Origin: Maribellus sediminis | GTDB taxonomy: Bacteria; Bacteroidota; Bacteroidia; Bacteroidales; Prolixibacteraceae | Length of the DNA stretch: 64,000 nt | Reading direction: 5' to 3' | NCBI RefSeq assembly: GCF_011799805.1 | Contig: NZ_WXUB01000005.1 | Span: 310,001 to 374,000, forward strand | Part shown: positions 1-64,000 of the stretch, piece by piece | Layout: each line of letters starts with the position of its first letter | How positions within the stretch are numbered: position 1 is the stretch's first letter | Notes under the pieces: model-generated | The model's database searches: none | The model's input: the letters and a program-made list of their open reading frames with translations, nothing else | Told to the model about the DNA's origin: nothing | Program-made: the position numbers and the translations under genes

Positions 1-1589
1 AATTTGATGAAAGTCAGCTTAAAAAAATTCCAAAAGAAGGCCCGCTAATTATTGTTGCCAATCACCCGCTAGGTGGTTTCGACGGACTTCTGCTGATAAA
101 ATATATTTCGATGGTTCGGAGCGATGTAAAAGTGCTGGCGAACTTTCTGCTCCGGAGGATCGAGCCTGTTGCTAATTATTTCTTATCTGAAAATTCATTT
201 GAAGATGGTAATGGAGCCGGTGGCTGGGAAGAAGCGTTGGAGCATCTTCAGAACAATGGTGTTTTGTGCTTGTTTCCTGCGATCGATCTGAATTCAAAAG
301 ATACTTTTGATGGTGTTAGCGACCGCGTCTGGCAGTTTCCATTTGTAAAGTTTATTCGAAAAGCTAATGTGCCGGTGGTACCGGTTTTATTCCAGGGAAC
401 GAACAGCCGTTTGTTGCATTTTTTTGCCAAGATCCATCCAACCTTGCAAAATGCACGCATGCCTTCAGAGCTGTTAAGCAAGAAGCATAAAAATATTAAA
501 ATACGCATCGGCAGTGCTATTCCGATAGACGAACAAGAAAGGTTTTGCGACATCTATCAATTTGGACGTTATTTGCGCGCCAGGACTTATGGCATGGAAT
601 CGGACATCGAGGTGAAACGTTTCTTTAATTATTCGATGAAACCGTCGGGAAAGCCACAACCGATAATAGATCCGGTTCCGTTGGAAAAAATATTGAAAGA
701 GATCCAGGCGATTAAGGCCGACGGAACCTTGTTCAAACTTAAAAATTACATTGCATATTGTGCTCCTTCAAACCGTATTCCGAATATCCTGAATGAGATC
801 GGCCGCCTGCGCGAAGTTACTTTTCGTGAGGTAGGTGAGGGCACCAATAACAGCATCGATATTGATGAGTTTGATTTGTATTATTACCAGTTGTTTATCT
901 GGGATGAGGATGAACAACGCCTGGTTGGCGCCTACCGTTTGGGGAAAGGACTCGATATAATGGAACAGTACGGGCGACGCGGATTTTATTTACATACCTT
1001 GTTCCGGATCGACGAGAAATTTAAGCCGGTTTTAAAGGAGAGTATCGAACTGGGGCGCTCGTTTGTAATTCGCGAATACCAGAAGAAACCTATGCCGTTG
1101 TTCCTGTTGTGGAAAGGAATTTTGTATTTTCTGCTAAAGAATCCCGAGTATCGCTACCTGATCGGGCCGGTGAGCATCAGCAATAATTATTCAAAAGTCT
1201 CCAAAGATCTGATCATTCGCTTTATCATGCGAAATCACCTTGACTGGAAACTGGCGCAGAACATTAAACCAAGAAACAGCTACAAATTTAAAAGCGATAA
1301 TACCGATCTGAACCTGCTGATGGAGAACATGGATCGCGACATCAACCGGCTCGACAAAACCATTGGCGATCTGGATGAGCTCAATTCAGGCTTGCCTGTT
1401 TTGCTGAAAAAATACATTAAGCTGAATGCCAAGATAATAGGATTCAATGTGGATCCGAAATTCAATAATTGCCTCGACGGACTGATCGTACTTGATGTTT
1501 ACGATGTACCGAAAAGTACCATCGAGTCCTTATCAAAAGAAGCTAACGACGGATCGATCCTCGATCGTTTTTACGGAAACCGGGAATAG
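1..1589 (+). CDS. Bifunctional acyltransferase for amino-acid lipids (OlsF/GlsF-like), 5' end outside the window
   Basis: The reading frame is open from base 3, so the gene begins outside the window; about 528 residues are visible. Near base 60 it encodes NHPLGGFDG, the H-x4-D acyl-acceptor motif of PlsC-type lysophospholipid acyltransferases. The second half, from about base 800, resembles the GNAT-like N-acyltransferase fold of OlsB/GlsB (YYYQLFIWDEDEQRLVGAYR). This order of O-acyltransferase then N-acyltransferase is that of the fused ornithine- or glycine-lipid synthases (OlsF/GlsF) known in Bacteroidota and Serratia. It would act at the inner face of the cytoplasmic membrane with acyl-ACP donors. 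The amino acid used cannot be told from sequence. It could also be annotated simply as a lysophospholipid acyltransferase family protein. Confidence 0.8.
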   Translation, partial: FDESQLKKIPKEGPLIIVANHPLGGFDGLLLIKYISMVRSDVKVLANFLLRRIEPVANYFLSENSFEDGNGAGGWEEALEHLQNNGVLCLFPAIDLNSKDTFDGVSDRVWQFPFVKFIRKANVPVVPVLFQGTNSRLLHFFAKIHPTLQNARMPSELLSKKHKNIKIRIGSAIPIDEQERFCDIYQFGRYLRARTYGMESDIEVKRFFNYSMKPSGKPQPIIDPVPLEKILKEIQAIKADGTLFKLKNYIAYCAPSNRIPNILNEIGRLREVTFREVGEGTNNSIDIDEFDLYYYQLFIWDEDEQRLVGAYRLGKGLDIMEQYGRRGFYLHTLFRIDEKFKPVLKESIELGRSFVIREYQKKPMPLFLLWKGILYFLLKNPEYRYLIGPVSISNNYSKVSKDLIIRFIMRNHLDWKLAQNIKPRNSYKFKSDNTDLNLLMENMDRDINRLDKTIGDLDELNSGLPVLLKKYIKLNAKIIGFNVDPKFNNCLDGLIVLDVYDVPKSTIESLSKEANDGSILDRFYGNRE

Positions 1590-1931
1590 GAGGGAGTGAG
1601 CAGTTCTCAGTGTTCAGTCTCAGAATACAGTTTTCTTTTGGGAGTTTGCAATCCGACAATTTTTAAGTTTTTCCAACCATACCGGGTTGTTGATTTGTTG
1701 CTTGTGTCGATATTACTATAATCAAATCCATACCGGATTGCATCATGAATCAACGCAGTATGCGTTCGATTTTTATAGCAGAAGACATATGAAAAAATCT
1801 TAAAATCCTGTAGGGGTTTGGTAAGTAGATTTAATGATTGACGCATTATCGCATTGAATCAATTCTTCGTCCGTCAATCCTTCAAATTAGCTCGTAGAAA
1901 GAGCAGTAAGAAAGAAGCTGGGAGCTATTCA
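1590..1931. other. Intergenic stretch without a supported gene
   Basis: Between the acyltransferase stop and the YwbE terminator no convincing gene is seen. The first 35 bases contain short imperfect repeats of the cagt(g/c)tcag type, as often found in Bacteroidota spacers. A 79-codon minus-strand open frame across 1607-1846 shows no recognisable family and no start signal. Confidence 0.5.
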
Positions 1932-1978
1932 TAAAAAAATGGCACCTGGTTCTGAATTGTCTCAGAAACGGATGCCAT
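1932..1978 (-). terminator. Rho-independent terminator of the ABC-F/ywbE unit
   Basis: Read on the minus strand, ATGGCATCC...TTCTGA pairs with TCAGAA...GG-TGCCAT around a 6-base loop and is followed by seven T residues. It lies 20 bases past the ywbE stop, as expected for the end of the two-gene unit. Confidence 0.8.
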
Positions 1979-1998
1979 CCTTATTTTGCTGAAGGTAG

Positions 1999-2199
1999 TT
2001 ATTCTTCCTCCAGAATGTTTTTTACCCTTCCAACCTGGCCATCCTCGAGCATTACTTTTATGCCATGCGGGTGAATGGTTGATTTGGTGAGAATTCTTTT
2101 AACCACGCCCTCGGTGAGTTCACCGCTTCGTTGGTCTTTTTTTAATACAATTTCTACCAGTAGTCCCGGTTTAATGTTTCTACGCTGTTTTCCGTCCAT
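1999..2199 (-). CDS. ywbE: YwbE family protein
   Basis: This 66-residue protein (MDGKQRRNIKPGLLVEIVLK...) matches the small YwbE/DUF2196 family: basic N-terminus, an SH3-like strand pattern (GLLVEIVLKKDQRSG, then HPHGIKVMLEDGQVGRV) and an acidic tail. The function is not established; a nucleic-acid-binding role is only a guess from the fold-like pattern. The frame stays open 10 codons further upstream, but the internal ATG at 2197-2199 is preferred: it lies one base after the ABC-F stop, which suggests translational coupling and avoids an overlap. Co-transcription with the ABC-F gene is likely. Confidence 0.8.
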   Translation of the reverse strand: MDGKQRRNIKPGLLVEIVLKKDQRSGELTEGVVKRILTKSTIHPHGIKVMLEDGQVGRVKNILEEE

Positions 2200-2200
2200 A

Positions 2201-3817
<1,617 letters not shown>

Positions 3818-3855
3818 CTAATCCTTTTTATCATTTACCCCTCTAAAAGGGCGCG

Positions 3856-3863
3856 CAAAGCTA
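3856..3863 (-). promoter_or_regulatory. Putative -7 box for the ABC-F gene
   Basis: The minus strand reads TAGCTTTG, matching the Bacteroidota -7 consensus TAnnTTTG, 41 bases before the ATG. A TTTG lies 17 bases further upstream, slightly closer than the usual 19-21. Confidence 0.45.
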
Positions 3864-3989
3864 AGGAATTATTTCAGTACCAAAACAAGTTAAACCCATA
3901 TAGGTTTATCTTAAATCTAAACTTAATACTCAGTTGATGTAGATTTAAAATGTTGTATTTCAATTAAATGAATATTGCCGGAAACCGAA

Positions 3990-5366
3990 TCAGAGAATCT
4001 TCTTCAGCAGTTTGAAATACTTAAACGGAACGTACTTAAAAGGCAGGTCGATCCAGGTTGGTGTGGTGATAACGGAGCGTTGGTTACTGAAAGCCAGAAA
4101 ACTTTGTTTACCGTGATACTTTCCGTTACCACTGGTGCCAACACCTCCAAAAGGCAGGTCGTGGTTGGCGATGTGCAAAATAGTATCGTTAACGCAGGCA
4201 CCTCCCGAAGTGGTTTTCCGCAAAACCTCCTTTGCTTTTTTATTCTTTCCGAAATAATAAAAAGCAAGCGGTTTATCCTGCGAATTGATGTAGGAAACTG
4301 CTTCGTCAATCTTTTCAAAAGTCAGTGCCGGCAGGATCGGGCCAAAAATTTCTTCCTGCATTACCGGGTGATGGGGATGGACATTGTCGAGAATTGTGGG
4401 AGAAATAAAGCGTTCTTCTTCGATTACTTCGCCTCCCGAATGCACTGTTCCGCTGTCGAGCAAGGTTTTTAGCCTGTCTACTGCCCGGTCGCTGACAATG
4501 CGCGGATAAAAGCGGCTTTCGCGGATATTCTCGCCGTACATTTTACGAATGTTGGCTTCAATTTTATCGAGCAGTTCCGATTTCACACTTTTATGCACAA
4601 GCAGGTAATCGGGCGCAATACAGGTCTGTCCGGCATTAATTTTTTTCCCCCAGGCAATTCGTTTGGCGGCAACATCGATGTTGGCGTTTTCATCTACAAT
4701 ACACGGGCTTTTGCCACCCAGCTCAAGGATCACAGGGGTGAGGTGTTCGGCAGCTGCCTTCATCACTATCTTACCCAGCATCGGGCTGCCGGTGAAAAAG
4801 ATAAGGTCGAAACGTTGTTTAAATAAGGCAGTGTTGGTATCGCGGCCTCCCTGAACCAACGAAACATAACCGGGATCGAACGTTTCGGCTACCAGTTCTT
4901 CCATTACTTTGGCAATGTTTGGCGCATCGGGAGAAGGTTTTAGCAGGGTGCAGCCTCCTGCCGATATCGATCCAACGAGCGGAGTCATCAGCAACTGGAA
5001 AGGATAATTCCAAGGGGCCACCACCAGGGAAACACCAAGTGGTTCGAACATAATTTTGCTCGACGACGGCAGCAAGGGCAGCGGTGTATCTACCCTTTGC
5101 GGACGCGCCCAGTACCTTAAATTTCGGAGGTGCTGGTCGATTTCCTGTATGACGATGCTAATCTCGGTAATAAAGGTTTCTTCCGGAGATTTATGCAAGT
5201 CGGTCCATAAAGCATCTTCAATTTTTTTCTGATTTTTAAGAATGGCCTTCTTGAAATTCCGAAGTTGTGTAAGTCTGAAACTTATGTCTTTTGTGATGTG
5301 GGTAGCAAAAAAACTGCGTTGTTTTTCGAGCTTTTCTATAATGATTGATTCCGGTGTGTCCTTCAT
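3990..5366 (-). CDS. NAD(P)-dependent aldehyde dehydrogenase, fatty-aldehyde (ALDH3-like) type
   Basis: This 458-residue enzyme oxidises an aldehyde to the acid. Seen in the sequence: the ALDH3-like short N-terminus, APWNYPFQL (about 117-125, cofactor pocket), the catalytic base in ILELGGKSP (Glu215), the nucleophile in NAGQTCIAPDY (Cys249), and a C-terminal hydrophobic/basic segment (WIDLPFKYVPFKYFKLLKK) like the membrane-associating end of fatty aldehyde dehydrogenases. Length is typical of class 3 ALDH. Substrates are probably medium to long-chain or aromatic aldehydes, by family only. It stands alone, between ABC-F and queA, on the same strand but with gaps over 100 bases. Confidence 0.88.
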   Translation of the reverse strand: MKDTPESIIIEKLEKQRSFFATHITKDISFRLTQLRNFKKAILKNQKKIEDALWTDLHKSPEETFITEISIVIQEIDQHLRNLRYWARPQRVDTPLPLLPSSSKIMFEPLGVSLVVAPWNYPFQLLMTPLVGSISAGGCTLLKPSPDAPNIAKVMEELVAETFDPGYVSLVQGGRDTNTALFKQRFDLIFFTGSPMLGKIVMKAAAEHLTPVILELGGKSPCIVDENANIDVAAKRIAWGKKINAGQTCIAPDYLLVHKSVKSELLDKIEANIRKMYGENIRESRFYPRIVSDRAVDRLKTLLDSGTVHSGGEVIEEERFISPTILDNVHPHHPVMQEEIFGPILPALTFEKIDEAVSYINSQDKPLAFYYFGKNKKAKEVLRKTTSGGACVNDTILHIANHDLPFGGVGTSGNGKYHGKQSFLAFSNQRSVITTPTWIDLPFKYVPFKYFKLLKKIL

Positions 5367-5478
5367 TGGTAATGGATACTGTTTTTAGCCGATCTGTTTT
5401 TAAAGTCGGTTTTAAAATTAGAAAATATCAGTTGAAAAATGTTGCCCAAACTGTAGTTTTAACAAAATACCGGAGCAA

Positions 5479-6699
5479 TTATTTCAGGTACAAATTACTG
5501 TCGCCATAACTCAGAAAACGGAAATTGTTCGACAGTGCATAATCGTAAACCTTTTTCCAGTTGTTGCCCAAAAAGGCACTAATCAGCAATAAAAGCGTGC
5601 TTTGAGGCTGGTGGAAGTTGGTGAACATCCCGCTTATCAGTTTGAATTGATAGCCGGGAAGTATGATGATCTGCGTTGAAAAACGAATGGCTTTTTCGTT
5701 GTTTTCAACCAAAAAATAAATGATGTTCTGCAAGGCCTTTTCCAGTGAAATACTGGCCTTATTTTCGTAGGGCTCCCATTGTTTTACTTCCGGATGGAAC
5801 AGATCGAAGCGCTTTTCTTCCAGTTGCAGCCCGATCCAGTACAAACTTTCCACCGAACGTACCGAGGTGGTACCAACCGCAATAATGTTTTTTGGTTCTT
5901 CAAGAAAAGCCCGGAGGATATCGATCGAAATTTCAACCTGTTCGTGGTGCATGGTATGCCCCTCAATGGTTTCCGATTTTACCGGCTGAAAAGTACCGGC
6001 CCCTACATGCAAGGTAATTTCGCGAGTGGCTATTTTTTTTGCTTTGAGTTGATCAAAAACCTTATCGGTAAAATGTAATCCTGCCGTTGGTGCGGCCACT
6101 GAACCATCTATTTTGGCGTAAACCGTTTGGTAAGTTTCTTCGTCCGACTCTTCGGTTTCGCGATTGAGGTAGGGTGGAATGGGCAACTGACCAATATGTT
6201 GAATGATCTCTGAAAAATGAAGACCACCGCTCCACACAAAACGTATATGAAACGAATTGCCTTCCTGTGCAATTTTTGCGGCTGTCAGCTCAACCGTTTT
6301 TCCATCGATTTCGAAAGTATTAATCAGAAATCCTTCTTTCCATTTTTTCGAATTGCCCACCATACATTTCCAGGTCACCTCTTCGGTTTGCTGAAATGCC
6401 ACTTGGTAATCGGCTGGCTCCACAGGTTCCAGACAGAATATCTCGATTTTTGCACCGGTTTCTTTTCTGAAAAACAGGCGGGCATGAATTACTCTTGTGT
6501 TATTAAAAACCAGCTGTGCATTTTCGGGTAGGTAGTTGGTGCAGTTTTCAAATACATCCTCTCCGATCTTGCCATTTTGCCAGGTCAGCAGTTTCGATTT
6601 ATCGCGCTGCGAAAGCGGATATTTTGCAATCCGTTCGTCGGGCAATTCGTAGGTGAAATCGCTGATCTTTATGTTTTTATGTGATATCGTCGTTTCCAT
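5479..6699 (-). CDS. queA: S-adenosylmethionine:tRNA ribosyltransferase-isomerase QueA
   Basis: QueA transfers and rearranges the ribosyl group of S-adenosylmethionine onto preQ1 in tRNA to give epoxyqueuosine, the penultimate step of queuosine synthesis in the cytoplasm. The 406-residue product has the family hallmarks in order: NTRVIHARLFF near the start, GSVAAPTAGLHFT in the middle, HVGAGTFQPV, and MFTNFHQPQSTLLLL near the end. The frame is open 25 codons further upstream, but the ATG at 6697-6699 is chosen because family members begin with IKISDFTYELP-like sequence directly after the start, and a TACTTTTG promoter box lies only 8 bases before it, so the longer form could not be transcribed whole. 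No other queuosine genes are in the window. Confidence 0.95.
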   Translation of the reverse strand: METTISHKNIKISDFTYELPDERIAKYPLSQRDKSKLLTWQNGKIGEDVFENCTNYLPENAQLVFNNTRVIHARLFFRKETGAKIEIFCLEPVEPADYQVAFQQTEEVTWKCMVGNSKKWKEGFLINTFEIDGKTVELTAAKIAQEGNSFHIRFVWSGGLHFSEIIQHIGQLPIPPYLNRETEESDEETYQTVYAKIDGSVAAPTAGLHFTDKVFDQLKAKKIATREITLHVGAGTFQPVKSETIEGHTMHHEQVEISIDILRAFLEEPKNIIAVGTTSVRSVESLYWIGLQLEEKRFDLFHPEVKQWEPYENKASISLEKALQNIIYFLVENNEKAIRFSTQIIILPGYQFKLISGMFTNFHQPQSTLLLLISAFLGNNWKKVYDYALSNNFRFLSYGDSNLYLK

Positions 6700-6707
6700 T
6701 CGCGCTG

Positions 6708-6715
6708 CAAAAGTA
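6708..6715 (-). promoter_or_regulatory. Promoter -7 box of queA
   Basis: The minus strand reads TACTTTTG (TAnnTTTG consensus), 8 bases before the queA ATG, implying an almost leaderless mRNA. It settles the queA start codon. Confidence 0.65.
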
Positions 6716-6822
6716 ATACTTTCCTTGTGTTTCTCTGTGTCTGCTTTGTGGTTCTTTGTGTGATTTGTAACCACAAAGTTTCACTAACTTTCCACAAAGC
6801 TTCACAAAGGATTTTTAAATTG

Positions 6823-6830
6823 TACTTTTG
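6823..6830 (+). promoter_or_regulatory. Promoter -7 box of the Smr-domain gene
   Basis: The plus strand reads TACTTTTG, 16 bases before the ATG at 6847, so the leader is very short. It diverges from the queA promoter about 110 bases away. It rules out the longer open frame starting at 6727. Confidence 0.65.
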
Positions 6831-6846
6831 CACAAAACATGAAAAC

Positions 6847-7884
6847 ATGATTAAAGTAGGCGACCGGGTAAAATTTTTAAATGATGTTGGAGGCGGTGTG
6901 GTAACCGGATTCCTGAGCAAGAACATGGTGAATGTGGAAGGTGACGATGGTTTCGAGGTACCTTATCCGATCAATCAGCTGGTAAACGTGAGTGCGCCCG
7001 AACTCAACGTGCGAGGCAACGTTCCTGAACCGGTTCAGGCCGAAGAAAATTCTGCAGCGGCACCCGTTTTTGTGGAATCCGACGGAGAAGTAATAAATGG
7101 CAAGGATGCTCCGGAATTTTATTTCTGCATTGTACCGAGTGATGCAAAAAATCCTTTGAATGGCGAAATTGAGGTGTTTCTTGTGAACGACAGTAATTTC
7201 AAATTGCTATACACATATTCCTACTTAACAGAGCAGGGAGTGGAATTAGTAGAAAGTGGCGCTGTTAAATCAAACGCACGTGTAAAAATCGATTCGCTGA
7301 CCCAGGAAGACCTGAGTACACTGCCCGATTTTGGCTTTCAGTTGCTGCGTTTCCGCGGCGAAAGCAATGAATGGTTTCCGCCGGTTGTAAAGCGTTTTCG
7401 TGTTAATCCTGTGAGGTTTTACAAAGCTTCTTCCTTTCAGCCGAATTCTTACTTTAAGCGACCGGCCATGATTTTGAAAATAGCAGCGGAGCTTTCGCCC
7501 GATAACCTCGATGTGATGACTGAAGCCGATTTTAAACAACTGGTTAAAGAAAAAACACAGAGCGACAATCCTGCAAAACCTGCGCGTAAAAGAACAACCG
7601 ATGAGGTGGTGATCGATCTGCATATTACCGAATTACTTGATAACTCCGAAGGTTTGAGTAACCGCGAGATTCTGGAGATTCAGATGGATAGAGTAGAGTC
7701 GGAAATGAATGCCGCCATACGCGATCACGTAAAACGGATTGTTTTCATACATGGAGTAGGTCAGGGAGTGTTGAAACAGGAAGTAGCCAAGCTTCTTCAA
7801 TCAAAATTCAAAAAGTATTACCACCAGGACGCCTCCTTTAAGGAATATGGTTACGGAGCAACGATGGTAATTCTAAGGCGATAA
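6847..7884 (+). CDS. DUF2027 / Smr (MutS2 C-terminal-like) domain protein
   Basis: This 345-residue protein begins MIKVGDRVKFLNDVGGGVV, an SH3-like segment, has a beta-rich middle part (about 95-230) of DUF2027 type, and ends in a Smr domain: DLHITELLD (the DxH motif) then VFIHGVGQGVLKQEVAKLL (HGxGxG motif) in the last 85 residues. Smr domains in MutS2 bind or nick branched nucleic acids or act on collided ribosomes; the role of this Bacteroidota fusion is not established. The start is set by the promoter 16 bases upstream. It is transcribed divergently from queA and stands alone. Confidence 0.85.
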   Translation: MIKVGDRVKFLNDVGGGVVTGFLSKNMVNVEGDDGFEVPYPINQLVNVSAPELNVRGNVPEPVQAEENSAAAPVFVESDGEVINGKDAPEFYFCIVPSDAKNPLNGEIEVFLVNDSNFKLLYTYSYLTEQGVELVESGAVKSNARVKIDSLTQEDLSTLPDFGFQLLRFRGESNEWFPPVVKRFRVNPVRFYKASSFQPNSYFKRPAMILKIAAELSPDNLDVMTEADFKQLVKEKTQSDNPAKPARKRTTDEVVIDLHITELLDNSEGLSNREILEIQMDRVESEMNAAIRDHVKRIVFIHGVGQGVLKQEVAKLLQSKFKKYYHQDASFKEYGYGATMVILRR

Positions 7885-7920
7885 TCTGTGACACTTGAAC
7901 TGAATTCAGACTTGTTAATT

Positions 7921-8277
7921 TTAAACCATTGCTTTTCTTTTTTGCAACAGGCCAATAACGAGTACTACCAGTCCATAAATAGCTATAGGAAATCCAAAAA
8001 TTAAGGTCATATCACCATCTACCCATACCCATAATACAAGAGTCCATTGAATTACATGCCAGAGTATGCAGATAATTCCTGCTGCTATGAGATTTCTCCA
8101 GAGTGTAAGAATACCAATTAGGTAGATTACAAAAAGAAGGTAAACGCTAACTTCGGCAAAGGAAACGTTCTTAAAAAGCGGCACCTTTTCTTCCAGCAGA
8201 AACAAAACATATAGCACGACTCCAAAGATGCCGACTATTTTTAAGGCTATGTTGGATGAAGTCTTTTTTGTTATCAT
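7921..8277 (-). CDS. Small integral membrane protein, unknown
   Basis: This 118-residue protein has four predicted hydrophobic segments (about 12-27, 44-61, 64-84 and 94-110) and a basic C-terminus (LLQKRKAMV). I do not recognise a family with confidence. It lies 14 bases downstream of the next membrane protein gene and is probably cotranscribed with it. No catalytic motif is visible. Confidence 0.65.
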   Translation of the reverse strand: MITKKTSSNIALKIVGIFGVVLYVLFLLEEKVPLFKNVSFAEVSVYLLFVIYLIGILTLWRNLIAAGIICILWHVIQWTLVLWVWVDGDMTLIFGFPIAIYGLVVLVIGLLQKRKAMV

Positions 8278-8291
8278 ATCCTGAGCATATA

Positions 8292-8696
8292 TTAACGCAT
8301 TACAAAAGGTACCACAATGGCAATTATCCCGGTGAGTACCACCACCATCATAAATAAATTGTACCGGGTATTATAGTTGCTTAAAAGGGACTGGTCGTAA
8401 TATTTGGCCACATTCTCATCTTCGTACATTTTTATCAGGCCATTTATCAGTTTCGATCGCGTTTGTTTGCCTTTTAATAATCCGAAAATAACCACCAGGT
8501 TAAGCAGAATGAGTAAGGTCACAAATAGGAACATTATCAGCAACGAAGTATCTGGCTTTTTCTGATTGTTTGCGAAGCCTGAGTTTACTGCCAGGATAAT
8601 CAGGTTCAGTACAATGGCCGACAGAATAAAAATAATGTCGGTTTTTGTGTTTTGCTGTAATTCGGAAGTGATGTGATTGTGTACATGTTCGATCAT
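8292..8696 (-). CDS. Three-segment membrane protein, unknown
   Basis: This 134-residue protein has a short polar N-terminus rich in His and Glu (MIEHVHNHITSE), two closely spaced hydrophobic segments (about 22-42 and 53-74), a charged cytosolic-looking loop (KGKQTRSKLINGLIKMYED) and a last hydrophobic segment (about 114-132). The arrangement recalls membrane-anchored accessory proteins, but no family can be named. It is followed after 14 bases by another small membrane protein gene, so the two may form a unit. Confidence 0.65.
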   Translation of the reverse strand: MIEHVHNHITSELQQNTKTDIIFILSAIVLNLIILAVNSGFANNQKKPDTSLLIMFLFVTLLILLNLVVIFGLLKGKQTRSKLINGLIKMYEDENVAKYYDQSLLSNYNTRYNLFMMVVVLTGIIAIVVPFVMR

Positions 8697-8744
8697 GGTA
8701 TGGTTCCTCTTTTAAATTGATTTATTTGCGATTTAAAATTGTCC

Positions 8745-10439
8745 TCATTTAAAATAATTTTCAATCTCTTCAACAATTAATTCATATTCCGATTCATCAC
8801 GAATGTTCATCCGCACAATTTTTCCACCTGGACTAATTAAAAAGGAAGTTGGGAATTGAGTAATTCCATACTTTGCCAGTATCTCATTCGAGGCCATTGC
8901 GTTGGGATACTCGATTTGTAAATCTTCAATAAAAGCTCTGGCCTTCGACTCATCATCTTGAATAAGTCCGATTACCTCAAGTTTATCGTGTGAAACTGAG
9001 CTATAAAGTTTTTTTATATTAGGAATTTCCTGCCGGCAGGGTGGACACCACGAACCCCAAAAATCGATGAACACAAATTTATCCTTGAAGTCATCTAGAT
9101 CAAAAGTATTTCCATTTAGTTGTGTTATTGAAAACAGGGGAGCCGTTTTCCCGATTTTTACAGTAAGTTTTGCCAGCATCGACTCGATGGCAAGTGGATT
9201 GGTGTAATTGCTGTAATCGGGATTCGTTTTTAAATTATTGAGTATCGCAATCGCTTTTTCAGGATCGCTATATTGTTTGTGGTTGGCTTCCAGTAATAAT
9301 ATTTCGAAACAGAATTTTTTATTGCTCGATTCCTTAATAAAACGATCAATATACTTGCTGATGGAATTTGGGGGGAGATTCAGTGTTTCCGTTAAATAAG
9401 GGTTTTGCGTTAGGAAATCATTTAAATAGAATAAGTAGGCAAATGTTTCTAAGCTTAACAGATATGAATTTGGTGATAACATATTTAATTCTGCAAATAA
9501 TTCAGAAAATTGCTTAACAAATGTATCTCCCGTTTTTTTTGATTGAATAGCCAGCAAGGATCTTATGGTCATCAGGTTAACTTCTTGGTCGTAAACCATT
9601 TGAGCGAGTTTCGGATCTTTTGTTTTAATCTCCGAACAATTGGCAAGCAATGTATCGATACTATTCTGGAGAATTTCATCGGAAGGCGGACGGTTTTGCA
9701 ATAATTTGTCTTTTCTTTCGTCCCACTTGTTGATGGCTGCTACCAACTCGTTAAACTCTAATTGCAGTTCGGGATCGGAAGTTTTAAGCTCAGATTCTGT
9801 ATAGGTTAAGGAATACAATGAAGGGTCAAAAATAAGGTCATTATTTGAATAGATGTTTTTCAACAAAAGCCATTGTGTGAGGGGATATACTTTTGGGTTT
9901 AAAAGATCAGAAGTTTCCATCCCGTTGATAAAAAAAGCATAGGCCTTACCTTCTTCCAAAACACTTGGTTTTTCTTTGAGTATCCATTTATTGCCGTTTT
10001 TTTGCATTGGAATTTCTCCAACATCGCTAAAACTATTGAAGTCTCCGCGCAAGGTAACTTCTGATATCTTATCAAAGCTGGTTATACCGCTCCATCCAAT
10101 GATGGCCGGATTAAATGTGACGTCGATTTTAAAATGTTCAACCGGTGGAATATAAATTCGTTTCATTAAAGGTTTCGAGCCAAAAGCTAAAGCCCCAAAG
10201 GTATAGGCTCCGGGATATACCTTGATTTTTTCAGTTTTATTGTGAAGGGTAAACTGGTATTCCGGATTTGGCAGCATTTGACCGGGGCTAATACTTGTTG
10301 TCGGATAAAAAAACAGATAAATTGAATCGGCCTTCGTATTGCTGTTGAATTTTACTTTTACTTCAAGTGTTACATCTTGAGCATAACTGGCAAAGATTAA
10401 AAAGAAGACGGAGAAAAGAAGAAAGGCATATTTTTTCAT
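8745..10439 (-). CDS. Secreted TlpA-like thioredoxin protein with a large N-terminal domain
   Basis: This 564-residue protein has a signal peptide (MKKYAFLLFSVFFLIFASYA), a beta-rich N-terminal region (to about 200) that looks like a carbohydrate-binding or DUF4369-like fold, a helical middle part, and a C-terminal thioredoxin domain of the TlpA/ResA type with FWGSWCPPCRQE (Cys465 and Cys468) and the cis-Pro region QFPTSF. Such periplasmic thiol-disulfide proteins are abundant in Bacteroidota and are thought to reduce or shuffle disulfides; the partner is unknown. The start is the first ATG followed directly by the signal peptide. Confidence 0.85.
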   Translation of the reverse strand: MKKYAFLLFSVFFLIFASYAQDVTLEVKVKFNSNTKADSIYLFFYPTTSISPGQMLPNPEYQFTLHNKTEKIKVYPGAYTFGALAFGSKPLMKRIYIPPVEHFKIDVTFNPAIIGWSGITSFDKISEVTLRGDFNSFSDVGEIPMQKNGNKWILKEKPSVLEEGKAYAFFINGMETSDLLNPKVYPLTQWLLLKNIYSNNDLIFDPSLYSLTYTESELKTSDPELQLEFNELVAAINKWDERKDKLLQNRPPSDEILQNSIDTLLANCSEIKTKDPKLAQMVYDQEVNLMTIRSLLAIQSKKTGDTFVKQFSELFAELNMLSPNSYLLSLETFAYLFYLNDFLTQNPYLTETLNLPPNSISKYIDRFIKESSNKKFCFEILLLEANHKQYSDPEKAIAILNNLKTNPDYSNYTNPLAIESMLAKLTVKIGKTAPLFSITQLNGNTFDLDDFKDKFVFIDFWGSWCPPCRQEIPNIKKLYSSVSHDKLEVIGLIQDDESKARAFIEDLQIEYPNAMASNEILAKYGITQFPTSFLISPGGKIVRMNIRDESEYELIVEEIENYFK

Positions 10440-10574
10440 GGGGTGCTGATTTTTGGTTTAATTAAATTTAAGGAATAAATCGTTGAAATACAATGTTGTA
10501 GGAGCTGTATGTGTATTCGTCGGCGAATAGGATGAGCTTTTACAAAGTCAATTAACTTTTGGCTATTATCAATT

Positions 10575-10700
10575 GCACCCGCTTTATCGCCTCGATAGCT
10601 AAAAGGGAGAAAAGTCAGGTAAACACCGGGCACCGTATTTTCAGGAGGGGAGGTCTTTGGATTAGGACAGCAACGTAACAGAAAAATGCCTCCCGGTGAC
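10575..10700 (+). pseudogene. Decayed partial copy of the RNase P RNA gene (5' part)
   Basis: The plus strand shares three well-conserved blocks, in the same order and with similar spacing, with the genuine rnpB at 13.8 kb: CCGCTTTATCGCC, GGGCACCGT and AGCAACGTAACAGAAAA. The strongly conserved core GAGGAAAGTCCGGGC has become GAGAAAAGTCAGGTA, the -7 promoter box is lost, and nothing like the 3' half of the RNA follows. It is therefore probably a truncated, inactive relic. A 103-codon minus-strand frame across it (10436-10747) encodes a peptide like the one antisense to real rnpB, so it is a shadow and not a gene. Confidence 0.75.
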
Positions 10701-10821
10701 GTGTTTACTACAGTAGATAATACAATAATGAATAAAAGAAAATACATTGCTCATACCAATAAAAAGTCACTTACTTCGAATAAACCTGTGAGGGTGAAAA
10801 CTTTAGCAAAGCCTGCAGGTG

Positions 10822-13170
10822 TCAGTCATTCCCAAAAATCAGGTTTTTGTATTTGTTATACATAAATGAAACGATCAGTAAAATAGCTCCAATCGAAATA
10901 AATACAATGGTTTTTGGTACTGTTGCCAGGTTGCTTAGGTCGAAGAAAAACAATTTCAGAATGGTTCCGCCAAACAGAATAATGGCTGTAATACGCAGGT
11001 GCTTTTTCTTTTTCCAGATACCGAACCCGATTAGCAGAAAAGAGAGGATTCCCCATAAAATGCTCAATCCGTGTTTATAAACTTCGCTCGATCCGGTGAG
11101 GTTGAGCCAGTGAATCAATTCGCTGCTGCATATCCAGATAATGGAAATGCTGATCACCATCTCAAGGATTTTGCTGAAGTTTTTATTGGTAAGAAATGGC
11201 AAAGAAAAACGATAAACAGCATACAAAAGCAAAGCAAAAAACAGGTAGGCCACATAGCGAATAAGAAGGTGAAAAATATTGACCGAATAATTATTTGGCA
11301 GCGAGTCGGATGTATAACTGTCGCGTAGTCCGCTTAGTATCGACAAGGAATTCAGCAAAAAAATGAGGGTGAATACACTAACTGCAACCAGCAGAAAACC
11401 ATTTAACAGGTTGTTTTTGATCCAGCGAAAATTAGTGTAAATCAGCAAAGAAATAAACAGTAAACTATAGTTGATCAGCCAAATGGCTTTGTAAGCGAAA
11501 ATATCGGTATTAAGCTTTTCATACATTTTTATCCAAACACCGGTATTGTCTTGCTCGTAAGATGCTTGAATCTGAAGATTGTTCCAGAACAGATCGATTT
11601 CTGAATAGAAGGTGAAGTACAGCGTAAATGCAAAAATAAGGTTGAAGAAGATGTCGAAAATTTCGATCCAGTTCTTTTCTTCCTGTCTGCAGAAGGCAAT
11701 CTTTCGGTTAAAAAATGATACAAATGAAAAAGCCCCGATCAGAACCAGTGATGAAATAAATGAGCCATTCAGAACAGAGGTATGGAACTGTTCGATTGTT
11801 GAGCTGTGAAATGAATAGGACATCGACAGCCAGTTGGAAATCGCACCAAAAAAGCTGATACAAAGTACGGCAAAGGCCAGGTAATCGAATAATTTAATCT
11901 CACGTTTTCGTCCGATCCAAAACAGAAGCGCACCTTCTACTGCCCAGATAGCTGCAGCCAGATAGCTGCTAAACTGTAAGCCAATGGCACCAGTAAAAAA
12001 TGTAATAGCAATACTGCCCGTCCAGAAAAGCAGGTTTTTGTTTTCAGCTTCTGATTTGAAGATAAAATAAAATGCAGCGCCGTGCACCACTACATTCGCA
12101 AAGGTAAAAAGTCCCTGAAGCTTGTCGCTGTCCATATAATCGGTGATGGCTTGCAGGCCTACCAGATAGAAAATGACTGAGTTTATGAGCAGAAAAAAGA
12201 TATCGTCGATACGCGACTTTTCTTTAAGAATGAGTTTATACGATAAAAAGACGAAGTAAAACAGAACAAAGAAGAAACTTGAGAAGGGAAGTGAAAGCTC
12301 CAATCGGTTGTTGTAATCTTTGGAAACAAACCACCAGATAAAAATGACCCAGGTAGCTACAAATGCCAGGTAATACAACGGCACCCATCGTTTTTTTGTT
12401 GCTATAAACAATATTCCAAGGTTAATGATAGCCATGTAGCTGAAGAGAACGAGAGCGCTGGATTCAGGAGCGTACAAAATAAACGGAACAATGTATGAGC
12501 CGGCCAAAGCAAAATGAGCAATCACCTGCCTGTCGTAGTAAAGTGCCAGACTCACCGTAAATACCGTAAAAATTACCATTAATATGAAGGCTACCGGGTA
12601 GGAGTATAGCTGGTAATAGGTATAAGCCGCATACGAAATAAAGTAGAAAATGGCCATGGCTCCACTCGCAAGTACCGCGCTAAAATTGTAGTAATCTTTT
12701 TTGAGACGATAGGCAAAAAATCCCAGGATGACGCCAACCAGGTAACCTAAAACTATTCTCATAAGGGGCGAGATCAGATTGTTGTCGATGGCATATTTCG
12801 CACCTATTCCAACACCTATGATTACCACGATCATTCCAATTTTATTGATCAGGTTGGTGCCGATGAATTGTTCGATTTCTGAGGACATGCCGGTTTGTTC
12901 CCAAAATCCCGGTTGTTTTTTGTAATCTTTTCGAACATAAGGTTTTTGTACAGGTATCTTTTTAACAGTTGTTTCTTCCTTTTGAACTATGGGCGATTCT
13001 TGTTTTACCGCAACCTTTTCAGGACTCATTTGCGGTTTTGACACTGCAATGCTCAGTTGTGTGATCTGACGTTGTAATTCGTTGATCTCCTGCTGAAACA
13101 ATGTTTGTTTTTGTCGCAATTCATTCAGTTTTTCGAGGAGTTCTTGTTTTTCGGACCTGTTGACGCTCAT
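10822..13170 (-). CDS. DUF2339 polytopic membrane protein
   Basis: This 782-residue protein starts with a coiled coil (about 5-45, KQELLEKLNELRQKQ), then a Pro/Lys/Val-rich linker (to about 85), then more than 20 hydrophobic segments running to the C-terminus, the architecture of the DUF2339 family. Function is unknown; the family is widespread and sometimes suspected of envelope roles. The first membrane segments carry the typical GTNLINKIGMIVVIIGVGIG. The gene lies 11 bases downstream of a small secreted-protein gene and is probably cotranscribed. It is flanked on one side by genuine rnpB and on the other by its relic. Confidence 0.88.
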   Translation of the reverse strand: MSVNRSEKQELLEKLNELRQKQTLFQQEINELQRQITQLSIAVSKPQMSPEKVAVKQESPIVQKEETTVKKIPVQKPYVRKDYKKQPGFWEQTGMSSEIEQFIGTNLINKIGMIVVIIGVGIGAKYAIDNNLISPLMRIVLGYLVGVILGFFAYRLKKDYYNFSAVLASGAMAIFYFISYAAYTYYQLYSYPVAFILMVIFTVFTVSLALYYDRQVIAHFALAGSYIVPFILYAPESSALVLFSYMAIINLGILFIATKKRWVPLYYLAFVATWVIFIWWFVSKDYNNRLELSLPFSSFFFVLFYFVFLSYKLILKEKSRIDDIFFLLINSVIFYLVGLQAITDYMDSDKLQGLFTFANVVVHGAAFYFIFKSEAENKNLLFWTGSIAITFFTGAIGLQFSSYLAAAIWAVEGALLFWIGRKREIKLFDYLAFAVLCISFFGAISNWLSMSYSFHSSTIEQFHTSVLNGSFISSLVLIGAFSFVSFFNRKIAFCRQEEKNWIEIFDIFFNLIFAFTLYFTFYSEIDLFWNNLQIQASYEQDNTGVWIKMYEKLNTDIFAYKAIWLINYSLLFISLLIYTNFRWIKNNLLNGFLLVAVSVFTLIFLLNSLSILSGLRDSYTSDSLPNNYSVNIFHLLIRYVAYLFFALLLYAVYRFSLPFLTNKNFSKILEMVISISIIWICSSELIHWLNLTGSSEVYKHGLSILWGILSFLLIGFGIWKKKKHLRITAIILFGGTILKLFFFDLSNLATVPKTIVFISIGAILLIVSFMYNKYKNLIFGND

Positions 13171-13181
13171 AGTTTAGGTTT

Positions 13182-13694
13182 CTAATTGATTTTAGTATAG
13201 ATTGTTGTTTCTTCTTTATCGTCGAAATCGCCATCGCCGTTAAAATCATCCTGTACTTTCAACGTATTTCCTTCAATCCGAAAGAAATGACTTTCTTGTT
13301 TCGGATACCTGTCAAATTTGGGATCACCTACTGAAAACCATTTTATCTCTTCGTAAAATTCAAGTTTTGCATCCACCTGTTGCGAGCCGGTGGTGAAAGT
13401 AGAAAGTGTAAAAACATTGTTTTCGACGATGAGATTTCCCTTTACCACAAATACAGTGATATACTCCTTGTCTTCTGTTCGTTTAAACAACCAGTGGAAT
13501 TCGGCGATATCGTTTCCCGTTTCGTTGGTAAAAAAGATCCATTTAAATATCTGGCTCGGAATTTCACCTTCGCCCGGGACTTTTAGTTCCCAGGTGCCGG
13601 CCAGCTCTTCAGGAATTGTGGTTTGGAAATGTAGGATGGGAGTTATCAGCAAGAATAGAATTACGAGAAGTTTCATTTTGCTGAATTTTGACAT
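13182..13694 (-). CDS. Small secreted lipocalin-like protein with a calcium-loop motif, unknown
   Basis: This 170-residue protein has a signal peptide (about 1-26), then GTWELKVPGEG, a pattern common in small lipocalin-like lipoproteins, and near the end DFNGDGDFDDKE, which fits a D-x-N-x-D-x-D calcium-binding loop. No cysteine at the cleavage site, so probably soluble in the periplasm. The ATG at 13692-13694 is preferred over the one six codons later because a full AAGGAG Shine-Dalgarno sequence lies 5 bases before it, which is uncommon in this phylum. It is upstream of and close to the DUF2339 gene. Confidence 0.65.
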   Translation of the reverse strand: MSKFSKMKLLVILFLLITPILHFQTTIPEELAGTWELKVPGEGEIPSQIFKWIFFTNETGNDIAEFHWLFKRTEDKEYITVFVVKGNLIVENNVFTLSTFTTGSQQVDAKLEFYEEIKWFSVGDPKFDRYPKQESHFFRIEGNTLKVQDDFNGDGDFDDKEETTIYTKIN

Positions 13695-13699
13695 TTTAT

Positions 13700-13705
13700 C
13701 TCCTT
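13700..13705 (-). promoter_or_regulatory. Shine-Dalgarno sequence deciding the start at 13694
   Basis: The minus strand reads AAGGAG, separated by five bases from the ATG. Most genes in this window have only A-rich leaders, so this strong site stands out. Confidence 0.6.
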
Positions 13706-13810
13706 ATACACGAATTAATTATCATAAGTTTCATTGTATTCGTTTTTAGATAATTTGGCGAAGACAGATTGGTTTAGGAACAATTCATGCAGAACTTTCA
13801 ACTAATTGCC

Positions 13811-13818
13811 TAATTTTG
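13811..13818 (+). promoter_or_regulatory. Promoter -7 box of rnpB
   Basis: TAATTTTG matches TAnnTTTG and lies 4 bases before the P1 helix of RNase P RNA, placing the transcription start at about 13821-13823. Confidence 0.65.
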
Positions 13819-13820
13819 CA

Positions 13821-14236
13821 GCGGCAAACCGCTTTATCGCCCTGACGTTACAGTCGGGGAGGAAAGTCCGGGCAACACAGGGCACCGTGCTTCTTAGCGG
13901 GAAGATCTTTGAAAGGGGATAGCAACGTAACAGAAAATAACCACTCCGACATTGCGTGACAATCGTCGGAGAACGGGTGAAAAGGTGCGGTAAAAGCGCA
14001 CCGGTGGTGGTGGCAACATCATCAGCCGTATGTCTCACGGGTTGCAAAGCCATGTATATCCCGGTTGTATGCCGCTGTTGCGGTACAGCAGAATTGCCCG
14101 TTTTGTTCTCAACGCACAAGAGAACCGGGAGGGGTAGGCTGCAGGACTCAGGTAGTGATACCTGGGCAAGATAAATGATAAAGGTTCTCCGTCAGCTGAC
14201 GGAGGATACAGGACCCGGCTTACAGGTTTGCCTTTT
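13821..14236 (+). ncRNA. rnpB: RNase P RNA, bacterial class A
   Basis: This is the catalytic RNA of RNase P, which cleaves the 5' leader from pre-tRNAs. Seen here: the conserved core GGGGAGGAAAGTCCGGGC followed by ACAGGGCACCGTG, the block GATAGCAACGTAACAGAAA, the 3' conserved GGACCCGGCTTACAGG, and the closing helix P1 formed by GGCAAACC (13823-13830) with GGTTTGCC (14225-14232). Length of about 415 bases fits the class. It has its own promoter and a strong terminator. Both ends are set by P1, give or take a few bases. An open frame on the opposite strand (13802-14119) is a shadow. Confidence 0.95.
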
Positions 14237-14238
14237 TA

Positions 14239-14287
14239 AAAGGTTGAGGCGCAAAAAATATTTTTGTTCTTCAACCCTTTTTTTTTA
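14239..14287 (+). terminator. Terminator of rnpB
   Basis: AAGGTTGA pairs with TCAACCCTT, enclosing an inner CAAAAA/TTTTTG stem, and is followed by a run of nine or more T residues directly after the RNase P RNA 3' end. Confidence 0.85.
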
Positions 14288-14323
14288 TAAATCGAATACA
14301 AAAAAAGTAAGAAGAATACGATT

Positions 14324-14662
14324 TTATTCCACTTGAAAATAGAGAGCAATAATCCTTTTTTCATTCCAGTCTATAATCTGGTATTTTGTTAATTTGTCAA
14401 GATTATAGTATGTTTCGCCAACTCGCACAACAGGTCCATCAAAACGAAAATTAGTAGTAGCATCTTCATCTACGTATTTTGTTGAATAGCCATCTATAAT
14501 TCTGGTATAATAAGTTTTGATGCTGTGAATATTTTGCTCATCCATAAGTTGTTGTATCTGTTCGCCGATGAGCTGTCCGTCGGTTTTTAATTCTTCTTCT
14601 GTACAAGAACTAACAAGTAAAACTGCTAATAAAAGAAATGTAAGTTGTTTCAGTGGATTCAT
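14324..14662 (-). CDS. Small lipoprotein, unknown
   Basis: This 112-residue protein has a lipoprotein signal (LLLAVLLVSSC, cysteine about residue 20) followed by Thr-Glu-Glu-Glu, then a mixed alpha/beta mature part with tyrosines (YSTKYVDED, VGETYYNLDKL). No family is recognised. It faces rnpB tail to tail and shares no operon with a neighbour. Confidence 0.65.
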   Translation of the reverse strand: MNPLKQLTFLLLAVLLVSSCTEEELKTDGQLIGEQIQQLMDEQNIHSIKTYYTRIIDGYSTKYVDEDATTNFRFDGPVVRVGETYYNLDKLTKYQIIDWNEKRIIALYFQVE

Positions 14663-14758
14663 TCAGGTTATAATTTTAGTGTTAAAGCGATTTAGTCAAA
14701 GAATATGCCAAGTGATGGTGGATTAATTCCAAATAAGAAAGAAACAGATGTATAAAAC

Positions 14759-14798
14759 CACGGGGTGACTCTGAGAACAATCAGAAAGTCACCCCGTG
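14759..14798 (-). terminator. Terminator after the epimerase gene
   Basis: CACGGGGTGACT pairs with AGTCACCCCGTG around a loop that itself can pair CTGA with TCAG. On the minus strand it is followed by GGTTTTAT. It lies 25 bases after the epimerase stop. Confidence 0.8.
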
Positions 14799-14822
14799 AA
14801 TTATTTTAAGAAGTTTTTGCTC

Positions 14823-15863
14823 CTATTTGAAATAAGAAGTATACCACTTCACAAATTCCCCGATTCCTTTTACTAGCGGAGTGTCGGGCGAATAAGCAAA
14901 ATCATTTTCCAATGCACTTACATCGGCAAAGGTTTTGTACACATCGCCGGGTTGCATATCGTGGTATTCTTTTATGGCCTCCTTGTTAAGCGCTTTTTCA
15001 ATGGTTTCAATAAAATCCATCAGTTTTACCGGTGCTGAATTCCCGATATTGTAAACTTTGTAAGGTGCAACCACCTCCCCCTCCTGAGAGGAGGAGAAAA
15101 CTGTTCGCTCTACTGAGGAATTTAAGATCTTCACAATTCCATCAACAATATCATCAATGTAAGTGAAATCGCGGTACAGGTCGCCGTAGTTGAACACTTT
15201 TATCGGTGTGGCTTCCAGAATGTTTTTAGTAAACGAAAAGTAAGCCATATCAGGGCGACCCCACGGACCGTAAACGGTAAAAAAGCGCAGCCCTGTTGTT
15301 GGTATTCCATACAAATGACTGTAGGTATAAGCCATCAACTCGTTGCTCTTTTTTGTGGCGGCATACAAACTGATTGGGTTATCAACCCGGTCGTCGACCG
15401 ACAATGGCATTTTTTTGCTGTTGCCATACACACTCGATGAACTGGCGTAAACCAAATGCTGAATGTTATTGTGGCGACAGGCTTCCAGAATGTTGATGAA
15501 TCCGACAATGTTGCTGTTGATATAAGCCTGTGGGTTTTCGATGCTGTAACGTACACCGGCCTGTGCAGCCAGGTTACAAACCACATCAAATTTTTCTTCC
15601 TTGAAAAGCTGGTCGATCTGGCCGCGGTCTTCCAGGTTCATTCTTACAAAAGAATAATTGGAAAATTTCGAGCTGCTTATTTTTTGATTAAAGTTTTTGG
15701 CTTCCTCCGAAATACCGGCGTCAGCTAAACGGGCAAACTTGAGGTCGGGGGAATAATAATCGTTTATATTGTCTATTCCAACAACTTCAACGGCCTCATT
15801 CACCAGTTTATTTACCAGGTGAAAACCTATGAATCCTGCTGAGCCTGTTATCAGAATCTTCAT
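14823..15863 (-). CDS. NAD-dependent nucleotide-sugar epimerase (UDP-glucuronate 4-epimerase type)
   Basis: This 346-residue short-chain dehydrogenase-type enzyme has GSAGFIGFHLV (NAD-binding GxxGxxG), NLAAQAGVRYSIENP, SSSSVYGN and catalytic YAATKKSNE. The AAQAGVRYS and FTVYGPWGRPDMA signatures are those of UDP-glucuronate 4-epimerases, which make UDP-galacturonate for surface polysaccharides. The variable loop before APYKVYNIG carries a serine/glutamate stretch encoded by a palindromic CCTCCT-type repeat. It starts 9 bases after the cysNC stop on the same strand, so it may be cotranscribed with the sulfate-activation genes. Confidence 0.88.
   Translation of the reverse strand: MKILITGSAGFIGFHLVNKLVNEAVEVVGIDNINDYYSPDLKFARLADAGISEEAKNFNQKISSSKFSNYSFVRMNLEDRGQIDQLFKEEKFDVVCNLAAQAGVRYSIENPQAYINSNIVGFINILEACRHNNIQHLVYASSSSVYGNSKKMPLSVDDRVDNPISLYAATKKSNELMAYTYSHLYGIPTTGLRFFTVYGPWGRPDMAYFSFTKNILEATPIKVFNYGDLYRDFTYIDDIVDGIVKILNSSVERTVFSSSQEGEVVAPYKVYNIGNSAPVKLMDFIETIEKALNKEAIKEYHDMQPGDVYKTFADVSALENDFAYSPDTPLVKGIGEFVKWYTSYFK
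15068..15096. repeat. Short palindromic repeat inside the epimerase gene
   Basis: The plus strand reads CCTCCCCCTCCTGAGAGGAGGAG: CCTCCT and AGGAGG are separated by GAG. It is read in frame as Ser-Ser-Ser-Gln-Glu-Gly-Glu in the variable loop of the epimerase. It resembles the small intergenic palindromes common in this phylum. Confidence 0.5.
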
Positions 15864-15872
15864 ACAATAATC

Positions 15873-17792
15873 TTAATGTGCCGGGAAAATTTTGTTTGCC
15901 GCCAGGTAATCCAGAAGAGCATCGAGGTTCTTTTCGTTTTCTTCGGGCCTGAAAATCATTTTTGCATTTGCCGGTGTTTCATAGTCCATGTCAACACCAG
16001 GCAAGTTCTCAATTTCACCATTTTCTGCTTTTTTGTACAACTCAGGTTTATTGCTTTTGCAATAGTCCAGTGTTGCATCCATATAAAACAGGTGGAAACG
16101 ATCTTCGCCAATAATTTCGGCTACCTGGCCACGCAGTGACTCATTCCGCGAAATAAACGAACAGATGGTAATGATTCCCTGGTCGTTCAGCATTTTGCAA
16201 ATGTGAGCTACCCTGCGAACATGTTCGGCACGGTCGGCAGGCGAGAAATCGAGCTCGCGGTTCAATCCCGAGCGTAAAGAACTTCCATCGATCAGAACGG
16301 CTGTGGCATCGTTTTCAAACAGCTTTCTTTCCAAACTAAAAGCCAGTTCGTTTTTACCCGAACCATGTAATCCGGTGATCCAGATAGTTTCACCTTTTTG
16401 ATTGTATTTGTCCTGGTATTCTTTTGTTTTGATCAGCGGTTCACCTTTGGCAATTTTTTCCTTGTCCACATCGGTAATACGCGATGGCAGGTTTTTGCTA
16501 CTCAGTTTGTCGATGATCATTCCAACAGCGCAAGTATTGTGTGTAACCGGATCGATCAGAATAAAGGAACCGGTTTGTTTGTTCTTTTTGTACGGATCGA
16601 AAAACAAAGGCTTGGTGGTGGTAATTACCACGCGGCCAATTTCATTCAGCTTGAATTTCTCGATATTCGATTTTTCCAGCGTATTTACATCCACCTTATA
16701 TTGAATGGCGTCGATACGAGCTTTTGTATTGTTGTTGGCGTGTTTGATGTAGAACTGCGTCGACAGGTTCATGTCGTTTTCGTCCATCCAAACCAGCATG
16801 GCTTCAAACTGACGTTCCACGCGTGGCAGGTTATCCGGGTGAACCAGCATATCGCCTCGTGAAATATCAATTTCGTCTTCCAGAGTAACCGTTACCGATT
16901 GTGGTGGGAAAGCGTAATCCAGTTCCTTGTCGTAAGTTACAATCGACTGCACTTTCGATTTTTTCATCGATGGCAGCACCATTACTTCGTCGCCTTTTTT
17001 TATGATTCCCGAAGCCACAGAAGTTGAGAATCCGCGGAATTTAATGTCGGGACGCAGCACATACTGCACCGGGTAGCGCAGGTCGTCGAAATTGCGGTCG
17101 CTGCTTACATGCACATTTTCGAGGAATTCCAACAGGCTTGGTCCGTGATACCACGGCATTCTATTCGAAGTTTCAACCACGTTGTCGCCTTTTAAAGCCG
17201 AAAGCGGAATAAAGTTTACATCCGGTACATCAAGCTGTGTTACGAATGATTCGTACGATTCGCGAATTTCTTCGTAGCGTTCCTGGCTGAAATCCACCAA
17301 ATCCATTTTGTTGATGGCCACAACCACGTGTTTTATACCCAAAAGATTGGCCAGGTAAGTGTGGCGCTTGGTTTGAGTGATCACTCCGTGGCGAGCGTCA
17401 ATAAGAATGATCGCCAGGTTGGCAGTCGATCCCCCGGTGATCATGTTTCGGGTGTACTGCTCGTGTCCGGGTGTATCGGCGATGATGAATTTACGTTTCG
17501 CCGTTGAGAAATAGCGATACGCTACATCAATGGTAATTCCCTGTTCGCGTTCGGCTTTCAAACCATCGAGCAAAAGGGCATAATCGATCTCTTCACCGGC
17601 GTGACCAACACGTTTACTGTCGCGCTCGAGCGCTGCCAGCTGGTCTTCGTACAGTTGTTTACTGTCGAACATCAAACGTCCGATCAGCGTCGATTTTCCG
17701 TCGTCCACCGATCCGGCAGTCAACAAACGCAATAAGTCTTTCTTCTGGTCCTGATCAAGGAACTCTTGTATATTTAGTTTTTTACTGGTCAT
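15873..17792 (-). CDS. cysNC: Sulfate adenylyltransferase large subunit fused to an APS-kinase domain (CysN-CysC)
   Basis: This 639-residue protein couples GTP hydrolysis to APS formation with CysD. The N-terminal GTPase has GSVDDGKST (27-35), DTPGHEQYT and NKMDL; elongation-factor-like beta-barrels follow (about 240-430). From about residue 470 comes an APS-kinase-like domain that would give PAPS, but its P-loop reads GLHGSGKNE (Asn where Ser/Thr is usual) and the DGDNVR motif reads DGSSLR, so its activity is uncertain. The frame is open 54 codons further upstream, across the repeat element between cysD and this gene; the ATG at 17790-17792 is chosen because family members start just before NIQEFL. 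Same strand and order as cysD. Confidence 0.9.
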
Positions 17793-17834
17793 CTTATTTT
17801 TTGCTTTTAGCCTGCATTTTTTAATTTTAGATCC

Positions 17835-17990
17835 CTCTCCCGAGTTCTCGGGATCGGGATGACAGATATAGGTAATATCAAGCGGCGCATAATAATTATA
17901 GTTTGAATAATATTTTAGCAGCGCCGCGGATGAAAACCTCCTTTTCACTGTCATCCCGAAGGAGGAACGACTGAGGAATCTGCTTCATGC
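17835..17990. repeat. Paired REP-like element between cysD and cysNC
   Basis: Arms CGGGATGACAG (17855-17865) and CTGTCATCCCG (17948-17958) are perfect 11-base inverted repeats about 82 bases apart. Outside the left arm a CCCGAG/CTCGGG hairpin (17839-17852) occurs; outside the right arm follows GAAGGAGGAACGACTGAGGAATCT, a form of the dispersed 'gtcatcccgaaggag...gaggaatct' spacer repeat frequent in Bacteroidota. It occupies most of the 215-base gap and fakes an N-terminal extension of CysN. Confidence 0.6.
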
Positions 17991-18007
17991 AGCCTTGCGG
18001 TTTCATA

Positions 18008-18925
18008 CTAAAAATAACCCTCCCTTTTCTTTTGCTCCATCGATGCTTCCTGGTCGAAGTCGATCACACGAGTAGTTCTTTCCGAAACCGTAACGGTCAT
18101 CATTTCTTCAACAATTTTCTCGATGGTATCGGCCTCCGATTCAATGGCCCCGGTTAGCGGATAGCAACCGAGCGTGCGGAAACGAACCTTGCGCATTTCA
18201 GCTTTGTCGCGCAATTCCTTTGGCATACGTTCGTCGTCCACCATTATTAGTGTGCCGTCCATTTCAACAACGGGGCGTTCTTTGGCATAATACAGCGGAA
18301 CGATCGGGATGTTTTCCAAACGGATGTACTGCCAGATATCTAATTCGGTCCAGTTCGAGATAGGAAATACACGAATCGATTCGCCTTTCTGAACGCGCGA
18401 GTTGTAAATGTTCCACAACTCCGGACGTTGGTTTTTGGGATCCCACTGGTGAAATTTATCACGGAAAGAGAATATCCTTTCTTTAGCTCTTGATTTTTCT
18501 TCGTCGCGACGGGCGCCACCAAAAGCGGCGTCAAATTTATATTTGTTCAGGCCAGCCAAAAGCGCCTGTGTTTTCATGATGTCGGTGTGTACTTTACTTC
18601 CGTGAGTAAAAGGTCCAACACCACTTTCGAATCCTTCCTTGTTGTAATGCACGATCAGGTCCCAGCCTTTTTCTTTGGCGTAGCTATCGCGGAATTCGAT
18701 CATTTCCTGGAATTTCCATTTCGAGTCGATATGCATTAATGGGAACGGAACTTTACCCGGATAAAAAGCTTTTTCTGCCAGGCGTACCATCACCGACGAA
18801 TCTTTCCCGATAGAGTATAACATCACCGGGTTTTCGAATTCGGCGGCTACTTCACGGATGATATGAATGGCTTCAGCCTCAAGTTCGCGAAGGTTTGTTA
18901 ACGAATATTCATTCATTTTATTCAA
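18008..18925 (-). CDS. cysD: Sulfate adenylyltransferase small subunit CysD
   Basis: CysD is the ATP pyrophosphatase-type subunit that, with the CysN GTPase, turns sulfate and ATP into APS in the cytoplasm. The 305-residue product has the PP-loop [10 protein letters not shown], the HIDSKWKF and [15 protein letters not shown] motifs, and [16 protein letters not shown] second ATG three codons in is an equally possible start. The downstream partner is cysNC, after a 215-base gap filled by a repeat. A TATCTTTG promoter box lies 97 bases upstream. Confidence 0.95.
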
Positions 18926-19021
18926 GTTAAAGACTTACAGTTCTACAATTGAAATTGCACTTCGAAGAAGTTTCTGCTGATTGTAGCCGTAATAAATTTT
19001 ACTGTTTTATTTCAGAGTCCA

Positions 19022-19029
19022 CAAAGATA
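19022..19029 (-). promoter_or_regulatory. Putative -7 box for the cysD unit
   Basis: The minus strand reads TATCTTTG (TAnnTTTG), 97 bases before the cysD ATG. No clear -33 element was found. Confidence 0.4.
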
Positions 19030-19082
19030 AAATTTTATTCTATCTGCTAAATTTTAGTTGGAAGTATCGCTTTAAAAGAAGA

Positions 19083-20891
19083 CTAAAAACTCCAAAAATA
19101 AGGTATGAGTAACATTGATAAAATAAAGGCCAGAATGTTCAAAGGAAGCCCGATTTTTACATAATCCTTGAATTTATAGTTCCCGATAGCCTGCACAATT
19201 AGATTGGTTTGGTAGCCGACCGGAGTTGAAAAACTTGCAGAAGCAGCAATGGCTATGGCCACAAAAAATGGTTTTGGATTCACTCCCAGTTGATGCGACG
19301 CAGCCAATGCAATCGGGAACACCAGAGCTGCCGCGGCATTGTTGGTAATAATTTCGGTGAATATGGTTGTAATGATGTAGATAGCTGCCAAAACACCCAA
19401 CGGCCCGAAGGCTTTTGAAAAGTTGATGGTAGTTCGTGCGATGGCTTCAGCTGCCCCTGAATTTTGCATAGCTTTACTGATGGCAAAAGCACAGGCAATT
19501 GTAATGAGCACATCCCAGCTTATGGCTTTGGTATATTTTTGATGGGGCATAATTTTTAACCAGATTAGCAGGATAGCAGCAATCGACGAGAAATAGAACA
19601 TGTCGAACTCGATGCCTGACGGCGAATAAATGAATTTGCCAACGGTGGATCCCACGATCATCAGCAAAAGAATAATAAATGCCAGCCATTTTTTCCCAAA
19701 AGTTCCTGTGGTGCGGTAATCGCGGATATAGGAAGTGAGGTAGAAAATCTTTGATTCGCCCCAGTTCTTGATAAATTTCTCGGTAGTTAAAAGTACCAGG
19801 TTGTCTCCGGCTTTCAGCTTCAGTTTATCCATGTTGTGGGTAATGCGTTCACCATTGCGGTGAATGGCAATTACCACGGCCTGGTAATGCTCGTAGAAAT
19901 TAAATTCGTGTATGGTTTTTCCAACTGCAGGGAAACGCGGAGCGATTACGGCTTCGTACTGTTTTAACTGGTCTTTTGGGATCCCTTTTATCAAATCGAT
20001 TCCGCTGAGTTTTAGATTGTCGTTCGATAGTATGTAGTTCAAACGGTCCGACTTTCCTGCAACCAGAAGCTTGTCTTCGGGCAGGATCAGAAAGTTGCCT
20101 TTTCGGGTTTCAATCGTATCGCCATTTCGGTTGATACACTGAATAAACATCCCTTTCAGTTCTTTCATCCGGCCATTTTTTATTTCCAGCCCAACAAGGT
20201 TGCTGTTTTCGGGGATGATGACATCGTAGTAATAGTCTTTGTATTCGGCTGAACTTTTGCTGTTAAGTAATATTTTTTTGCCGGGAAGCAGCATGTTCCC
20301 AAATATGGTCATGTAAAGTGTTCCGAAGAAAGCGATAAATCCGCCAACTTTTGCCAGTTCGAACATGCCAAATCCTTCGTGGCCGTTTTCCAGAATCAAA
20401 CCATGTACCACGAGGTTGGTCGATGTTCCGATAAGTGTACACATTCCGCCCAGAATAGTAGCATATGATAGTGGAATCAGGAATTTTTTATACGACAGGT
20501 TCAACGTTTCCGACCACTTTTTAATAATTGGCGCAAAAATTATAACAACCGGAGTGTTATTTAAAAACGCCGAAAGTAAAGATACCGGCAGCATAATTTG
20601 CGGGATCATCGATACCATTTTGCGCCGCTTTCGTGGAAGGTAGCCTTGTGCCAGTCGGTTCAGTACTCCCGATTGCCGTACTCCTTCGCTTACCAGAAAA
20701 AGAATTCCAACCGTGAGCATTCCTTTGTTGGAAAATCCTGCCAGCATTTCTTTGTCGGAAATGATGCCCAATGCTAAAAGTAAGATGGAAGCTGAAAAGA
20801 AAATCAAGCCGGGGCGCATTAGTTCTTTTGCCAGTGCAGCAATGGTTAATAGAACTACTGCCAAAACGATATATCCTTCGGTACCGATCAA
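19083..20891 (-). CDS. SLC13-type anion permease with two TrkA-C domains, probable sulfate importer
   Basis: This 602-residue membrane protein of the divalent anion:Na+ symporter (DASS/SLC13) fold has N-terminal helices (to about 195), two cytosolic TrkA-C/RCK-C domains (about 210-390, each ending in a DKLLV- or DNLVLL-like strand), then further helices. The helical-hairpin signatures NNTPVVIIFAP and ITNNAAAALVFPIA are present. Proteins of this layout next to cysD/cysN are usually taken as sulfate transporters; this is inference from context. The only in-frame start before the first helix is TTG at 20889-20891, because a stop lies six codons upstream. It is on the same strand as cysD, 157 bases before it. 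Confidence 0.85.
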   Translation of the reverse strand: MIGTEGYIVLAVVLLTIAALAKELMRPGLIFFSASILLLALGIISDKEMLAGFSNKGMLTVGILFLVSEGVRQSGVLNRLAQGYLPRKRRKMVSMIPQIMLPVSLLSAFLNNTPVVIIFAPIIKKWSETLNLSYKKFLIPLSYATILGGMCTLIGTSTNLVVHGLILENGHEGFGMFELAKVGGFIAFFGTLYMTIFGNMLLPGKKILLNSKSSAEYKDYYYDVIIPENSNLVGLEIKNGRMKELKGMFIQCINRNGDTIETRKGNFLILPEDKLLVAGKSDRLNYILSNDNLKLSGIDLIKGIPKDQLKQYEAVIAPRFPAVGKTIHEFNFYEHYQAVVIAIHRNGERITHNMDKLKLKAGDNLVLLTTEKFIKNWGESKIFYLTSYIRDYRTTGTFGKKWLAFIILLLMIVGSTVGKFIYSPSGIEFDMFYFSSIAAILLIWLKIMPHQKYTKAISWDVLITIACAFAISKAMQNSGAAEAIARTTINFSKAFGPLGVLAAIYIITTIFTEIITNNAAAALVFPIALAASHQLGVNPKPFFVAIAIAASASFSTPVGYQTNLIVQAIGNYKFKDYVKIGLPLNILAFILSMLLIPYFWSF

Positions 20892-21144
20892 ATTGTTGAA
20901 GTAATTTCAGATTTTGTATTGGTAAAAGCCCGGTTTCTGAAGAACCAAATCTACTACTAAAATTTTTTTCCTTCAAATAAATTATCCGAATTTCATTACT
21001 GCTACAAAGTGCGAATGAAAGCTTTTATAAGTGAACATTCTGTTTATTTGGTGGTTGTATAGAAATCAAAAAATGTAAAAGCAGTTTATCTAGCCGGAGG
21101 AAATTGGTCTGAAATAAATTTTTTTCAAAAAAATTCTCCGATGG
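20892..21144. other. Spacer between the permease and tRNA-Lys promoter
   Basis: AT-rich and without a supported gene. No riboswitch or hairpin was recognised. Confidence 0.4.
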
Positions 21145-21175
21145 TTTGTCTGAAAAAAAATAAATACTACTTTTG
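21145..21175 (+). promoter_or_regulatory. Promoter of tRNA-Lys (TTTG, 19 bases, TACTTTTG)
   Basis: TTTG at 21145-21148 and TACTTTTG at 21168-21175 are exactly 19 bases apart, the full Bacteroidota -33/-7 consensus. It is the best promoter in the window and drives the tRNA 35 bases downstream. Confidence 0.8.
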
Positions 21176-21180
21176 CACCC

Positions 21181-21199
21181 GCCTTTGAGAAACAAAGGC
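21181..21199 (+). other. Hairpin in the tRNA-Lys leader
   Basis: GCCTTTG and CAAAGGC form a perfect 7-base stem around AGAAA, between the promoter and the mature tRNA. It may help RNase processing of the 5' leader or be incidental. Confidence 0.5.
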
Positions 21200-21210
21200 A
21201 CTACAAGGAT

Positions 21211-21283
21211 GACTCAGTAGCTCAGTTGGTAGAGCACATCCCTTTTAAGGATGGGGTCCTGGGTTCGAGCCCCAGCTGAGTCA
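21211..21283 (+). tRNA. tRNA-Lys (anticodon UUU)
   Basis: The 73-base gene folds as a full cloverleaf: acceptor stem GACTCAG/CTGAGTC with discriminator A, D-arm with AGCTCAGTTGGTAGAGC, anticodon stem CATCC/GGATG with loop CTTTTAA giving anticodon TTT, and T-arm with GGTTCGAGCC. CCA is not encoded. It has its own promoter and terminator and is monocistronic. No integrated element uses it here. Confidence 0.97.
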
Positions 21284-21291
21284 CAACCTAC

Positions 21292-21321
21292 AAAAGCAGT
21301 TCGCAAGAGCTGCTTTTTTTG
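21292..21321 (+). terminator. Terminator of tRNA-Lys
   Basis: AAAAGCAGTTC pairs with GAGCTGCTTTT (one G-T pair) around GCAA and continues into a T run, 8 bases after the tRNA end. Confidence 0.85.
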
Positions 21322-21575
21322 TTTCCGGTTGTTTGTTTATTCAGCAAAAACATCTTACGAAAGCTTAACTTGAATTCTTATTTCGATCCGAAATCGAACG
21401 AACCAATGTGAATTGATGACGGTTTTCTGCCAAATCAATAGAAAAGACCGATGTTCTGGAGGGTATTGATTGTGATGCCAGAATTGTATATTAATTTTAA
21501 CGGATACTAAAAAAAGGCAAACTAATTTTTAGAAATTGATCGGGATTTGGACTGTTTCCTTATCTCAATATCTGA

Positions 21576-22622
21576 ATGATGAACCATAAAGAACGATTTT
21601 TAGCAACCATAGCGAATGCTCCTGTCGACCGGCCGGCTTCCTGGATAGGTTTGCCGGATCCGTCAGCAATTCCGGGTCTTACAAGGCATTTTGGGCTGAA
21701 TACCATGGAGGAAGTAAAAATATTACTCGACGACGATATTTATCCCATTGAAGTGCCATATTATTCTTCGCATTCAAATCACATAGCCGGTGCTTTCGAT
21801 TTTGCCAAACGCGATCAGTTGAAATTACCCGGCGAACGCACTTTAACTACCCCCGGTTTTTTTGAAGATTACGACGATCCCGCTGATGTAGCCAAATTCA
21901 ACTGGCCCGATCCTGCAAAATACCTCGATGGGGAAGAAACGTACAGGAGAGTAAATACTGTGGGTAGTGATTATGCCAGTATGGGTATTTTGTGGAGCTC
22001 TCATTTCCATGATTCGTGTTCGGCATTTGGAATGGAAACGGCGTTGACTACAATGCTTACGAATCCTGAAATGTACCGTGCCGTTTTAACGAAGATCACT
22101 AATTTCTACCTGAAAGCCAATGAGATTTTTTACGAAGCCACGAAAGGTAAACTGGATGCAGTGTTGTTGGGCGACGATTTTGGCAGTCAAACAGGTTTGA
22201 TGCTCGATCCCGAACTCATTCGTCAATATATTTTTCCGGGAACAAAATTATTGATCGATCAGGCAAAAAGTTACGGATTAAAGGTGATGTACCATTCCTG
22301 CGGATCGATTTTCCCGTTAATTGAGGATATTTTCGGATTAGGTGCGGATATTATTCACCCGCTGCAGGCACGCGCTACCGATATGAGTGTAGAAAATATT
22401 CACAAACATTTTTCGGGCAAAGGCGCTTTTTGCGGGGGTATCGATGCCCAGTATTTAATGGTGGAAGGAACTTCTGAGGATGTAAAAAAGCGGGTGCATG
22501 AAGTGATCGATTTTTTTCCGACAGGACTGATTGTTTCGCCCAGTTATGAAGCACTTTTACCCGATATTCCACCTGAAAATATCGAGGCGCTGTTTAAAAC
22601 TGTTGCGAATAGAAAATTGTAA
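21576..22622 (+). CDS. Uroporphyrinogen decarboxylase-family (MtaA/CmuA-like) protein
   Basis: This 348-residue protein has the UROD fold of the methyltransferase branch rather than true HemE: start MMNHKERFLATIANAPVDRP, GDDFGSQTGLMLDP, VMYHSCGSIFPLIEDI (His-x-Cys possible zinc ligands) and GADIIHPLQ. Family members such as MtaA move methyl groups between corrinoid proteins and a thiol; others in Bacteroidota are uncharacterised and sit near sugar-utilisation genes. The canonical HemE N-terminal substrate motif is not apparent. Two consecutive ATGs are available as starts. No corrinoid protein is nearby, so the substrate is open. Confidence 0.78.
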   Translation: MMNHKERFLATIANAPVDRPASWIGLPDPSAIPGLTRHFGLNTMEEVKILLDDDIYPIEVPYYSSHSNHIAGAFDFAKRDQLKLPGERTLTTPGFFEDYDDPADVAKFNWPDPAKYLDGEETYRRVNTVGSDYASMGILWSSHFHDSCSAFGMETALTTMLTNPEMYRAVLTKITNFYLKANEIFYEATKGKLDAVLLGDDFGSQTGLMLDPELIRQYIFPGTKLLIDQAKSYGLKVMYHSCGSIFPLIEDIFGLGADIIHPLQARATDMSVENIHKHFSGKGAFCGGIDAQYLMVEGTSEDVKKRVHEVIDFFPTGLIVSPSYEALLPDIPPENIEALFKTVANRKL

Positions 22623-22752
22623 AATATTCTCCGGAGTCCAGCCGCCTTTGCGAAAAACTAGGCTGGTTTGGGCAGTCTTACATTGAAATGGTTTTTCAAC
22701 GATTTGGGAGGAACGGGATGTACTAAAAAACAGTTGCGTACAAAAAAGTTAA

Positions 22753-22980
22753 GATCGGGCCTCATTAAGTTATGAAATAAAAAATTCTTATGCTTCGTTT
22801 GAGTCTCCCTACGTAAAAATTATATCTTCGTGGACGAATAAGAAAGATGCTTTTATTCTGGTAACGAACATGCCGGTGAATACAACTGCGATAATTGTTT
22901 TACCGGCAAATAAGCAAAACAAAATTATTGAAGACGGTATTATTCTGGAAAATCAGAATATAAACTATCAAAACAATTAG
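22753..22980 (+). pseudogene. 3' fragment of an alpha-L-rhamnosidase-like (GH78) gene
   Basis: A frame open from 22753 to the stop at 22978-22980 encodes LSYEIKNSYASFESPYVKI, then SSW and later MPVNTTAIIVLPAN. This fits the C-terminal beta-sandwich of GH78 enzymes, where a (S/T)PYGKIxSxW segment is followed by IPxNTTAxVxxPA. There is no start codon or catalytic domain; a TAA lies just upstream. It is a broken gene tail left between two intact genes. Other glycosidases share similar tails, so the exact family is tentative. Confidence 0.6.
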
Positions 22981-23043
22981 GCTTATTTTCAAGTCGGTTC
23001 GGGAAGTTATTGATTCTAGGTTTAAAAGGAATTAAAGGATAAG

Positions 23044-23796
23044 TTGGAAAAAATCAAACATATAGCCGGTCAGTTTCAGGGTATTTCACTGGAGGATTCG
23101 TCAGAAGTAAAACTGATGGACAGGTTCGACTGTAAGTACTGGTTTCCGCTTGATAAACTTGACGGACTGATGAGCCAACTTATCGATGATTATTTTATCC
23201 TGGAGATTAATGGCGAACGATTAATGGAATACAGGAATGATTATTTCGATACCACCGATGATTTGTTTTACCTGAAACACCACAATAAGCGTGTAAACCG
23301 GCACAAGGTACGATACCGCCAATACCAGGTAAACCGCAGGAGTTTTTTGGAGGTGAAACTAAAGAACAATAAAAAGCGCGTCAAAAAAGAAAGGATAGAA
23401 AGCGATATCAGTACAAACGGTTTTTATAAAAAAGAAACTGAATTTCTGGATGAGAAATTACCTTTGCCTTCAAATTCTCTGGAGAAAAAGTTACACGTCC
23501 GATATACCCGTATGACACTGATCAATAAGCAGATGAAAGACCGGTGTACGATCGATATTGTTCCCGAATTCAGAAATGAGAAGGGTACGAAGGCATATCC
23601 AGGCCTGGTGATATTCGAATTGAAAAGAAGCCGAAGCATGAAACTTTCGCCCTTGTATAAAGTGCTGAGAGAAATGCAAATTCGCCAGGAAGGACTCTCA
23701 AAATACTGTACAGGACGTGCACTGCTCGATGAAAATTTAAAACAAAACCGATTTAAAAGAAAACTCTTATTTTTGAAACGTGAACTAACCAATTAA
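23044..23796 (+). CDS. VTC-domain (polyphosphate polymerase-like) protein
   Basis: This 250-residue protein resembles the VTC/CYTH-like tunnel fold: MDRFDCKYWFPL at the N-terminus, NDYFDTTDDLFYLKHH, then the basic strand RVNRHKVRYRQY and FLEVKLKNNKKRVKKER. Basic residues on successive strands would line the tunnel for polyphosphate in yeast Vtc4; the bacterial proteins are not well characterised. The start used is TTG at 23044; a downstream ATG (codon 25, before DRFDCKYW) would remove part of the N-terminus. The next gene, a DUF4956 membrane protein, begins 15 bases later, a frequent pairing. Confidence 0.8.
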   Translation: MEKIKHIAGQFQGISLEDSSEVKLMDRFDCKYWFPLDKLDGLMSQLIDDYFILEINGERLMEYRNDYFDTTDDLFYLKHHNKRVNRHKVRYRQYQVNRRSFLEVKLKNNKKRVKKERIESDISTNGFYKKETEFLDEKLPLPSNSLEKKLHVRYTRMTLINKQMKDRCTIDIVPEFRNEKGTKAYPGLVIFELKRSRSMKLSPLYKVLREMQIRQEGLSKYCTGRALLDENLKQNRFKRKLLFLKRELTN

Positions 23797-23811
23797 ACAA
23801 AAACTTTAACT

Positions 23812-24426
23812 ATGGATTTTCTGCATCTCGAAATTTTTCCCTTACTTATAATTAGGTTTCTATTTAACCTTGTGTCAGCTGCGCTGGTAGTTTTATTGTA
23901 CGCCCGAATCAGCCGGAAAAAGGAATTTTACTTTAGCTATTTCGCAATCAGTGTTGCCGTGTTTTTGCTGGTTTATTTGCTCGAAAATGTAAAACTCGAG
24001 CTGGGGTTTGCCCTGGGGCTTTTTGCCATTTTTGGCATTATCCGTTACCGCACCGATGCCATTCCGCCCAAGGAAATGACTTATTTGTTTGTGATCATAG
24101 CCGTATCTGTAATCAATGCTTTGTCGAAAGACTATATCGGGTATTTTGAACTGGGGCTGGTAAATGTTTTGCTGATTGGTGTCCTTTGGATTCTCGAAAA
24201 AGCTTTGATGTTAAAACAGGTGGATTCGCTGCTTGTTGTATACGAAAACATCGAAAACCTGCATCAGAAGAAAGAAGATGACCTGTTGGCTGACCTCGAA
24301 ATACGAACCGGAATACGAATTAAAAGGTACCAGATTGAAAAACTCGATTTTCTGCGTGATGTGGCCATGATAACCATCTTTTTCGACGTTCGTGAGCAAA
24401 ATTCAAAACGCGAGATTAATCAATAA
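23812..24426 (+). CDS. DUF4956 membrane protein
   Basis: This 204-residue protein has about four hydrophobic segments in the first 125 residues, the signature FALGLFAIFGIIRYRTDAIPPKEMTY in which the RYRTD segment is hallmark of DUF4956, and a soluble C-terminal part. The family is usually encoded beside VTC-domain proteins, as here (15 bases apart), suggesting a joint membrane-bound polyphosphate-related complex. The molecular role is unproven. Confidence 0.85.
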   Translation: MDFLHLEIFPLLIIRFLFNLVSAALVVLLYARISRKKEFYFSYFAISVAVFLLVYLLENVKLELGFALGLFAIFGIIRYRTDAIPPKEMTYLFVIIAVSVINALSKDYIGYFELGLVNVLLIGVLWILEKALMLKQVDSLLVVYENIENLHQKKEDDLLADLEIRTGIRIKRYQIEKLDFLRDVAMITIFFDVREQNSKREINQ

Positions 24427-24482
24427 TCAGATCAATCGCACTTCAGATTCCCCCAACATTTTTGTACTCCTTACTTAAAAAC

Positions 24483-24504
24483 TAAGCAAATTGCATTTTG
24501 CTTA
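24483..24504. promoter_or_regulatory. Palindrome upstream of tamA
   Basis: TAAGCAAA (24483-24490) and TTTGCTTA (24497-24504) form a perfect 8-base inverted repeat with a 6-base spacer, 70 bases before the tamA start. There is no T run after it, so it looks more like an operator than a terminator. No regulator can be named. Confidence 0.35.
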
Positions 24505-24573
24505 ACTTAATCCCTTTACAATTTTTTAATTTAATCAATCCCTTCCTTATCTTTAACTGAACAAAAAGTAAAG

Positions 24574-26394
24574 GTGAAGCCCGTAATTCTTATCATAGCT
24601 GTTTTGTTGTTTTCCCTGCTGGTATCCGGGCAGGAAGACCTGGTTATTGATAAAGTCAGTTTCGAAGGAAACAGCAGTATTTCCGCCTCAAGGTTGCGCG
24701 ACCAGATGATTATGGAATCAAGTTCCTGGTTCAAAGAAAAAATACTGGGAAAACAACCGGTTCTTTTCACACAGAGTTTGTACAAAGAAGACATAAAACG
24801 GGCGAAGATTTTTTACCAGAAAGAGGGTTTTTTAGATGTTGAATTTTCGGAACCTGAAATTTTGGTAAACAAGAAAAATAAAGTTGAAGTTACCATTCAT
24901 ATTACTGAAAACAATCCTGTAACCATTTCAGAAATACGTTTTGAGGTCGACTCGGCACATCAGCTTAATGAAGTGCTTAAGAAGCGCGAGGTTAGGAAGA
25001 TTATTTTGCAGACAAAGGCAAGCGAGGAGAAGGTATTTCGCGACGAAACAATGCAACGCGATAAACTGGTAATTGCCGAAGTATTTTACGATTCGGGTTA
25101 TCCATACACGAAAGTTACATCCGACCTGAACGTTGATACACTAAAAAAGACTACGAGCATCGACTGGTCGATCGATCGCGGACCACTTTCCTATTTCGGA
25201 AAAACTTCGGTTTCCGGCAATGTCAGGGTGCCTGATAAAAGCATTTTGCGCCAGGTTAATTATAAGGAGGGGGATGTGTGGTCGAAAAAGAAAATAGATC
25301 AGACACAGGACCTGATTTACAACCAGGGCAATTACCGGGTTGCATCGGTACGTACGCAATTGGGAACTTCACCGTCAGATACGCTTCCGATCACCGTTAA
25401 TATCAGAGAAGCACCGCGCTGGTCCACACGTTTCGGGGTGGGATACGGACGCGAAGATCAATTCCGTACTTTTGCTGATATCCAGTACCTGGGCTTTTTT
25501 ACCAACACCGGCCGCCTGAATTTTTATGCCAAGCATTCAGGCCTTGAACCCTACAATGTGTACTTAAAATTTTCGCAGCCTTCGTTTCTTTTTTCCTTCA
25601 ATACATTAACGCTTTATCCCTACATTTTAAGGCAGAACGAACCCGGCTACAAACTCGATAAAAACGGTTACAGCATTACTTTTCTGCAAAATTTTTCAGA
25701 AGAGCTAAGTACTTCCATCGGCTACATTTTTGAGGATGTTCAATTGGATACAACAAATTTTGCTGGTATTGACAATGTTCCGGATGAAGAAACTTACTAT
25801 AGGAAATCGGGATTGGTGTTTGGTTTTACCTACAACAATTCAGAGCCGATTCTCGATCCGGTTCAGGGACTCGTTGTTTCGTTCGGTACAAAAACCAACG
25901 ATGTGATCTGGAAAAATGAAATTCCTTTTGTACGCATGCTGGCCGATGTAAGAACTTATGCCGGAATTTCAAAGGGAATTGTATTGGCATTAAAAGCAAA
26001 AATGGGCGGAATTGTGAGAACAGACGATAATGATTTTATTCCGGTTGAAGAACGCTTTTATGCCGGGGGTAGTTATTCGGTCAGGGGCTGGTCGCGAAGT
26101 GATCTGGGACCAAAAGACGAAAGTGGGACGCCCATTGGAGGTAACAGTTTGTTTGAAGCCAGTGCTGAATTTCGCTTTAACGTTGGCCGGCGGCTTAAGT
26201 TTTCGGTTTTTACCGATGCCGGAAATGTGTGGCACGATTCCTTTAGTTATCATTTCAACGATCTTCATTATTCTTCGGGAGCTGGAATATACATCAATAC
26301 ACCAATTGGGCCGGCAGGGCTGGATTTTGCCCGACCCGTTTTTGATACTGAAAGTAAATGGCAGATTCATTTTAACATAGGTCATACCTTTTAA
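24574..26394 (+). CDS. tamA: TamA-like Omp85 outer-membrane assembly protein
   Basis: This 606-residue protein has a signal peptide (about 1-20), POTRA-type repeats (VIDKVSFEGNSSISASRL and later YFGKTSVSGNVRVPDKSI), and a C-terminal 16-strand Omp85 barrel with the YAGGSYSVRGWSRSDLGP motif (VRGF/VRGW signature of loop 6). It is followed after 4 bases by tamB, so the pair forms the translocation and assembly module, which spans the periplasm and helps insert outer-membrane proteins or move lipids. The start is GTG at 24574; no ATG precedes the signal peptide. Confidence 0.9.
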   Translation: MKPVILIIAVLLFSLLVSGQEDLVIDKVSFEGNSSISASRLRDQMIMESSSWFKEKILGKQPVLFTQSLYKEDIKRAKIFYQKEGFLDVEFSEPEILVNKKNKVEVTIHITENNPVTISEIRFEVDSAHQLNEVLKKREVRKIILQTKASEEKVFRDETMQRDKLVIAEVFYDSGYPYTKVTSDLNVDTLKKTTSIDWSIDRGPLSYFGKTSVSGNVRVPDKSILRQVNYKEGDVWSKKKIDQTQDLIYNQGNYRVASVRTQLGTSPSDTLPITVNIREAPRWSTRFGVGYGREDQFRTFADIQYLGFFTNTGRLNFYAKHSGLEPYNVYLKFSQPSFLFSFNTLTLYPYILRQNEPGYKLDKNGYSITFLQNFSEELSTSIGYIFEDVQLDTTNFAGIDNVPDEETYYRKSGLVFGFTYNNSEPILDPVQGLVVSFGTKTNDVIWKNEIPFVRMLADVRTYAGISKGIVLALKAKMGGIVRTDDNDFIPVEERFYAGGSYSVRGWSRSDLGPKDESGTPIGGNSLFEASAEFRFNVGRRLKFSVFTDAGNVWHDSFSYHFNDLHYSSGAGIYINTPIGPAGLDFARPVFDTESKWQIHFNIGHTF

Positions 26395-26398
26395 ACAG

Positions 26399-29300
26399 AT
26401 GCGGAAAGTAGTAAAATACATATCGATTGCGTTAGCGGGATTGCTCCTGTTGATCGTGATTGCATTATTACTTACGCAAACCGCCATTATTAAGGATAAA
26501 GTAAGAGAACAGCTTCTAATTGTGGCCGAAAATCAATTGAATCTGCATTTCGAATTGGAAGAACTGAACGGTAATTTTTACAATCACCTGGAGCTGAGGA
26601 ATATTGAAGCATGGGATAAAGAAAAAGAAGTTGCGAAGATTTCTTCGTTGCGAATACATTATAAGTTAATACCGCTGTTGTCAGGCCAGGTTCTTATTGA
26701 TTCGCTTGTGATTGAGCACCCGGAAATTCAACTTTGGCAGAAAGAAGACAGCAGCTGGAATTTAGCTTCGTACCTAGTTGCGAAGGAAAAAGAAAGCACT
26801 GAAAAGAAACCGCTCCGTTTAAAAATTAACCTTAATTCTGTGGTGATCGATGAAGGTAGTTTTAATGTTGATGCCTTTACCGAGCTTATTCCCGCTCAGG
26901 TGAATGATTTTAATCTTTCGTTGGGTGCTGTTGTATCAGCCCCGGATGTAAGTGTGGATTTGAAGAAACTGAATTTCAGCACCGTTGAACCTGCCCTGGC
27001 TCTGAACGAACTAAGCGGGATTTTTCAACTGAGTGATCAGGGCATCAGTATCGATAGCTTAAAGATTAGAACACAACAATCCATGATCGACGCAAACGGA
27101 AACTACCAGACCGTTGAAAACATGGATGCTGTTGTAAATGCCGGCCGAATTGATAAGGACGAGCTGGTGATCTTTGTTCCGGGAATAAAACTATTGTGTT
27201 CGCCAAGTTTAAAGGCAAACGTGAAAACTGTTGATGACGTATTGACTGCTTCTGTAGAAATGAAGCACGAGAACGAAGAAGTGATTGCCGAATTAAATAT
27301 CAGTTCCGTTACAAAACTCCTGGAGAAGGATGTTCCCGTTCCGTATACCACAAGGTTGTTGTTTCACAAGTTTAGCGTTGAACACTGGCTCGAAATTGAA
27401 AATATTGAAACACGCCTGGAAGGTACTGTGGAACTGGAAGGAAAAGATGTCCGCGATCCCGATTTATCGACCAATATAAATGCCAATCTTAAAAACTCTT
27501 CCTACAATTCGGTTACCTTCAATACTTTCAGAATGAACGGAAACTGGAAGGATAATACGATTAGCGGAAAGCTGAATCTGAGTTCGGGTTTTGGAAACTT
27601 GGCACTTGAGGGAAGGATACAGAATTTTTCTTCAAGCCGCGATTATTCGTTGGATGTATATGCCGATCAATTTAACCTCACTGCATTTTTCCCGAAAATC
27701 GACCAAACTGTAATTAATGGTCATGTTAAAGCCGACGGACATGGTTTCAATCCGAAAACAATGTCATCAAAAGCCAGTCTTGAGTTTACGGGCAGCCAAA
27801 TTTATGCATTCCGGCTTGATAGCCTTTCTTCTGCCTTGTTCTGGAAAAATAACAACATTTTAGTCGATACTATCCACCTGTATGTACCGGGTGCCGAGGC
27901 ACAGGGGAACGGTAGATTTAATATCGATTCGCTTTTTCTTTTTACCAAAGTGAATGTACGTATCGATTCATTATCGGTTATTGATCATCTTGTTGAACTC
28001 CCTGTTACTTTTGATTCTGCTTCTGCAGTGTCGATCATTAGCGGGCCGGTAAGCACACTTGACATTCAGGGTGATGTGGAACTTTTTAATGCCGAAGGTT
28101 ACAATGCAACAGTAAATAAAACCATTGCGAACTATTTGGTTAATGTTCGACCTGATTCTTTAAAAGTAACCGTACATTCAGAAAGTAGCGAAGTTAGTTA
28201 TTCCGAAATTCCCTTTGATTCACTGCGAGTAGAATTGGAATACATGAACCAAAAACTGGATGTGACCGGCCACGTTGTTATAACTGATACTTTGGATGTG
28301 AAGCTAAAAACGGCGATGCTTTTGGGTGACACGATGCAATTCAGTGTGCCGAAATTCGAGGTTAGCACGCTGCTTTCCGACTATTACCTGAAAGATACAC
28401 TCAAGGCCACGGTAATTGGAACTGATAAGTTGATACTAAAAGATTTGAACCTTGTCGACGCCGCTGATTCCAGTTTTTTACTAAGTGCTAATGGGATAAT
28501 TTCTGCAGTGGATACAAATGCATTTCACATTCTCATTAACCAGGTTGATCTCGAACAATTCAACCGTTTTATTTCAGGCGGAGACAGTATTCGTGGCATT
28601 CTTGATGCCGATGTCGCACTAAAAGGAAAAGCCAGCAATCCGTATCTCGATGGAAGTATTGAGATACTTGAACCTGCTTATGGGAAATACGGTTTCTCAT
28701 CGTTGATCGGATCCTTCGCGTACAAAGACCAGGTGGCAAATGCCAGTCTCAATATTCCCGATTTTGGCGAATCGTTTAAAGCCAGTGCTTCTGCTGCTTT
28801 TGATGCGCATATCGATTCATTCCGATTTGTTTATTCTGAACCTGATACATTTAATGCAAGTCTGAATTTCAATGATGTCAGAATTTCGCAGCACATCAGC
28901 GATTTTATCGACAACGATAGTATTAGTGGAGTGCTGAATGCCCAAGTTACGGCGAGAGGTGAATTTGCAAGACCGCAAATCTACGGTCACCTTGATGTGG
29001 ACAAGGCCCGGTATTTAAATAAAAGCCTTGGACTCGATTTTAACGACCTGAAAACTTCGCTGTTTTTTGATGGAAACAAGGTGAGCATCGATACCGTTTT
29101 TATTCGCCAGAAAAAAGGTTTCATCTCGATTACAGGTGATCTGGAATTTGATTCAACCATTATAACCGGAAACATTATTTCTTCGACGCTGGTGGCAGAT
29201 GCCGATAATTTTCTGATAGCCAAAAACCGTAGCTACGAAATTCTTTTTGACGCGAATACTTTCTTAAAAACCGGAAATCAGAATCCTGAATTCGGCGGAC

Positions 29301-30244
29301 AAATTAAAGTGCTGCGTTCCGATGTATTTCTACCGGCAATTCTATCGCGAGAAATACAGGATGACGAAGAAGATGTGCCAATGCTGGTTGAAGCACTGCA
29401 TCTGGAAAAAGATACTTTGCTGCTTGACGATGCTTTGGGGAATGAAAAAGAAAAGGACACGAAATCGATTCTTGATAATATTACGGGTAGGATGAATGTG
29501 GAAATCCCGCGAAACACCTGGTTGCGCAGCAACGATATGCGGGTGGAATTGAGTGGTGACGTTGATATCGTGAAAAGCGGCCCTTACTTCGAACTATTTG
29601 GAACGATAGATTTAATTCGCGGACATTATATCCTTTACGGAAAGAAGTTAAATATAAAAAGGAGTAGCATCATTTTCAACGGTGGTGAAGAGTTGAATCC
29701 CACTCTCGATTTTACTGCCGAGTATGTTTATCGGAGTCAGGATCGCGAAAAACGTTACCTCGAGTTGCTGGTCACCGGAACGCTCGAAGATCCCGAAATC
29801 AGTTTTAAACTCGATGATGCTGAAGTTACAGAGAACGATGGTGTTTCTGTTCTGCTTTTTGGCAGCACGGCCGATGAGATCGGTTTTGGCGAACAAAACG
29901 GCATTATCAATTCGATTGGTTCGAATGCCGTGGCCAGTTTGATTACCTCGCAACTCAGCAAAACTATTGGCACGCAGTTAAACCTCGATATGATTGAAGT
30001 AACTGCAACAGAGAACTGGAAAAGCGCGGCATTTGTGGTGGGTAAATACATTACCAACGATATTTTTGTTATTTACGAACGCGGCTTTGGCGAGGTTGAA
30101 GGCGACGAGATCGTGCCTGAAACCTTTACCGTGGAATATGAATTGAACGACAAATTATTCCTGCGCCTGCAAAGCGGGAGTTCAATTACATCAGGCATCG
30201 ACGTTATTTTGAAGTTTGAACAGGAAACCAGAAAGAATAAGTAG
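26399..30244 (+). CDS. tamB: TamB-like inner-membrane-anchored periplasmic protein (DUF490)
   Basis: This 1281-residue protein has one N-terminal membrane anchor (about 9-27, ALAGLLLLIVIALLLTQTAII), a long run of repeated beta-strand segments typical of AsmA/TamB bridge-like proteins, and the C-terminal DUF490 domain with LRGHYILYGKKLNI-like and GTLEDPEISF features. In the family the C-terminal part contacts TamA in the outer membrane, and the hydrophobic groove along the beta-taco could carry phospholipids. It begins 4 bases after tamA. A 10-base hairpin overlaps its stop codon. Confidence 0.9.
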   Translation: MRKVVKYISIALAGLLLLIVIALLLTQTAIIKDKVREQLLIVAENQLNLHFELEELNGNFYNHLELRNIEAWDKEKEVAKISSLRIHYKLIPLLSGQVLIDSLVIEHPEIQLWQKEDSSWNLASYLVAKEKESTEKKPLRLKINLNSVVIDEGSFNVDAFTELIPAQVNDFNLSLGAVVSAPDVSVDLKKLNFSTVEPALALNELSGIFQLSDQGISIDSLKIRTQQSMIDANGNYQTVENMDAVVNAGRIDKDELVIFVPGIKLLCSPSLKANVKTVDDVLTASVEMKHENEEVIAELNISSVTKLLEKDVPVPYTTRLLFHKFSVEHWLEIENIETRLEGTVELEGKDVRDPDLSTNINANLKNSSYNSVTFNTFRMNGNWKDNTISGKLNLSSGFGNLALEGRIQNFSSSRDYSLDVYADQFNLTAFFPKIDQTVINGHVKADGHGFNPKTMSSKASLEFTGSQIYAFRLDSLSSALFWKNNNILVDTIHLYVPGAEAQGNGRFNIDSLFLFTKVNVRIDSLSVIDHLVELPVTFDSASAVSIISGPVSTLDIQGDVELFNAEGYNATVNKTIANYLVNVRPDSLKVTVHSESSEVSYSEIPFDSLRVELEYMNQKLDVTGHVVITDTLDVKLKTAMLLGDTMQFSVPKFEVSTLLSDYYLKDTLKATVIGTDKLILKDLNLVDAADSSFLLSANGIISAVDTNAFHILINQVDLEQFNRFISGGDSIRGILDADVALKGKASNPYLDGSIEILEPAYGKYGFSSLIGSFAYKDQVANASLNIPDFGESFKASASAAFDAHIDSFRFVYSEPDTFNASLNFNDVRISQHISDFIDNDSISGVLNAQVTARGEFARPQIYGHLDVDKARYLNKSLGLDFNDLKTSLFFDGNKVSIDTVFIRQKKGFISITGDLEFDSTIITGNIISSTLVADADNFLIAKNRSYEILFDANTFLKTGNQNPEFGGQIKVLRSDVFLPAILSREIQDDEEDVPMLVEALHLEKDTLLLDDALGNEKEKDTKSILDNITGRMNVEIPRNTWLRSNDMRVELSGDVDIVKSGPYFELFGTIDLIRGHYILYGKKLNIKRSSIIFNGGEELNPTLDFTAEYVYRSQDREKRYLELLVTGTLEDPEISFKLDDAEVTENDGVSVLLFGSTADEIGFGEQNGIINSIGSNAVASLITSQLSKTIGTQLNLDMIEVTATENWKSAAFVVGKYITNDIFVIYERGFGEVEGDEIVPETFTVEYELNDKLFLRLQSGSSITSGIDVILKFEQETRKNK

Positions 30245-30255
30245 TTTCTTTCTGG
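30228..30255 (+). other. Hairpin overlapping the tamB stop codon
   Basis: CCAGAAAGAA pairs with TTCTTTCTGG around 8 bases containing the TAG stop. No T run follows, so it may protect the mRNA 3' end rather than terminate. Confidence 0.45.
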
Positions 30256-30355
30256 ATAAGGCAGAGTAATGCAAAAAAATTATCGTTTTATTGATTTTTG
30301 TTAAAGGTTGGTTCGTCCGAGATCAGTACTTTTATTGGGATAAATCAATTGTGAA

Positions 30356-33160
30356 ATGAAAAAACTTATTCTGCTCCCACTCTGCATTTTGCTGCTCTTC
30401 TCTTGTTCACAAGAAAAAAAAGCAGATCCCTGGATCGCTACTGCTCCGGCCGGAAGTCGTTTTGTAGAAATTAATCACGCGGATGAAACCGTTATTCCCA
30501 ATGGAAGAATACTAACGCCTGCCGGTAAAACTATTGTGGTGGCGCCCCATCCGTTTGGGCTCACGCTCAGTCCCGACGGAAACACAGTGGTAACGGCCAA
30601 TTCCGGAACCAATCCGCTGTCAATAACCATCGTAAGAAATATACTTTCCGAAAATCCAGAGGTTCAGCAGGTACCTCCTGGGCCTTCAACCGATAAGGGA
30701 GTTTTGGCTTCGGTTTTTATGGGACTTGCCATATCGAACGATAACAGCGTGGTATACGTTGCGGGAGGACAGGAAAACTGCATTTATGTTTTCGACCTGA
30801 ACACAGGAGAGAAAAAAAGTAGAATCGATTGCTCATTTGTTAGCGAACAGGCCGATTATTCCGATGGATACATCGGCGATCTAACCTTGTCGAACGACGG
30901 CAAGAAAATTTTTGCTGTCGACCAGATTGGCTTCCGCATGGTGGTTGTTGATACCGAATCAGAGAAAATTGATTATAACATTCCGGTGGGGCGTTATCCC
31001 TTTGGAATTTGTCTTTCGCCCGATGAGAAAAAGGTGTATGTGGCTAATGTTGGAATGTTCCAGTACAGCATGCTCGAAGGAATTACAGCCGAAAATGTCA
31101 GCGAAAAAGCTCGAAAGTACCCGACTTCGGCTTACGGAAGTGAGGAAATGAAGGAAGGTTATGTTACCGAGGACAGTTTAACCGTGCCCGGGCTGGGAGA
31201 AATGAATTCGCCTGAAGCGTTCTCTGTATTCACCATCGACATTGAAAATCCGGATAAACCGGAAGTTATCGCCAAAACAAAAACCGGCCACCTGGTGGGG
31301 GCAATGGTCGAAGGAATTCCTGCAGTGGGAGGTGCCAGTCCGAATTCGCTGGTGGCTACCGATGATTACGTATTTGTGACCAACGGAACCAACGACAATA
31401 TTTCGGTGATCTCCATTGAAAAAGACACCGTGGTCAGTACCATTTACCTGAAACCTGATTCCCGGATGAAACAATTCCGCGGTGTTATTCCTTTTGGCCT
31501 GGCACTTTCGCCCGATCAGGAGAAGCTATTTGTGGCTTGTTCCGGGATCAATGCTGTGGCTGTGGTCGACACGAAGAAACTGGAAGTTTTGGGATACATT
31601 CCTACCGGCTGGTTCCCGGCAAAACTAAAAGTAAGCAACGATGGCAAGAAACTGATTGTTTCAAATGCCAAGGGATTTGGTAGTGGTCCGAACGGAGGCT
31701 CCACTTTCGAGAGAGGCCCGGAAGGAAGTTACATCGGTTCGCTGATGAAGGGAACGGTTCAGGTACTGGATATTCCGGATGATGCTGAACTCAAAACCAT
31801 GACAGAGCAGGTGGTTGCCAATAATTTCAATTTTAGAAAGGCATCATCAGTCGATTTCGACTGGCGCAAAAACAATCCGGTACCGCTTTATCCGGGCGAA
31901 AAAGAAAGTCAGATAAAACACATTGTTTTCATCTCAAAAGAAAACCGTACGTACGATGAGGTTTTTGGTCAGGTTGAAAAAGGAAATGGTGAGGCCGGTT
32001 TGGCCCGCTACGGGAAAGGTGTTTCATTCCGAAATGCCAAACAGACCGCTTCAGTGGAAAATGCCGATGTTATGGTGAATCACCTGAAAATAAGCTCCGA
32101 TTTTGCCATGTCCGATAACTTTTATGTGGATTCGGATGTAAGTGCCGACGGACATCGCTGGCTGGTAAATACTTATCCCAATGAGTGGACAGAAACCTGC
32201 ACGGCTGCCAGTTACGGAGGCAACCGCAGTTTCAAATTCAACTCAAAAGCTCCCGGAATATACGGTATGAATGGAGCCGCGGGTGCCATTTATCCTGAGG
32301 ATTATAACGAGGCAGGTTCCATGTGGGACCACCTGGAACGTAACGAAGTTGATTTCTACAATTTTGGTTTTAGCATTATGTTCGAGCCGGGAATATACGA
32401 GCAGCAATACAAAAACGAAGGAATAAGGCACTACATCAATTATCCTTTGCCGCAGCCCATTTGGGACCGTACTTCAAAGCAATATCCAACATACAACACC
32501 GCTATTCCCGATCAGTTTCGGATCGATCAGTTTAAAAAGGAATTCGAAGCGAAATGGATGAACGGACAGGATACGATGCCTGCTTTCATGACTGTGATTA
32601 TTCCCAACGACCACGGTGCCGGCGATCGTCCGGATGCGGGTTATCCTTTCCGCGAAAGTTATATGGCCGATAATGACCTGGCAGTTGGACGGATTGTGGA
32701 ATACCTGTCGCATACTCCATACTGGAAGAATATGTTGATTGTAGTTACCGAAGATGATGCGCAAAACGGAGTAGATCATGTTGATGCGCACCGCAGTATT
32801 TTAATGCTGATTTCGCCATGGGTAAAACGCGATTACGTAAGCCATGTACATTACAGTTTTGGGAGTATTTTTAAAACTTTCTGGAATATTCTGGGTTTGC
32901 CTTACCTGAACCAGTACGACGCAGGTGCCAACGATATGGCCGATTTCTTTACCGATGAGCCGGATTTTACACCTTACCGGGCAGTTGCCGTAGATTCAAG
33001 GATTTTCGAGCCTCAAAAGGCACTCGATCCTTTCGACGAGAACTTCGATTGGAAAGCCCTGGAAGAATCTCCGGTAATGGACGATAAAGAAGATATGATT
33101 CGCGAAAGTAAGGAACGCGATGAATACCGTTTGGAGAATCGGGAGAAGGACGAAGATTAG
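30356..33160 (+). CDS. Lipoprotein with a YncE-like beta-propeller and a phosphoesterase domain
   Basis: This 934-residue protein has a lipoprotein signal (CILLLFSC, Cys17). Residues about 35-480 form a seven-bladed YncE-like propeller with repeated LSPDGNTV / LSNDGKKIF / LSPDEKKVYVANVG strands. From about 520 comes a PF04185-type phosphoesterase (phospholipase C/acid phosphatase superfamily): FISKENRTYDEVFGQ (Glu-Asn near the metal), VSADGHRW, IPNDHGAG and TEDDAQNGVDHVDAHRS. Substrate is unknown; the protein is exported and anchored in a membrane. The fused architecture is common in Bacteroidota and Acidobacteriota. It stands alone, with a terminator after it. Confidence 0.88.
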   Translation: MKKLILLPLCILLLFSCSQEKKADPWIATAPAGSRFVEINHADETVIPNGRILTPAGKTIVVAPHPFGLTLSPDGNTVVTANSGTNPLSITIVRNILSENPEVQQVPPGPSTDKGVLASVFMGLAISNDNSVVYVAGGQENCIYVFDLNTGEKKSRIDCSFVSEQADYSDGYIGDLTLSNDGKKIFAVDQIGFRMVVVDTESEKIDYNIPVGRYPFGICLSPDEKKVYVANVGMFQYSMLEGITAENVSEKARKYPTSAYGSEEMKEGYVTEDSLTVPGLGEMNSPEAFSVFTIDIENPDKPEVIAKTKTGHLVGAMVEGIPAVGGASPNSLVATDDYVFVTNGTNDNISVISIEKDTVVSTIYLKPDSRMKQFRGVIPFGLALSPDQEKLFVACSGINAVAVVDTKKLEVLGYIPTGWFPAKLKVSNDGKKLIVSNAKGFGSGPNGGSTFERGPEGSYIGSLMKGTVQVLDIPDDAELKTMTEQVVANNFNFRKASSVDFDWRKNNPVPLYPGEKESQIKHIVFISKENRTYDEVFGQVEKGNGEAGLARYGKGVSFRNAKQTASVENADVMVNHLKISSDFAMSDNFYVDSDVSADGHRWLVNTYPNEWTETCTAASYGGNRSFKFNSKAPGIYGMNGAAGAIYPEDYNEAGSMWDHLERNEVDFYNFGFSIMFEPGIYEQQYKNEGIRHYINYPLPQPIWDRTSKQYPTYNTAIPDQFRIDQFKKEFEAKWMNGQDTMPAFMTVIIPNDHGAGDRPDAGYPFRESYMADNDLAVGRIVEYLSHTPYWKNMLIVVTEDDAQNGVDHVDAHRSILMLISPWVKRDYVSHVHYSFGSIFKTFWNILGLPYLNQYDAGANDMADFFTDEPDFTPYRAVAVDSRIFEPQKALDPFDENFDWKALEESPVMDDKEDMIRESKERDEYRLENREKDED

Positions 33161-33178
33161 AACTCATTTAGAATTTTA

Positions 33179-33218
33179 GAAGAGGGAGCCTGCCACTTGT
33201 TCAGGTTCCCTCTTTTTA
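33179..33218 (+). terminator. Terminator after the YncE/phosphoesterase gene
   Basis: AAGAGGGAgCCTG pairs with CAGGTTCCCTCTT around CCACTTGTT and is followed by TTT. Confidence 0.8.
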
Positions 33219-33286
33219 TTTATAACGGACTTTTTAAAATTATTAATTTCTGTAAGAAAATCCATCATTTATTAAATTGACGGAAC

Positions 33287-33294
33287 TATCTTTG
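33287..33294 (+). promoter_or_regulatory. Putative -7 box of the NPCBM glycosidase gene
   Basis: TATCTTTG matches TAnnTTTG, 26 bases before the ATG at 33321. No clear -33 element was found. Confidence 0.4.
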
Positions 33295-33320
33295 GTTGGT
33301 TTCACCAATAAAATTAGACT

Positions 33321-36110
33321 ATGCATATCGAACCAAAAATAGTAATCTTTCTTTTCTTGTTTATTCAACTTCAAACAAGTGCTCAGGAATATTTGCCTTT
33401 GAATGAAATGGATGTTTCGCTTGGGCAGCAGACTTACGGAGCGCCGGTAATCAACCGTTCAGTTACAGGTGAACCACTTTCAGTAGCAGGTGAAACTTTC
33501 GTTAGTGGAGTTGGAGTTCATGCGTTTTCAACCATTAAAATAAACTTAAACAAGACCAATCGATTTACAGCAAAAATTGGGGTGAACGATTCTGATATTG
33601 ATTATTCTACTCCGGTTATTCAATCTGTGCCACTAACGGATGGAAAACGTATTTTTTACCGTGTAAGCGATTCGGAAAAGCAGTTTGCGGGAGTTGAAGG
33701 CGAAAACGGCAAGGTGGCTGCCGGAAGCGTAATATTTAAAATTCTGCACAACGAAAAGGAGATCTATAACAGTGGAGTCATGCACAAAGGTGATGCTGCC
33801 AAAGAAGTTGATCTGCCGTTACGGAAAGGCGTGTTGGAATTGATTGTTGAAGATGCCGGAGATGGAGAAAGTGGCGATCACGCCGTGTGGCTCGATCCGG
33901 TTTTTGAATATTTCGAGATAGCACCAGTGGTTGTGGAAAGTGAATATACTGGACAACTAGTGCAGCAGTCTGATGAGTTGAAAGCAAAGCTTGATAAACA
34001 GTTGGCTGCCTTACCTAAAATCGAATATCCACTGGGGCAGCCCGATTTCGACTGGCTGATTGATAACACAAAAGTAAAAGCCGTTGTTTATAGCTCTTTA
34101 AACGGAAAAGACCTTATAATTTCGAACGGATTGGTGGCACGGGTTTTTCGTGTGTCGCCTAACCTGGCAACCATCGATTACATCAACCAGATGACCGGTG
34201 AAAGCTTATTGCGGGCTGTGTCAAACGAAGGCACAATCACAATCGACGGTAAAACTTACACGGTTGGCGGACTTAGCCAGCAAGTGGAATATGGATATAC
34301 GAAGTTGGACTGGGTGGATCAACTTCAGCTTACTGCCGATGCTTTTCAGGTGCAAAGTTTCGAGGTGAAGGACATTACTGACCGGATGATCTGGAAAAGG
34401 GTGCGCTGGTCAGGCACTACTAAAATGCCCACCGGAAAGGAATTGATTTTTACCTTGAAAAAAGATGCGATCGAAGCAAAAGTACATTTCGAAATTTATG
34501 ATGGAATCCCGACCATTTCAAAATGGATAGAGGTAACTAACCGTGGCGATATTTTGATCCAGTTAAATAAATTCAGGCTCGAACAATTGGCAATGGTTGA
34601 AGGAGAAAGCCTGGTGGGTGTCCCTCAGGAGTGGGTAAAACCAAACATCCACATTGAAACCGATTATGCATTTGGTGGCATGCAACAAAGGAATTCGGAT
34701 GTAACTACCTATTGGGAACCCGATCCGCGTTATACATCACAAGCCAATTATCCTTTGCAAACGCCATGTTTGCTTGAGGTACGCCCACCACTTGGACCGG
34801 AAACTATTCTAAAGCCCGGAGAATCATTAAAAACCTTTCGTGTGTGGGAAACGCCGATGGATAGTTACGATAAGGAACGCCGTGGAATGTTCATCCGCAA
34901 ATTCTACCGTACAATTGCCCCCTGGACCACTGAAAATCCAATATTTCTGCACCTGACTTATTCCGATGAAAAAACGGTTAAAGCAGCGATCGACCAGTGT
35001 GCCGAAGTAGGTTACGAAATGGTGATCCTGAGTTTTGGAAGTGGCGTTAACATGGAAGATGAATCGCCTGAGAATTATGCCAAATTTCATAAAATGCGCG
35101 AGTATGCCAATTCAAAAGGAATAGAACTTGGTGGTTACTCCTTGTTGTCGAGCCGATGGATCAGTGACGAGGTGGATGTGATCAACCCAAAAACAGGGAA
35201 ACGCGGAGGAATGATCTTTGGATCGTCACCCTGCTTATGCAGCGAGTGGGGCTACGATTATTTCCGAAAAATAAAAGCTTTTTTTGAGGAAACAGGAATG
35301 AGTGTTTTCGAGAACGACGGCTCCTATCCCGGAAATGTGTGTGCTTCAACAAGTCATGCTTATCACAATGGTTTGGGCGATTCGCAATGGAAACAGTATG
35401 CGCAGATTCAGAATCTTTACAAGTGGATGCGCAGCGAAGGAATTTATATGAATATCCCCGACTTTTATGTGCTTTCAGGATCGAATAAAACGGGCATCGG
35501 TTACCGCGAAGTAAACTGGTCGCTGCCACGCGAACGTCAGCTCATTTTGGGGCGTCAGAATATTTACGACGGATTGTGGGACAGAAATCCGGGTATGTGC
35601 TGGACCTTTACACCGCTTACACAGTACCATGGCGGAGGGGCTGCTGCTACTATCGAGCCTTTGAAAGATCACCTGGATGCGTATGAAAATCAGATGATGC
35701 AGAATTACGGATCGGGTATTCAATCGTGTTACCGCGGTCCGCGTTTGTACGATGCCCCTGAAACGAAGGAACTGGTGATGCGTGTAATTGACTGGTACAA
35801 AAAGTACCGCATGATTCTGAACAGCGATCTCATTCATTTGAGGCGTCCGTCGGGAAAAGACTGGGACGGCTTTTTGCATGTGAATCCTGAACTGAGAGAA
35901 AAAGGACTGGCTATGTTTTTTAATCCTACAAATGAAACCTTGGTGCGTGAAATTGAATTGCCGCTGTATTACACCGGGCTATCGGAAACGGCGAAAATCA
36001 GAGTGAAAGAGGGAACAGCCAAGGAATACAAAATTAGCCGCGATTATAAGGTTAAAATAAACGTTACAATCCCGGCTAATTCTTATAACTGGATCGTTAT
36101 TGAAGAATAG
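33321..36110 (+). CDS. Secreted NPCBM-domain putative glycoside hydrolase (clan GH-D-like)
   Basis: This 929-residue protein has a signal peptide (to about 21), then an NPCBM/NEW2-like domain (about 25-195: VSLGQQTYGAP, FVSGVGVHAFSTI, TAKIGVNDSD) that binds carbohydrate. A beta-rich domain (about 240-480) recalls the N-terminal supersandwich of GH36/GH31-like enzymes. The catalytic part (about 530-830) looks like a (beta/alpha)8 barrel with YEMVILSFGSGVNM, ELGGYSLLSSRW and VFENDGSYPG; the Asp of FENDGSYPG is in a position like a retaining nucleophile. A C-terminal beta domain closes the chain. A distant alpha-galactosidase relation is my inference; no characterised family fits closely. Confidence 0.6.
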   Translation: MHIEPKIVIFLFLFIQLQTSAQEYLPLNEMDVSLGQQTYGAPVINRSVTGEPLSVAGETFVSGVGVHAFSTIKINLNKTNRFTAKIGVNDSDIDYSTPVIQSVPLTDGKRIFYRVSDSEKQFAGVEGENGKVAAGSVIFKILHNEKEIYNSGVMHKGDAAKEVDLPLRKGVLELIVEDAGDGESGDHAVWLDPVFEYFEIAPVVVESEYTGQLVQQSDELKAKLDKQLAALPKIEYPLGQPDFDWLIDNTKVKAVVYSSLNGKDLIISNGLVARVFRVSPNLATIDYINQMTGESLLRAVSNEGTITIDGKTYTVGGLSQQVEYGYTKLDWVDQLQLTADAFQVQSFEVKDITDRMIWKRVRWSGTTKMPTGKELIFTLKKDAIEAKVHFEIYDGIPTISKWIEVTNRGDILIQLNKFRLEQLAMVEGESLVGVPQEWVKPNIHIETDYAFGGMQQRNSDVTTYWEPDPRYTSQANYPLQTPCLLEVRPPLGPETILKPGESLKTFRVWETPMDSYDKERRGMFIRKFYRTIAPWTTENPIFLHLTYSDEKTVKAAIDQCAEVGYEMVILSFGSGVNMEDESPENYAKFHKMREYANSKGIELGGYSLLSSRWISDEVDVINPKTGKRGGMIFGSSPCLCSEWGYDYFRKIKAFFEETGMSVFENDGSYPGNVCASTSHAYHNGLGDSQWKQYAQIQNLYKWMRSEGIYMNIPDFYVLSGSNKTGIGYREVNWSLPRERQLILGRQNIYDGLWDRNPGMCWTFTPLTQYHGGGAAATIEPLKDHLDAYENQMMQNYGSGIQSCYRGPRLYDAPETKELVMRVIDWYKKYRMILNSDLIHLRRPSGKDWDGFLHVNPELREKGLAMFFNPTNETLVREIELPLYYTGLSETAKIRVKEGTAKEYKISRDYKVKINVTIPANSYNWIVIEE

Positions 36111-36121
36111 GTTTTTGCCTG

Positions 36122-36553
36122 CTAATCTTTGTCCTTGTCTTTATCTTTATTCTTCTTACCATAGATCTCAACTTTGGCTCTTTTGTTGGTAACGATCGTT
36201 CCCATCGAGTCGTATTCGAGTTCCAAATCGGTAAGCTTGTTGTCTTTTCCGGGCAAATCAAACGCCATGGTCGACATGCCTTTGTTTAGTACACCGGCAG
36301 CAGGATCGAAATCTTTCTTTTCTCCGTCGGACATTTTAACATGAATCTTCTTAATTTTTACTGCCCCCTGTACGCAAGTGATCTTGATTTTGGAAACATC
36401 CTTTTCTTTGCCACTTAAAGTGACCTTGTCTTTATCGGCTTTAAAAGCTACCATTTTTTCACCCAGCTTTATCCAACCATCGTCGGATTGTGCCATCGAT
36501 TGAAGGGCAAATGCCAAAACAATCGTAAATATCAAAACAACTGTCTTTTTCAT
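36122..36553 (-). CDS. Small secreted protein with a Lys-Asp tail, unknown
   Basis: This 143-residue protein has a signal peptide (MKKTVVLIFTIVLAFALQSMAQ), a small beta-rich mature part (WIKLGEKMVAFKADKDKVTL) and a repetitive C-terminal tail of KKNKDKDKDKD type. The frame is open upstream into the next gene, but the ATG at 36551-36553 is taken because the signal peptide starts there. It is the last gene of a three-gene unit with two outer-membrane proteins. Function unknown. Confidence 0.75.
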   Translation of the reverse strand: MKKTVVLIFTIVLAFALQSMAQSDDGWIKLGEKMVAFKADKDKVTLSGKEKDVSKIKITCVQGAVKIKKIHVKMSDGEKKDFDPAAGVLNKGMSTMAFDLPGKDNKLTDLELEYDSMGTIVTNKRAKVEIYGKKNKDKDKDKD

Positions 36554-36603
36554 TGTACTATTTTTTAATTGGTTAACAATCTTGCTTTTAAGCTGGTTCA
36601 TTT

Positions 36604-37620
36604 TTAGATACCAAATCGGTAGTTGTACGACAAAAGCAGCGACTTCCGGTTTCCGATAATTCCACCTTCTGCCCGGAACTGGTGATGCTTGTTCAATTGG
36701 TACTGACCGCCGATAATTACATTCCATTTTTGTTTGGGTTCTTTTCTCAACCGATATTTTATCGTTCCCGATCCATCGGCAGCTTCCAGGCGTTCAACGA
36801 TTGGTGTCAATACTTTGTCTGCAATAATTTTCTGGGGCAGTGTTGCATCGTTTTCGTACCAATAATAGTAATCGCTAACAATCTGATCGCGACGAGCCCA
36901 GGTTTCGTCGGGTAAAATATCATTCAATAAAATTGAACCTTCAGTAACTCCGCCCATTTTAATACGCATGCCTCCAATCCATGGGGCGATGTTCGAATCA
37001 GGATTTTTCCCAACTTTAAAAGCACGTCCCAGTCGGCCGGAAAAAGTGTAGGAACGCACCGGAGCTTCAAAATTCGACATCATGGTCCAGATCCAGTTTC
37101 CGTCGAGTACAAAAAAATACTTCCCCAATCCACCGGCACCTGTTACACCAAAACCAAGACTGGTACCTTCTAAATCGGCTTTTGCTTTTATCGATACCGG
37201 ATACGTGAGCTCGACTTGAGTTTGTGCCCAGGCTTTTCCGAAAATGCCATAGACATTGAAAAAGGGAAGTACCCATAAATCGGGCCGAACATTGATTGAT
37301 GTCGCTTGTGCATTCACCGTACCAAATTCCAATAGCTCCGTCAGGTCGACCATTTCGCTGTTATTAAAACCAATAGCTATTTCCGGAATAACAACATCCT
37401 GTTTGGCTATAAAGTAGTTCAGCATTCCTCCGGCAGGGTAGGGAATATTAAATCCTTTTTCGAATGCCTTGTTTCCGAGAATGGGAAAGGTGTATGGATA
37501 TTCGGCTGTGGTTGTATCGTTTTTTTGAAACTGAGAGTACTGGCTGTACGCACTGAGTTTCATGAGAATGAAAACAAACAAAAGTGAGTATTTAGTCGGA
37601 GATCCTAAGTTTGATAACAT
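36604..37620 (-). CDS. Outer-membrane beta-barrel-like protein, unknown
   Basis: This 338-residue protein has a signal sequence (about 5-25, YSLLFVFILMKLSAYS) and an alternating polar/aromatic strand pattern ending in SLLLSYNYRFGI, with the terminal aromatic-x-F-x pattern of outer-membrane barrels. No family is recognised beyond that. It starts 2 bases after the stop of the Omp85-type barrel gene and is surely cotranscribed. Confidence 0.75.
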   Translation of the reverse strand: MLSNLGSPTKYSLLFVFILMKLSAYSQYSQFQKNDTTTAEYPYTFPILGNKAFEKGFNIPYPAGGMLNYFIAKQDVVIPEIAIGFNNSEMVDLTELLEFGTVNAQATSINVRPDLWVLPFFNVYGIFGKAWAQTQVELTYPVSIKAKADLEGTSLGFGVTGAGGLGKYFFVLDGNWIWTMMSNFEAPVRSYTFSGRLGRAFKVGKNPDSNIAPWIGGMRIKMGGVTEGSILLNDILPDETWARRDQIVSDYYYWYENDATLPQKIIADKVLTPIVERLEAADGSGTIKYRLRKEPKQKWNVIIGGQYQLNKHHQFRAEGGIIGNRKSLLLSYNYRFGI

Positions 37621-37622
37621 GC

Positions 37623-38843
37623 TTAAAATACTTCGTTAATTCCAAAATAGAAACCGTGGGCACCATACTTTCCAAAGGCATAATCGAGCGATAAATTGGC
37701 CCGAGATTTTTTATTAATCATTATTCTCAGGCCGGCTCCATAGGCGTAATCCAGGTATTTAAAAAGCTGAATATCGGCGTCGCGGTTACTCGCTGTTGTT
37801 GTGTTAACGAATACTACACCGCCAAAAGTTTCTTTGGTTTTCTGAAGTGGGAAACGGTATTCAACCTCTCCGTACAAAAGATCCTCTCCACGAAAACGTC
37901 CCTGCGTATAGGCGCGTCCCGACCGTCCAAACTGATCCCATCCCACCGCCGGCAGATCCATATAAGGCACCTTGCCTGAGGTTACAAACCAACCGTAGGT
38001 CCAAAAGCCAATCAGGTGGCGAGGCCTGTTCTTGTCAACATGCAGATAATCGCGGTATTCGAGCCAAAGAACAGATGAACTTTTATTGCTGCCCAGAAAT
38101 TCAGGATTGATCCTGATGTTGGCAAAGGCGTAACGTCCGCTGTACGGATTGATGGCATTATCGCGGCTATCGAGTAAAGCGTTAAAAGAAAGGCCTGATA
38201 AAGTATATTTGTCGGTTGAAAATCCATTTAATGTTTGATAGCCGTAATGACTTGTTACTACAGGTTGTTCTGCCCCGAGATCCAGTAAATTATCCTGAAT
38301 TTTAGAATGAATGTCGAGGTGATAACCAACGCCTACAAAATAGCGGGTATCACCAATGCGTTTAAGAACCGTTTCGTGAAAACGCAGGTAGTTGAACTCC
38401 ATCATTTGTGCATCGGGTATCGGTTGGGTAAACAAACCGTCTTCGTATTCAACACCCGTTCCCACCGGTTTTCCTGACTGGGGGCCGGTTCCTAAACCAT
38501 ATGTAGGCTGCGAAGAAATAAAATAACGCCAGTCGCCCAACAAGTTCCAGCTGTCGCCGGAAAGAAAAACATTGGTCTTGGCAGTAAAAAGAAACTGCTT
38601 TTTTGTGGTGTAAATCAGAGTGCCTAATCCTGATGAGATACTTGTATTCACAGGATCACCCATGAACCAACTGGCTCCGGGAGCTACCCCCAGAAGCCAT
38701 CCACCGGTTGGATTATATGCAATTGCAGGTAAGGGAATGATTGAAAAGTTCTTATCCTTTTTTTCTTTCTTATCTTCTTTCTCTGTGGCAAAAACAGTAC
38801 AGCTTACCAGAATTAGAATTACTAAAATTGCTGTTTTTCTCAT
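37623..38843 (-). CDS. Omp85-type (BamA/TamA) outer-membrane barrel without POTRA domains
   Basis: This 406-residue protein has a signal peptide (to about 19), a highly charged stretch (KEDKKEKKDKN), then only barrel sequence of the bacterial surface antigen (D15) type: GWLLGVAPGASW at the start, AYTQGRFRGEDLLYGEVEYRFP-like signature (RFRGEDLLYG replaces VRGF), and the last strand GFYFGINEVF. Lacking POTRA repeats, it cannot work like BamA; such short Omp85 barrels may be pores or export routes for the proteins encoded with them. It heads a unit with a second barrel protein and a small secreted protein. Confidence 0.82.
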   Translation of the reverse strand: MRKTAILVILILVSCTVFATEKEDKKEKKDKNFSIIPLPAIAYNPTGGWLLGVAPGASWFMGDPVNTSISSGLGTLIYTTKKQFLFTAKTNVFLSGDSWNLLGDWRYFISSQPTYGLGTGPQSGKPVGTGVEYEDGLFTQPIPDAQMMEFNYLRFHETVLKRIGDTRYFVGVGYHLDIHSKIQDNLLDLGAEQPVVTSHYGYQTLNGFSTDKYTLSGLSFNALLDSRDNAINPYSGRYAFANIRINPEFLGSNKSSSVLWLEYRDYLHVDKNRPRHLIGFWTYGWFVTSGKVPYMDLPAVGWDQFGRSGRAYTQGRFRGEDLLYGEVEYRFPLQKTKETFGGVVFVNTTTASNRDADIQLFKYLDYAYGAGLRIMINKKSRANLSLDYAFGKYGAHGFYFGINEVF

Positions 38844-38877
38844 TGACTTTTATTGAAAATAGCTAATACAACATCGA

Positions 38878-39894
38878 TTAATCTGTTTTCTTCAGAATGG
38901 CCAAAACTTCGCCTTTTTCATCGAGTAAAGTAAGTTTTAGGTTGGCAATTTTATAGGCACGGACCTTCGGAATCAGCTTATTGAATTTATCAGGAATGTT
39001 CATATCCATACACATTTTCTTAGTTCCGGCCAGCGTGCCAAAAACAAGTTCGGTGTTGGTCAGGGTGGTAATTTCCCCGGTAATGTTATTGCATCCATCC
39101 GTTCCTGCAACCGTTAATTCGGTGCTGTTGATTTCGAGCCGGGGAGCGTTATCCTGATCAGATACAGCTACGCCGTCAACCACTTCGGCTACCCAAATAT
39201 CATTCAGCAAAATTTTGGCTTCCGTACCTTTTGTAAACTCCAAAAGCTCAGCGTCGTTTTCATCCATAAACGTCAACGTGTTTTCCGAGAGTTTATATTG
39301 CTTTACAGCTTGAAGTGCTTTATTAAATGCGGTGGCAATTGCCATGTCGGGGCACATTTTCTGAGTGGCCGCGAGCGGACCCAGTTCGATGGTGCTTTCA
39401 CCCAGTTTGCTGATACTTCCGGTGAAATTATTGCAATTATCGATCCCGCTGATCTGCATTTTTGTGATGTCGATAAAAAGTTGCGGCAGAACTCCGGCTC
39501 CGCGCGTACGGGGCAGTTTTATTACCGAGCCGTTTATTTTCAGGGCTTCCCAGCTTCCGTTCAGGCTTAACCTGGCGTCTTCTCTTTTCTCAAGTACTTC
39601 AACAAGTATATATTTTATGGACGAAGCATCGGCCGGAACGTTTTCCAACTGTTCTTCTTTTACTTTGAGTTTGTAAATGAACCCGGGTTCGTATTCAAAA
39701 CCTTCAATTTTTGAATAGAAGTTTTGCCATGCTCCATCTTCGAGCGCTTCTCCTTTCTGGATCAACATACATTTCATTGGGCCAACACCAACACAATCTA
39801 CCTTGTAACTGTTTACCCAATATATTTCTGCCTTTTCTTTGGGACTACATGCAAACAGCATCAGAATAATCCCGAAAACTACTGTGTTTTTCAT
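38878..39894 (-). CDS. Lipoprotein with DUF4377 and two META (HslJ-like) domains
   Basis: This 338-residue protein has a lipobox (ILMLFAC, Cys16). Residues about 24-100 match DUF4377 (YWVNSYKVDCVGVGPMKCML, GFIYKLKVKEEQLENVP). Two META domains follow, each with a DNCNNFTG- or DGCNNITG-type motif and a downstream TxKMC (ATQKMCPD, GTKKMCMD), characteristic of HslJ-like domains. HslJ is linked to novobiocin resistance in E. coli, but the role here is unknown. The tandem META repeat is an internal duplication. Confidence 0.87.
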   Translation of the reverse strand: MKNTVVFGIILMLFACSPKEKAEIYWVNSYKVDCVGVGPMKCMLIQKGEALEDGAWQNFYSKIEGFEYEPGFIYKLKVKEEQLENVPADASSIKYILVEVLEKREDARLSLNGSWEALKINGSVIKLPRTRGAGVLPQLFIDITKMQISGIDNCNNFTGSISKLGESTIELGPLAATQKMCPDMAIATAFNKALQAVKQYKLSENTLTFMDENDAELLEFTKGTEAKILLNDIWVAEVVDGVAVSDQDNAPRLEINSTELTVAGTDGCNNITGEITTLTNTELVFGTLAGTKKMCMDMNIPDKFNKLIPKVRAYKIANLKLTLLDEKGEVLAILKKTD

Positions 39895-39934
39895 CTTATT
39901 AAAATTGTTGTTTCAAATTATTGAACTGAACAAA

Positions 39935-40114
39935 CTACATTCTTCCTCCGCTGTACATATCAAGACTTACGTGAGGATCGAGTCTGGGGCCATTCGGGCC
40001 AAAGCGAACATCAACTCCGGCATTGGCTCCCCAATGCATATTTGCACAGCCTGACAAGGCAAAACCGGCTGCCAATAGCACTAAAACGGCTACTATTTTT
40101 ATTTTCTTTTTCAT
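39935..40114 (-). CDS. Short lipoprotein (59 residues)
   Basis: The frame encodes MKKKIKIVAVLVLLAAGFAL followed by SGC and ANMHWGANAG; Cys23 is the lipid-attachment residue. The mature peptide is only 37 residues, with VDVRFGPNGPRLDPHVSLD and a glycine-rich end. The complete signal, lipobox and clean stop support a real gene. Function unknown. It lies between the VOC and META genes on the same strand, 7 bases after the VOC stop. Confidence 0.75.
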   Translation of the reverse strand: MKKKIKIVAVLVLLAAGFALSGCANMHWGANAGVDVRFGPNGPRLDPHVSLDMYSGGRM

Positions 40115-40121
40115 GACATTT

Positions 40122-40991
40122 TTATCTTAAAATCCATTGTTGTATTGTAAACTGTGCTCCCGTTGGATCCATTAAAACGGCCACGGTACCCTTTCGAATC
40201 GATGGATCGGGTTCCATCATAACATGAGCTCCTGCAGCTTTGGCTTTTGCCAGCGTTGCCTTTACATCTTTCACTTTTATATAAGGCATCCACGAACTTC
40301 GGGCACCTTCAACCGGATTTCCAATGGCTCCGGACAGCGTTTTATTGTCTTTTTGAAAGAGGAAGTACGGAACTTTTGAATCTTTCACTTCAGAGCTTTC
40401 ACAGGTGGTAAGTCCCTTGTAATAATCGATCGACGCTTGCAAGTCGGTGGTCCATAGTTCGTTCCACAACCATGAATTCATTTTTATATCACCGGCTCGT
40501 TGTGGTTGCGGATCTCCGCTTTCTGATTTCAGAAAAGCAACGAAAGCTCCCTGGGGATCCTGAACCAGTGCAGTTTCACCTCTTCCTGCAAATGTTGCTT
40601 TTTTAAAGATGGTTTTGCCACCCGCCGATGAGTTGTATTTAATGGCAGCGTTAACATCCGGAACCGACATAGAACTGAGCCATTCTGCCGACTTACCGTA
40701 TTGATCGGCCAGTTTAAAAATACCGCCAATTGGCGTTCCTTCATTCTTAATAACGAAATAGGTATTCTCGCCATAGCCAAGCGTTTCATATTCCCATCCG
40801 AAAACTTCGGAGTAGAAATCTCGCGCGGCTATTGGATTATAGGTGGCCAGGTCGTGCCATACAAACTGCCCCTGGTTGTGGGCATTGGTTGCGGTTTGCG
40901 ACACCGGTGGAAAAGTAATGGGTGGAGTACAACCCATTAAAATTATTGCCGAGACAATAATTGTGGAGATAACGTTCAATTTTCGTTTCAT
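40122..40991 (-). CDS. VOC-family (glyoxalase/bleomycin-resistance fold) lipoprotein
   Basis: This 289-residue protein has a lipoprotein signal (IVSAIILMGC, Cys21) and two VOC modules: FVWHDLATYNPIAARDFYSE and MNSWLWNELWTTDLQASIDYY each start a beta-alpha-beta-beta-beta unit, with DPQGAFVAFL and DPTGAQFTIQ ending them. VOC proteins bind metals and diverse small molecules; an exported, lipid-anchored form is less common. Substrate unknown. Followed closely by the 59-residue lipoprotein. Confidence 0.85.
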   Translation of the reverse strand: MKRKLNVISTIIVSAIILMGCTPPITFPPVSQTATNAHNQGQFVWHDLATYNPIAARDFYSEVFGWEYETLGYGENTYFVIKNEGTPIGGIFKLADQYGKSAEWLSSMSVPDVNAAIKYNSSAGGKTIFKKATFAGRGETALVQDPQGAFVAFLKSESGDPQPQRAGDIKMNSWLWNELWTTDLQASIDYYKGLTTCESSEVKDSKVPYFLFQKDNKTLSGAIGNPVEGARSSWMPYIKVKDVKATLAKAKAAGAHVMMEPDPSIRKGTVAVLMDPTGAQFTIQQWILR

Positions 40992-41184
40992 TGCATTTTA
41001 ATATTGGTGTTTGTTCGTATTCATTTCTGGGAGATCAATACAATTTAATTCGGATGCTGATGGATTAAGTTTGTCCTTTAAAAGCATCTTTCCCCAAGTT
41101 ACTTAAGTATAATGTTAAGTGCAATACTTGAGCAGCTCTATTTTTCAAAACATTTTATCCGTTTTTTTTGTTCGAGCCTGACTA
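40992..41184. other. Spacer upstream of the VOC gene
   Basis: AT-rich sequence, probably carrying the VOC promoter; no gene or clear element seen. Confidence 0.35.
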
Positions 41185-41411
41185 TTACGCAAAAATTTCT
41201 TTAAAATCATTTTTCATGCTTACTACGTAACAGCCTTTTTCTGCTGTATCTCCAACCGCTTTTTCAGTACCGTGCATGTAACCGTATTCACGTGCTTCAT
41301 CGTCATGATTCACTAAAATGGCCATCGATGGTCCATTAACTGAAAGCGTGTATTCTTTTGTTTCCCAAACAAGTAATGGATAAAGAAGTTTAATATTGTT
41401 TATCTGATATT
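41185..41411 (-). pseudogene. 3' fragment of a HAD-superfamily phosphatase-like gene
   Basis: The minus strand, open from about 41411 to the stop at 41185-41187, encodes PLLVWETKEYTLSV, then AILVNHDDEAREYGY and YVVSMKNDFKEIFA. NHDDxxREY followed by WxVVSMKxDWKxxF is the recognisable end of HAD-type acid or phosphorylcholine phosphatase-like proteins. No start and no catalytic DxDxT part are present, and an in-frame stop lies upstream. It is a gene tail left between two intact genes. Confidence 0.6.
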
Positions 41412-41521
41412 AATAAGAATTAAACAAAAAAGGGCAGTTTGAATATGAATTAAATGCGTAATAATTTATCATTTAACCGATGCGTAAATGAGTAAGGGTA
41501 GTTCGTGGCATAATACTATTA

Positions 41522-42667
41522 CTAATTTATGTCTTTCACACAGCGAAATCCAGTGTGGCTCATTCCGGTATAGATCTCACCGGGCATTCGGGCAGCAACG
41601 CGATAACTCGAGCAGTAACTGTCGTTGCACAGGAAAGAACCGCCACGAATGGTTTTTCGCTGGTCGTACGGATTTCGTGCATCGTTGCTTTTATCGGGGC
41701 CTTTGGGATCTGTAGTTAATTTATCAGTTGGAAGACTTTTGTAATAATCCATGTCGTACCAGTCGGCTGTCCATTCCCAAACATTACCGGCCATATCGTA
41801 CAAGCCATAAGGATTTGGGGCATATGATTTAACGGGCGAAGTAGCGTAAAAGCCATCGGTTTGTGTATTCATATTCGGGAAATGTCCGTTCCAGGAATTG
41901 GCTTTTGGGGCACCTTCTTCGATGTGCTCATTTCCCCAGGGGTAAATGTTATTTTGCAGACCACCGCGGGCGGCAAATTCCCACTCGGCTTCGGTAGGCA
42001 ATCGTTTACCTGCCCATTTGCAATAGGCCACAGCATCGTTCCAGCAGATGTGCACCACCGGATTATTTTCCCTGCCGTTTATGTTGCTGTCAGGCCCTTC
42101 AGGGTGTTTCCAGCTGGCGCCAACTACCCACGACCACCATTGCGAATAATCGTTTAACGGAACCGATTGTGCTGGGGGAGTGAACACCATAGAACCGGCT
42201 TTTAACATCTCAGCTGAAGGCTTTGGCGTACCCGGCGGAACCTGCGTTTTCATAAGCTCCCAGTCAATATCTTTTTCGGCCTCGGTAATATAGCCGGTCT
42301 CTTCAACAAACTTTGCAAACTGAGCATTGGTTACTTCATGGATATCCATCCAAAAACTGCCTACTTTAACCGGATGTTTGGGGAATTCATCGGGCCGGGC
42401 CTGATCGTTGTCGGCGCCCATTTCAAAGGTTCCTCCTTCGATAAAAGCCATGTCCTCATAACCGGCCGGATTTGCCTTAATTTCACTGGTGTCGGTTCCG
42501 GTCAGAAAGCGCGATTTCGAATTTACCTGGCAGCAACTCAATTCCATGTTTGGTGTCTGCATTGTGTCGGATTGAACAGCAACTTGTTCTGCTTTTTTAC
42601 TTTTCGATGGCGAGCAGGAGAAGAAGATGAATGCAATTATGAGGACCTGTAGTAGTGATTTTATCAT
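41522..42667 (-). CDS. Formylglycine-generating enzyme (sulfatase-modifying factor), lipoprotein
   Basis: FGE oxidises a cysteine in the C-x-P-x-R motif of sulfatases to C-alpha-formylglycine, with oxygen and copper. The 381-residue product has a lipobox (IAFIFFSC, Cys18), the family opening FIEGGTFEMGADNDQ, FWMDIHEVTNAQFAKFV, CKWAGKRLPTEAEWEFAARG, DMAGNVWEWTADW, and near the end GGSFLCNDSYCSSYR. The two cysteines there (347 and 352) align with the catalytic pair of human FGE (SYMCHRSYC), so this is likely a true enzyme rather than a non-catalytic relative. It would act in the periplasm. Two substrates of the right type lie at 47.3 and 55.2 kb. Confidence 0.9.
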   Translation of the reverse strand: MIKSLLQVLIIAFIFFSCSPSKSKKAEQVAVQSDTMQTPNMELSCCQVNSKSRFLTGTDTSEIKANPAGYEDMAFIEGGTFEMGADNDQARPDEFPKHPVKVGSFWMDIHEVTNAQFAKFVEETGYITEAEKDIDWELMKTQVPPGTPKPSAEMLKAGSMVFTPPAQSVPLNDYSQWWSWVVGASWKHPEGPDSNINGRENNPVVHICWNDAVAYCKWAGKRLPTEAEWEFAARGGLQNNIYPWGNEHIEEGAPKANSWNGHFPNMNTQTDGFYATSPVKSYAPNPYGLYDMAGNVWEWTADWYDMDYYKSLPTDKLTTDPKGPDKSNDARNPYDQRKTIRGGSFLCNDSYCSSYRVAARMPGEIYTGMSHTGFRCVKDIN

Positions 42668-42878
42668 TTCATGAATATTTGTGTCAATGATAATAACTCA
42701 ATTCGCAATGAAAGGTTTAAAGGTATTTTATTGGCAGAATAAAAAAGTGGAATAGTACCGATTCTGGTTATTTGCAAAGGCGAAAAGGCCTTGAAGCTTT
42801 AACCAGCCGATCAAAACGAGTTGCCGTTAAAAACCTGCTTTCTATCTGCATTTTCCTTTAAAAAGTTAGATTTAAAAC

Positions 42879-42886
42879 TAAATTTG
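42879..42886 (+). promoter_or_regulatory. Putative -7 box of the PQQ-propeller gene
   Basis: TAAATTTG matches TAnnTTTG, 16 bases before the ATG at 42903. Confidence 0.5.
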
Positions 42887-42902
42887 CCTGAAATTGATAG
42901 TG

Positions 42903-44183
42903 ATGAAACGAGCACTTATACTTCTGCTATTTAGCATCGCAAGTTCATTGGTAATTGCACAAGACTGGCCCGATTGGCGTGGAACTAACCGCGATGCCGT
43001 CTGGAATGAATCCGGAATTCTGAACGCATTTGAATCAGATACGATTCCGGTAAAATGGTCGGTAACCATTGGCCCGGGCTATTCAGGACCGACAGTAGCA
43101 AATGGCAAAGTTTATGTAAGCGACCGGATTGAAAAACCCGTACAGCAAGAACGAGTGCTTTGTTTCGATGAGAAAAACGGAGCTAAACTTTGGGAATTTG
43201 CATATGATTGCGAATACCTCGGTATTGGTTACCCTGCCGGACCGAGAGCTTCTGTTGTTATTAATGACGGAAAAGCCTATTCGCTGGGAACCATGGGGCA
43301 TTTATTTTGTTTCGATGCGGCTTCAGGAGAGGTGGTATGGAAAAAGGATCTAAATACAGCATACGAAATTGTAATGCCGATTTGGGGAATTGCAGCAACT
43401 CCTTTGCTTGTTGACGATAAGATTATTGTCCATGTAAGTGGCAGTAATAATGCATGTATTGTAGCCTTTAATAAAAATACCGGCAAAGAAATCTGGCGCA
43501 ATTTAGATGACAGAGCCGGCTACTCCGCACCCCTGTTAATCGAAAAAAGCGGTAAGCGGGTAGTGGTCAACTGGACCGAACACAGTTTGTCGGGTTTAAA
43601 CCCTGAAAACGGTGAAGTGTATTGGCGCTTTCCATGGGAAACGGGTTCGGGGATGAGTATTGCCACACCAGTTTTAGCAAACGATCATATTTTTGTTAGT
43701 GCTTTTTACAGCGGCTCGATGTTGGTAAAACTGGGCGATGATTATACCAGCGCCGAAAAAATTTGGCAGCGGAGTGGCGAAAGCGAGCGTAAAACCGACG
43801 CCTTACATTGTGTGATGAACACCCCGGTAATTTTAGGTAAATACATTTATGGTGTCGACAGTTACGGCGAGTTGCGCTGTCTTGACTTTTTCACAGGCGA
43901 CCGCATTTGGGAAGATCAAACTGCAGTGAAAAGAAATCGCTGGGCAAACATCCATTTTATTCAACACAACGATAAAATTTGGATGTTTAATGAACAGGGA
44001 GAATTGCTTATTACTGAATTATCACCCAAAGGATTTACCGAAATCAGCCGGGCAAAATTAATTGAACCCACAAAAAAGCAATTGCCTCGCGGCGTAACCT
44101 GGACACATCCTGCCTTTGCCAATAAGCATGTATTTATACGCAACGATAATAAATTGATATGTGCCGATTTATCGGAAAAGTAA
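42903..44183 (+). CDS. Secreted PQQ-like beta-propeller protein
   Basis: This 426-residue protein has a signal peptide (MKRALILLLFSIASSLVIAQ) and a WD/PQQ-type propeller: DWPDWRGTNRDAVW, then repeated units such as CFDEKNGAKLWEF, CFDAASGEVVWKKDL, AFNKNTGKEIWRNL and LNPENGEVYWRFPW. No PQQ-binding or heme-binding catalytic residues were recognised, so it may be a non-enzymatic binding protein. The ATG at 42903 is taken over an upstream TTG three codons earlier. It is first of four plus-strand genes of the polysaccharide locus. Confidence 0.85.
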   Translation: MKRALILLLFSIASSLVIAQDWPDWRGTNRDAVWNESGILNAFESDTIPVKWSVTIGPGYSGPTVANGKVYVSDRIEKPVQQERVLCFDEKNGAKLWEFAYDCEYLGIGYPAGPRASVVINDGKAYSLGTMGHLFCFDAASGEVVWKKDLNTAYEIVMPIWGIAATPLLVDDKIIVHVSGSNNACIVAFNKNTGKEIWRNLDDRAGYSAPLLIEKSGKRVVVNWTEHSLSGLNPENGEVYWRFPWETGSGMSIATPVLANDHIFVSAFYSGSMLVKLGDDYTSAEKIWQRSGESERKTDALHCVMNTPVILGKYIYGVDSYGELRCLDFFTGDRIWEDQTAVKRNRWANIHFIQHNDKIWMFNEQGELLITELSPKGFTEISRAKLIEPTKKQLPRGVTWTHPAFANKHVFIRNDNKLICADLSEK

Positions 44184-44401
44184 GTGAGAAAACCAAAGCC
44201 TGTTTTATCCGGGGAATAGTAATTGCCTGGGGAAGAAGATACCAGATTGTTGTTATCGATCGATAAGTGTAATTCAACCTTTTGGTCACTAAAATTCTAC
44301 GCGAATAATTGTTTAATGCGATTACCGCATTAATAGTATATTTAAGGCACAAATCAGTTATCCGTTTGTTTTTGGTATTCAGCATACAAAAATCAATTGC
44401 C

Positions 44402-45931
44402 ATGAATAAAATTACATCATTCCTGATCTTACTTTTTATTGTTTCGAATCTTCGGGCTGAAGTATACAATGTAGTTAAGCTGGGAGCCGATGCCAGCGGT
44501 AAGGAAAAATCAACAGATATTATTAATGGAGCCATTCAAAAAGCTGCAGAGAATGGCGGAGGCACTATTTATTTCCCGGCCGGAAATTACCAGACCGGGC
44601 CGATTCACCTGGAAAGTAATATAACTCTTGATCTGGAAGCCGGTGCACACATTCAGTTTTCCGACGATTTCGATGACTTCTTGCCCTATACAAGGGTGCG
44701 TTTCGAAGGATATTTTATGAATACCTTTTCGCCACTAATCTATGCTGTTGGGGCCAAAAATATTGCCATTAAGGGCGAAGGAACGATGGATGGAAACGGT
44801 AAATACTGGTGGGCAGCCCAGCGCCAGACGATGGGTTTTAAACACGAAGGCGACCGGGTGGTTGATCTGACTCCGTACCAGGAATTCTGGGCAGCAGAAA
44901 ATGCAGAACTGGTTGGAACCAAGTATGAAAAAGAGCATTTCTTTCGTCCGCCGTTTATCCAGTTTATCGAATGCGAAAATGTAGATATCGAAGGAATAAC
45001 CATTATGAACTCGCCATTCTGGACCGTGAATCCGGTTGCTTGTAATGATGTTCGCGTGCATGGAATTACCATTTCGAATCCACACGACGGTTACAATACC
45101 GACGGTATCAATCCATCATCCTGTAGTAATGTGCGCATTTCGGATTGCTTTATCAGCGTGGGCGACGACTGTGTAACGATCAAGTCGGGGAGAGACGAGT
45201 TCGGCAGAAATTATGGTAAACCCTCTGAAAATATTACCGTTACCAATTGTGTGATGTTGTCGGGGCACGGTGGAGTGGTCATTGGAAGCGAAATGTCGGG
45301 TGGAGTAAAAAACGTGACGATTTCGAATTGCGTTTTCGATGGAACCGACAACGGCATTCGCCTGAAATCGGCCCGTGGTCGTGGCGGTGTTGTTGAGAAT
45401 ATCCGCGTGAATAACATTGTGATGCGCGATATCAAAAATACGGCCTTCATCTTTAACCTGTTTTACGATAAGGGAACCAGTGTGGAACCGGTTACCGAGC
45501 GCACACCTATTTTCAGAAATATTCATATCAGCGATGTTACCGGAGTGGATATAAACCAGGCCGGCGCATTAACCGGAATTGAAGAAATGCCGGTGGAGGA
45601 AATTTCCTTAACCAACATCAACCTTAAAGCAGAACGGGGATTTATCGCTCAAACCGGCAAGAATCTGTATTTCTCCAACATCGATATTGCTACCGAGATC
45701 GGTCCGTCAATGTCGTTTACCGATTGTCACGAACTGGTGCTCGATAACGTGCGCTCGGGAAAGCCAATAGCAGGAGAAGCCATTGTTGAAATAAATTCTT
45801 CAACCCAGGTACTTATCAATAATTGTTTCCAAATGGTGCCCGCTGATGTATTTGCAAAAATTTCGGGCAGTAAAGTCACAAAAGGAACCAATTATTTGGG
45901 ACAGGTAAAACAGCCGTTTATCCAGAAATAG
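44402..45931 (+). CDS. Polygalacturonase-type GH28 glycoside hydrolase
   Basis: GH28 enzymes hydrolyse alpha-1,4-galacturonic (or rhamnogalacturonan) links with inversion, folded as a right-handed parallel beta-helix. The 509-residue product has a signal peptide (about 1-19), and the four GH28 signatures in order: NTDG (232-235), GDD (254-256), GHGGVVIGSEMSGG (288 on) and RLKSARG (320 on). The two Asp of GDD and the Asp of NTD are the catalytic set. The frame is open 31 codons upstream, but the ATG at 44402 directly precedes the signal peptide. It is followed by GH27. Confidence 0.92.
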   Translation: MNKITSFLILLFIVSNLRAEVYNVVKLGADASGKEKSTDIINGAIQKAAENGGGTIYFPAGNYQTGPIHLESNITLDLEAGAHIQFSDDFDDFLPYTRVRFEGYFMNTFSPLIYAVGAKNIAIKGEGTMDGNGKYWWAAQRQTMGFKHEGDRVVDLTPYQEFWAAENAELVGTKYEKEHFFRPPFIQFIECENVDIEGITIMNSPFWTVNPVACNDVRVHGITISNPHDGYNTDGINPSSCSNVRISDCFISVGDDCVTIKSGRDEFGRNYGKPSENITVTNCVMLSGHGGVVIGSEMSGGVKNVTISNCVFDGTDNGIRLKSARGRGGVVENIRVNNIVMRDIKNTAFIFNLFYDKGTSVEPVTERTPIFRNIHISDVTGVDINQAGALTGIEEMPVEEISLTNINLKAERGFIAQTGKNLYFSNIDIATEIGPSMSFTDCHELVLDNVRSGKPIAGEAIVEINSSTQVLINNCFQMVPADVFAKISGSKVTKGTNYLGQVKQPFIQK

Positions 45932-45999
45932 TAACATCAATAATTCATTACGAAATATAAATTAATGTGGAATAGTGGACATGCCGCAAATCTGAATTC

Positions 46000-47217
46000 A
46001 TGAGAACAAAAAGTACATTACTGTTAATTAGTCTGTGGTTGTTTGTAACCGCAGGTGCACAGGATTTTAAGTCGCTCACACCAACTCCTCCAATGGGATG
46101 GAACAGCTGGAATTATTTTGGAAAAAATGACATTAACGAGACGATCATAAGAGAATGTATCGACGCCATTGTCGAAAGCGGATTAAAAGATGCCGGTTAC
46201 GAATACGTGGTGGTCGATGGAGGTTGGCGGGATACTGAACTGGATGCTGACGGCCGCCTAAAATCACATCCCGTAAAATTTCCCCACGGCATAAAACCTT
46301 TGGTTGATTATGCTCATTCAAAAGGCTTAAAGTTTGGCGTACACACTGTTCCGGGCACCCACGATTGCGGTGGCGATAAAGTTGGTGCCTATAATATCGA
46401 AGAGGTTCATATCAACCAATTTATCGAATGGGGATTAGATTTTATTAAAGTTGATAAATGCAAGCTGGATTTAGATTGCGAAGCGAATTGCTGGACAGAG
46501 GAAAAAACGGAAGAGGTTTACCGAAAATGGCGGAAAATTCTCGACGAAAAGAAAAGCACTATGGTTTTGAGCATTAGCGCTTATAAATTCCGGGATTGGA
46601 ATTCTGAAGTCTGTAACATGTCGAGAACCACCGGAGATATTAGTGCCAGAGTTTCGGGCGGAGCATTTTTTACACACAAAAGCGGAGATAAGCCATCAGA
46701 TTATGCACCACGTTCGGTAATGGGGATTGCCCATAAAAATAACCTATGCGCTGATTTTGCCGGCTCCGGATACTGGAACGACCCCGATATGCTGGCAAAC
46801 GGCGATAACGGCCTGTCGGTAGCGGAGCAGGAATCGCATTTTGCATTGTGGTGTGTAATGTCGGCACCGCTTTTTCTGGGAAATGATCCTCGGTACATGC
46901 TGGATTCGGATAAAAAGATAATAACAAACAAACTTGCAATTGCCATCGATCAGGATCCAACAGAGCAGGGGAGGTATATTTATTCCGAAAATGCGGTTGA
47001 AGTATGGAAGAAAAATCTGGACAATGGAAAATCCGCGATACTGATCATAAACGCCGGTGAGGAAGCTGTCACGAATTTTAGCCCAAAACTTGAGCAACTT
47101 GGCATTGAAGATGGTGCGAAAGTTCAGGACGTGTATAGCGGTGAAAAGTATAAATTAAGGGGAACAACTGAGTTTTCACTAAAACCGGGCGCCTGCAAAT
47201 TCATTCTTGTTAACTAA
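46000..47217 (+). CDS. Alpha-galactosidase-type GH27 glycoside hydrolase
   Basis: This 405-residue secreted retaining enzyme has a signal peptide (about 1-20), TPPMGWNSWNYFG at the start of the barrel, YVVVDGGWRD, DFIKVDKCKLD with nucleophile Asp152, and SRTTGDISARV with acid/base Asp213. A short C-terminal beta domain (from about 325) follows. GH27 members are mostly alpha-galactosidases, some beta-L-arabinopyranosidases; the choice cannot be made from sequence alone. It lies between GH28 and a sulfatase on the same strand and is probably exported with them. Confidence 0.92.
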   Translation: MRTKSTLLLISLWLFVTAGAQDFKSLTPTPPMGWNSWNYFGKNDINETIIRECIDAIVESGLKDAGYEYVVVDGGWRDTELDADGRLKSHPVKFPHGIKPLVDYAHSKGLKFGVHTVPGTHDCGGDKVGAYNIEEVHINQFIEWGLDFIKVDKCKLDLDCEANCWTEEKTEEVYRKWRKILDEKKSTMVLSISAYKFRDWNSEVCNMSRTTGDISARVSGGAFFTHKSGDKPSDYAPRSVMGIAHKNNLCADFAGSGYWNDPDMLANGDNGLSVAEQESHFALWCVMSAPLFLGNDPRYMLDSDKKIITNKLAIAIDQDPTEQGRYIYSENAVEVWKKNLDNGKSAILIINAGEEAVTNFSPKLEQLGIEDGAKVQDVYSGEKYKLRGTTEFSLKPGACKFILVN

Positions 47218-47271
47218 TTGAATAAAATTGAGTTGCGTTAAATCAAACCAAAAAAAATACCGATCAATAAA

Positions 47272-48834
47272 ATGAAGAAATTCAAAACACTTTTTTACAC
47301 TGCATTTGCAGGAGCTACACTAATTTTTGTTGGATGTTCATCCGGTACGCAATCGAAACAAGAAACGTCATCGCAGGAAACAAAACCCAATATCGTGATT
47401 ATTTACCTCGATGATTTGGGCTATGGCGATGTGGGGGCTTACGGGGCAACGGAAATTAAGACCCCAAATATGGACAGACTGGCCAACGAAGGAGTTTTGT
47501 TTACCGACGGTCATGCTTCGTCCTCAACCTGCACTCCCAGCCGTTACGCATTGTTGACCGGTGTTTATCCCTGGCGAAACAAAGATGCTAAAATACTGCC
47601 GGGTACGGCGCCGCTTATTATTGATACCGCACAGATAACCATCCCGAAAATGCTTAAAGCGCAGGGCTATCGCACCGGAGTTGTCGGCAAATGGCACCTT
47701 GGTTTGGGATCGGGACATGTTGACTGGAACCAGGCAATAGCGCCAGGGCCAAATGAAGTAGGATTCGATTATTCGTACATCATGGCAGCAACACAGGACC
47801 GGGTTCCTACTGTTTATATCGAAAATGGTTTGGTTGACGGGCTCGATCCGGATGATCCGATTCAGGTAGATCAATACAAGAATTTCGAAGGCGAACCAAC
47901 CGGAATAGATAATCCTGAACTGCTGACCATGCGTTGGCACTTCGGACATAACCATTCGATCGTGAACGGAATTCCCCGTATTGGTTACATGAAAGGTGGC
48001 GAAAAAGCCAAATGGAGCGATGTGGATATGGCCGATCATTTCCTGGGAAAAGCTCAGGATTTTGTTTTGAAGCACAAAGACGAACCCTTCTTTTTGTACT
48101 ACGCACTGCAGCAACCGCACGTACCACGCACGCCAAATCCGCGATTTGTAGGGAGTACCGATTTGGGGCCACGTGGCGATGTAATTGTGGAAGCCGATTG
48201 GTGCATTGGTGAGTTTTTAAAAACGCTGGAAGAAGAAGGTCTCCTGGAAAACACACTGATCATTTTCTCGAGTGATAATGGGCCTGTTTTAGACGATGGT
48301 TATTACGACGATGCCGTTGAAAGGCTTGGCGATCACAATCCAAAAGGTGGCTTGCGCGGAGGAAAATACAGTTTATTTGAAGCCGGAACACGCGTGCCTT
48401 TTGTTACTTACTGGAAAGGTAAAATTGCCCCGAAAAAATCTGACGCTTTAATCAGTCAAATCGATATTCTGGCGTCGCTGGCACAACTTACAGGAGCGGT
48501 TGAAAAGGCTACTGACAGTCAGGAAATGCTGGATGTTCTGCTTGGAAAATCAGAAAAAGGCAGAGACGACCTGGTTTTGGAGGCCACCTCGCGCACCGCC
48601 TATCGAAAAGGACAATGGCTGATGATTCCACCTTACAATGAGCCGCGAGTGGCAGTGCGGGAAAATATCGAATTAGGTAATGATCCCGGATATCAACTTT
48701 ATGACTTAGGTGCCGACATCGGGCAGCAGAAAAATGTTGCAGAAAGCAATCCCGAAAAATTAAAGGAAATGGTATCTGATTACGAAGGTATTGTTGGAGG
48801 TCGTAATTTGGGAGCCGAAGAAGTAAATCCTTAA
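47272..48834 (+). CDS. Arylsulfatase-family (S1, Cys-type) lipoprotein sulfatase
   Basis: This 520-residue hydrolase would remove sulfate esters from a glycan. It has a lipobox (LIFVGC, Cys22), the metal-binding opening NIVIIYLDDLGYGD (Asp47, Asp48) and the formylglycine motif SSTCTPSRYALLTG (Cys87). VGKWHLGLGS and IIFSSDNGP give further active-site residues. Cys87 must be oxidised by FGE; a suitable enzyme is at 41.5-42.7 kb. Anchored in a periplasmic or surface membrane. Last of the plus-strand block, 54 bases after GH27. Confidence 0.93.
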   Translation: MKKFKTLFYTAFAGATLIFVGCSSGTQSKQETSSQETKPNIVIIYLDDLGYGDVGAYGATEIKTPNMDRLANEGVLFTDGHASSSTCTPSRYALLTGVYPWRNKDAKILPGTAPLIIDTAQITIPKMLKAQGYRTGVVGKWHLGLGSGHVDWNQAIAPGPNEVGFDYSYIMAATQDRVPTVYIENGLVDGLDPDDPIQVDQYKNFEGEPTGIDNPELLTMRWHFGHNHSIVNGIPRIGYMKGGEKAKWSDVDMADHFLGKAQDFVLKHKDEPFFLYYALQQPHVPRTPNPRFVGSTDLGPRGDVIVEADWCIGEFLKTLEEEGLLENTLIIFSSDNGPVLDDGYYDDAVERLGDHNPKGGLRGGKYSLFEAGTRVPFVTYWKGKIAPKKSDALISQIDILASLAQLTGAVEKATDSQEMLDVLLGKSEKGRDDLVLEATSRTAYRKGQWLMIPPYNEPRVAVRENIELGNDPGYQLYDLGADIGQQKNVAESNPEKLKEMVSDYEGIVGGRNLGAEEVNP

Positions 48835-48844
48835 AATATTAATT

Positions 48845-48877
48845 CCGGGCAATCAGTTCATGGATGAAGATTGCCGG
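48845..48877 (+). other. Hairpin after the sulfatase gene
   Basis: CCGGGCAATC can pair with GATTGCCGG (one bulged G). No T run follows directly; it may act with the stronger hairpin 22 bases further on. Confidence 0.45.
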
Positions 48878-48898
48878 CTGATTTGTAATTTTCATCAT

Positions 48899-48940
48899 AA
48901 AAAGTGGGTACAGTTCAATTTAGAGCTGTACCCACTTTTA
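48899..48940. terminator. Two-way terminator between converging blocks
   Basis: AAAAAGTGGGTACAG and CTGTACCCACTTTTA form a near-perfect 14- to 15-base stem around a 12-base loop, with A on one side and T on the other, so it can end transcripts from both the plus-strand sulfatase and the minus-strand GH2 gene. Confidence 0.9.
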
Positions 48941-48973
48941 TATTCCAGGTTGCGCGATTCTTTATGCTTTTCC

Positions 48974-51802
48974 TTACCTGAATAAGTTTGTAATCTCGTC
49001 GGATGTTAACTCCATTTGCGGTTTGAATTTATCGCCCTTCATGTATTTTTCGAGACTATATTTCAACTGACGTGCTTCAGGCCTGTTCTGCAAATCGGTA
49101 GTAAGATCAATTCCCGAAACCAGTAATTTTCCCTTTCCGATGCGTGCCTCAAAAAGCAGTCCGAGCGGGCGGTTAGAAACCCAGTCGTCAATTACCCGAA
49201 CAATGGGTTTAACCGGCTTCGAAAAGGCATCCAACCGAAGGGCGTTGGAATGGCTCATGGCATCCCACCACTGCCAGTTCGAGTGGTATTCGGTCGGGAA
49301 TTGTTCCAATGCAGGATGGTGCGGATCACATAAAATTCCTAAGGTGTGTGGCTTTTGGCCGTTTGTCCAGGCGGTATTCCAGAAAATGCTTGAAAAACCG
49401 ATCCCAACTTCTCCGCCATAACCATCTTTAATCGTTCCCTTTTTTGTTGAAAGCAATACTTTTGCACCGCTTTCAAGCGCCTCAACAGTATTTTTATCCA
49501 GTTTGTTAACCACTAATATTTCATCAGAATTAGCGGGAAGTTGAGCCGGATAAATCCAGCAGTCCCAGCTATTGGAAAAATCATTCACGTTTACTTGAAG
49601 CGTTACTTTTCGTGGTCGGTTTTCAGCTTGAGTTTTATAGGCAATTTTTCCGAGTTGAATACAGTTTCCGACAGGTATTTTTTGTTGCCCCAGTGTACCT
49701 TCTGCAATTACTTTATCTCCTTCGGTAAGTTTCCACGAAGGATTTGCATCCGGTATTGGATTCTCGCCAAAGTGCGCCACTTCGATTTCCGCCAGGAGCG
49801 AATCACCTTCGTTAAAAATTCGTTTCTGAAGTCGGGCCAGCGGAACAGTTTGGTTACAAAATCTGCTGTATTCTTCAGGTGTGATGTATCCTTTTTCTTC
49901 CCAAAACGGATCGAGAACACCAACAAGCGCCGTTCCCTGACCCGGGAAGTCGTGCAGATCGAGCAACTGAAATCCTGCAAATCCGGGCGTTCTTAAAGCT
50001 GCTTCAATATCAGCTTTGTAACACAGCGCCTGTAATTTTCCGGAGGCCAGTAAAAAGCTGTCTGCCAACTCTCCCATTTGATGCGCTTCCAGACTTTCCT
50101 GAAATAATTCGAAGTTTTTAGCCTTCAGAACACCCGTGTATTTTTCTTTTTCCTTAAGGTTTGGATAAACACACCACTGACCTATTTCATGGCTCACTAC
50201 CGGCAGGTCATCGCCGGGGAGTTTATTAGCCCAGTCGTAATCTGTTCTCGGCGCTTGTGCATTAATAATGCTTTTTAATTGTTGTCCCCAGCCCTGAATA
50301 CGCGGAGCCGGTAAATTGTGATACTGGTTTACAGGAAGTGCCGGCCAGCCGGCTGCACTGGTGTACACGCGCCGGTTATCGTTTGCTTTCCAGTAATTCA
50401 CAAATTCGGTAAGAAATTCCTTGTAATTTGGACCACCGGGTTCATTTCCGTAGGCCAGCATCACAAACGACGGGTGATTTCCATATGCTTTTACAATGCG
50501 TTTGCTCTCGTCCCAAATGTATTCATCGATTGGCAGCCCGCTTCCCAGTTTTGTACTCTGATTGGCCCACGACGAACATTCAACCTGCAGGTAAACACCC
50601 ATTTCGTCGGCAACCTCGAATGCCGCTTCGGGCGGACACCAGGAGTGGAAGCGCACATGATTTAATCCATGAGATTGTACGGCTGTGTACAATTTTCTCC
50701 AGTATTCTGTTTGGGTGGGAGGGTAGCCGGTTAAGGGGAAAATCGCACATTCCAGCGTTCCGCGCAAAAATACAGGGCGGCCGTTAATTGCAAACCGTGT
50801 GCCTTCGGGTTTAAACTCACGCAGCCCGAAATCAACTGTTCTGCTGTCGCTTTCCCGTCCTGTTTTCAGATTTACAGTTAATGCATAAACATTCGGATTG
50901 AATTCGTCCCAAAGCAGTGCATTTTCACCTAGTGGATAGATCATCTCGATTTCGTTTTCTCCGGGATTCAGCTCAAAGCTTTGCGACTTTGCTGCATTTT
51001 TGGTTCCGGTACTTTTTAGGGAAGCAACTGCACCGATTTCAGATTTCTGTGTTTCATCTCCGGTGTTGATCACCGTAGCTTTTATTGTTACGTTTTTATT
51101 CTTTGCATCGGGTAATAGAAGAATATCGTCGATGTAAATCTTATCGAAAGCCCGGAGTGAAATATCGCCCACAATGCCGTTCCAGTTACTTTGAGTATGG
51201 TCGGTAATACTGTGTGAATTTATGCCGGGATCAACATCTTTTATGCGGTTGTCGATGCAGATAGTGATGCTGTTTTCACCGGTTTTCAAAAAAGAATTTA
51301 TTGTATAAATATGCGGTGTTGCCAGACTGTTCTGAGTGCCAACAAACACCCCGTTAATCCAGATTTTTGACTCCCAGTGCGGACGCTCGAGATTCAATTT
51401 TATGATTTTCCCTTCCCAGTTTTCAGGGAGTGTTACCATTTTTTGATACCAGGCAGCGCCCGTGTATTTCTTGTCGGGTTGAAGCCAAAACGGGAATCGT
51501 ACATTTTCAGGATCGGTATACGGTGCATAGTTCGGATCCTTGTACCAATCCGGATTCTGAATGCCGCCGGTCCATTTGGTATCCAGCGTAATGTCATTCC
51601 CTTTCCCGTTTTCAACCATTGAGCCCGGCAGCCGGACTGTTTCCGGTAGATTTGTAGTATACCATTTTTCAGGTTCACCACGATCGTTCGGATCGGTTTG
51701 GAACATCCACTCTCCCGAAAGGTCGATTTGGGTAACTTCCCGGTTTGAGCAAGCCCAGATTGAAGCTGCACAAACAAAAATTAGGATTAGTTTAGTTTTC
51801 AT
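48974..51802 (-). CDS. GH2-family glycoside hydrolase, lipoprotein
   Basis: This 942-residue retaining glycosidase has a lipobox (CAASIWAC, Cys18), a jelly-roll sugar-binding domain (about 25-220, KYTGAAWYQKMVTLP), an immunoglobulin-like domain (to about 325), and a TIM barrel with INGRPVFLRG, NHVRFHSWCPPEAAF, AYGNEPGG (acid/base Glu454) and SHEIGQW (nucleophile Glu539). GH2 covers beta-galactosidases, glucuronidases, mannosidases and others; the HSWCPP and HEIGQW variants differ from LacZ, so the substrate is not predicted. A further domain of about 250 residues follows the barrel. Last gene of the minus-strand block and paralogous to its neighbour. Confidence 0.88.
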   Translation of the reverse strand: MKTKLILIFVCAASIWACSNREVTQIDLSGEWMFQTDPNDRGEPEKWYTTNLPETVRLPGSMVENGKGNDITLDTKWTGGIQNPDWYKDPNYAPYTDPENVRFPFWLQPDKKYTGAAWYQKMVTLPENWEGKIIKLNLERPHWESKIWINGVFVGTQNSLATPHIYTINSFLKTGENSITICIDNRIKDVDPGINSHSITDHTQSNWNGIVGDISLRAFDKIYIDDILLLPDAKNKNVTIKATVINTGDETQKSEIGAVASLKSTGTKNAAKSQSFELNPGENEIEMIYPLGENALLWDEFNPNVYALTVNLKTGRESDSRTVDFGLREFKPEGTRFAINGRPVFLRGTLECAIFPLTGYPPTQTEYWRKLYTAVQSHGLNHVRFHSWCPPEAAFEVADEMGVYLQVECSSWANQSTKLGSGLPIDEYIWDESKRIVKAYGNHPSFVMLAYGNEPGGPNYKEFLTEFVNYWKANDNRRVYTSAAGWPALPVNQYHNLPAPRIQGWGQQLKSIINAQAPRTDYDWANKLPGDDLPVVSHEIGQWCVYPNLKEKEKYTGVLKAKNFELFQESLEAHQMGELADSFLLASGKLQALCYKADIEAALRTPGFAGFQLLDLHDFPGQGTALVGVLDPFWEEKGYITPEEYSRFCNQTVPLARLQKRIFNEGDSLLAEIEVAHFGENPIPDANPSWKLTEGDKVIAEGTLGQQKIPVGNCIQLGKIAYKTQAENRPRKVTLQVNVNDFSNSWDCWIYPAQLPANSDEILVVNKLDKNTVEALESGAKVLLSTKKGTIKDGYGGEVGIGFSSIFWNTAWTNGQKPHTLGILCDPHHPALEQFPTEYHSNWQWWDAMSHSNALRLDAFSKPVKPIVRVIDDWVSNRPLGLLFEARIGKGKLLVSGIDLTTDLQNRPEARQLKYSLEKYMKGDKFKPQMELTSDEITNLFR

Positions 51803-51848
51803 TTCGTTGGTTTATATAGTTCTAAAATACAGGTTTTACGGAATTTAC

Positions 51849-54800
51849 TTATTCTTTGAGTAAAATGATTTCCGAAATCATCAGGTTAGGCCCGGTCAGT
51901 GCACTGGTTTTTAGTTTTAACCTGCCGTCGTTGCTGTCTTCACGCATAACATGGAATTTTACCCATTGGCCGTCTCCGGTATGCTTTTCGAGTTTTGTTT
52001 TGCGGCCTTCAAATTCCAGTATTCCGGTTCGTCCATTGTTGTTCCAGTCGCTGAAATGTACCAGCAAAGTTCCAAGAATCCCGTCGGGACACTTTAGGTT
52101 CACTTCCATTTCTTTTCCGTGCCAAGCCGAAACGTGATCATCTTTCCAGATTCCGTCGGCTTTCACCGTGTAGCTAACATCGTTGGCTACAATAACCTGG
52201 TCTTCATTTCCTGACCACGGCAGGTTTTCATTTTTGCTATCCAACTTAGCCGCTGCTTTCAGGTGGAAAATGGCATTTTCAAAATCGCTGTCAACCTGTG
52301 CATTTTCGGCTGTCGGTATTCTCGGAAACAAGCTTTGCAGCCATTCTTTACTTACAGCTTGTTTTGGATCGAAGGCATCCGACTGCATATACGTCAGCAA
52401 ACTGTATTTCAATTGCCGGGCAACCGGGAGTTCCGTGCCCAGGTCGTAGCCGCAAACCAGCAATTTCCCTTTTCCTACTTTTAGTTCGAATATCGATCCT
52501 ATTTTGTTATTACGGTGGAAATCATCAACAGGCTGCGCGATTGGAGCGTACTTAGCCGGCAGATCGTTCAGGATAAATCCTTTGCTGTTTTTACTGATGC
52601 TTTCCCATTGCCAGTCGGAATGATAGGATGTTGGGAATTCCGAAAAAGCGGGATGGTATTCGTCGACTGCGAGGCCGATATTTGTTTTTCCCTGCCCCGG
52701 GAAAAAGGTGAGCGACCAGTAAAGCGGGTAAAAATCTGCCGCAACCGAGTTTTCTTCAGTACCCAGTTTGTTGGCGTTCAGCAGCACCATTTTCCCGTCG
52801 TTTAACTGTTGCAGTGCTTCGCCCGTGAGTTCGGAACAAATCAGTATTTCGTCGGAATTTTTCACCTCGGATAATGCTTCGGGATACACCCAGATGTTCC
52901 AGCTATTCCGGAATCCGGTATTTTCAACTTCGATGCTAATCACCAATTCCTGGGCGGATTTTAGTTGGTTCAGGTTATATTCGATTTTACCAAGGACCGA
53001 CAATGATCCCTGCTCAAATAGCTCTTGCTTAAAGTTTCCTTTTGCCAAAGCATTTCCTGAATTATCGGTAATTGTCCAGCTGCATTTTTCATTTAAATCG
53101 GTTTCGCCGTAGTGAGCCAGTTGAGCTTCAGCAGTAAAAAATTCGTTGCTTTGCCACACCATTTTTTCCATTCTCAGAAGCGGAACTGTGGTTGTAAAAT
53201 GTTGTCTGAATTTTTCAGGTGTTGTAATTTCTTTGCTATCCCAGAAACAATCGAGCCAGCCGATCAGCGCCTCACCCTGTCCCTGGTAATCCTGCATGCT
53301 AAGCAGCTGAACACCGGCACAACTTTCTGTCCGCAAAAAAGATTCGGTTTCGTATTTGTACATGATCTGGTTGAGTGCTCCGGAAGCCTGTACCAGTTTT
53401 TCGTTTTGACCGGCAATGCCATTTTTTTCGGCCTGCACTTTCATTTCCTGCAGGTTTCTGGCGATTTGCGTTCCGGTGTATTTGTCAATCTCGGTCCAAC
53501 GCGGATATACCGGCCACTGGCCAATTTCGTGCGCAACAATCGGGATATCCATTTTACCATAGTTTTCTTCAAAATCCCAGTTGGTGCGCGGTCCGTTTAG
53601 CCCGCGTGTGCGGCCAATACCGTGTAAACTGTGTGTAGCTGAATAATCGTCAACCTCAGTTATTTTTCGTGCGGTAGATACGGCATACAAGCGGCGCGGA
53701 TCTTTTTCTTTCAGATCAGCCACCCATTCTTTCATCACATCGAAATCGGAATTGCCCAGTTCGTTGCCGATACAGAACATCGTAAATGAAGGATTATTTC
53801 CATAAAAATCAACCACCCGGTTCATCTCTTCCACAACAAAACTGTCGCGTGAAGCATTATATCCCAGTCCTTTAGGAAATCCTTTGGTATTCATTTCGGG
53901 GCGTCCGCGTTCGGTGTTATCAACGCTCATCCACCAATCGATCCAGATGGAGGCTTCAGCCTGAATATAAATTCCAACACGGTTGGCAGCTTTAAAAGCT
54001 GCATCGGGCGGACACCACGAATGAAAGCGAACGTGGTTCAAACCATAATCTTTGTAGATATTGAAAATCCGTTCCCAGTCTTCAATATTGCAAGACGGAT
54101 AACCGGTTATTGGAAAATGCACACAATCGAGGTTGCCTCGAAGAAAAACGGGTTTTCCGTTGATGAGAACCTTATGGTTGCTTTTGCTCACTTCGTAATA
54201 ACCAAACTCGGTAGCATGTGTATCCAAATTTTTGCCGGTGCTCAGTTTTACTTCGAGTTCATAAACTTCAGGCGAAAATTCACTCCATTTCTTTAGTTTT
54301 CCTTCAACCGGTATTTCAAGTACGAACTGCTGTTGTTCCTGTGTTGGCCGAAAGGTTTTTTCTCCATGTAAAATGTCCGAATTCTCATTGAGCGGTTTAA
54401 TGCTATAGCTGAATACGACTGCTTTTTTAGCTGCTGAGTTCAGGTTCACTTCCAGTGTCAGCAGATCTTCATTAAGGTTCGGGAAAGTGCGGACAGCGGT
54501 GATATGAACGGGATCAAAAGCTTTCATTTCCATTCGTCCAACGATTCCGTTCCAAATGCTTTGGGTGTATTCGCCATAGCCGTGTCCTTTGTCGCCAATG
54601 TTGTGGATCATTTCATTGTCTACCAAAACAGTCAGCTGATGTACCCCCGATTTTAGCTCACCAAGTTGATGTACGTGTGCGGTACCCAGTGCATCATTCC
54701 GGCTCAGTTCTGTACCATCAATAAACACGCGCGATTCCCAAAGCACGCGTTCAAGATGCACTTCAATTTGCTTGTTCTTCCAGCTTGAAGGAATTTCTAT

Positions 54801-55118
54801 TTCGCGCGAATACCATGCTTTGCCAATGTATTTGTAAGAAGGGGTCAGGATGCCAAAATCTGAAGAGTCGGTTTTAAAACCATAAGCAAATTCGGCGAGC
54901 GAAGCAGGCAGGTTTATGTTGCCTTCGCTTTTGCAATTTCCTTTTTTTAACCATTCATTTTCAGGATCGAGTTTTACTTCCCATGTTCCGGAAAGATCAA
55001 TTTGATTGGATTGTGCAACCACTGAAATATGAAAAATCAGCGCTATCAGAAGGCCTGGAATTTTATATGTAATAATACTTTTCAATGCGTAATGATTAAA
55101 TTTTCTTGTCGTGTTCAT
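51849..55118 (-). CDS. GH2-family glycoside hydrolase with an extra C-terminal domain
   Basis: This 1089-residue secreted enzyme parallels the preceding GH2 gene domain by domain: AWYSREIEIP, INGKPVFLRGNLD, NHVRFHSWCPPDAAF, CIGNELGN (acid/base Glu453) and AHEIGQW (nucleophile Glu531). It has a cleavable signal instead of a lipobox (about 20-35). It also carries about 140 extra residues at the end (SYTVKADGIWKDDHVSAW, LVHFSDWNNNGRTG), which resemble a carbohydrate-binding beta-sandwich. The two genes are clearly old tandem duplicates, 46 bases apart. Substrate unknown. Confidence 0.87.
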   Translation of the reverse strand: MNTTRKFNHYALKSIITYKIPGLLIALIFHISVVAQSNQIDLSGTWEVKLDPENEWLKKGNCKSEGNINLPASLAEFAYGFKTDSSDFGILTPSYKYIGKAWYSREIEIPSSWKNKQIEVHLERVLWESRVFIDGTELSRNDALGTAHVHQLGELKSGVHQLTVLVDNEMIHNIGDKGHGYGEYTQSIWNGIVGRMEMKAFDPVHITAVRTFPNLNEDLLTLEVNLNSAAKKAVVFSYSIKPLNENSDILHGEKTFRPTQEQQQFVLEIPVEGKLKKWSEFSPEVYELEVKLSTGKNLDTHATEFGYYEVSKSNHKVLINGKPVFLRGNLDCVHFPITGYPSCNIEDWERIFNIYKDYGLNHVRFHSWCPPDAAFKAANRVGIYIQAEASIWIDWWMSVDNTERGRPEMNTKGFPKGLGYNASRDSFVVEEMNRVVDFYGNNPSFTMFCIGNELGNSDFDVMKEWVADLKEKDPRRLYAVSTARKITEVDDYSATHSLHGIGRTRGLNGPRTNWDFEENYGKMDIPIVAHEIGQWPVYPRWTEIDKYTGTQIARNLQEMKVQAEKNGIAGQNEKLVQASGALNQIMYKYETESFLRTESCAGVQLLSMQDYQGQGEALIGWLDCFWDSKEITTPEKFRQHFTTTVPLLRMEKMVWQSNEFFTAEAQLAHYGETDLNEKCSWTITDNSGNALAKGNFKQELFEQGSLSVLGKIEYNLNQLKSAQELVISIEVENTGFRNSWNIWVYPEALSEVKNSDEILICSELTGEALQQLNDGKMVLLNANKLGTEENSVAADFYPLYWSLTFFPGQGKTNIGLAVDEYHPAFSEFPTSYHSDWQWESISKNSKGFILNDLPAKYAPIAQPVDDFHRNNKIGSIFELKVGKGKLLVCGYDLGTELPVARQLKYSLLTYMQSDAFDPKQAVSKEWLQSLFPRIPTAENAQVDSDFENAIFHLKAAAKLDSKNENLPWSGNEDQVIVANDVSYTVKADGIWKDDHVSAWHGKEMEVNLKCPDGILGTLLVHFSDWNNNGRTGILEFEGRKTKLEKHTGDGQWVKFHVMREDSNDGRLKLKTSALTGPNLMISEIILLKE

Positions 55119-55163
55119 ACCCTTTCGATTTCAAAGAAGCTTGTTGAATTAAGTTTTTAGTGA

Positions 55164-56657
55164 TTAATACTTTCCTAGATTTTCGGAACACCAGTTGTTG
55201 TATGAATTCTGTAATTCTTCCACTTTTCCGGGCATTTCTTCAGCCAGATTTACCCTTTCACCGGGATCGTTTTCGAGGTTGAAAAGTTTCAGGCTTAGGT
55301 CATTCGAAATAGGTTTGATGTACTGAGCCGAGGGACGACCTTTTCCCCATGATTCGTTGGTGTTGGTCAGTTTCCACGGGCCTTTGCGAACCGCCCAGGT
55401 GTTTCCCCATTTCCAAACCATAAGGCGTTTCTGATCGGTTTCCGGTTTCAAAAGACTTTTCCCGTCAATCGTTTGGTCGGTGAGGGTAATGCCGGCCGCA
55501 TCGGTAATGGTTGGTAAAATATCGGTGGCAGAAACATAATTCGTTTGAACTTTTCCAGCTTCTACTTTTCCCGGCCAGGAAATTGCCATTGGCACACGAA
55601 TTCCTCCTTCCCACAGCGAATATTTTCCGGCTGAAAGCGGAGCATTTAAAGCACCGGTGATTGGCGAGCCACCGTTATCGGAAATGTATATGATAAGCGT
55701 ATTCTTATCCAGTCCTTCTGCTTTTAGCGCATCCAAAACACGTCCGATATTATCATCGAGGCAGTTGAGGTTGGCCAGGTAATATTTTCGCATGTCCTCA
55801 TCCTGAATAGCTCCAAGTCGGGTATATTTTTCGTAGTACGCAGCGTACGAACCGGGCTGTTGATTTCCGAAAGTTTCAATGCTGTCGGGATCGTAATTGT
55901 GAATGGGTTTCACCTCGTATTTGTCGAGGTATTTTTGCGGAACCTCATGAATCACATGATGTACCGAATTGTATGCCAGGGTGAGGAAAAAAGGCTGATC
56001 TTTTTTCGTTTTAAAATAACTGATGGCCTCGTCGGTGAAAATATCGGTGAGGTAGCCTTCATCGTAGCTTTTATACTCCCGATCCCACATCAAAGGCCCC
56101 AGATGCGCACTGGTTCCATTTGGATCTGGTGTGCGTTTGGCACTTTCCTCAGAGTTCAGCCAATAGTCGTGTGCATGTGCGCTAAATCCAAGGAAATGAT
56201 CATATCCGTGATTCAGAGGATACTCTCTGACATTGAACTTGTGGTAATTTGTTCCGTAATCACTTTTCCCGATTCTGGCTGTTGCGTAACCGGCAGCTTT
56301 CAGGTATTCGGCGATGGTAAGTACACTGTCTGGCAGTCCTGGTCCCCAGCTGGCTTTTTCATCCCAACGAAATTGAAATTTTCCGGTATTCAAGCCCGCT
56401 CTCGACGGACTGCAAACAGGTGCCGTTGTGTAGGCTTGAGTGAATATCATTCCACTCTCTGCCAGCCGATTCATGTTGGGGGTCGAAATTTCTGCCGAGT
56501 GATTTTCAAAGGGTGAAAAGTCGGCATAACCCTGATCGTCGGAAATGATCAACAGGATATTTGGCTGTTTCTGTTCGGCCTTATCGTTTGATTGAGAACA
56601 GGAAAGAAGAAGAAGTGCTGCAAATACAGCTGGAATGATTCTTAGTGATTTATGCAT
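55164..56657 (-). CDS. Sulfatase (S1, Cys-type) lipoprotein
   Basis: This 497-residue sulfatase has a lipobox (FAALLLLSC, Cys20), NILLIISDDQGYAD (metal Asp40, Asp41), formylglycine motif PVCSPSRAGLNTG (Cys82), RIGKSDYG in place of the usual GKWHLG, and IIYISDNGGSP. It is only loosely like the plus-strand sulfatase, so the two probably remove different sulfates. Maturation by the FGE at 41.5 kb is expected. It starts 2 bases after the GH95 stop and is followed by the GH2 pair, forming one unit. Confidence 0.92.
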   Translation of the reverse strand: MHKSLRIIPAVFAALLLLSCSQSNDKAEQKQPNILLIISDDQGYADFSPFENHSAEISTPNMNRLAESGMIFTQAYTTAPVCSPSRAGLNTGKFQFRWDEKASWGPGLPDSVLTIAEYLKAAGYATARIGKSDYGTNYHKFNVREYPLNHGYDHFLGFSAHAHDYWLNSEESAKRTPDPNGTSAHLGPLMWDREYKSYDEGYLTDIFTDEAISYFKTKKDQPFFLTLAYNSVHHVIHEVPQKYLDKYEVKPIHNYDPDSIETFGNQQPGSYAAYYEKYTRLGAIQDEDMRKYYLANLNCLDDNIGRVLDALKAEGLDKNTLIIYISDNGGSPITGALNAPLSAGKYSLWEGGIRVPMAISWPGKVEAGKVQTNYVSATDILPTITDAAGITLTDQTIDGKSLLKPETDQKRLMVWKWGNTWAVRKGPWKLTNTNESWGKGRPSAQYIKPISNDLSLKLFNLENDPGERVNLAEEMPGKVEELQNSYNNWCSENLGKY

Positions 56658-56659
56658 GA

Positions 56660-58939
56660 TTAGTTCTTTTGGGTTAATTGAATGTTTTCTCCTGGCTTAG
56701 TATTGATATAGATGATGTTGTCTTTTACTGAATATTCCCGATTGACCTTGAAATCGCCTTTAAAAGGATTCGCAATAGCTAAAATTCCACCTTTTTCTGA
56801 GGTAATGCTGACATTATCTGTTCTTCCGTCTTTCAGTTCTGCAGACACAACAAATGCTCCGTTGGCTCTTAATTTGGTGAAGCTGGCTGTTTCCCAGTCA
56901 GCAGGAATAGCCGGAAATACTCCAATAACTCCTGTGTGACTTTGCAGCAACATTTCCTGAATACCCGAGGCAAAGGCAAAATTTCCTTCGAGCGTAAACG
57001 GACGATAAGTAAAGTTAGAATGTCCGGCTTTGCACTGGTCGCCATTCAGGTGAAATGAATTTTTTGAGCAGAAGCATTCAGCAAAAGTGCGCAATGCCTC
57101 GGCTGCTTTTTCGCCGTCGAAGGCCCGGGCATAAAGGTTACCCTGCCAGCTAAACGAATAGCCAACCCATGCTGAAGAGCCTTGTTCCGCCAGGTTTTTG
57201 AGTGTATTTTCAATTTTTGTTTTATCTGCTTCTCCGTTAGAAATATCTACCAAACCTAACGGATGAAAGGCCATCAGGTGAGAAAAATGCCTGTGCGACT
57301 GATCATATGGGAAGCCCGGAGCAAACATAAAGCCCGTTTCCGGATCGATGGCATAATCCGGCCAAAGTTCCAATTCTTTTTTCCACCTTTCAGCATCCTC
57401 CTTCAAACCAAGTTCGAGAGCACATTCCTGCGCTTTTGAAAAAGTCCAGCGGATGAGTGCCAGATCGAAATTGGTGGTTTCAGGAAACCAGGCTTTTGCC
57501 GAGTTATTGTAAATCTCGGGGCTTGAACTCATCCTAAGTTTATGACTCCCTGATTCAGAAGTTACCGCTATGTTTTCGAAAAAGGTGGCAACGTCTTTTA
57601 GCCATGGATAGGTTCGTGTTTCCAGAAAATCCCTGTCCATACTGTATCGCCAGTGTTGGTAGAAATTGTGTCCCAGCCAGGCAGCAACAGTTTGTCCCAT
57701 CGAATACTGAATCCAGCCACCCATAGCTTCTCCATCCAGTGTGGTAACTCCGGGAACATTCAAGCCTTCAACCTCAAAATAATCGCGTGTATACTTTTTA
57801 AACGCCGGGCGGTTATTCCATAACCAGTCAACAAATCCTTTTTCCAGCTGAAGCTGGTTGCCTGCGTACGAAGGCCAGTAACTTAATTGGGTGTTCAGGT
57901 CGTGGTGGAAATCGCCTTTCCATGGCGGTATCTGGCCATTGTCCGCGGTCCACACAGCCTGCAACGAAATAGGAGGGGTGTTTTCGCGGGCGGCGGCTCC
58001 AAACTTGTACATTTCGAGGAAATACTGCTTTTCCAAAAGCGGATCGGGGATGATGATCGAAGAATGTGCCCAGTAATTCTTCCACCAGGCAAGGTGTTGT
58101 TTAAATGATTGGTCGAAACCTTTTGACCGTTCATTTGATACGAGTTCGGTTGCCGGAACGCTTATTTGATTGTGATCCTTCTGAGATGAAATCGACCAGC
58201 ATCCTTCCAGTACCTTTCCTTTGTTTTGCCATTCAACATGCACCTCGTACGTAAATTCGTTCCATCCTTTCTGTTGGTAGGTTATGCTGTTGGCCTCATT
58301 TTTTATTGTACCTGCGGGGTATCCTAATTGACTAAGCGATTGTTTTCCCTGCTCTTTTTCCTTTTCTCCCTGGTAATCGGGGGCGATCAGTTCGGTAGTT
58401 AATTCTTCCGGAATATTTTCGAAACAGTACCATCCGATTGATTGATCGGCCTGAATAAAAGTTTTAAGTATGGCACCATTTTCCCACTCAACGGTGCTGC
58501 TGGCCGTTGCCAGATCAAGTGTTACCTGTTTTACTTCTCCCAGCCTTTCAACGTCGAATTCGAGTGCCGCTGCCGGAATTTTGGTCGGTGCCGCATAATC
58601 ATTCGACGGGCGGTCGAACTCTTTATGCACGGTTTGATAATCTCCCGATTTCCAGTATTTATATACATCATTGAATTTCCATTCGTCGAAGTTGATGTTT
58701 TCTTTTGGGCGCAGATCCCAAAGATCGGCCCGGTCGAGCGATATGCGAAGTTTTCCGTCTTTTTCCCAAATCAGGCAGCCCAGCATACCGTTACCAAGCG
58801 GAACGGCTTCATCCCACTTATCGGCAAGCTGATCGAAAACTAAATTGTGTTGTTCCGATGGCATATTTTGACTCCGTGTGGTAATGGCTATTGTGGATAA
58901 GAAGGAAACTAATAAAATGGTGAGGAATTTATTCTTCAT
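56660..58939 (-). CDS. GH95-type glycoside hydrolase
   Basis: This 759-residue secreted protein has a signal peptide (to about 23), an N-terminal beta-supersandwich (WDEAVPLGNGMLGCLIWEKDG, LSLDRADLWD-like ISLDRADLWD) and an (alpha/alpha)6 barrel with GDFHHDLNTQLSYWPSYAGN, a clear GH95 signature, and later SSAWVGYSFSWQGNLYARAF. GH95 members are inverting alpha-L-fucosidases or alpha-L-galactosidases. Which sugar is removed is not decidable here. It is first of the minus-strand block of four genes (GH95, sulfatase, GH2, GH2). Confidence 0.87.
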   Translation of the reverse strand: MKNKFLTILLVSFLSTIAITTRSQNMPSEQHNLVFDQLADKWDEAVPLGNGMLGCLIWEKDGKLRISLDRADLWDLRPKENINFDEWKFNDVYKYWKSGDYQTVHKEFDRPSNDYAAPTKIPAAALEFDVERLGEVKQVTLDLATASSTVEWENGAILKTFIQADQSIGWYCFENIPEELTTELIAPDYQGEKEKEQGKQSLSQLGYPAGTIKNEANSITYQQKGWNEFTYEVHVEWQNKGKVLEGCWSISSQKDHNQISVPATELVSNERSKGFDQSFKQHLAWWKNYWAHSSIIIPDPLLEKQYFLEMYKFGAAARENTPPISLQAVWTADNGQIPPWKGDFHHDLNTQLSYWPSYAGNQLQLEKGFVDWLWNNRPAFKKYTRDYFEVEGLNVPGVTTLDGEAMGGWIQYSMGQTVAAWLGHNFYQHWRYSMDRDFLETRTYPWLKDVATFFENIAVTSESGSHKLRMSSSPEIYNNSAKAWFPETTNFDLALIRWTFSKAQECALELGLKEDAERWKKELELWPDYAIDPETGFMFAPGFPYDQSHRHFSHLMAFHPLGLVDISNGEADKTKIENTLKNLAEQGSSAWVGYSFSWQGNLYARAFDGEKAAEALRTFAECFCSKNSFHLNGDQCKAGHSNFTYRPFTLEGNFAFASGIQEMLLQSHTGVIGVFPAIPADWETASFTKLRANGAFVVSAELKDGRTDNVSITSEKGGILAIANPFKGDFKVNREYSVKDNIIYINTKPGENIQLTQKN

Positions 58940-59250
58940 TTCGTTTTACTGATTATTAGATGCTCAAAATATTTGATATTGATTGGACGAATGTAAGCAT
59001 CTGCTTGCTTTCTTTCAATGGATAATTTAATTATTCTATGTACAATATTATTCTGATGATCGGATTTTATTATTATTTGTAAGATGTTTTTAAGACTTGT
59101 GAATTAGTTTTTTAGTATTATAGTTTTGGTTGAATTAACAATAAGTGAGAGTTGCTTAAATGGATAATACTGTTTAATTTAATAAAATTAAAAACTCTGA
59201 TAAGCCAAAGGCAACCGAACAGATATTCCCTTTCTTTTGTGGGTGATTGT
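58940..59250. other. AT-rich spacer with an orphan promoter-like site
   Basis: No gene is supported. On the plus strand TTG (59097-59099) and TAGTTTTG (59121-59128) are 21 bases apart, fitting the Bacteroidota promoter, but only a broken gene remnant follows. Confidence 0.35.
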
Positions 59251-59254
59251 ATCA

Positions 59255-59426
59255 CCGGTTGTGCACTGGACCACGCTTCTCTTTATTCTGAAAATTACAG
59301 GAAGTAATATATGGTTCATGACGACGGCATGCCGTCGGGTGGAAAAACCTGTTTATGCTGTATGAAGCTATGGAGCTGGTATACAATGAAGACGGCAGTA
59401 TTCAAAACATGGAAGATCAGGTGTAA
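59255..59426 (+). pseudogene. Frameshifted 3' remnant of a GH43-like glycosidase gene
   Basis: Pieces in different plus frames read DHASLYSENYRK, stop, YMVHDDGMPSGGK, then after a shift NLFMLYEAMELVYNEDGSIQ and a stop at 59424-59426. Together they resemble the end of a GH43-type five-bladed propeller (GHASx...YYMVYH...GG...R...LxYNEDGTI). At least two frameshifts and one stop make it non-functional. It lies directly before the mobile element. The family assignment rests on a short stretch and is tentative. Confidence 0.5.
59322..59337. repeat. Perfect 16-base palindrome
   Basis: CGACGGCATGCCGTCG is a perfect palindrome inside the GH43-like remnant. It could be chance within coding sequence. 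Confidence 0.4.
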
Positions 59427-59458
59427 TTTGCTTTTTATACCAACACTAAATGAAGAAC

Positions 59459-59493
59459 AAAAGGCTGCAGTCTTGTTAAAGATGCAGCCTTTT
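59459..59493 (+). terminator. Terminator upstream of the mobile element
   Basis: AAAAGGCTGCA and TGCAGCCTTTT form a perfect 11-base stem around 13 bases, with a T run. It lies 30 bases after the broken gene's stop and probably belonged to that gene. Confidence 0.85.
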
Positions 59494-59616
59494 TGTTTGG
59501 TGATCCCCACGGAATTAAAACCTTATAGTTGATGAGATAAGATAAAGTAAGCTGTATGCCGCTTGTAGCAGTGTTTTATGCATTTGAGAAAAAGTAAGTA
59601 TCTAATAAAAATAAGT

Positions 59617-59640
59617 AAATGTTGTTACAAATGTTGTTAC
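59617..59640 (+). repeat. Tandem 12-base direct repeat before the integrase
   Basis: AAATGTTGTTAC occurs twice head to tail, followed by a partial third AATGT. It ends 37 bases before the integrase ATG and may be a recombinase or regulator binding site, or lie near the attachment site. Confidence 0.6.
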
Positions 59641-59677
59641 AATGTCTATCTTAGTCGTGTAAATTAAAACTTAAAAC

Positions 59678-60970
59678 ATGGCAACCATTCGGTTAATGCT
59701 TTCGGGTAACTCCATTGTAGCACGTTTAACGGTCGGACGAGAAGCGAACTTTAGAAAAAGTACTGGTTATAAGGTCGAAGATTCTAACGACTGGATTAAA
59801 AGCTCGCAGACTATTTCAGCAGGTCGTGATAAGACAAAACGCGAACTTAAAAACAACGTGGATACTTTAAAAACATTACTTAATAAGCGGTTGCTTAACG
59901 AAGTTAATCCTGACGCTAAGTGGTTAGCCGATAACATTGCTGAAATCACAGGAAGAAAGAAGGCTACAGATGAAACTGTTTTGACGAACTATTTTGACTT
60001 GTTTATTGAAAAAGCGGGGAATAGAAAGGGCCGAAATGGGAAAGCGGTTTCAACAGGTAGAAAAAGACACTATGCTACTGCAAAAAACAAGGTTCTAATT
60101 TTTGACAATCACATAAAGCAAAAAACCCACATCAAAGATGTTGGAAAAGTATGGGGAGAGAGATTTATTGCATATTTAGAAAAGGAGCAGAGATTATCAA
60201 AAAGCACTATCGGAAATATGCTTAAAGTTGTTAAAGCTGTTTGCAATGAGGCAGCCCTATCCGGTTTCGAAGTTAATCCAACTTTAAAACATGTTTCAGT
60301 AATTCGCGAAGAAACCAAATTCGTTTATTTGAGCTTTAAAGAACTGGATAAAATCGAAGCAAAGGAATTGAAGCAAGACTATTTAGACAATGCTCGTGAT
60401 TGGCTGTTAATTGGCTGTAATATCGGACAACGAGTAAGTGACTTGCTTGACCTTACTGCGGATAGTATCAAACAAGTTGGTGGAATCGATGTGATCGAGC
60501 TACAGCAGAAGAAAACAGGGGAACTTGTTTCTATCCCTATTTCAGATACAGTTCAAAGGATTATTGATAAGCATTCGGGCTTTCCCCGATGTATTTCGGC
60601 ACAGAAGTTTAATACATATATCAAAAAAGTAGTTGAACTTACTGGAATTAAAGAAAAGGTTGAAGGAACTAAGCTCGATAATGTGGGTACCGAAAAAAAT
60701 CCGATATATCGAAAAGTGTCGGGAAGGTTTGAAAAACATGAGTTAGTTACTTCTCACATATGTAGGAGATCATTTGCATCCAATTACTATGAAACGGAGA
60801 TGCCTACGGAGTTAATAATGGCGATTACAGGTCACAAGACAGAAACTCAATTCAGAGAATATATCGGGCTTCCACCTCGTTCACATATCGGAAGAACATT
60901 TGACTATATGAAGCAGATTGAGCAGAAGCGGAAAAAGGAACCTGTTATGAATGTTAAAAGAGCTATGTAG
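59678..60970 (+). CDS. Tyrosine recombinase (integrase) of a mobile element
   Basis: This 430-residue enzyme would integrate and excise the element. It has an N-terminal arm-binding part (about 1-95), a SAM-like core-binding domain (about 100-210) and a catalytic domain with Arg252 (NIGQRVSDLL), Lys279 (QQKKTGEL), His360-x-x-Arg363 (SHICRRSF), His386 (ITGHKTET) and nucleophile Tyr395 (FREYIG). All catalytic residues are present, so it is likely active. It opens a string of plus-strand genes; the next begins right at its stop. Base composition looks more AT-rich than the left flank. Confidence 0.92.
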   Translation: MATIRLMLSGNSIVARLTVGREANFRKSTGYKVEDSNDWIKSSQTISAGRDKTKRELKNNVDTLKTLLNKRLLNEVNPDAKWLADNIAEITGRKKATDETVLTNYFDLFIEKAGNRKGRNGKAVSTGRKRHYATAKNKVLIFDNHIKQKTHIKDVGKVWGERFIAYLEKEQRLSKSTIGNMLKVVKAVCNEAALSGFEVNPTLKHVSVIREETKFVYLSFKELDKIEAKELKQDYLDNARDWLLIGCNIGQRVSDLLDLTADSIKQVGGIDVIELQQKKTGELVSIPISDTVQRIIDKHSGFPRCISAQKFNTYIKKVVELTGIKEKVEGTKLDNVGTEKNPIYRKVSGRFEKHELVTSHICRRSFASNYYETEMPTELIMAITGHKTETQFREYIGLPPRSHIGRTFDYMKQIEQKRKKEPVMNVKRAM

Positions 60971-60971
60971 T

Positions 60972-61646
60972 ATGGGATTTATAGCGAAAGCCAACAATTT
61001 TTTCATGCAACTCCAATATGACTTCGCAATTTCTGATGGATTCTATGAGGTTGAATTAGGATTTCAGAAAGCTTACCAACCTACTCCTGAGCAGTTTGTT
61101 GAGATAATCGAAAAGTACGGAATTGATTATCCATTTCTTGCGGGAGCAAAGATTGTCGAATTAAAGAATTTAGCAAAGAAAGATGGTTTTACAAATCAGG
61201 AAGCCATTAATCTGTTTAATGAGCTTAAGACAACTTACTGGACGGCAAATGGAGTAGTTCAACTTTATAGCCCCTCTGGGGTAGATGTATTACGATATCT
61301 ACAAGAAACTCGTCAAGATATATTTGAGCAACTTGTAGAATCGTTCGGAAGAAAGGGAGCTAAGATAGAACTTCGTCATGTAAAGCTGTTCTGCGAACTA
61401 TGTAACGCTTCTGGTTTGGTAAGTCTTAATGATTTTAGTTCAGTTGAGAAATATTGTGAATTCGTGCTGCAGAAATACAATATTGATTTTACCATAAGGC
61501 GAGTTAAATATTTTGCGGAAAGGGTAAACGAGATAGACGATATTGGATTGGCGGAAGAAGTTAAGGAATTAATTCTCCCAAAAATTCCAGAACCTGATCG
61601 AATGAAAATTCAAGAAAAGATTAAACAAGCCGGCAACTTTATTTAG
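60972..61646 (+). CDS. Mobile-element protein, unknown
   Basis: This 224-residue protein (MGFIAKANNFFMQLQYDFA...) is mostly helical by composition, with no signal or membrane segment. No family is recognised. The frame has an earlier ATG at 60951 that overlaps the integrase by 20 bases; the ATG at 60972, one base after the integrase stop, is favoured as a coupled start. A terminator overlaps its stop, so it ends the integrase transcript. Confidence 0.65.
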   Translation: MGFIAKANNFFMQLQYDFAISDGFYEVELGFQKAYQPTPEQFVEIIEKYGIDYPFLAGAKIVELKNLAKKDGFTNQEAINLFNELKTTYWTANGVVQLYSPSGVDVLRYLQETRQDIFEQLVESFGRKGAKIELRHVKLFCELCNASGLVSLNDFSSVEKYCEFVLQKYNIDFTIRRVKYFAERVNEIDDIGLAEEVKELILPKIPEPDRMKIQEKIKQAGNFI

Positions 61647-61658
61647 CCGGTTTTTTTT
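61629..61658 (+). terminator. Terminator of the integrase unit
   Basis: CCGGC (61630-61634) pairs with GCCGG (61646-61650) and runs into eight T residues. The 3' arm begins at the last base of the stop codon of the unknown protein gene. Confidence 0.85.
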
Positions 61659-61741
61659 GTCTTTTTTTTGTCCCGGACATTCAAAAGGACACTTATCAAA
61701 GTGGGCTAAACTTGCTTGCAGAAACTACAAAAATTACGAAT

Positions 61742-61996
61742 ATGCAAGCAGTAACTATCGTTCAAATTACAATTGATGAACTCGAAGAAAGAATTAGTAA
61801 AGCAGTTCAGTCAAGTTTAAAAACTCCTAAAGAAGCAGAGGAGTTCATTCCACGAAAAGAGTTGGCCGCTAAACTCGGAGTAACACTACCTACCATTGAT
61901 CAATGGAGGCGCGAAGGCAGAATTAAAGCCTATGCGATTGACAGAAAAGTTTATTTCAAACGCTCCGAAATTGAACAGGCTATGAAGCCTGTTTAA
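61742..61996 (+). CDS. Excisionase-like helix-turn-helix protein
   Basis: This 84-residue protein has a coiled start (ITIDELEERISKAV) and a winged-helix MerR/Xis-type motif: EFIPRKELAAKLGVTLPTID, then WRREGRIKAYAIDRKVYFK. In Bacteroidota mobile elements such proteins act as excisionases or regulators near the integrase. The ATG at 61742 is taken over an upstream TTG because the family normally starts close to the DEL(E)ERI segment. Confidence 0.82.
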   Translation: MQAVTIVQITIDELEERISKAVQSSLKTPKEAEEFIPRKELAAKLGVTLPTIDQWRREGRIKAYAIDRKVYFKRSEIEQAMKPV

Positions 61997-62089
61997 TAGG
62001 GTTCTAATCCTTGCAGAACTAATAAAGTGTGTGTTAAGTACTTGGAGCATAGGTGTTATGCAAAGAGTGGTAACAACATTCTGTACAAC

Positions 62090-63349
62090 ATGAGCGTGGG
62101 CAACGAAAAATATAAGTATTCTCAACTGATTCCTTGGCGAATTTTCGAAGACATTCAAGAGATTGAAAATCATGTCAAGCCGAAAATAAAAGGTTATAAA
62201 CGGGAGTATCTTTTTGAAGTTATTTCATTAGTTGCCTCAAAAATCAGAAAAGAAGAAAATGGTGATGAATCAGGTCAACTGCAAATAAAATACCTTAAAG
62301 ATTTAGTGCCCCAAGGTCATCTCTATTTGTATGAACTGATTGACCTTGGTATAATAATTCGCACTGGTCGCTATTTGGTTGGAGATAGAAGCTTTAGTTA
62401 TAAGTTCTCTGAAAACTTCAATGGTAAGTACAAACGAATTGAACTTAGCAATATGAAGTTGTTAAGACGAATTGAGAAAGTCCATCAATCCAGTAGGCAA
62501 AAACTGAAATCTTCGACGAGAGGTAGGTCGGAACAGATTAAGAATTTACGGAAACTAAAAATAGAGGATGCGGTTTTCGATGAAATTGAAAGGTTGTATC
62601 CAGATGGAGAAAATCAAAAATATAACTATGCTTTGAGTGTGGCAGTAGGTATCAAAAACGGAGCAATCAGGTACAATGTCGACAAAACATCACAGAGATT
62701 TCATTCAAACGTCACGAATTTGCCAAGTGCATTGGTTCCATTCTTGCGAATAGATGGTAAAGAACTTTCAGAGGTTGATATTAAAAATTCACAACCGTTT
62801 CTAAGTTCCATCTTATTTACAAATCCATCAAAATTTTCTTTTCTCGCAGATGAAGAATTTGCAATGATTCTACAGTCTCTGCAAGTGAATGTTAGCGAGG
62901 ATGTTATGCGTTATCTTTCACTTGTAACGTCAGGACATATTTACGAGTTTGTTCAAGATGAGGCTGTGAAATACAACCTGGTTCTTGATAGAGATTCGGC
63001 TAAGTCGCATGTATTTAGATTTCTTTTCGGTGCGATTTACACTCCAAAACAACATGAAAAGAAAAGTGTGAATGAAATCTTCTATAATAATTTCCCAACC
63101 GTTTGCTCTGTCCTAACTCAGCTAAAGAAATGTCACTACAAGAGTCTTGCGATTTTCCTTCAAAGAATTGAATCATACCTAATGCTTGAAATTATCGGCA
63201 AGCGGATTGATTCGGAAATTGGAGTTTTTCTTACGAAGCATGATTCTATTCTTCTGACCGATAATGTTGAAGGTGCAAAAAAAATTGTAAACGAAGTTTT
63301 TTCTGACTTTCTGAGTATCACACCTAAGTTAAAAGTAAAGAAGGGATAG
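62090..63349 (+). CDS. Mobile-element protein with family A / T7-type polymerase-like motifs
   Basis: This 419-residue protein is unnamed in anything I can recall, but its C-terminal half carries what look like the polymerase palm and fingers motifs in order: RFHSNVTNLP (203-212), motif A-like SEVDIKNSQP (Asp230), motif B-like AKSHVFRFLFGAIY (Lys305, then Phe313-Gly314; the K-x7-aromatic-Gly spacing equals that of T7 RNA polymerase), and motif C-like TKHDSILL (His384-Asp385). The N-terminal 180 residues look like a helical DNA-binding part (QLKIKYLKDLV region). It may replicate or prime the element. The ATG at 62090 is used instead of a GTG at 62027. Catalytic competence is inferred, not shown. 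Confidence 0.6.
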   Translation: MSVGNEKYKYSQLIPWRIFEDIQEIENHVKPKIKGYKREYLFEVISLVASKIRKEENGDESGQLQIKYLKDLVPQGHLYLYELIDLGIIIRTGRYLVGDRSFSYKFSENFNGKYKRIELSNMKLLRRIEKVHQSSRQKLKSSTRGRSEQIKNLRKLKIEDAVFDEIERLYPDGENQKYNYALSVAVGIKNGAIRYNVDKTSQRFHSNVTNLPSALVPFLRIDGKELSEVDIKNSQPFLSSILFTNPSKFSFLADEEFAMILQSLQVNVSEDVMRYLSLVTSGHIYEFVQDEAVKYNLVLDRDSAKSHVFRFLFGAIYTPKQHEKKSVNEIFYNNFPTVCSVLTQLKKCHYKSLAIFLQRIESYLMLEIIGKRIDSEIGVFLTKHDSILLTDNVEGAKKIVNEVFSDFLSITPKLKVKKG

Positions 63350-63361
63350 GGAGGGAGGGGG
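63343..63361 (+). other. G-quadruplex motif over the polymerase-like gene's stop
   Basis: GGGATAGGGAGGGAGGGGG has four runs of three or more G with loops of 3, 1 and 1 bases, a canonical intramolecular quadruplex, in otherwise AT-rich sequence. Confidence 0.65.
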
Positions 63362-63438
63362 AGTATACTAACTAATATGAATCCACGAATCTTATAAATT
63401 ACTGATAATTAAACTCATAAATCAAAAATTACATAAAT

Positions 63439-63600
63439 ATGAAGACGGAAGAATTAGTTGAACTGGCTCGGTCAGATAGTTTTTACCACAAACAGACTGC
63501 AGTACTTGAAATGTATAAGCGTGGGTGGACGGTTAGCAAGATAATTGAAGAAACTGGAATACGGGAGTTTGAAATAAGGTACTTTTTAAGTTTAAATTGA
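63439..63600 (+). CDS. Small helix-turn-helix-like protein, unknown
   Basis: The 53-residue frame begins MKTEELVELARSDSFYHKQT and ends with a segment YKRGWTVSKIIEETGIREFE that fits a helix-turn-helix (resolvase- or sigma-like: turn at the Gly of ETGI). It lies on the plus strand, 89 bases after the polymerase-like gene. An A-rich leader precedes the ATG. No family is named. Confidence 0.5.
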   Translation: MKTEELVELARSDSFYHKQTAVLEMYKRGWTVSKIIEETGIREFEIRYFLSLN

Positions 63601-63765
63601 ATGCCTACCCGTTAATTGCCATTTTTGCCGATCTCTACCGTTAAAATAATTTTTAAATAGATTTCCTTGTTTAGTGCAATAATAAGCGTTTAAACGGCTA
63701 AAAATAGCGTGTGGCGGAAGCATAGAATATTTGATGTCTTGCGTGCTTTTTTGTAACCATTACGG
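63601..63765. other. Spacer in the mobile element
   Basis: Short AT-rich stretch between convergent genes. Two TACCGTTAAA/TTACGGTTAAA-like words occur (63638 and 63761), but no clear structure. Confidence 0.3.
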
Positions 63766-64000
63766 TTAAAGTAGATCTGCTCCTGTTTTACTTGATTCTG
63801 CTTCTTGTTTTTTTCGGGCTTGGTATTCTTGTTCTGCAATATCAGTACGGTTAATATTCAGTAATAGATTATATTCAACTCCGTTGCATCTTACAATTAC
63901 ATCTATATCCTTGTTCCCTAATTCCCAACTTGAACATGATGCTATGTCTCCTTTGTTTAACTCATTCCATTTTGGCAGACCTTTCTCGCTTTTAGGCTCT
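63766..64000 (-). CDS. Unknown protein, C-terminal 78 residues (gene continues past the window)
   Basis: The minus strand is open from the window edge to the stop TAA at 63766-63768. It encodes PKSEKGLPKWNELNKGDIAS, then VIVRCNGVEYNLLLNINRTD and a charged helical end rich in Gln, Lys and Glu. No family is recognised. Codon use and frame length support a real gene, and it converges with the plus-strand genes of the element. Confidence 0.55.
   Translation of the reverse strand, partial: EPKSEKGLPKWNELNKGDIASCSSWELGNKDIDVIVRCNGVEYNLLLNINRTDIAEQEYQARKKQEAESSKTGADLL

Follow-up and report, generated by a model that had tools for sequence, protein, structure and literature searches.

Does a small mobile element in the genome of Maribellus sediminis carry a polymerase of its own and, if so, of which kind and for what task? 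The question is raised by a gene near the right end of the stretch of DNA analysed here (64,000 nucleotides of contig NZ_WXUB01000005.1; hereafter the window, to which positions refer). Its reading frame, on the plus strand, encodes 419 amino acids from an ATG at 62090 to position 63349; an alternative GTG at 62027 would give 440. A first-pass annotation had described the product, here called POL, as a T7/family A polymerase-like protein of a small integrated element, citing an Asp, a Lys-x7-Phe-Gly and a His-Asp-Ser motif in that order. Frame, length and motifs are indeed as described. The ordered pattern D..K-x7-[FY]G..HD[SE] is found in just one of the 38 stop-to-stop frames of at least 200 aa in the window, POL itself; it also turned up in 46 of 20,000 shuffled versions of POL, so that the motif evidence from the single sequence is modest and conservation has to decide. 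POL has no match in Pfam or PHROGs at E ≤ 10, PF00476 (DNA polymerase I) and PF00940 (RNA_pol) included, and a single noise row in NCBIfam (E 0.1). The host genome encodes a Pol I besides POL.

That POL belongs to a small integrated element was borne out by an integrase gene, by att repeats at a tRNA and by a sister copy elsewhere. The element measures 9.75 kb, is flanked by 13-bp repeats that correspond to the 3′ end of tRNA-Arg(CCG), and has a GC content of 35.5% against about 43% in the flanks. The part of it that falls in the window comprises:

59500..59512, no strand: attL, 13-bp repeat GTGATCCCCACGG
59678..60970, plus strand: tyrosine recombinase, the integrase (PF00589 1e-8, PF13102 1.6e-8, phrog_1 1.7e-24)
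60951..61646, plus strand: 231-aa protein, in a variable slot between the integrase and HTH genes
61742..61996, plus strand: small HTH_17/excisionase-like DNA-binding protein (PF12728 6.3e-9, TIGR01764 1.2e-7, phrog_66 2.6e-11), its frame open from a TTG at 61712
62090..63349, plus strand: POL, an N-terminal winged-helix-like domain and a family-A polymerase core (from model, fold search, profiles and alignments)
63439..63600, plus strand: 53-aa ORF with a counterpart of 98% identity in the sister element
63766..64000, minus strand: hypothetical protein, C-terminal part; continues beyond the window (L031:8767-9579)

The right repeat, attR, is found outside the window, in window-frame numbering at 69237-69249 (G000:C9:379237-379249, which is L031:14238-14250), at the 3′ end of the tRNA-Arg(CCG). 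The remaining genes, also outside (L031:9827-13979, window-frame 64826-68978), encode a 979-aa DndB/DpdB-like protein (PF14072, DpdB) and, adjoining it, a 401-aa D12-class adenine methyltransferase; together the two cargo genes have the look of a pair serving defence or DNA modification. No Pfam replication or helicase family was found on the six other element proteins scanned. The 231-aa protein matched no family above cut-off (AP_endonuc_2, at E 0.0058, lies below it), and the C-terminal 231 residues of the hypothetical protein at 63766..64000 matched no Pfam family.

The same element is present in another species of the genus (genome G422), at the same kind of tRNA, with GTGATCCCACCGG, a repeat allele of its own, at both ends. 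Its main block is 93.9% identical in nucleotide sequence and its integrase block 89.1%; integrase, HTH protein and POL are 88-94% identical, POL itself 93%. The slot of the 231-aa gene holds a gene for a 141-aa protein there (32% identity over 87 aa) and looks, from this comparison, cassette-like. We had considered the 231-aa protein as an obligate partner of POL and rejected it, since another protein replaces it in the sister element. To the right of the element, four host proteins are 52-65% identical between the two species; the left flank has no long match. The two elements are best read as separate insertions that would have followed horizontal transfer. A query joining the two flanks had matches in 33 of the 37 genomes of the genus which, outside the window's own genome, covered only its right, tRNA-bearing part, and no full empty site was found among the 37. 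Integrase, HTH protein and POL recur together in a further genome (G403), at 40, 34 and 44% identity.

Single-protein scans of the genome and viral contig collections with POL returned no relative. A whole-protein search returned 30 loci, one being the window's own (L001) and one (L022) having no phmmer match at E ≤ 1e-3; the remaining 28 relatives, which were not chosen by motif and are 17-27% identical to POL, were aligned with it (alignment A1, 29 sequences). R203, D230, Y285, K305, P336, E361 and D385 are invariant in A1, Q235 and Q358 are present in 28 of 29 members and H384 in 27. It is this conservation that confirms the observation of the first-pass annotation. Pattern scans with a further alignment (A2) picked up 128 loci, 62 of them viral and 66 in genomes, and every one carries the POL family by hmmsearch (131 frames). 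With frames shorter than 370 aa and loci L144 and L153 removed, and after thinning to below 80% identity, 92 sequences including POL made up alignment A3, in which R203, D230, Y285, K305, E361, H384 and D385 are found in 92/92. Motif A is biased in A3, having been used in the scan patterns, one of which (viral) also spans R203; the columns of Y285, K305, E361, H384 and D385 are free of this bias. Motif B stood in part: position 313 is Phe or Tyr in 29/29 and 92/92, and the Gly that should follow is present in only 4/29 and 32/92, for which reason we discarded "FG" as a signature. R301 is found in 25/29 and 79/92, with Lys in 14 of the 17 others. The parts of POL, all on the plus strand, are:

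62102..62461: residues 5-124, predicted winged-helix-like domain (model pLDDT 90.9; weak matches only)
62696..62698: R203, candidate β-hairpin Arg, aligned with the TGRLSS Arg of Pol I (29/29, 92/92)
62777..62797: motif A, D230-I-K-N-S-Q235-P236 (alignments; strand 227-231 in the model)
62990..63031: motif B, R301-x3-K305-x7-F313, within helix 301-313 (alignments, model)
63161..63172: Q358-x2-E361, within helix 350-376; also in TV-Pol-like proteins (see below) as L-[LI]-Q-x2-E
63239..63247: motif C, H384-D385-S386, in hairpin 380-383/386-389 (alignments, model)

One A1 and one A3 member match NUMOD1/GIY-YIG homing-endonuclease models, and another A3 member NUMOD4/HNH; the NUMOD1/GIY-YIG matches are presumably the 730-aa proteins L103:7815-10004 and L003, which have a long C-terminal extension after motif C.

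Structure prediction places these residues in a polymerase-like order. The AF2 model built from A3 (mean pLDDT 93.7, pTM 0.90) begins with a winged-helix-like N-terminus, continues with helices 122-142 and 175-189, which are candidates for a thumb, and then has a hairpin near R203, the Arg itself sitting between strands 195-197 and 204-206. Strand 227-231 follows with D230 near its end, then a fingers helix (301-313) with R301 and K305, a long helix (350-376) with Q358 and E361, and a hairpin (380-383/386-389) with the HD of motif C in its turn. Compared with the PDB by Foldseek, the model had 363 matches at E ≤ 10 and 33 at E ≤ 0.001, and all of the latter are A-family DNA polymerases (apPol, KlenTaq and variants, the apicoplast polymerase, mycobacterial Pol1, T7 DNA polymerase and pol theta). 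The family-A half of the annotation's assignment is thereby upheld, in palm and fingers; its T7 RNA polymerase half is not, as discussed below. TM-scores by query length are 0.20-0.39, with large rmsd, among the best 50 of the 363 matches; being below 0.4, they mean that the placement rests on fold search and motifs rather than on close superposition. Against predicted viral structures (BFVD), 34 of 483 matches reached E ≤ 0.001, led by A0A516L5C2 (E 1.8e-24, TM 0.74) and a "Putative DNA polymerase I [uncultured marine phage]" (E 4.3e-20); the 34 also include, at E 3.4e-4, a DNA replication protein from a Zamilon virus. A separate model of the N-terminal 120 residues (60 sequences, pLDDT 90.9) had no PDB match at E ≤ 0.001 among 229 at E ≤ 10 (best E 0.23). 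Most of the best 50 of these 229 are winged-helix proteins, going by their titles and by the folds we take them to have, and they include domain 1 of RctB, the N-domain of DnaD, proteins of the MarR and ArsR types and an entry with the title "Structure of initiator". This domain of the model is likely a winged helix.

A polymerase of this build has precedents. Iyer, Abhiman and Aravind described in 2008 the TV-Pols, A-family polymerases of transposons and viruses with 400-600 residues (PMC2579912); at 419 aa POL is therefore not "far smaller than known members", as had been claimed, and we rejected the notion of a categorically new minimal polymerase. As presented in the text of that paper, TV-Pols have a thumb, an absolutely conserved hairpin Arg, two Asp, and an Asp and RxxxK in the fingers; they reside in mobile elements, those of bacteroidetes included, with integrases, resolvases, transposases or D5-like helicases (the last for part of the family only), and are predicted to have primase and polymerase activity (PMC2579912). 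POL falls in this size range, has no nuclease domain, has an A-family core, and sits in a mobile element of a bacteroidete beside an integrase. It has the two palm Asp (D230, D385), the hairpin Arg (R203) and RxxxK (R301, K305), and its motif A (D-x3-[SC]-[QH]) and L-[LI]-Q-x2-E are shared with the TV-Pol-like proteins gathered here. The most Asp-rich fingers column is 271, with Asp in 55% of A1 and 32% of A3; the text of the TV-Pol paper leaves its column unspecified. POL differs in that its element has no D5-like helicase among the six other proteins scanned, which we do not treat as excluding, and in that its N-terminal domain is predicted to be winged-helix-like whereas that of TV-Pols is given as all-helical (PMC2579912); sequence identity is very low.

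Sequence profiles were compared as well. A PDB search with A1 gave one weak match, an A-family polymerase (E 0.51), and one with A3 gave six, again weak and all of them pol theta of family A (E 0.18-0.92). By hhalign, A3 aligned to the C-terminal 430 residues of 20 Pol I sequences and T7 gp5 with a score of 30.6 (probability 9%, P 0.0038) over residues 188-418; R203, R301, K305 and H384-D385 fell on their Pol I counterparts and S234-Q235 on the S-Q of DYSQ, with D230 two residues before the Pol I aspartate. The palm, fingers and thumb order is also that of Pol I and T7 gp5, from which POL differs in having no exonuclease domains, HDS instead of HDE, and D-x3-S-Q instead of D-Y-S-Q. Four TV-Pol-like proteins (from phage LMM01, two Polaromonas plasmids and, as a fragment, a Calothrix plasmid) gave a score of 39.3 (probability 42%, P 2.6e-4) over residues 199-316, with R203, D230 and K305 in register; all four were assigned by motif and search, phage Ma-LMM01 being the only one named in the text of PMC2579912. 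None of the 100 column shuffles made for each set reached its score (maxima 22.3 for Pol I and 21.7 for the TV-Pol-like set), and reversed alignments gave 19.5 and 13.1. The letters of motif A in the four (YDVVKCH, YDIENCH, YDLSNCH and YDLKSSQ, vs VDIKNSQ in POL) are the reason why motif A of the POL family looks to us more like that of TV-Pol-like proteins than that of Pol I. L-[LI]-Q-x2-E is present in three of them, the Calothrix piece stopping earlier, and by eye none has an Arg at the fourth position ahead of the motif-B Lys. With the phage LMM01 protein alone, hhalign gave a weak, N-terminal alignment only, and searches for TV-Pols that started from a single seed brought up either close copies or a very small number of sequences. 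On the 7.2-kb Polaromonas plasmid pW9NP1 the TV-Pol-like gene (L213:37-2497), annotated as hypothetical, lies directly before a RepA gene.

Counting the window's own genome each time, the whole-protein search had matches in 26 of 395 genomes of the class (E ≤ 0.001), profile A3 in 29 of 395, or about 7% (E ≤ 1e-5), and 5 of 37 genomes of the genus carry the family. One plasmid record matches, from Hymenobacter qilianensis, and so do six phage records of 595-735 kb. In a FastTree tree (379 columns) POL groups with L094-L096 and one clade of 25 sequences is entirely viral, both with support 1.0. Outside viruses, relatives keep company with integrases: of 69 genome loci (the 66 scanned loci plus L031, L167 and L168), 51 have a tyrosine recombinase no further than 4 kb away, as does 1 of 62 viral loci, and 25 of the 69 have an HTH gene within 1 kb. 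Among neighbour proteins (82 scanned of 190 eligible), DUF3871 and AAA_24 matched 10 each and restriction-modification families are frequent; neither D5 nor DnaB helicase is among the 25 families listed of 77, and ResIII and DEAD matched 2 each. Genes for DUF3871 and for AAA_24 are each found at up to 4 kb from POL in 16 genome loci (for example L101:5710-6744 and L103:5573-6451, respectively), and possibly mark a second element type.

Very large phages, up to 735 kb, also carry relatives (LR756511, LR756501-LR756504 and LR745206; also the contigs of L033 and L061). From the 62 viral contigs we took ten long ones, though not strictly the ten longest (143-476 kb; they may be fragments), and examined them with phage T4 as positive control for the DnaG-like primase and DnaB-like helicase profiles. 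PolB was found in nine, the DnaG-like primase profile in six and the DnaB-like helicase profile in eight (in one only at E 6.9e-4), and PF00476 and PolIII alpha in none. The POL relatives are therefore not the only replicase there nor, in six contigs, the only primase; the idea that they serve large phages as sole replicase was rejected on the PolB count. In two contigs (G555 and G560) the PolB matches fall into two regions far from each other, as though PolB were split.

That POL descends from A-family polymerases is very probable. As to its function, we think it on balance probable that POL is a TV-Pol-type family-A DNA polymerase, and probably a primase-polymerase, which would replicate the tRNA-Arg-integrated 9.75-kb element after excision. 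One could envision that the integrase, aided by the HTH/excisionase-like protein, excises the element, and that the winged-helix-like domain (about residues 5-124) holds POL on element DNA. The core of thumb, palm and fingers (about 122-419) would then polymerise deoxynucleotides, D230 and D385 binding metal and K305 contacting the incoming nucleotide, a role that we presume to carry over from Pol I. In this way POL may start DNA synthesis, perform it, or both, on the circular element or on a form transferred as a single strand and, as a primase-polymerase, would probably hand over to host enzymes.

The CCPol of SCCmec extends primers alone and, together with its partner MP, primes with dNTPs as a proven primase; D169A and D324A abolish priming (PMC7581432). 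MP-like partners are OB folds (PMC10061031). POL shares with these systems an A-family core on an integrative element and two catalytic Asp. Its element differs in having no helicase operon or identified OB-fold partner and a tyrosine instead of a large serine recombinase, and POL has a winged-helix-like domain where theirs have a partial exonuclease domain. The need of CCPol for MP (PMC7581432), set beside an element in which neither helicase nor OB-fold partner was identified, speaks against POL priming replication, and the DnaG-like primase and PolB co-encoded in large phages weaken both this reading and any simple story of primase replacement. Might POL then be an active family-A DNA polymerase that only extends 3′ ends, in gap filling, repair or second-strand completion after single-stranded transfer? 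CCPol by itself does just that, and the PolB and primase counts of the large viral contigs suit this view; initiation is suggested instead by the winged-helix-like domain and by an element that is small and has, besides POL, no gene recognised as serving replication. We hold extension alone to be unlikely, if a serious contender. A bolder proposal makes POL a one-protein initiator, primase and polymerase at once, whose winged helix recognises the origin and whose core starts DNA without helicase or OB-fold partner. The elements would be satellite-like and defence-carrying, with the TV-Pol as their only replication gene, and the relatives in huge phages would perform an origin-specific step beside PolB. 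We regard this as rather improbable.

The other possibilities are harder to sustain. A T7-like single-subunit RNA polymerase, transcribing the element or making RNA primers, would account for K-x7-[FY], for the HDS of motif C, for mitochondrial RNA polymerase further down the Foldseek list (E 5e-3 to 9e-3) and for sub-threshold matches of family members to PF00940 (3/29, best E 0.021; 2/92, best 0.018) and to phrog_2051 "RNA polymerase" (1/29, E 0.03). However, POL is half the length of such enzymes, none of the 33 best PDB matches is an RNA polymerase, and the hhalign score against T7 RNAP, taken as a single sequence, is 17.2, inside the shuffle null of the other comparisons. The residue five positions after the motif-A Asp is Gly in T7-like RNA polymerases and Glu in Pol I; in the POL family it is Gln in 28/29 (His once), a contrast valid only if D230 is in the register of the catalytic Asp. 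This steric-gate argument for dNTPs loses weight through the Pol I alignment, in which D230 is displaced by two residues. We consider RNA synthesis by POL highly unlikely. A main role in defence or counter-defence, not in element replication, has a very slim chance in our view: it would fit the DndB/DpdB-like and methylase cargo and the restriction-modification families around relatives, and a defence role has been raised for PolA-SSB pairs (PMC10061031), but integrases form the largest cluster of neighbours (present at no more than 4 kb in 49 genome loci, against 17 for the next clusters) and a PADLOC search with POL gave nothing at E ≤ 0.001. That POL is a degenerate or inactive remnant is scarcely credible given its intact frame, its invariant catalytic residues and the 93% identity of the copy in the other species.

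We return, then, to a TV-Pol-type polymerase serving its element. In the searchable literature on Bacteroidota elements, DUF3871, satellites and huge-phage polymerases, as far as its accessible text goes, nothing is recognisable as the POL family, which we see as a branch of a known kind, unnamed there; it may already be included in the TV-Pol supplement or alignment of PMC2579912. The family has no Pfam model in our scans and occurs in about 7% of the sampled genomes of the class and in very large phages, which could give a name to proteins annotated as hypothetical today. The element itself, compact, bounded by att sites and with an intact TV-Pol-type gene among few others, offers a clean setting for asking whether an enzyme of this kind may prime without a partner.
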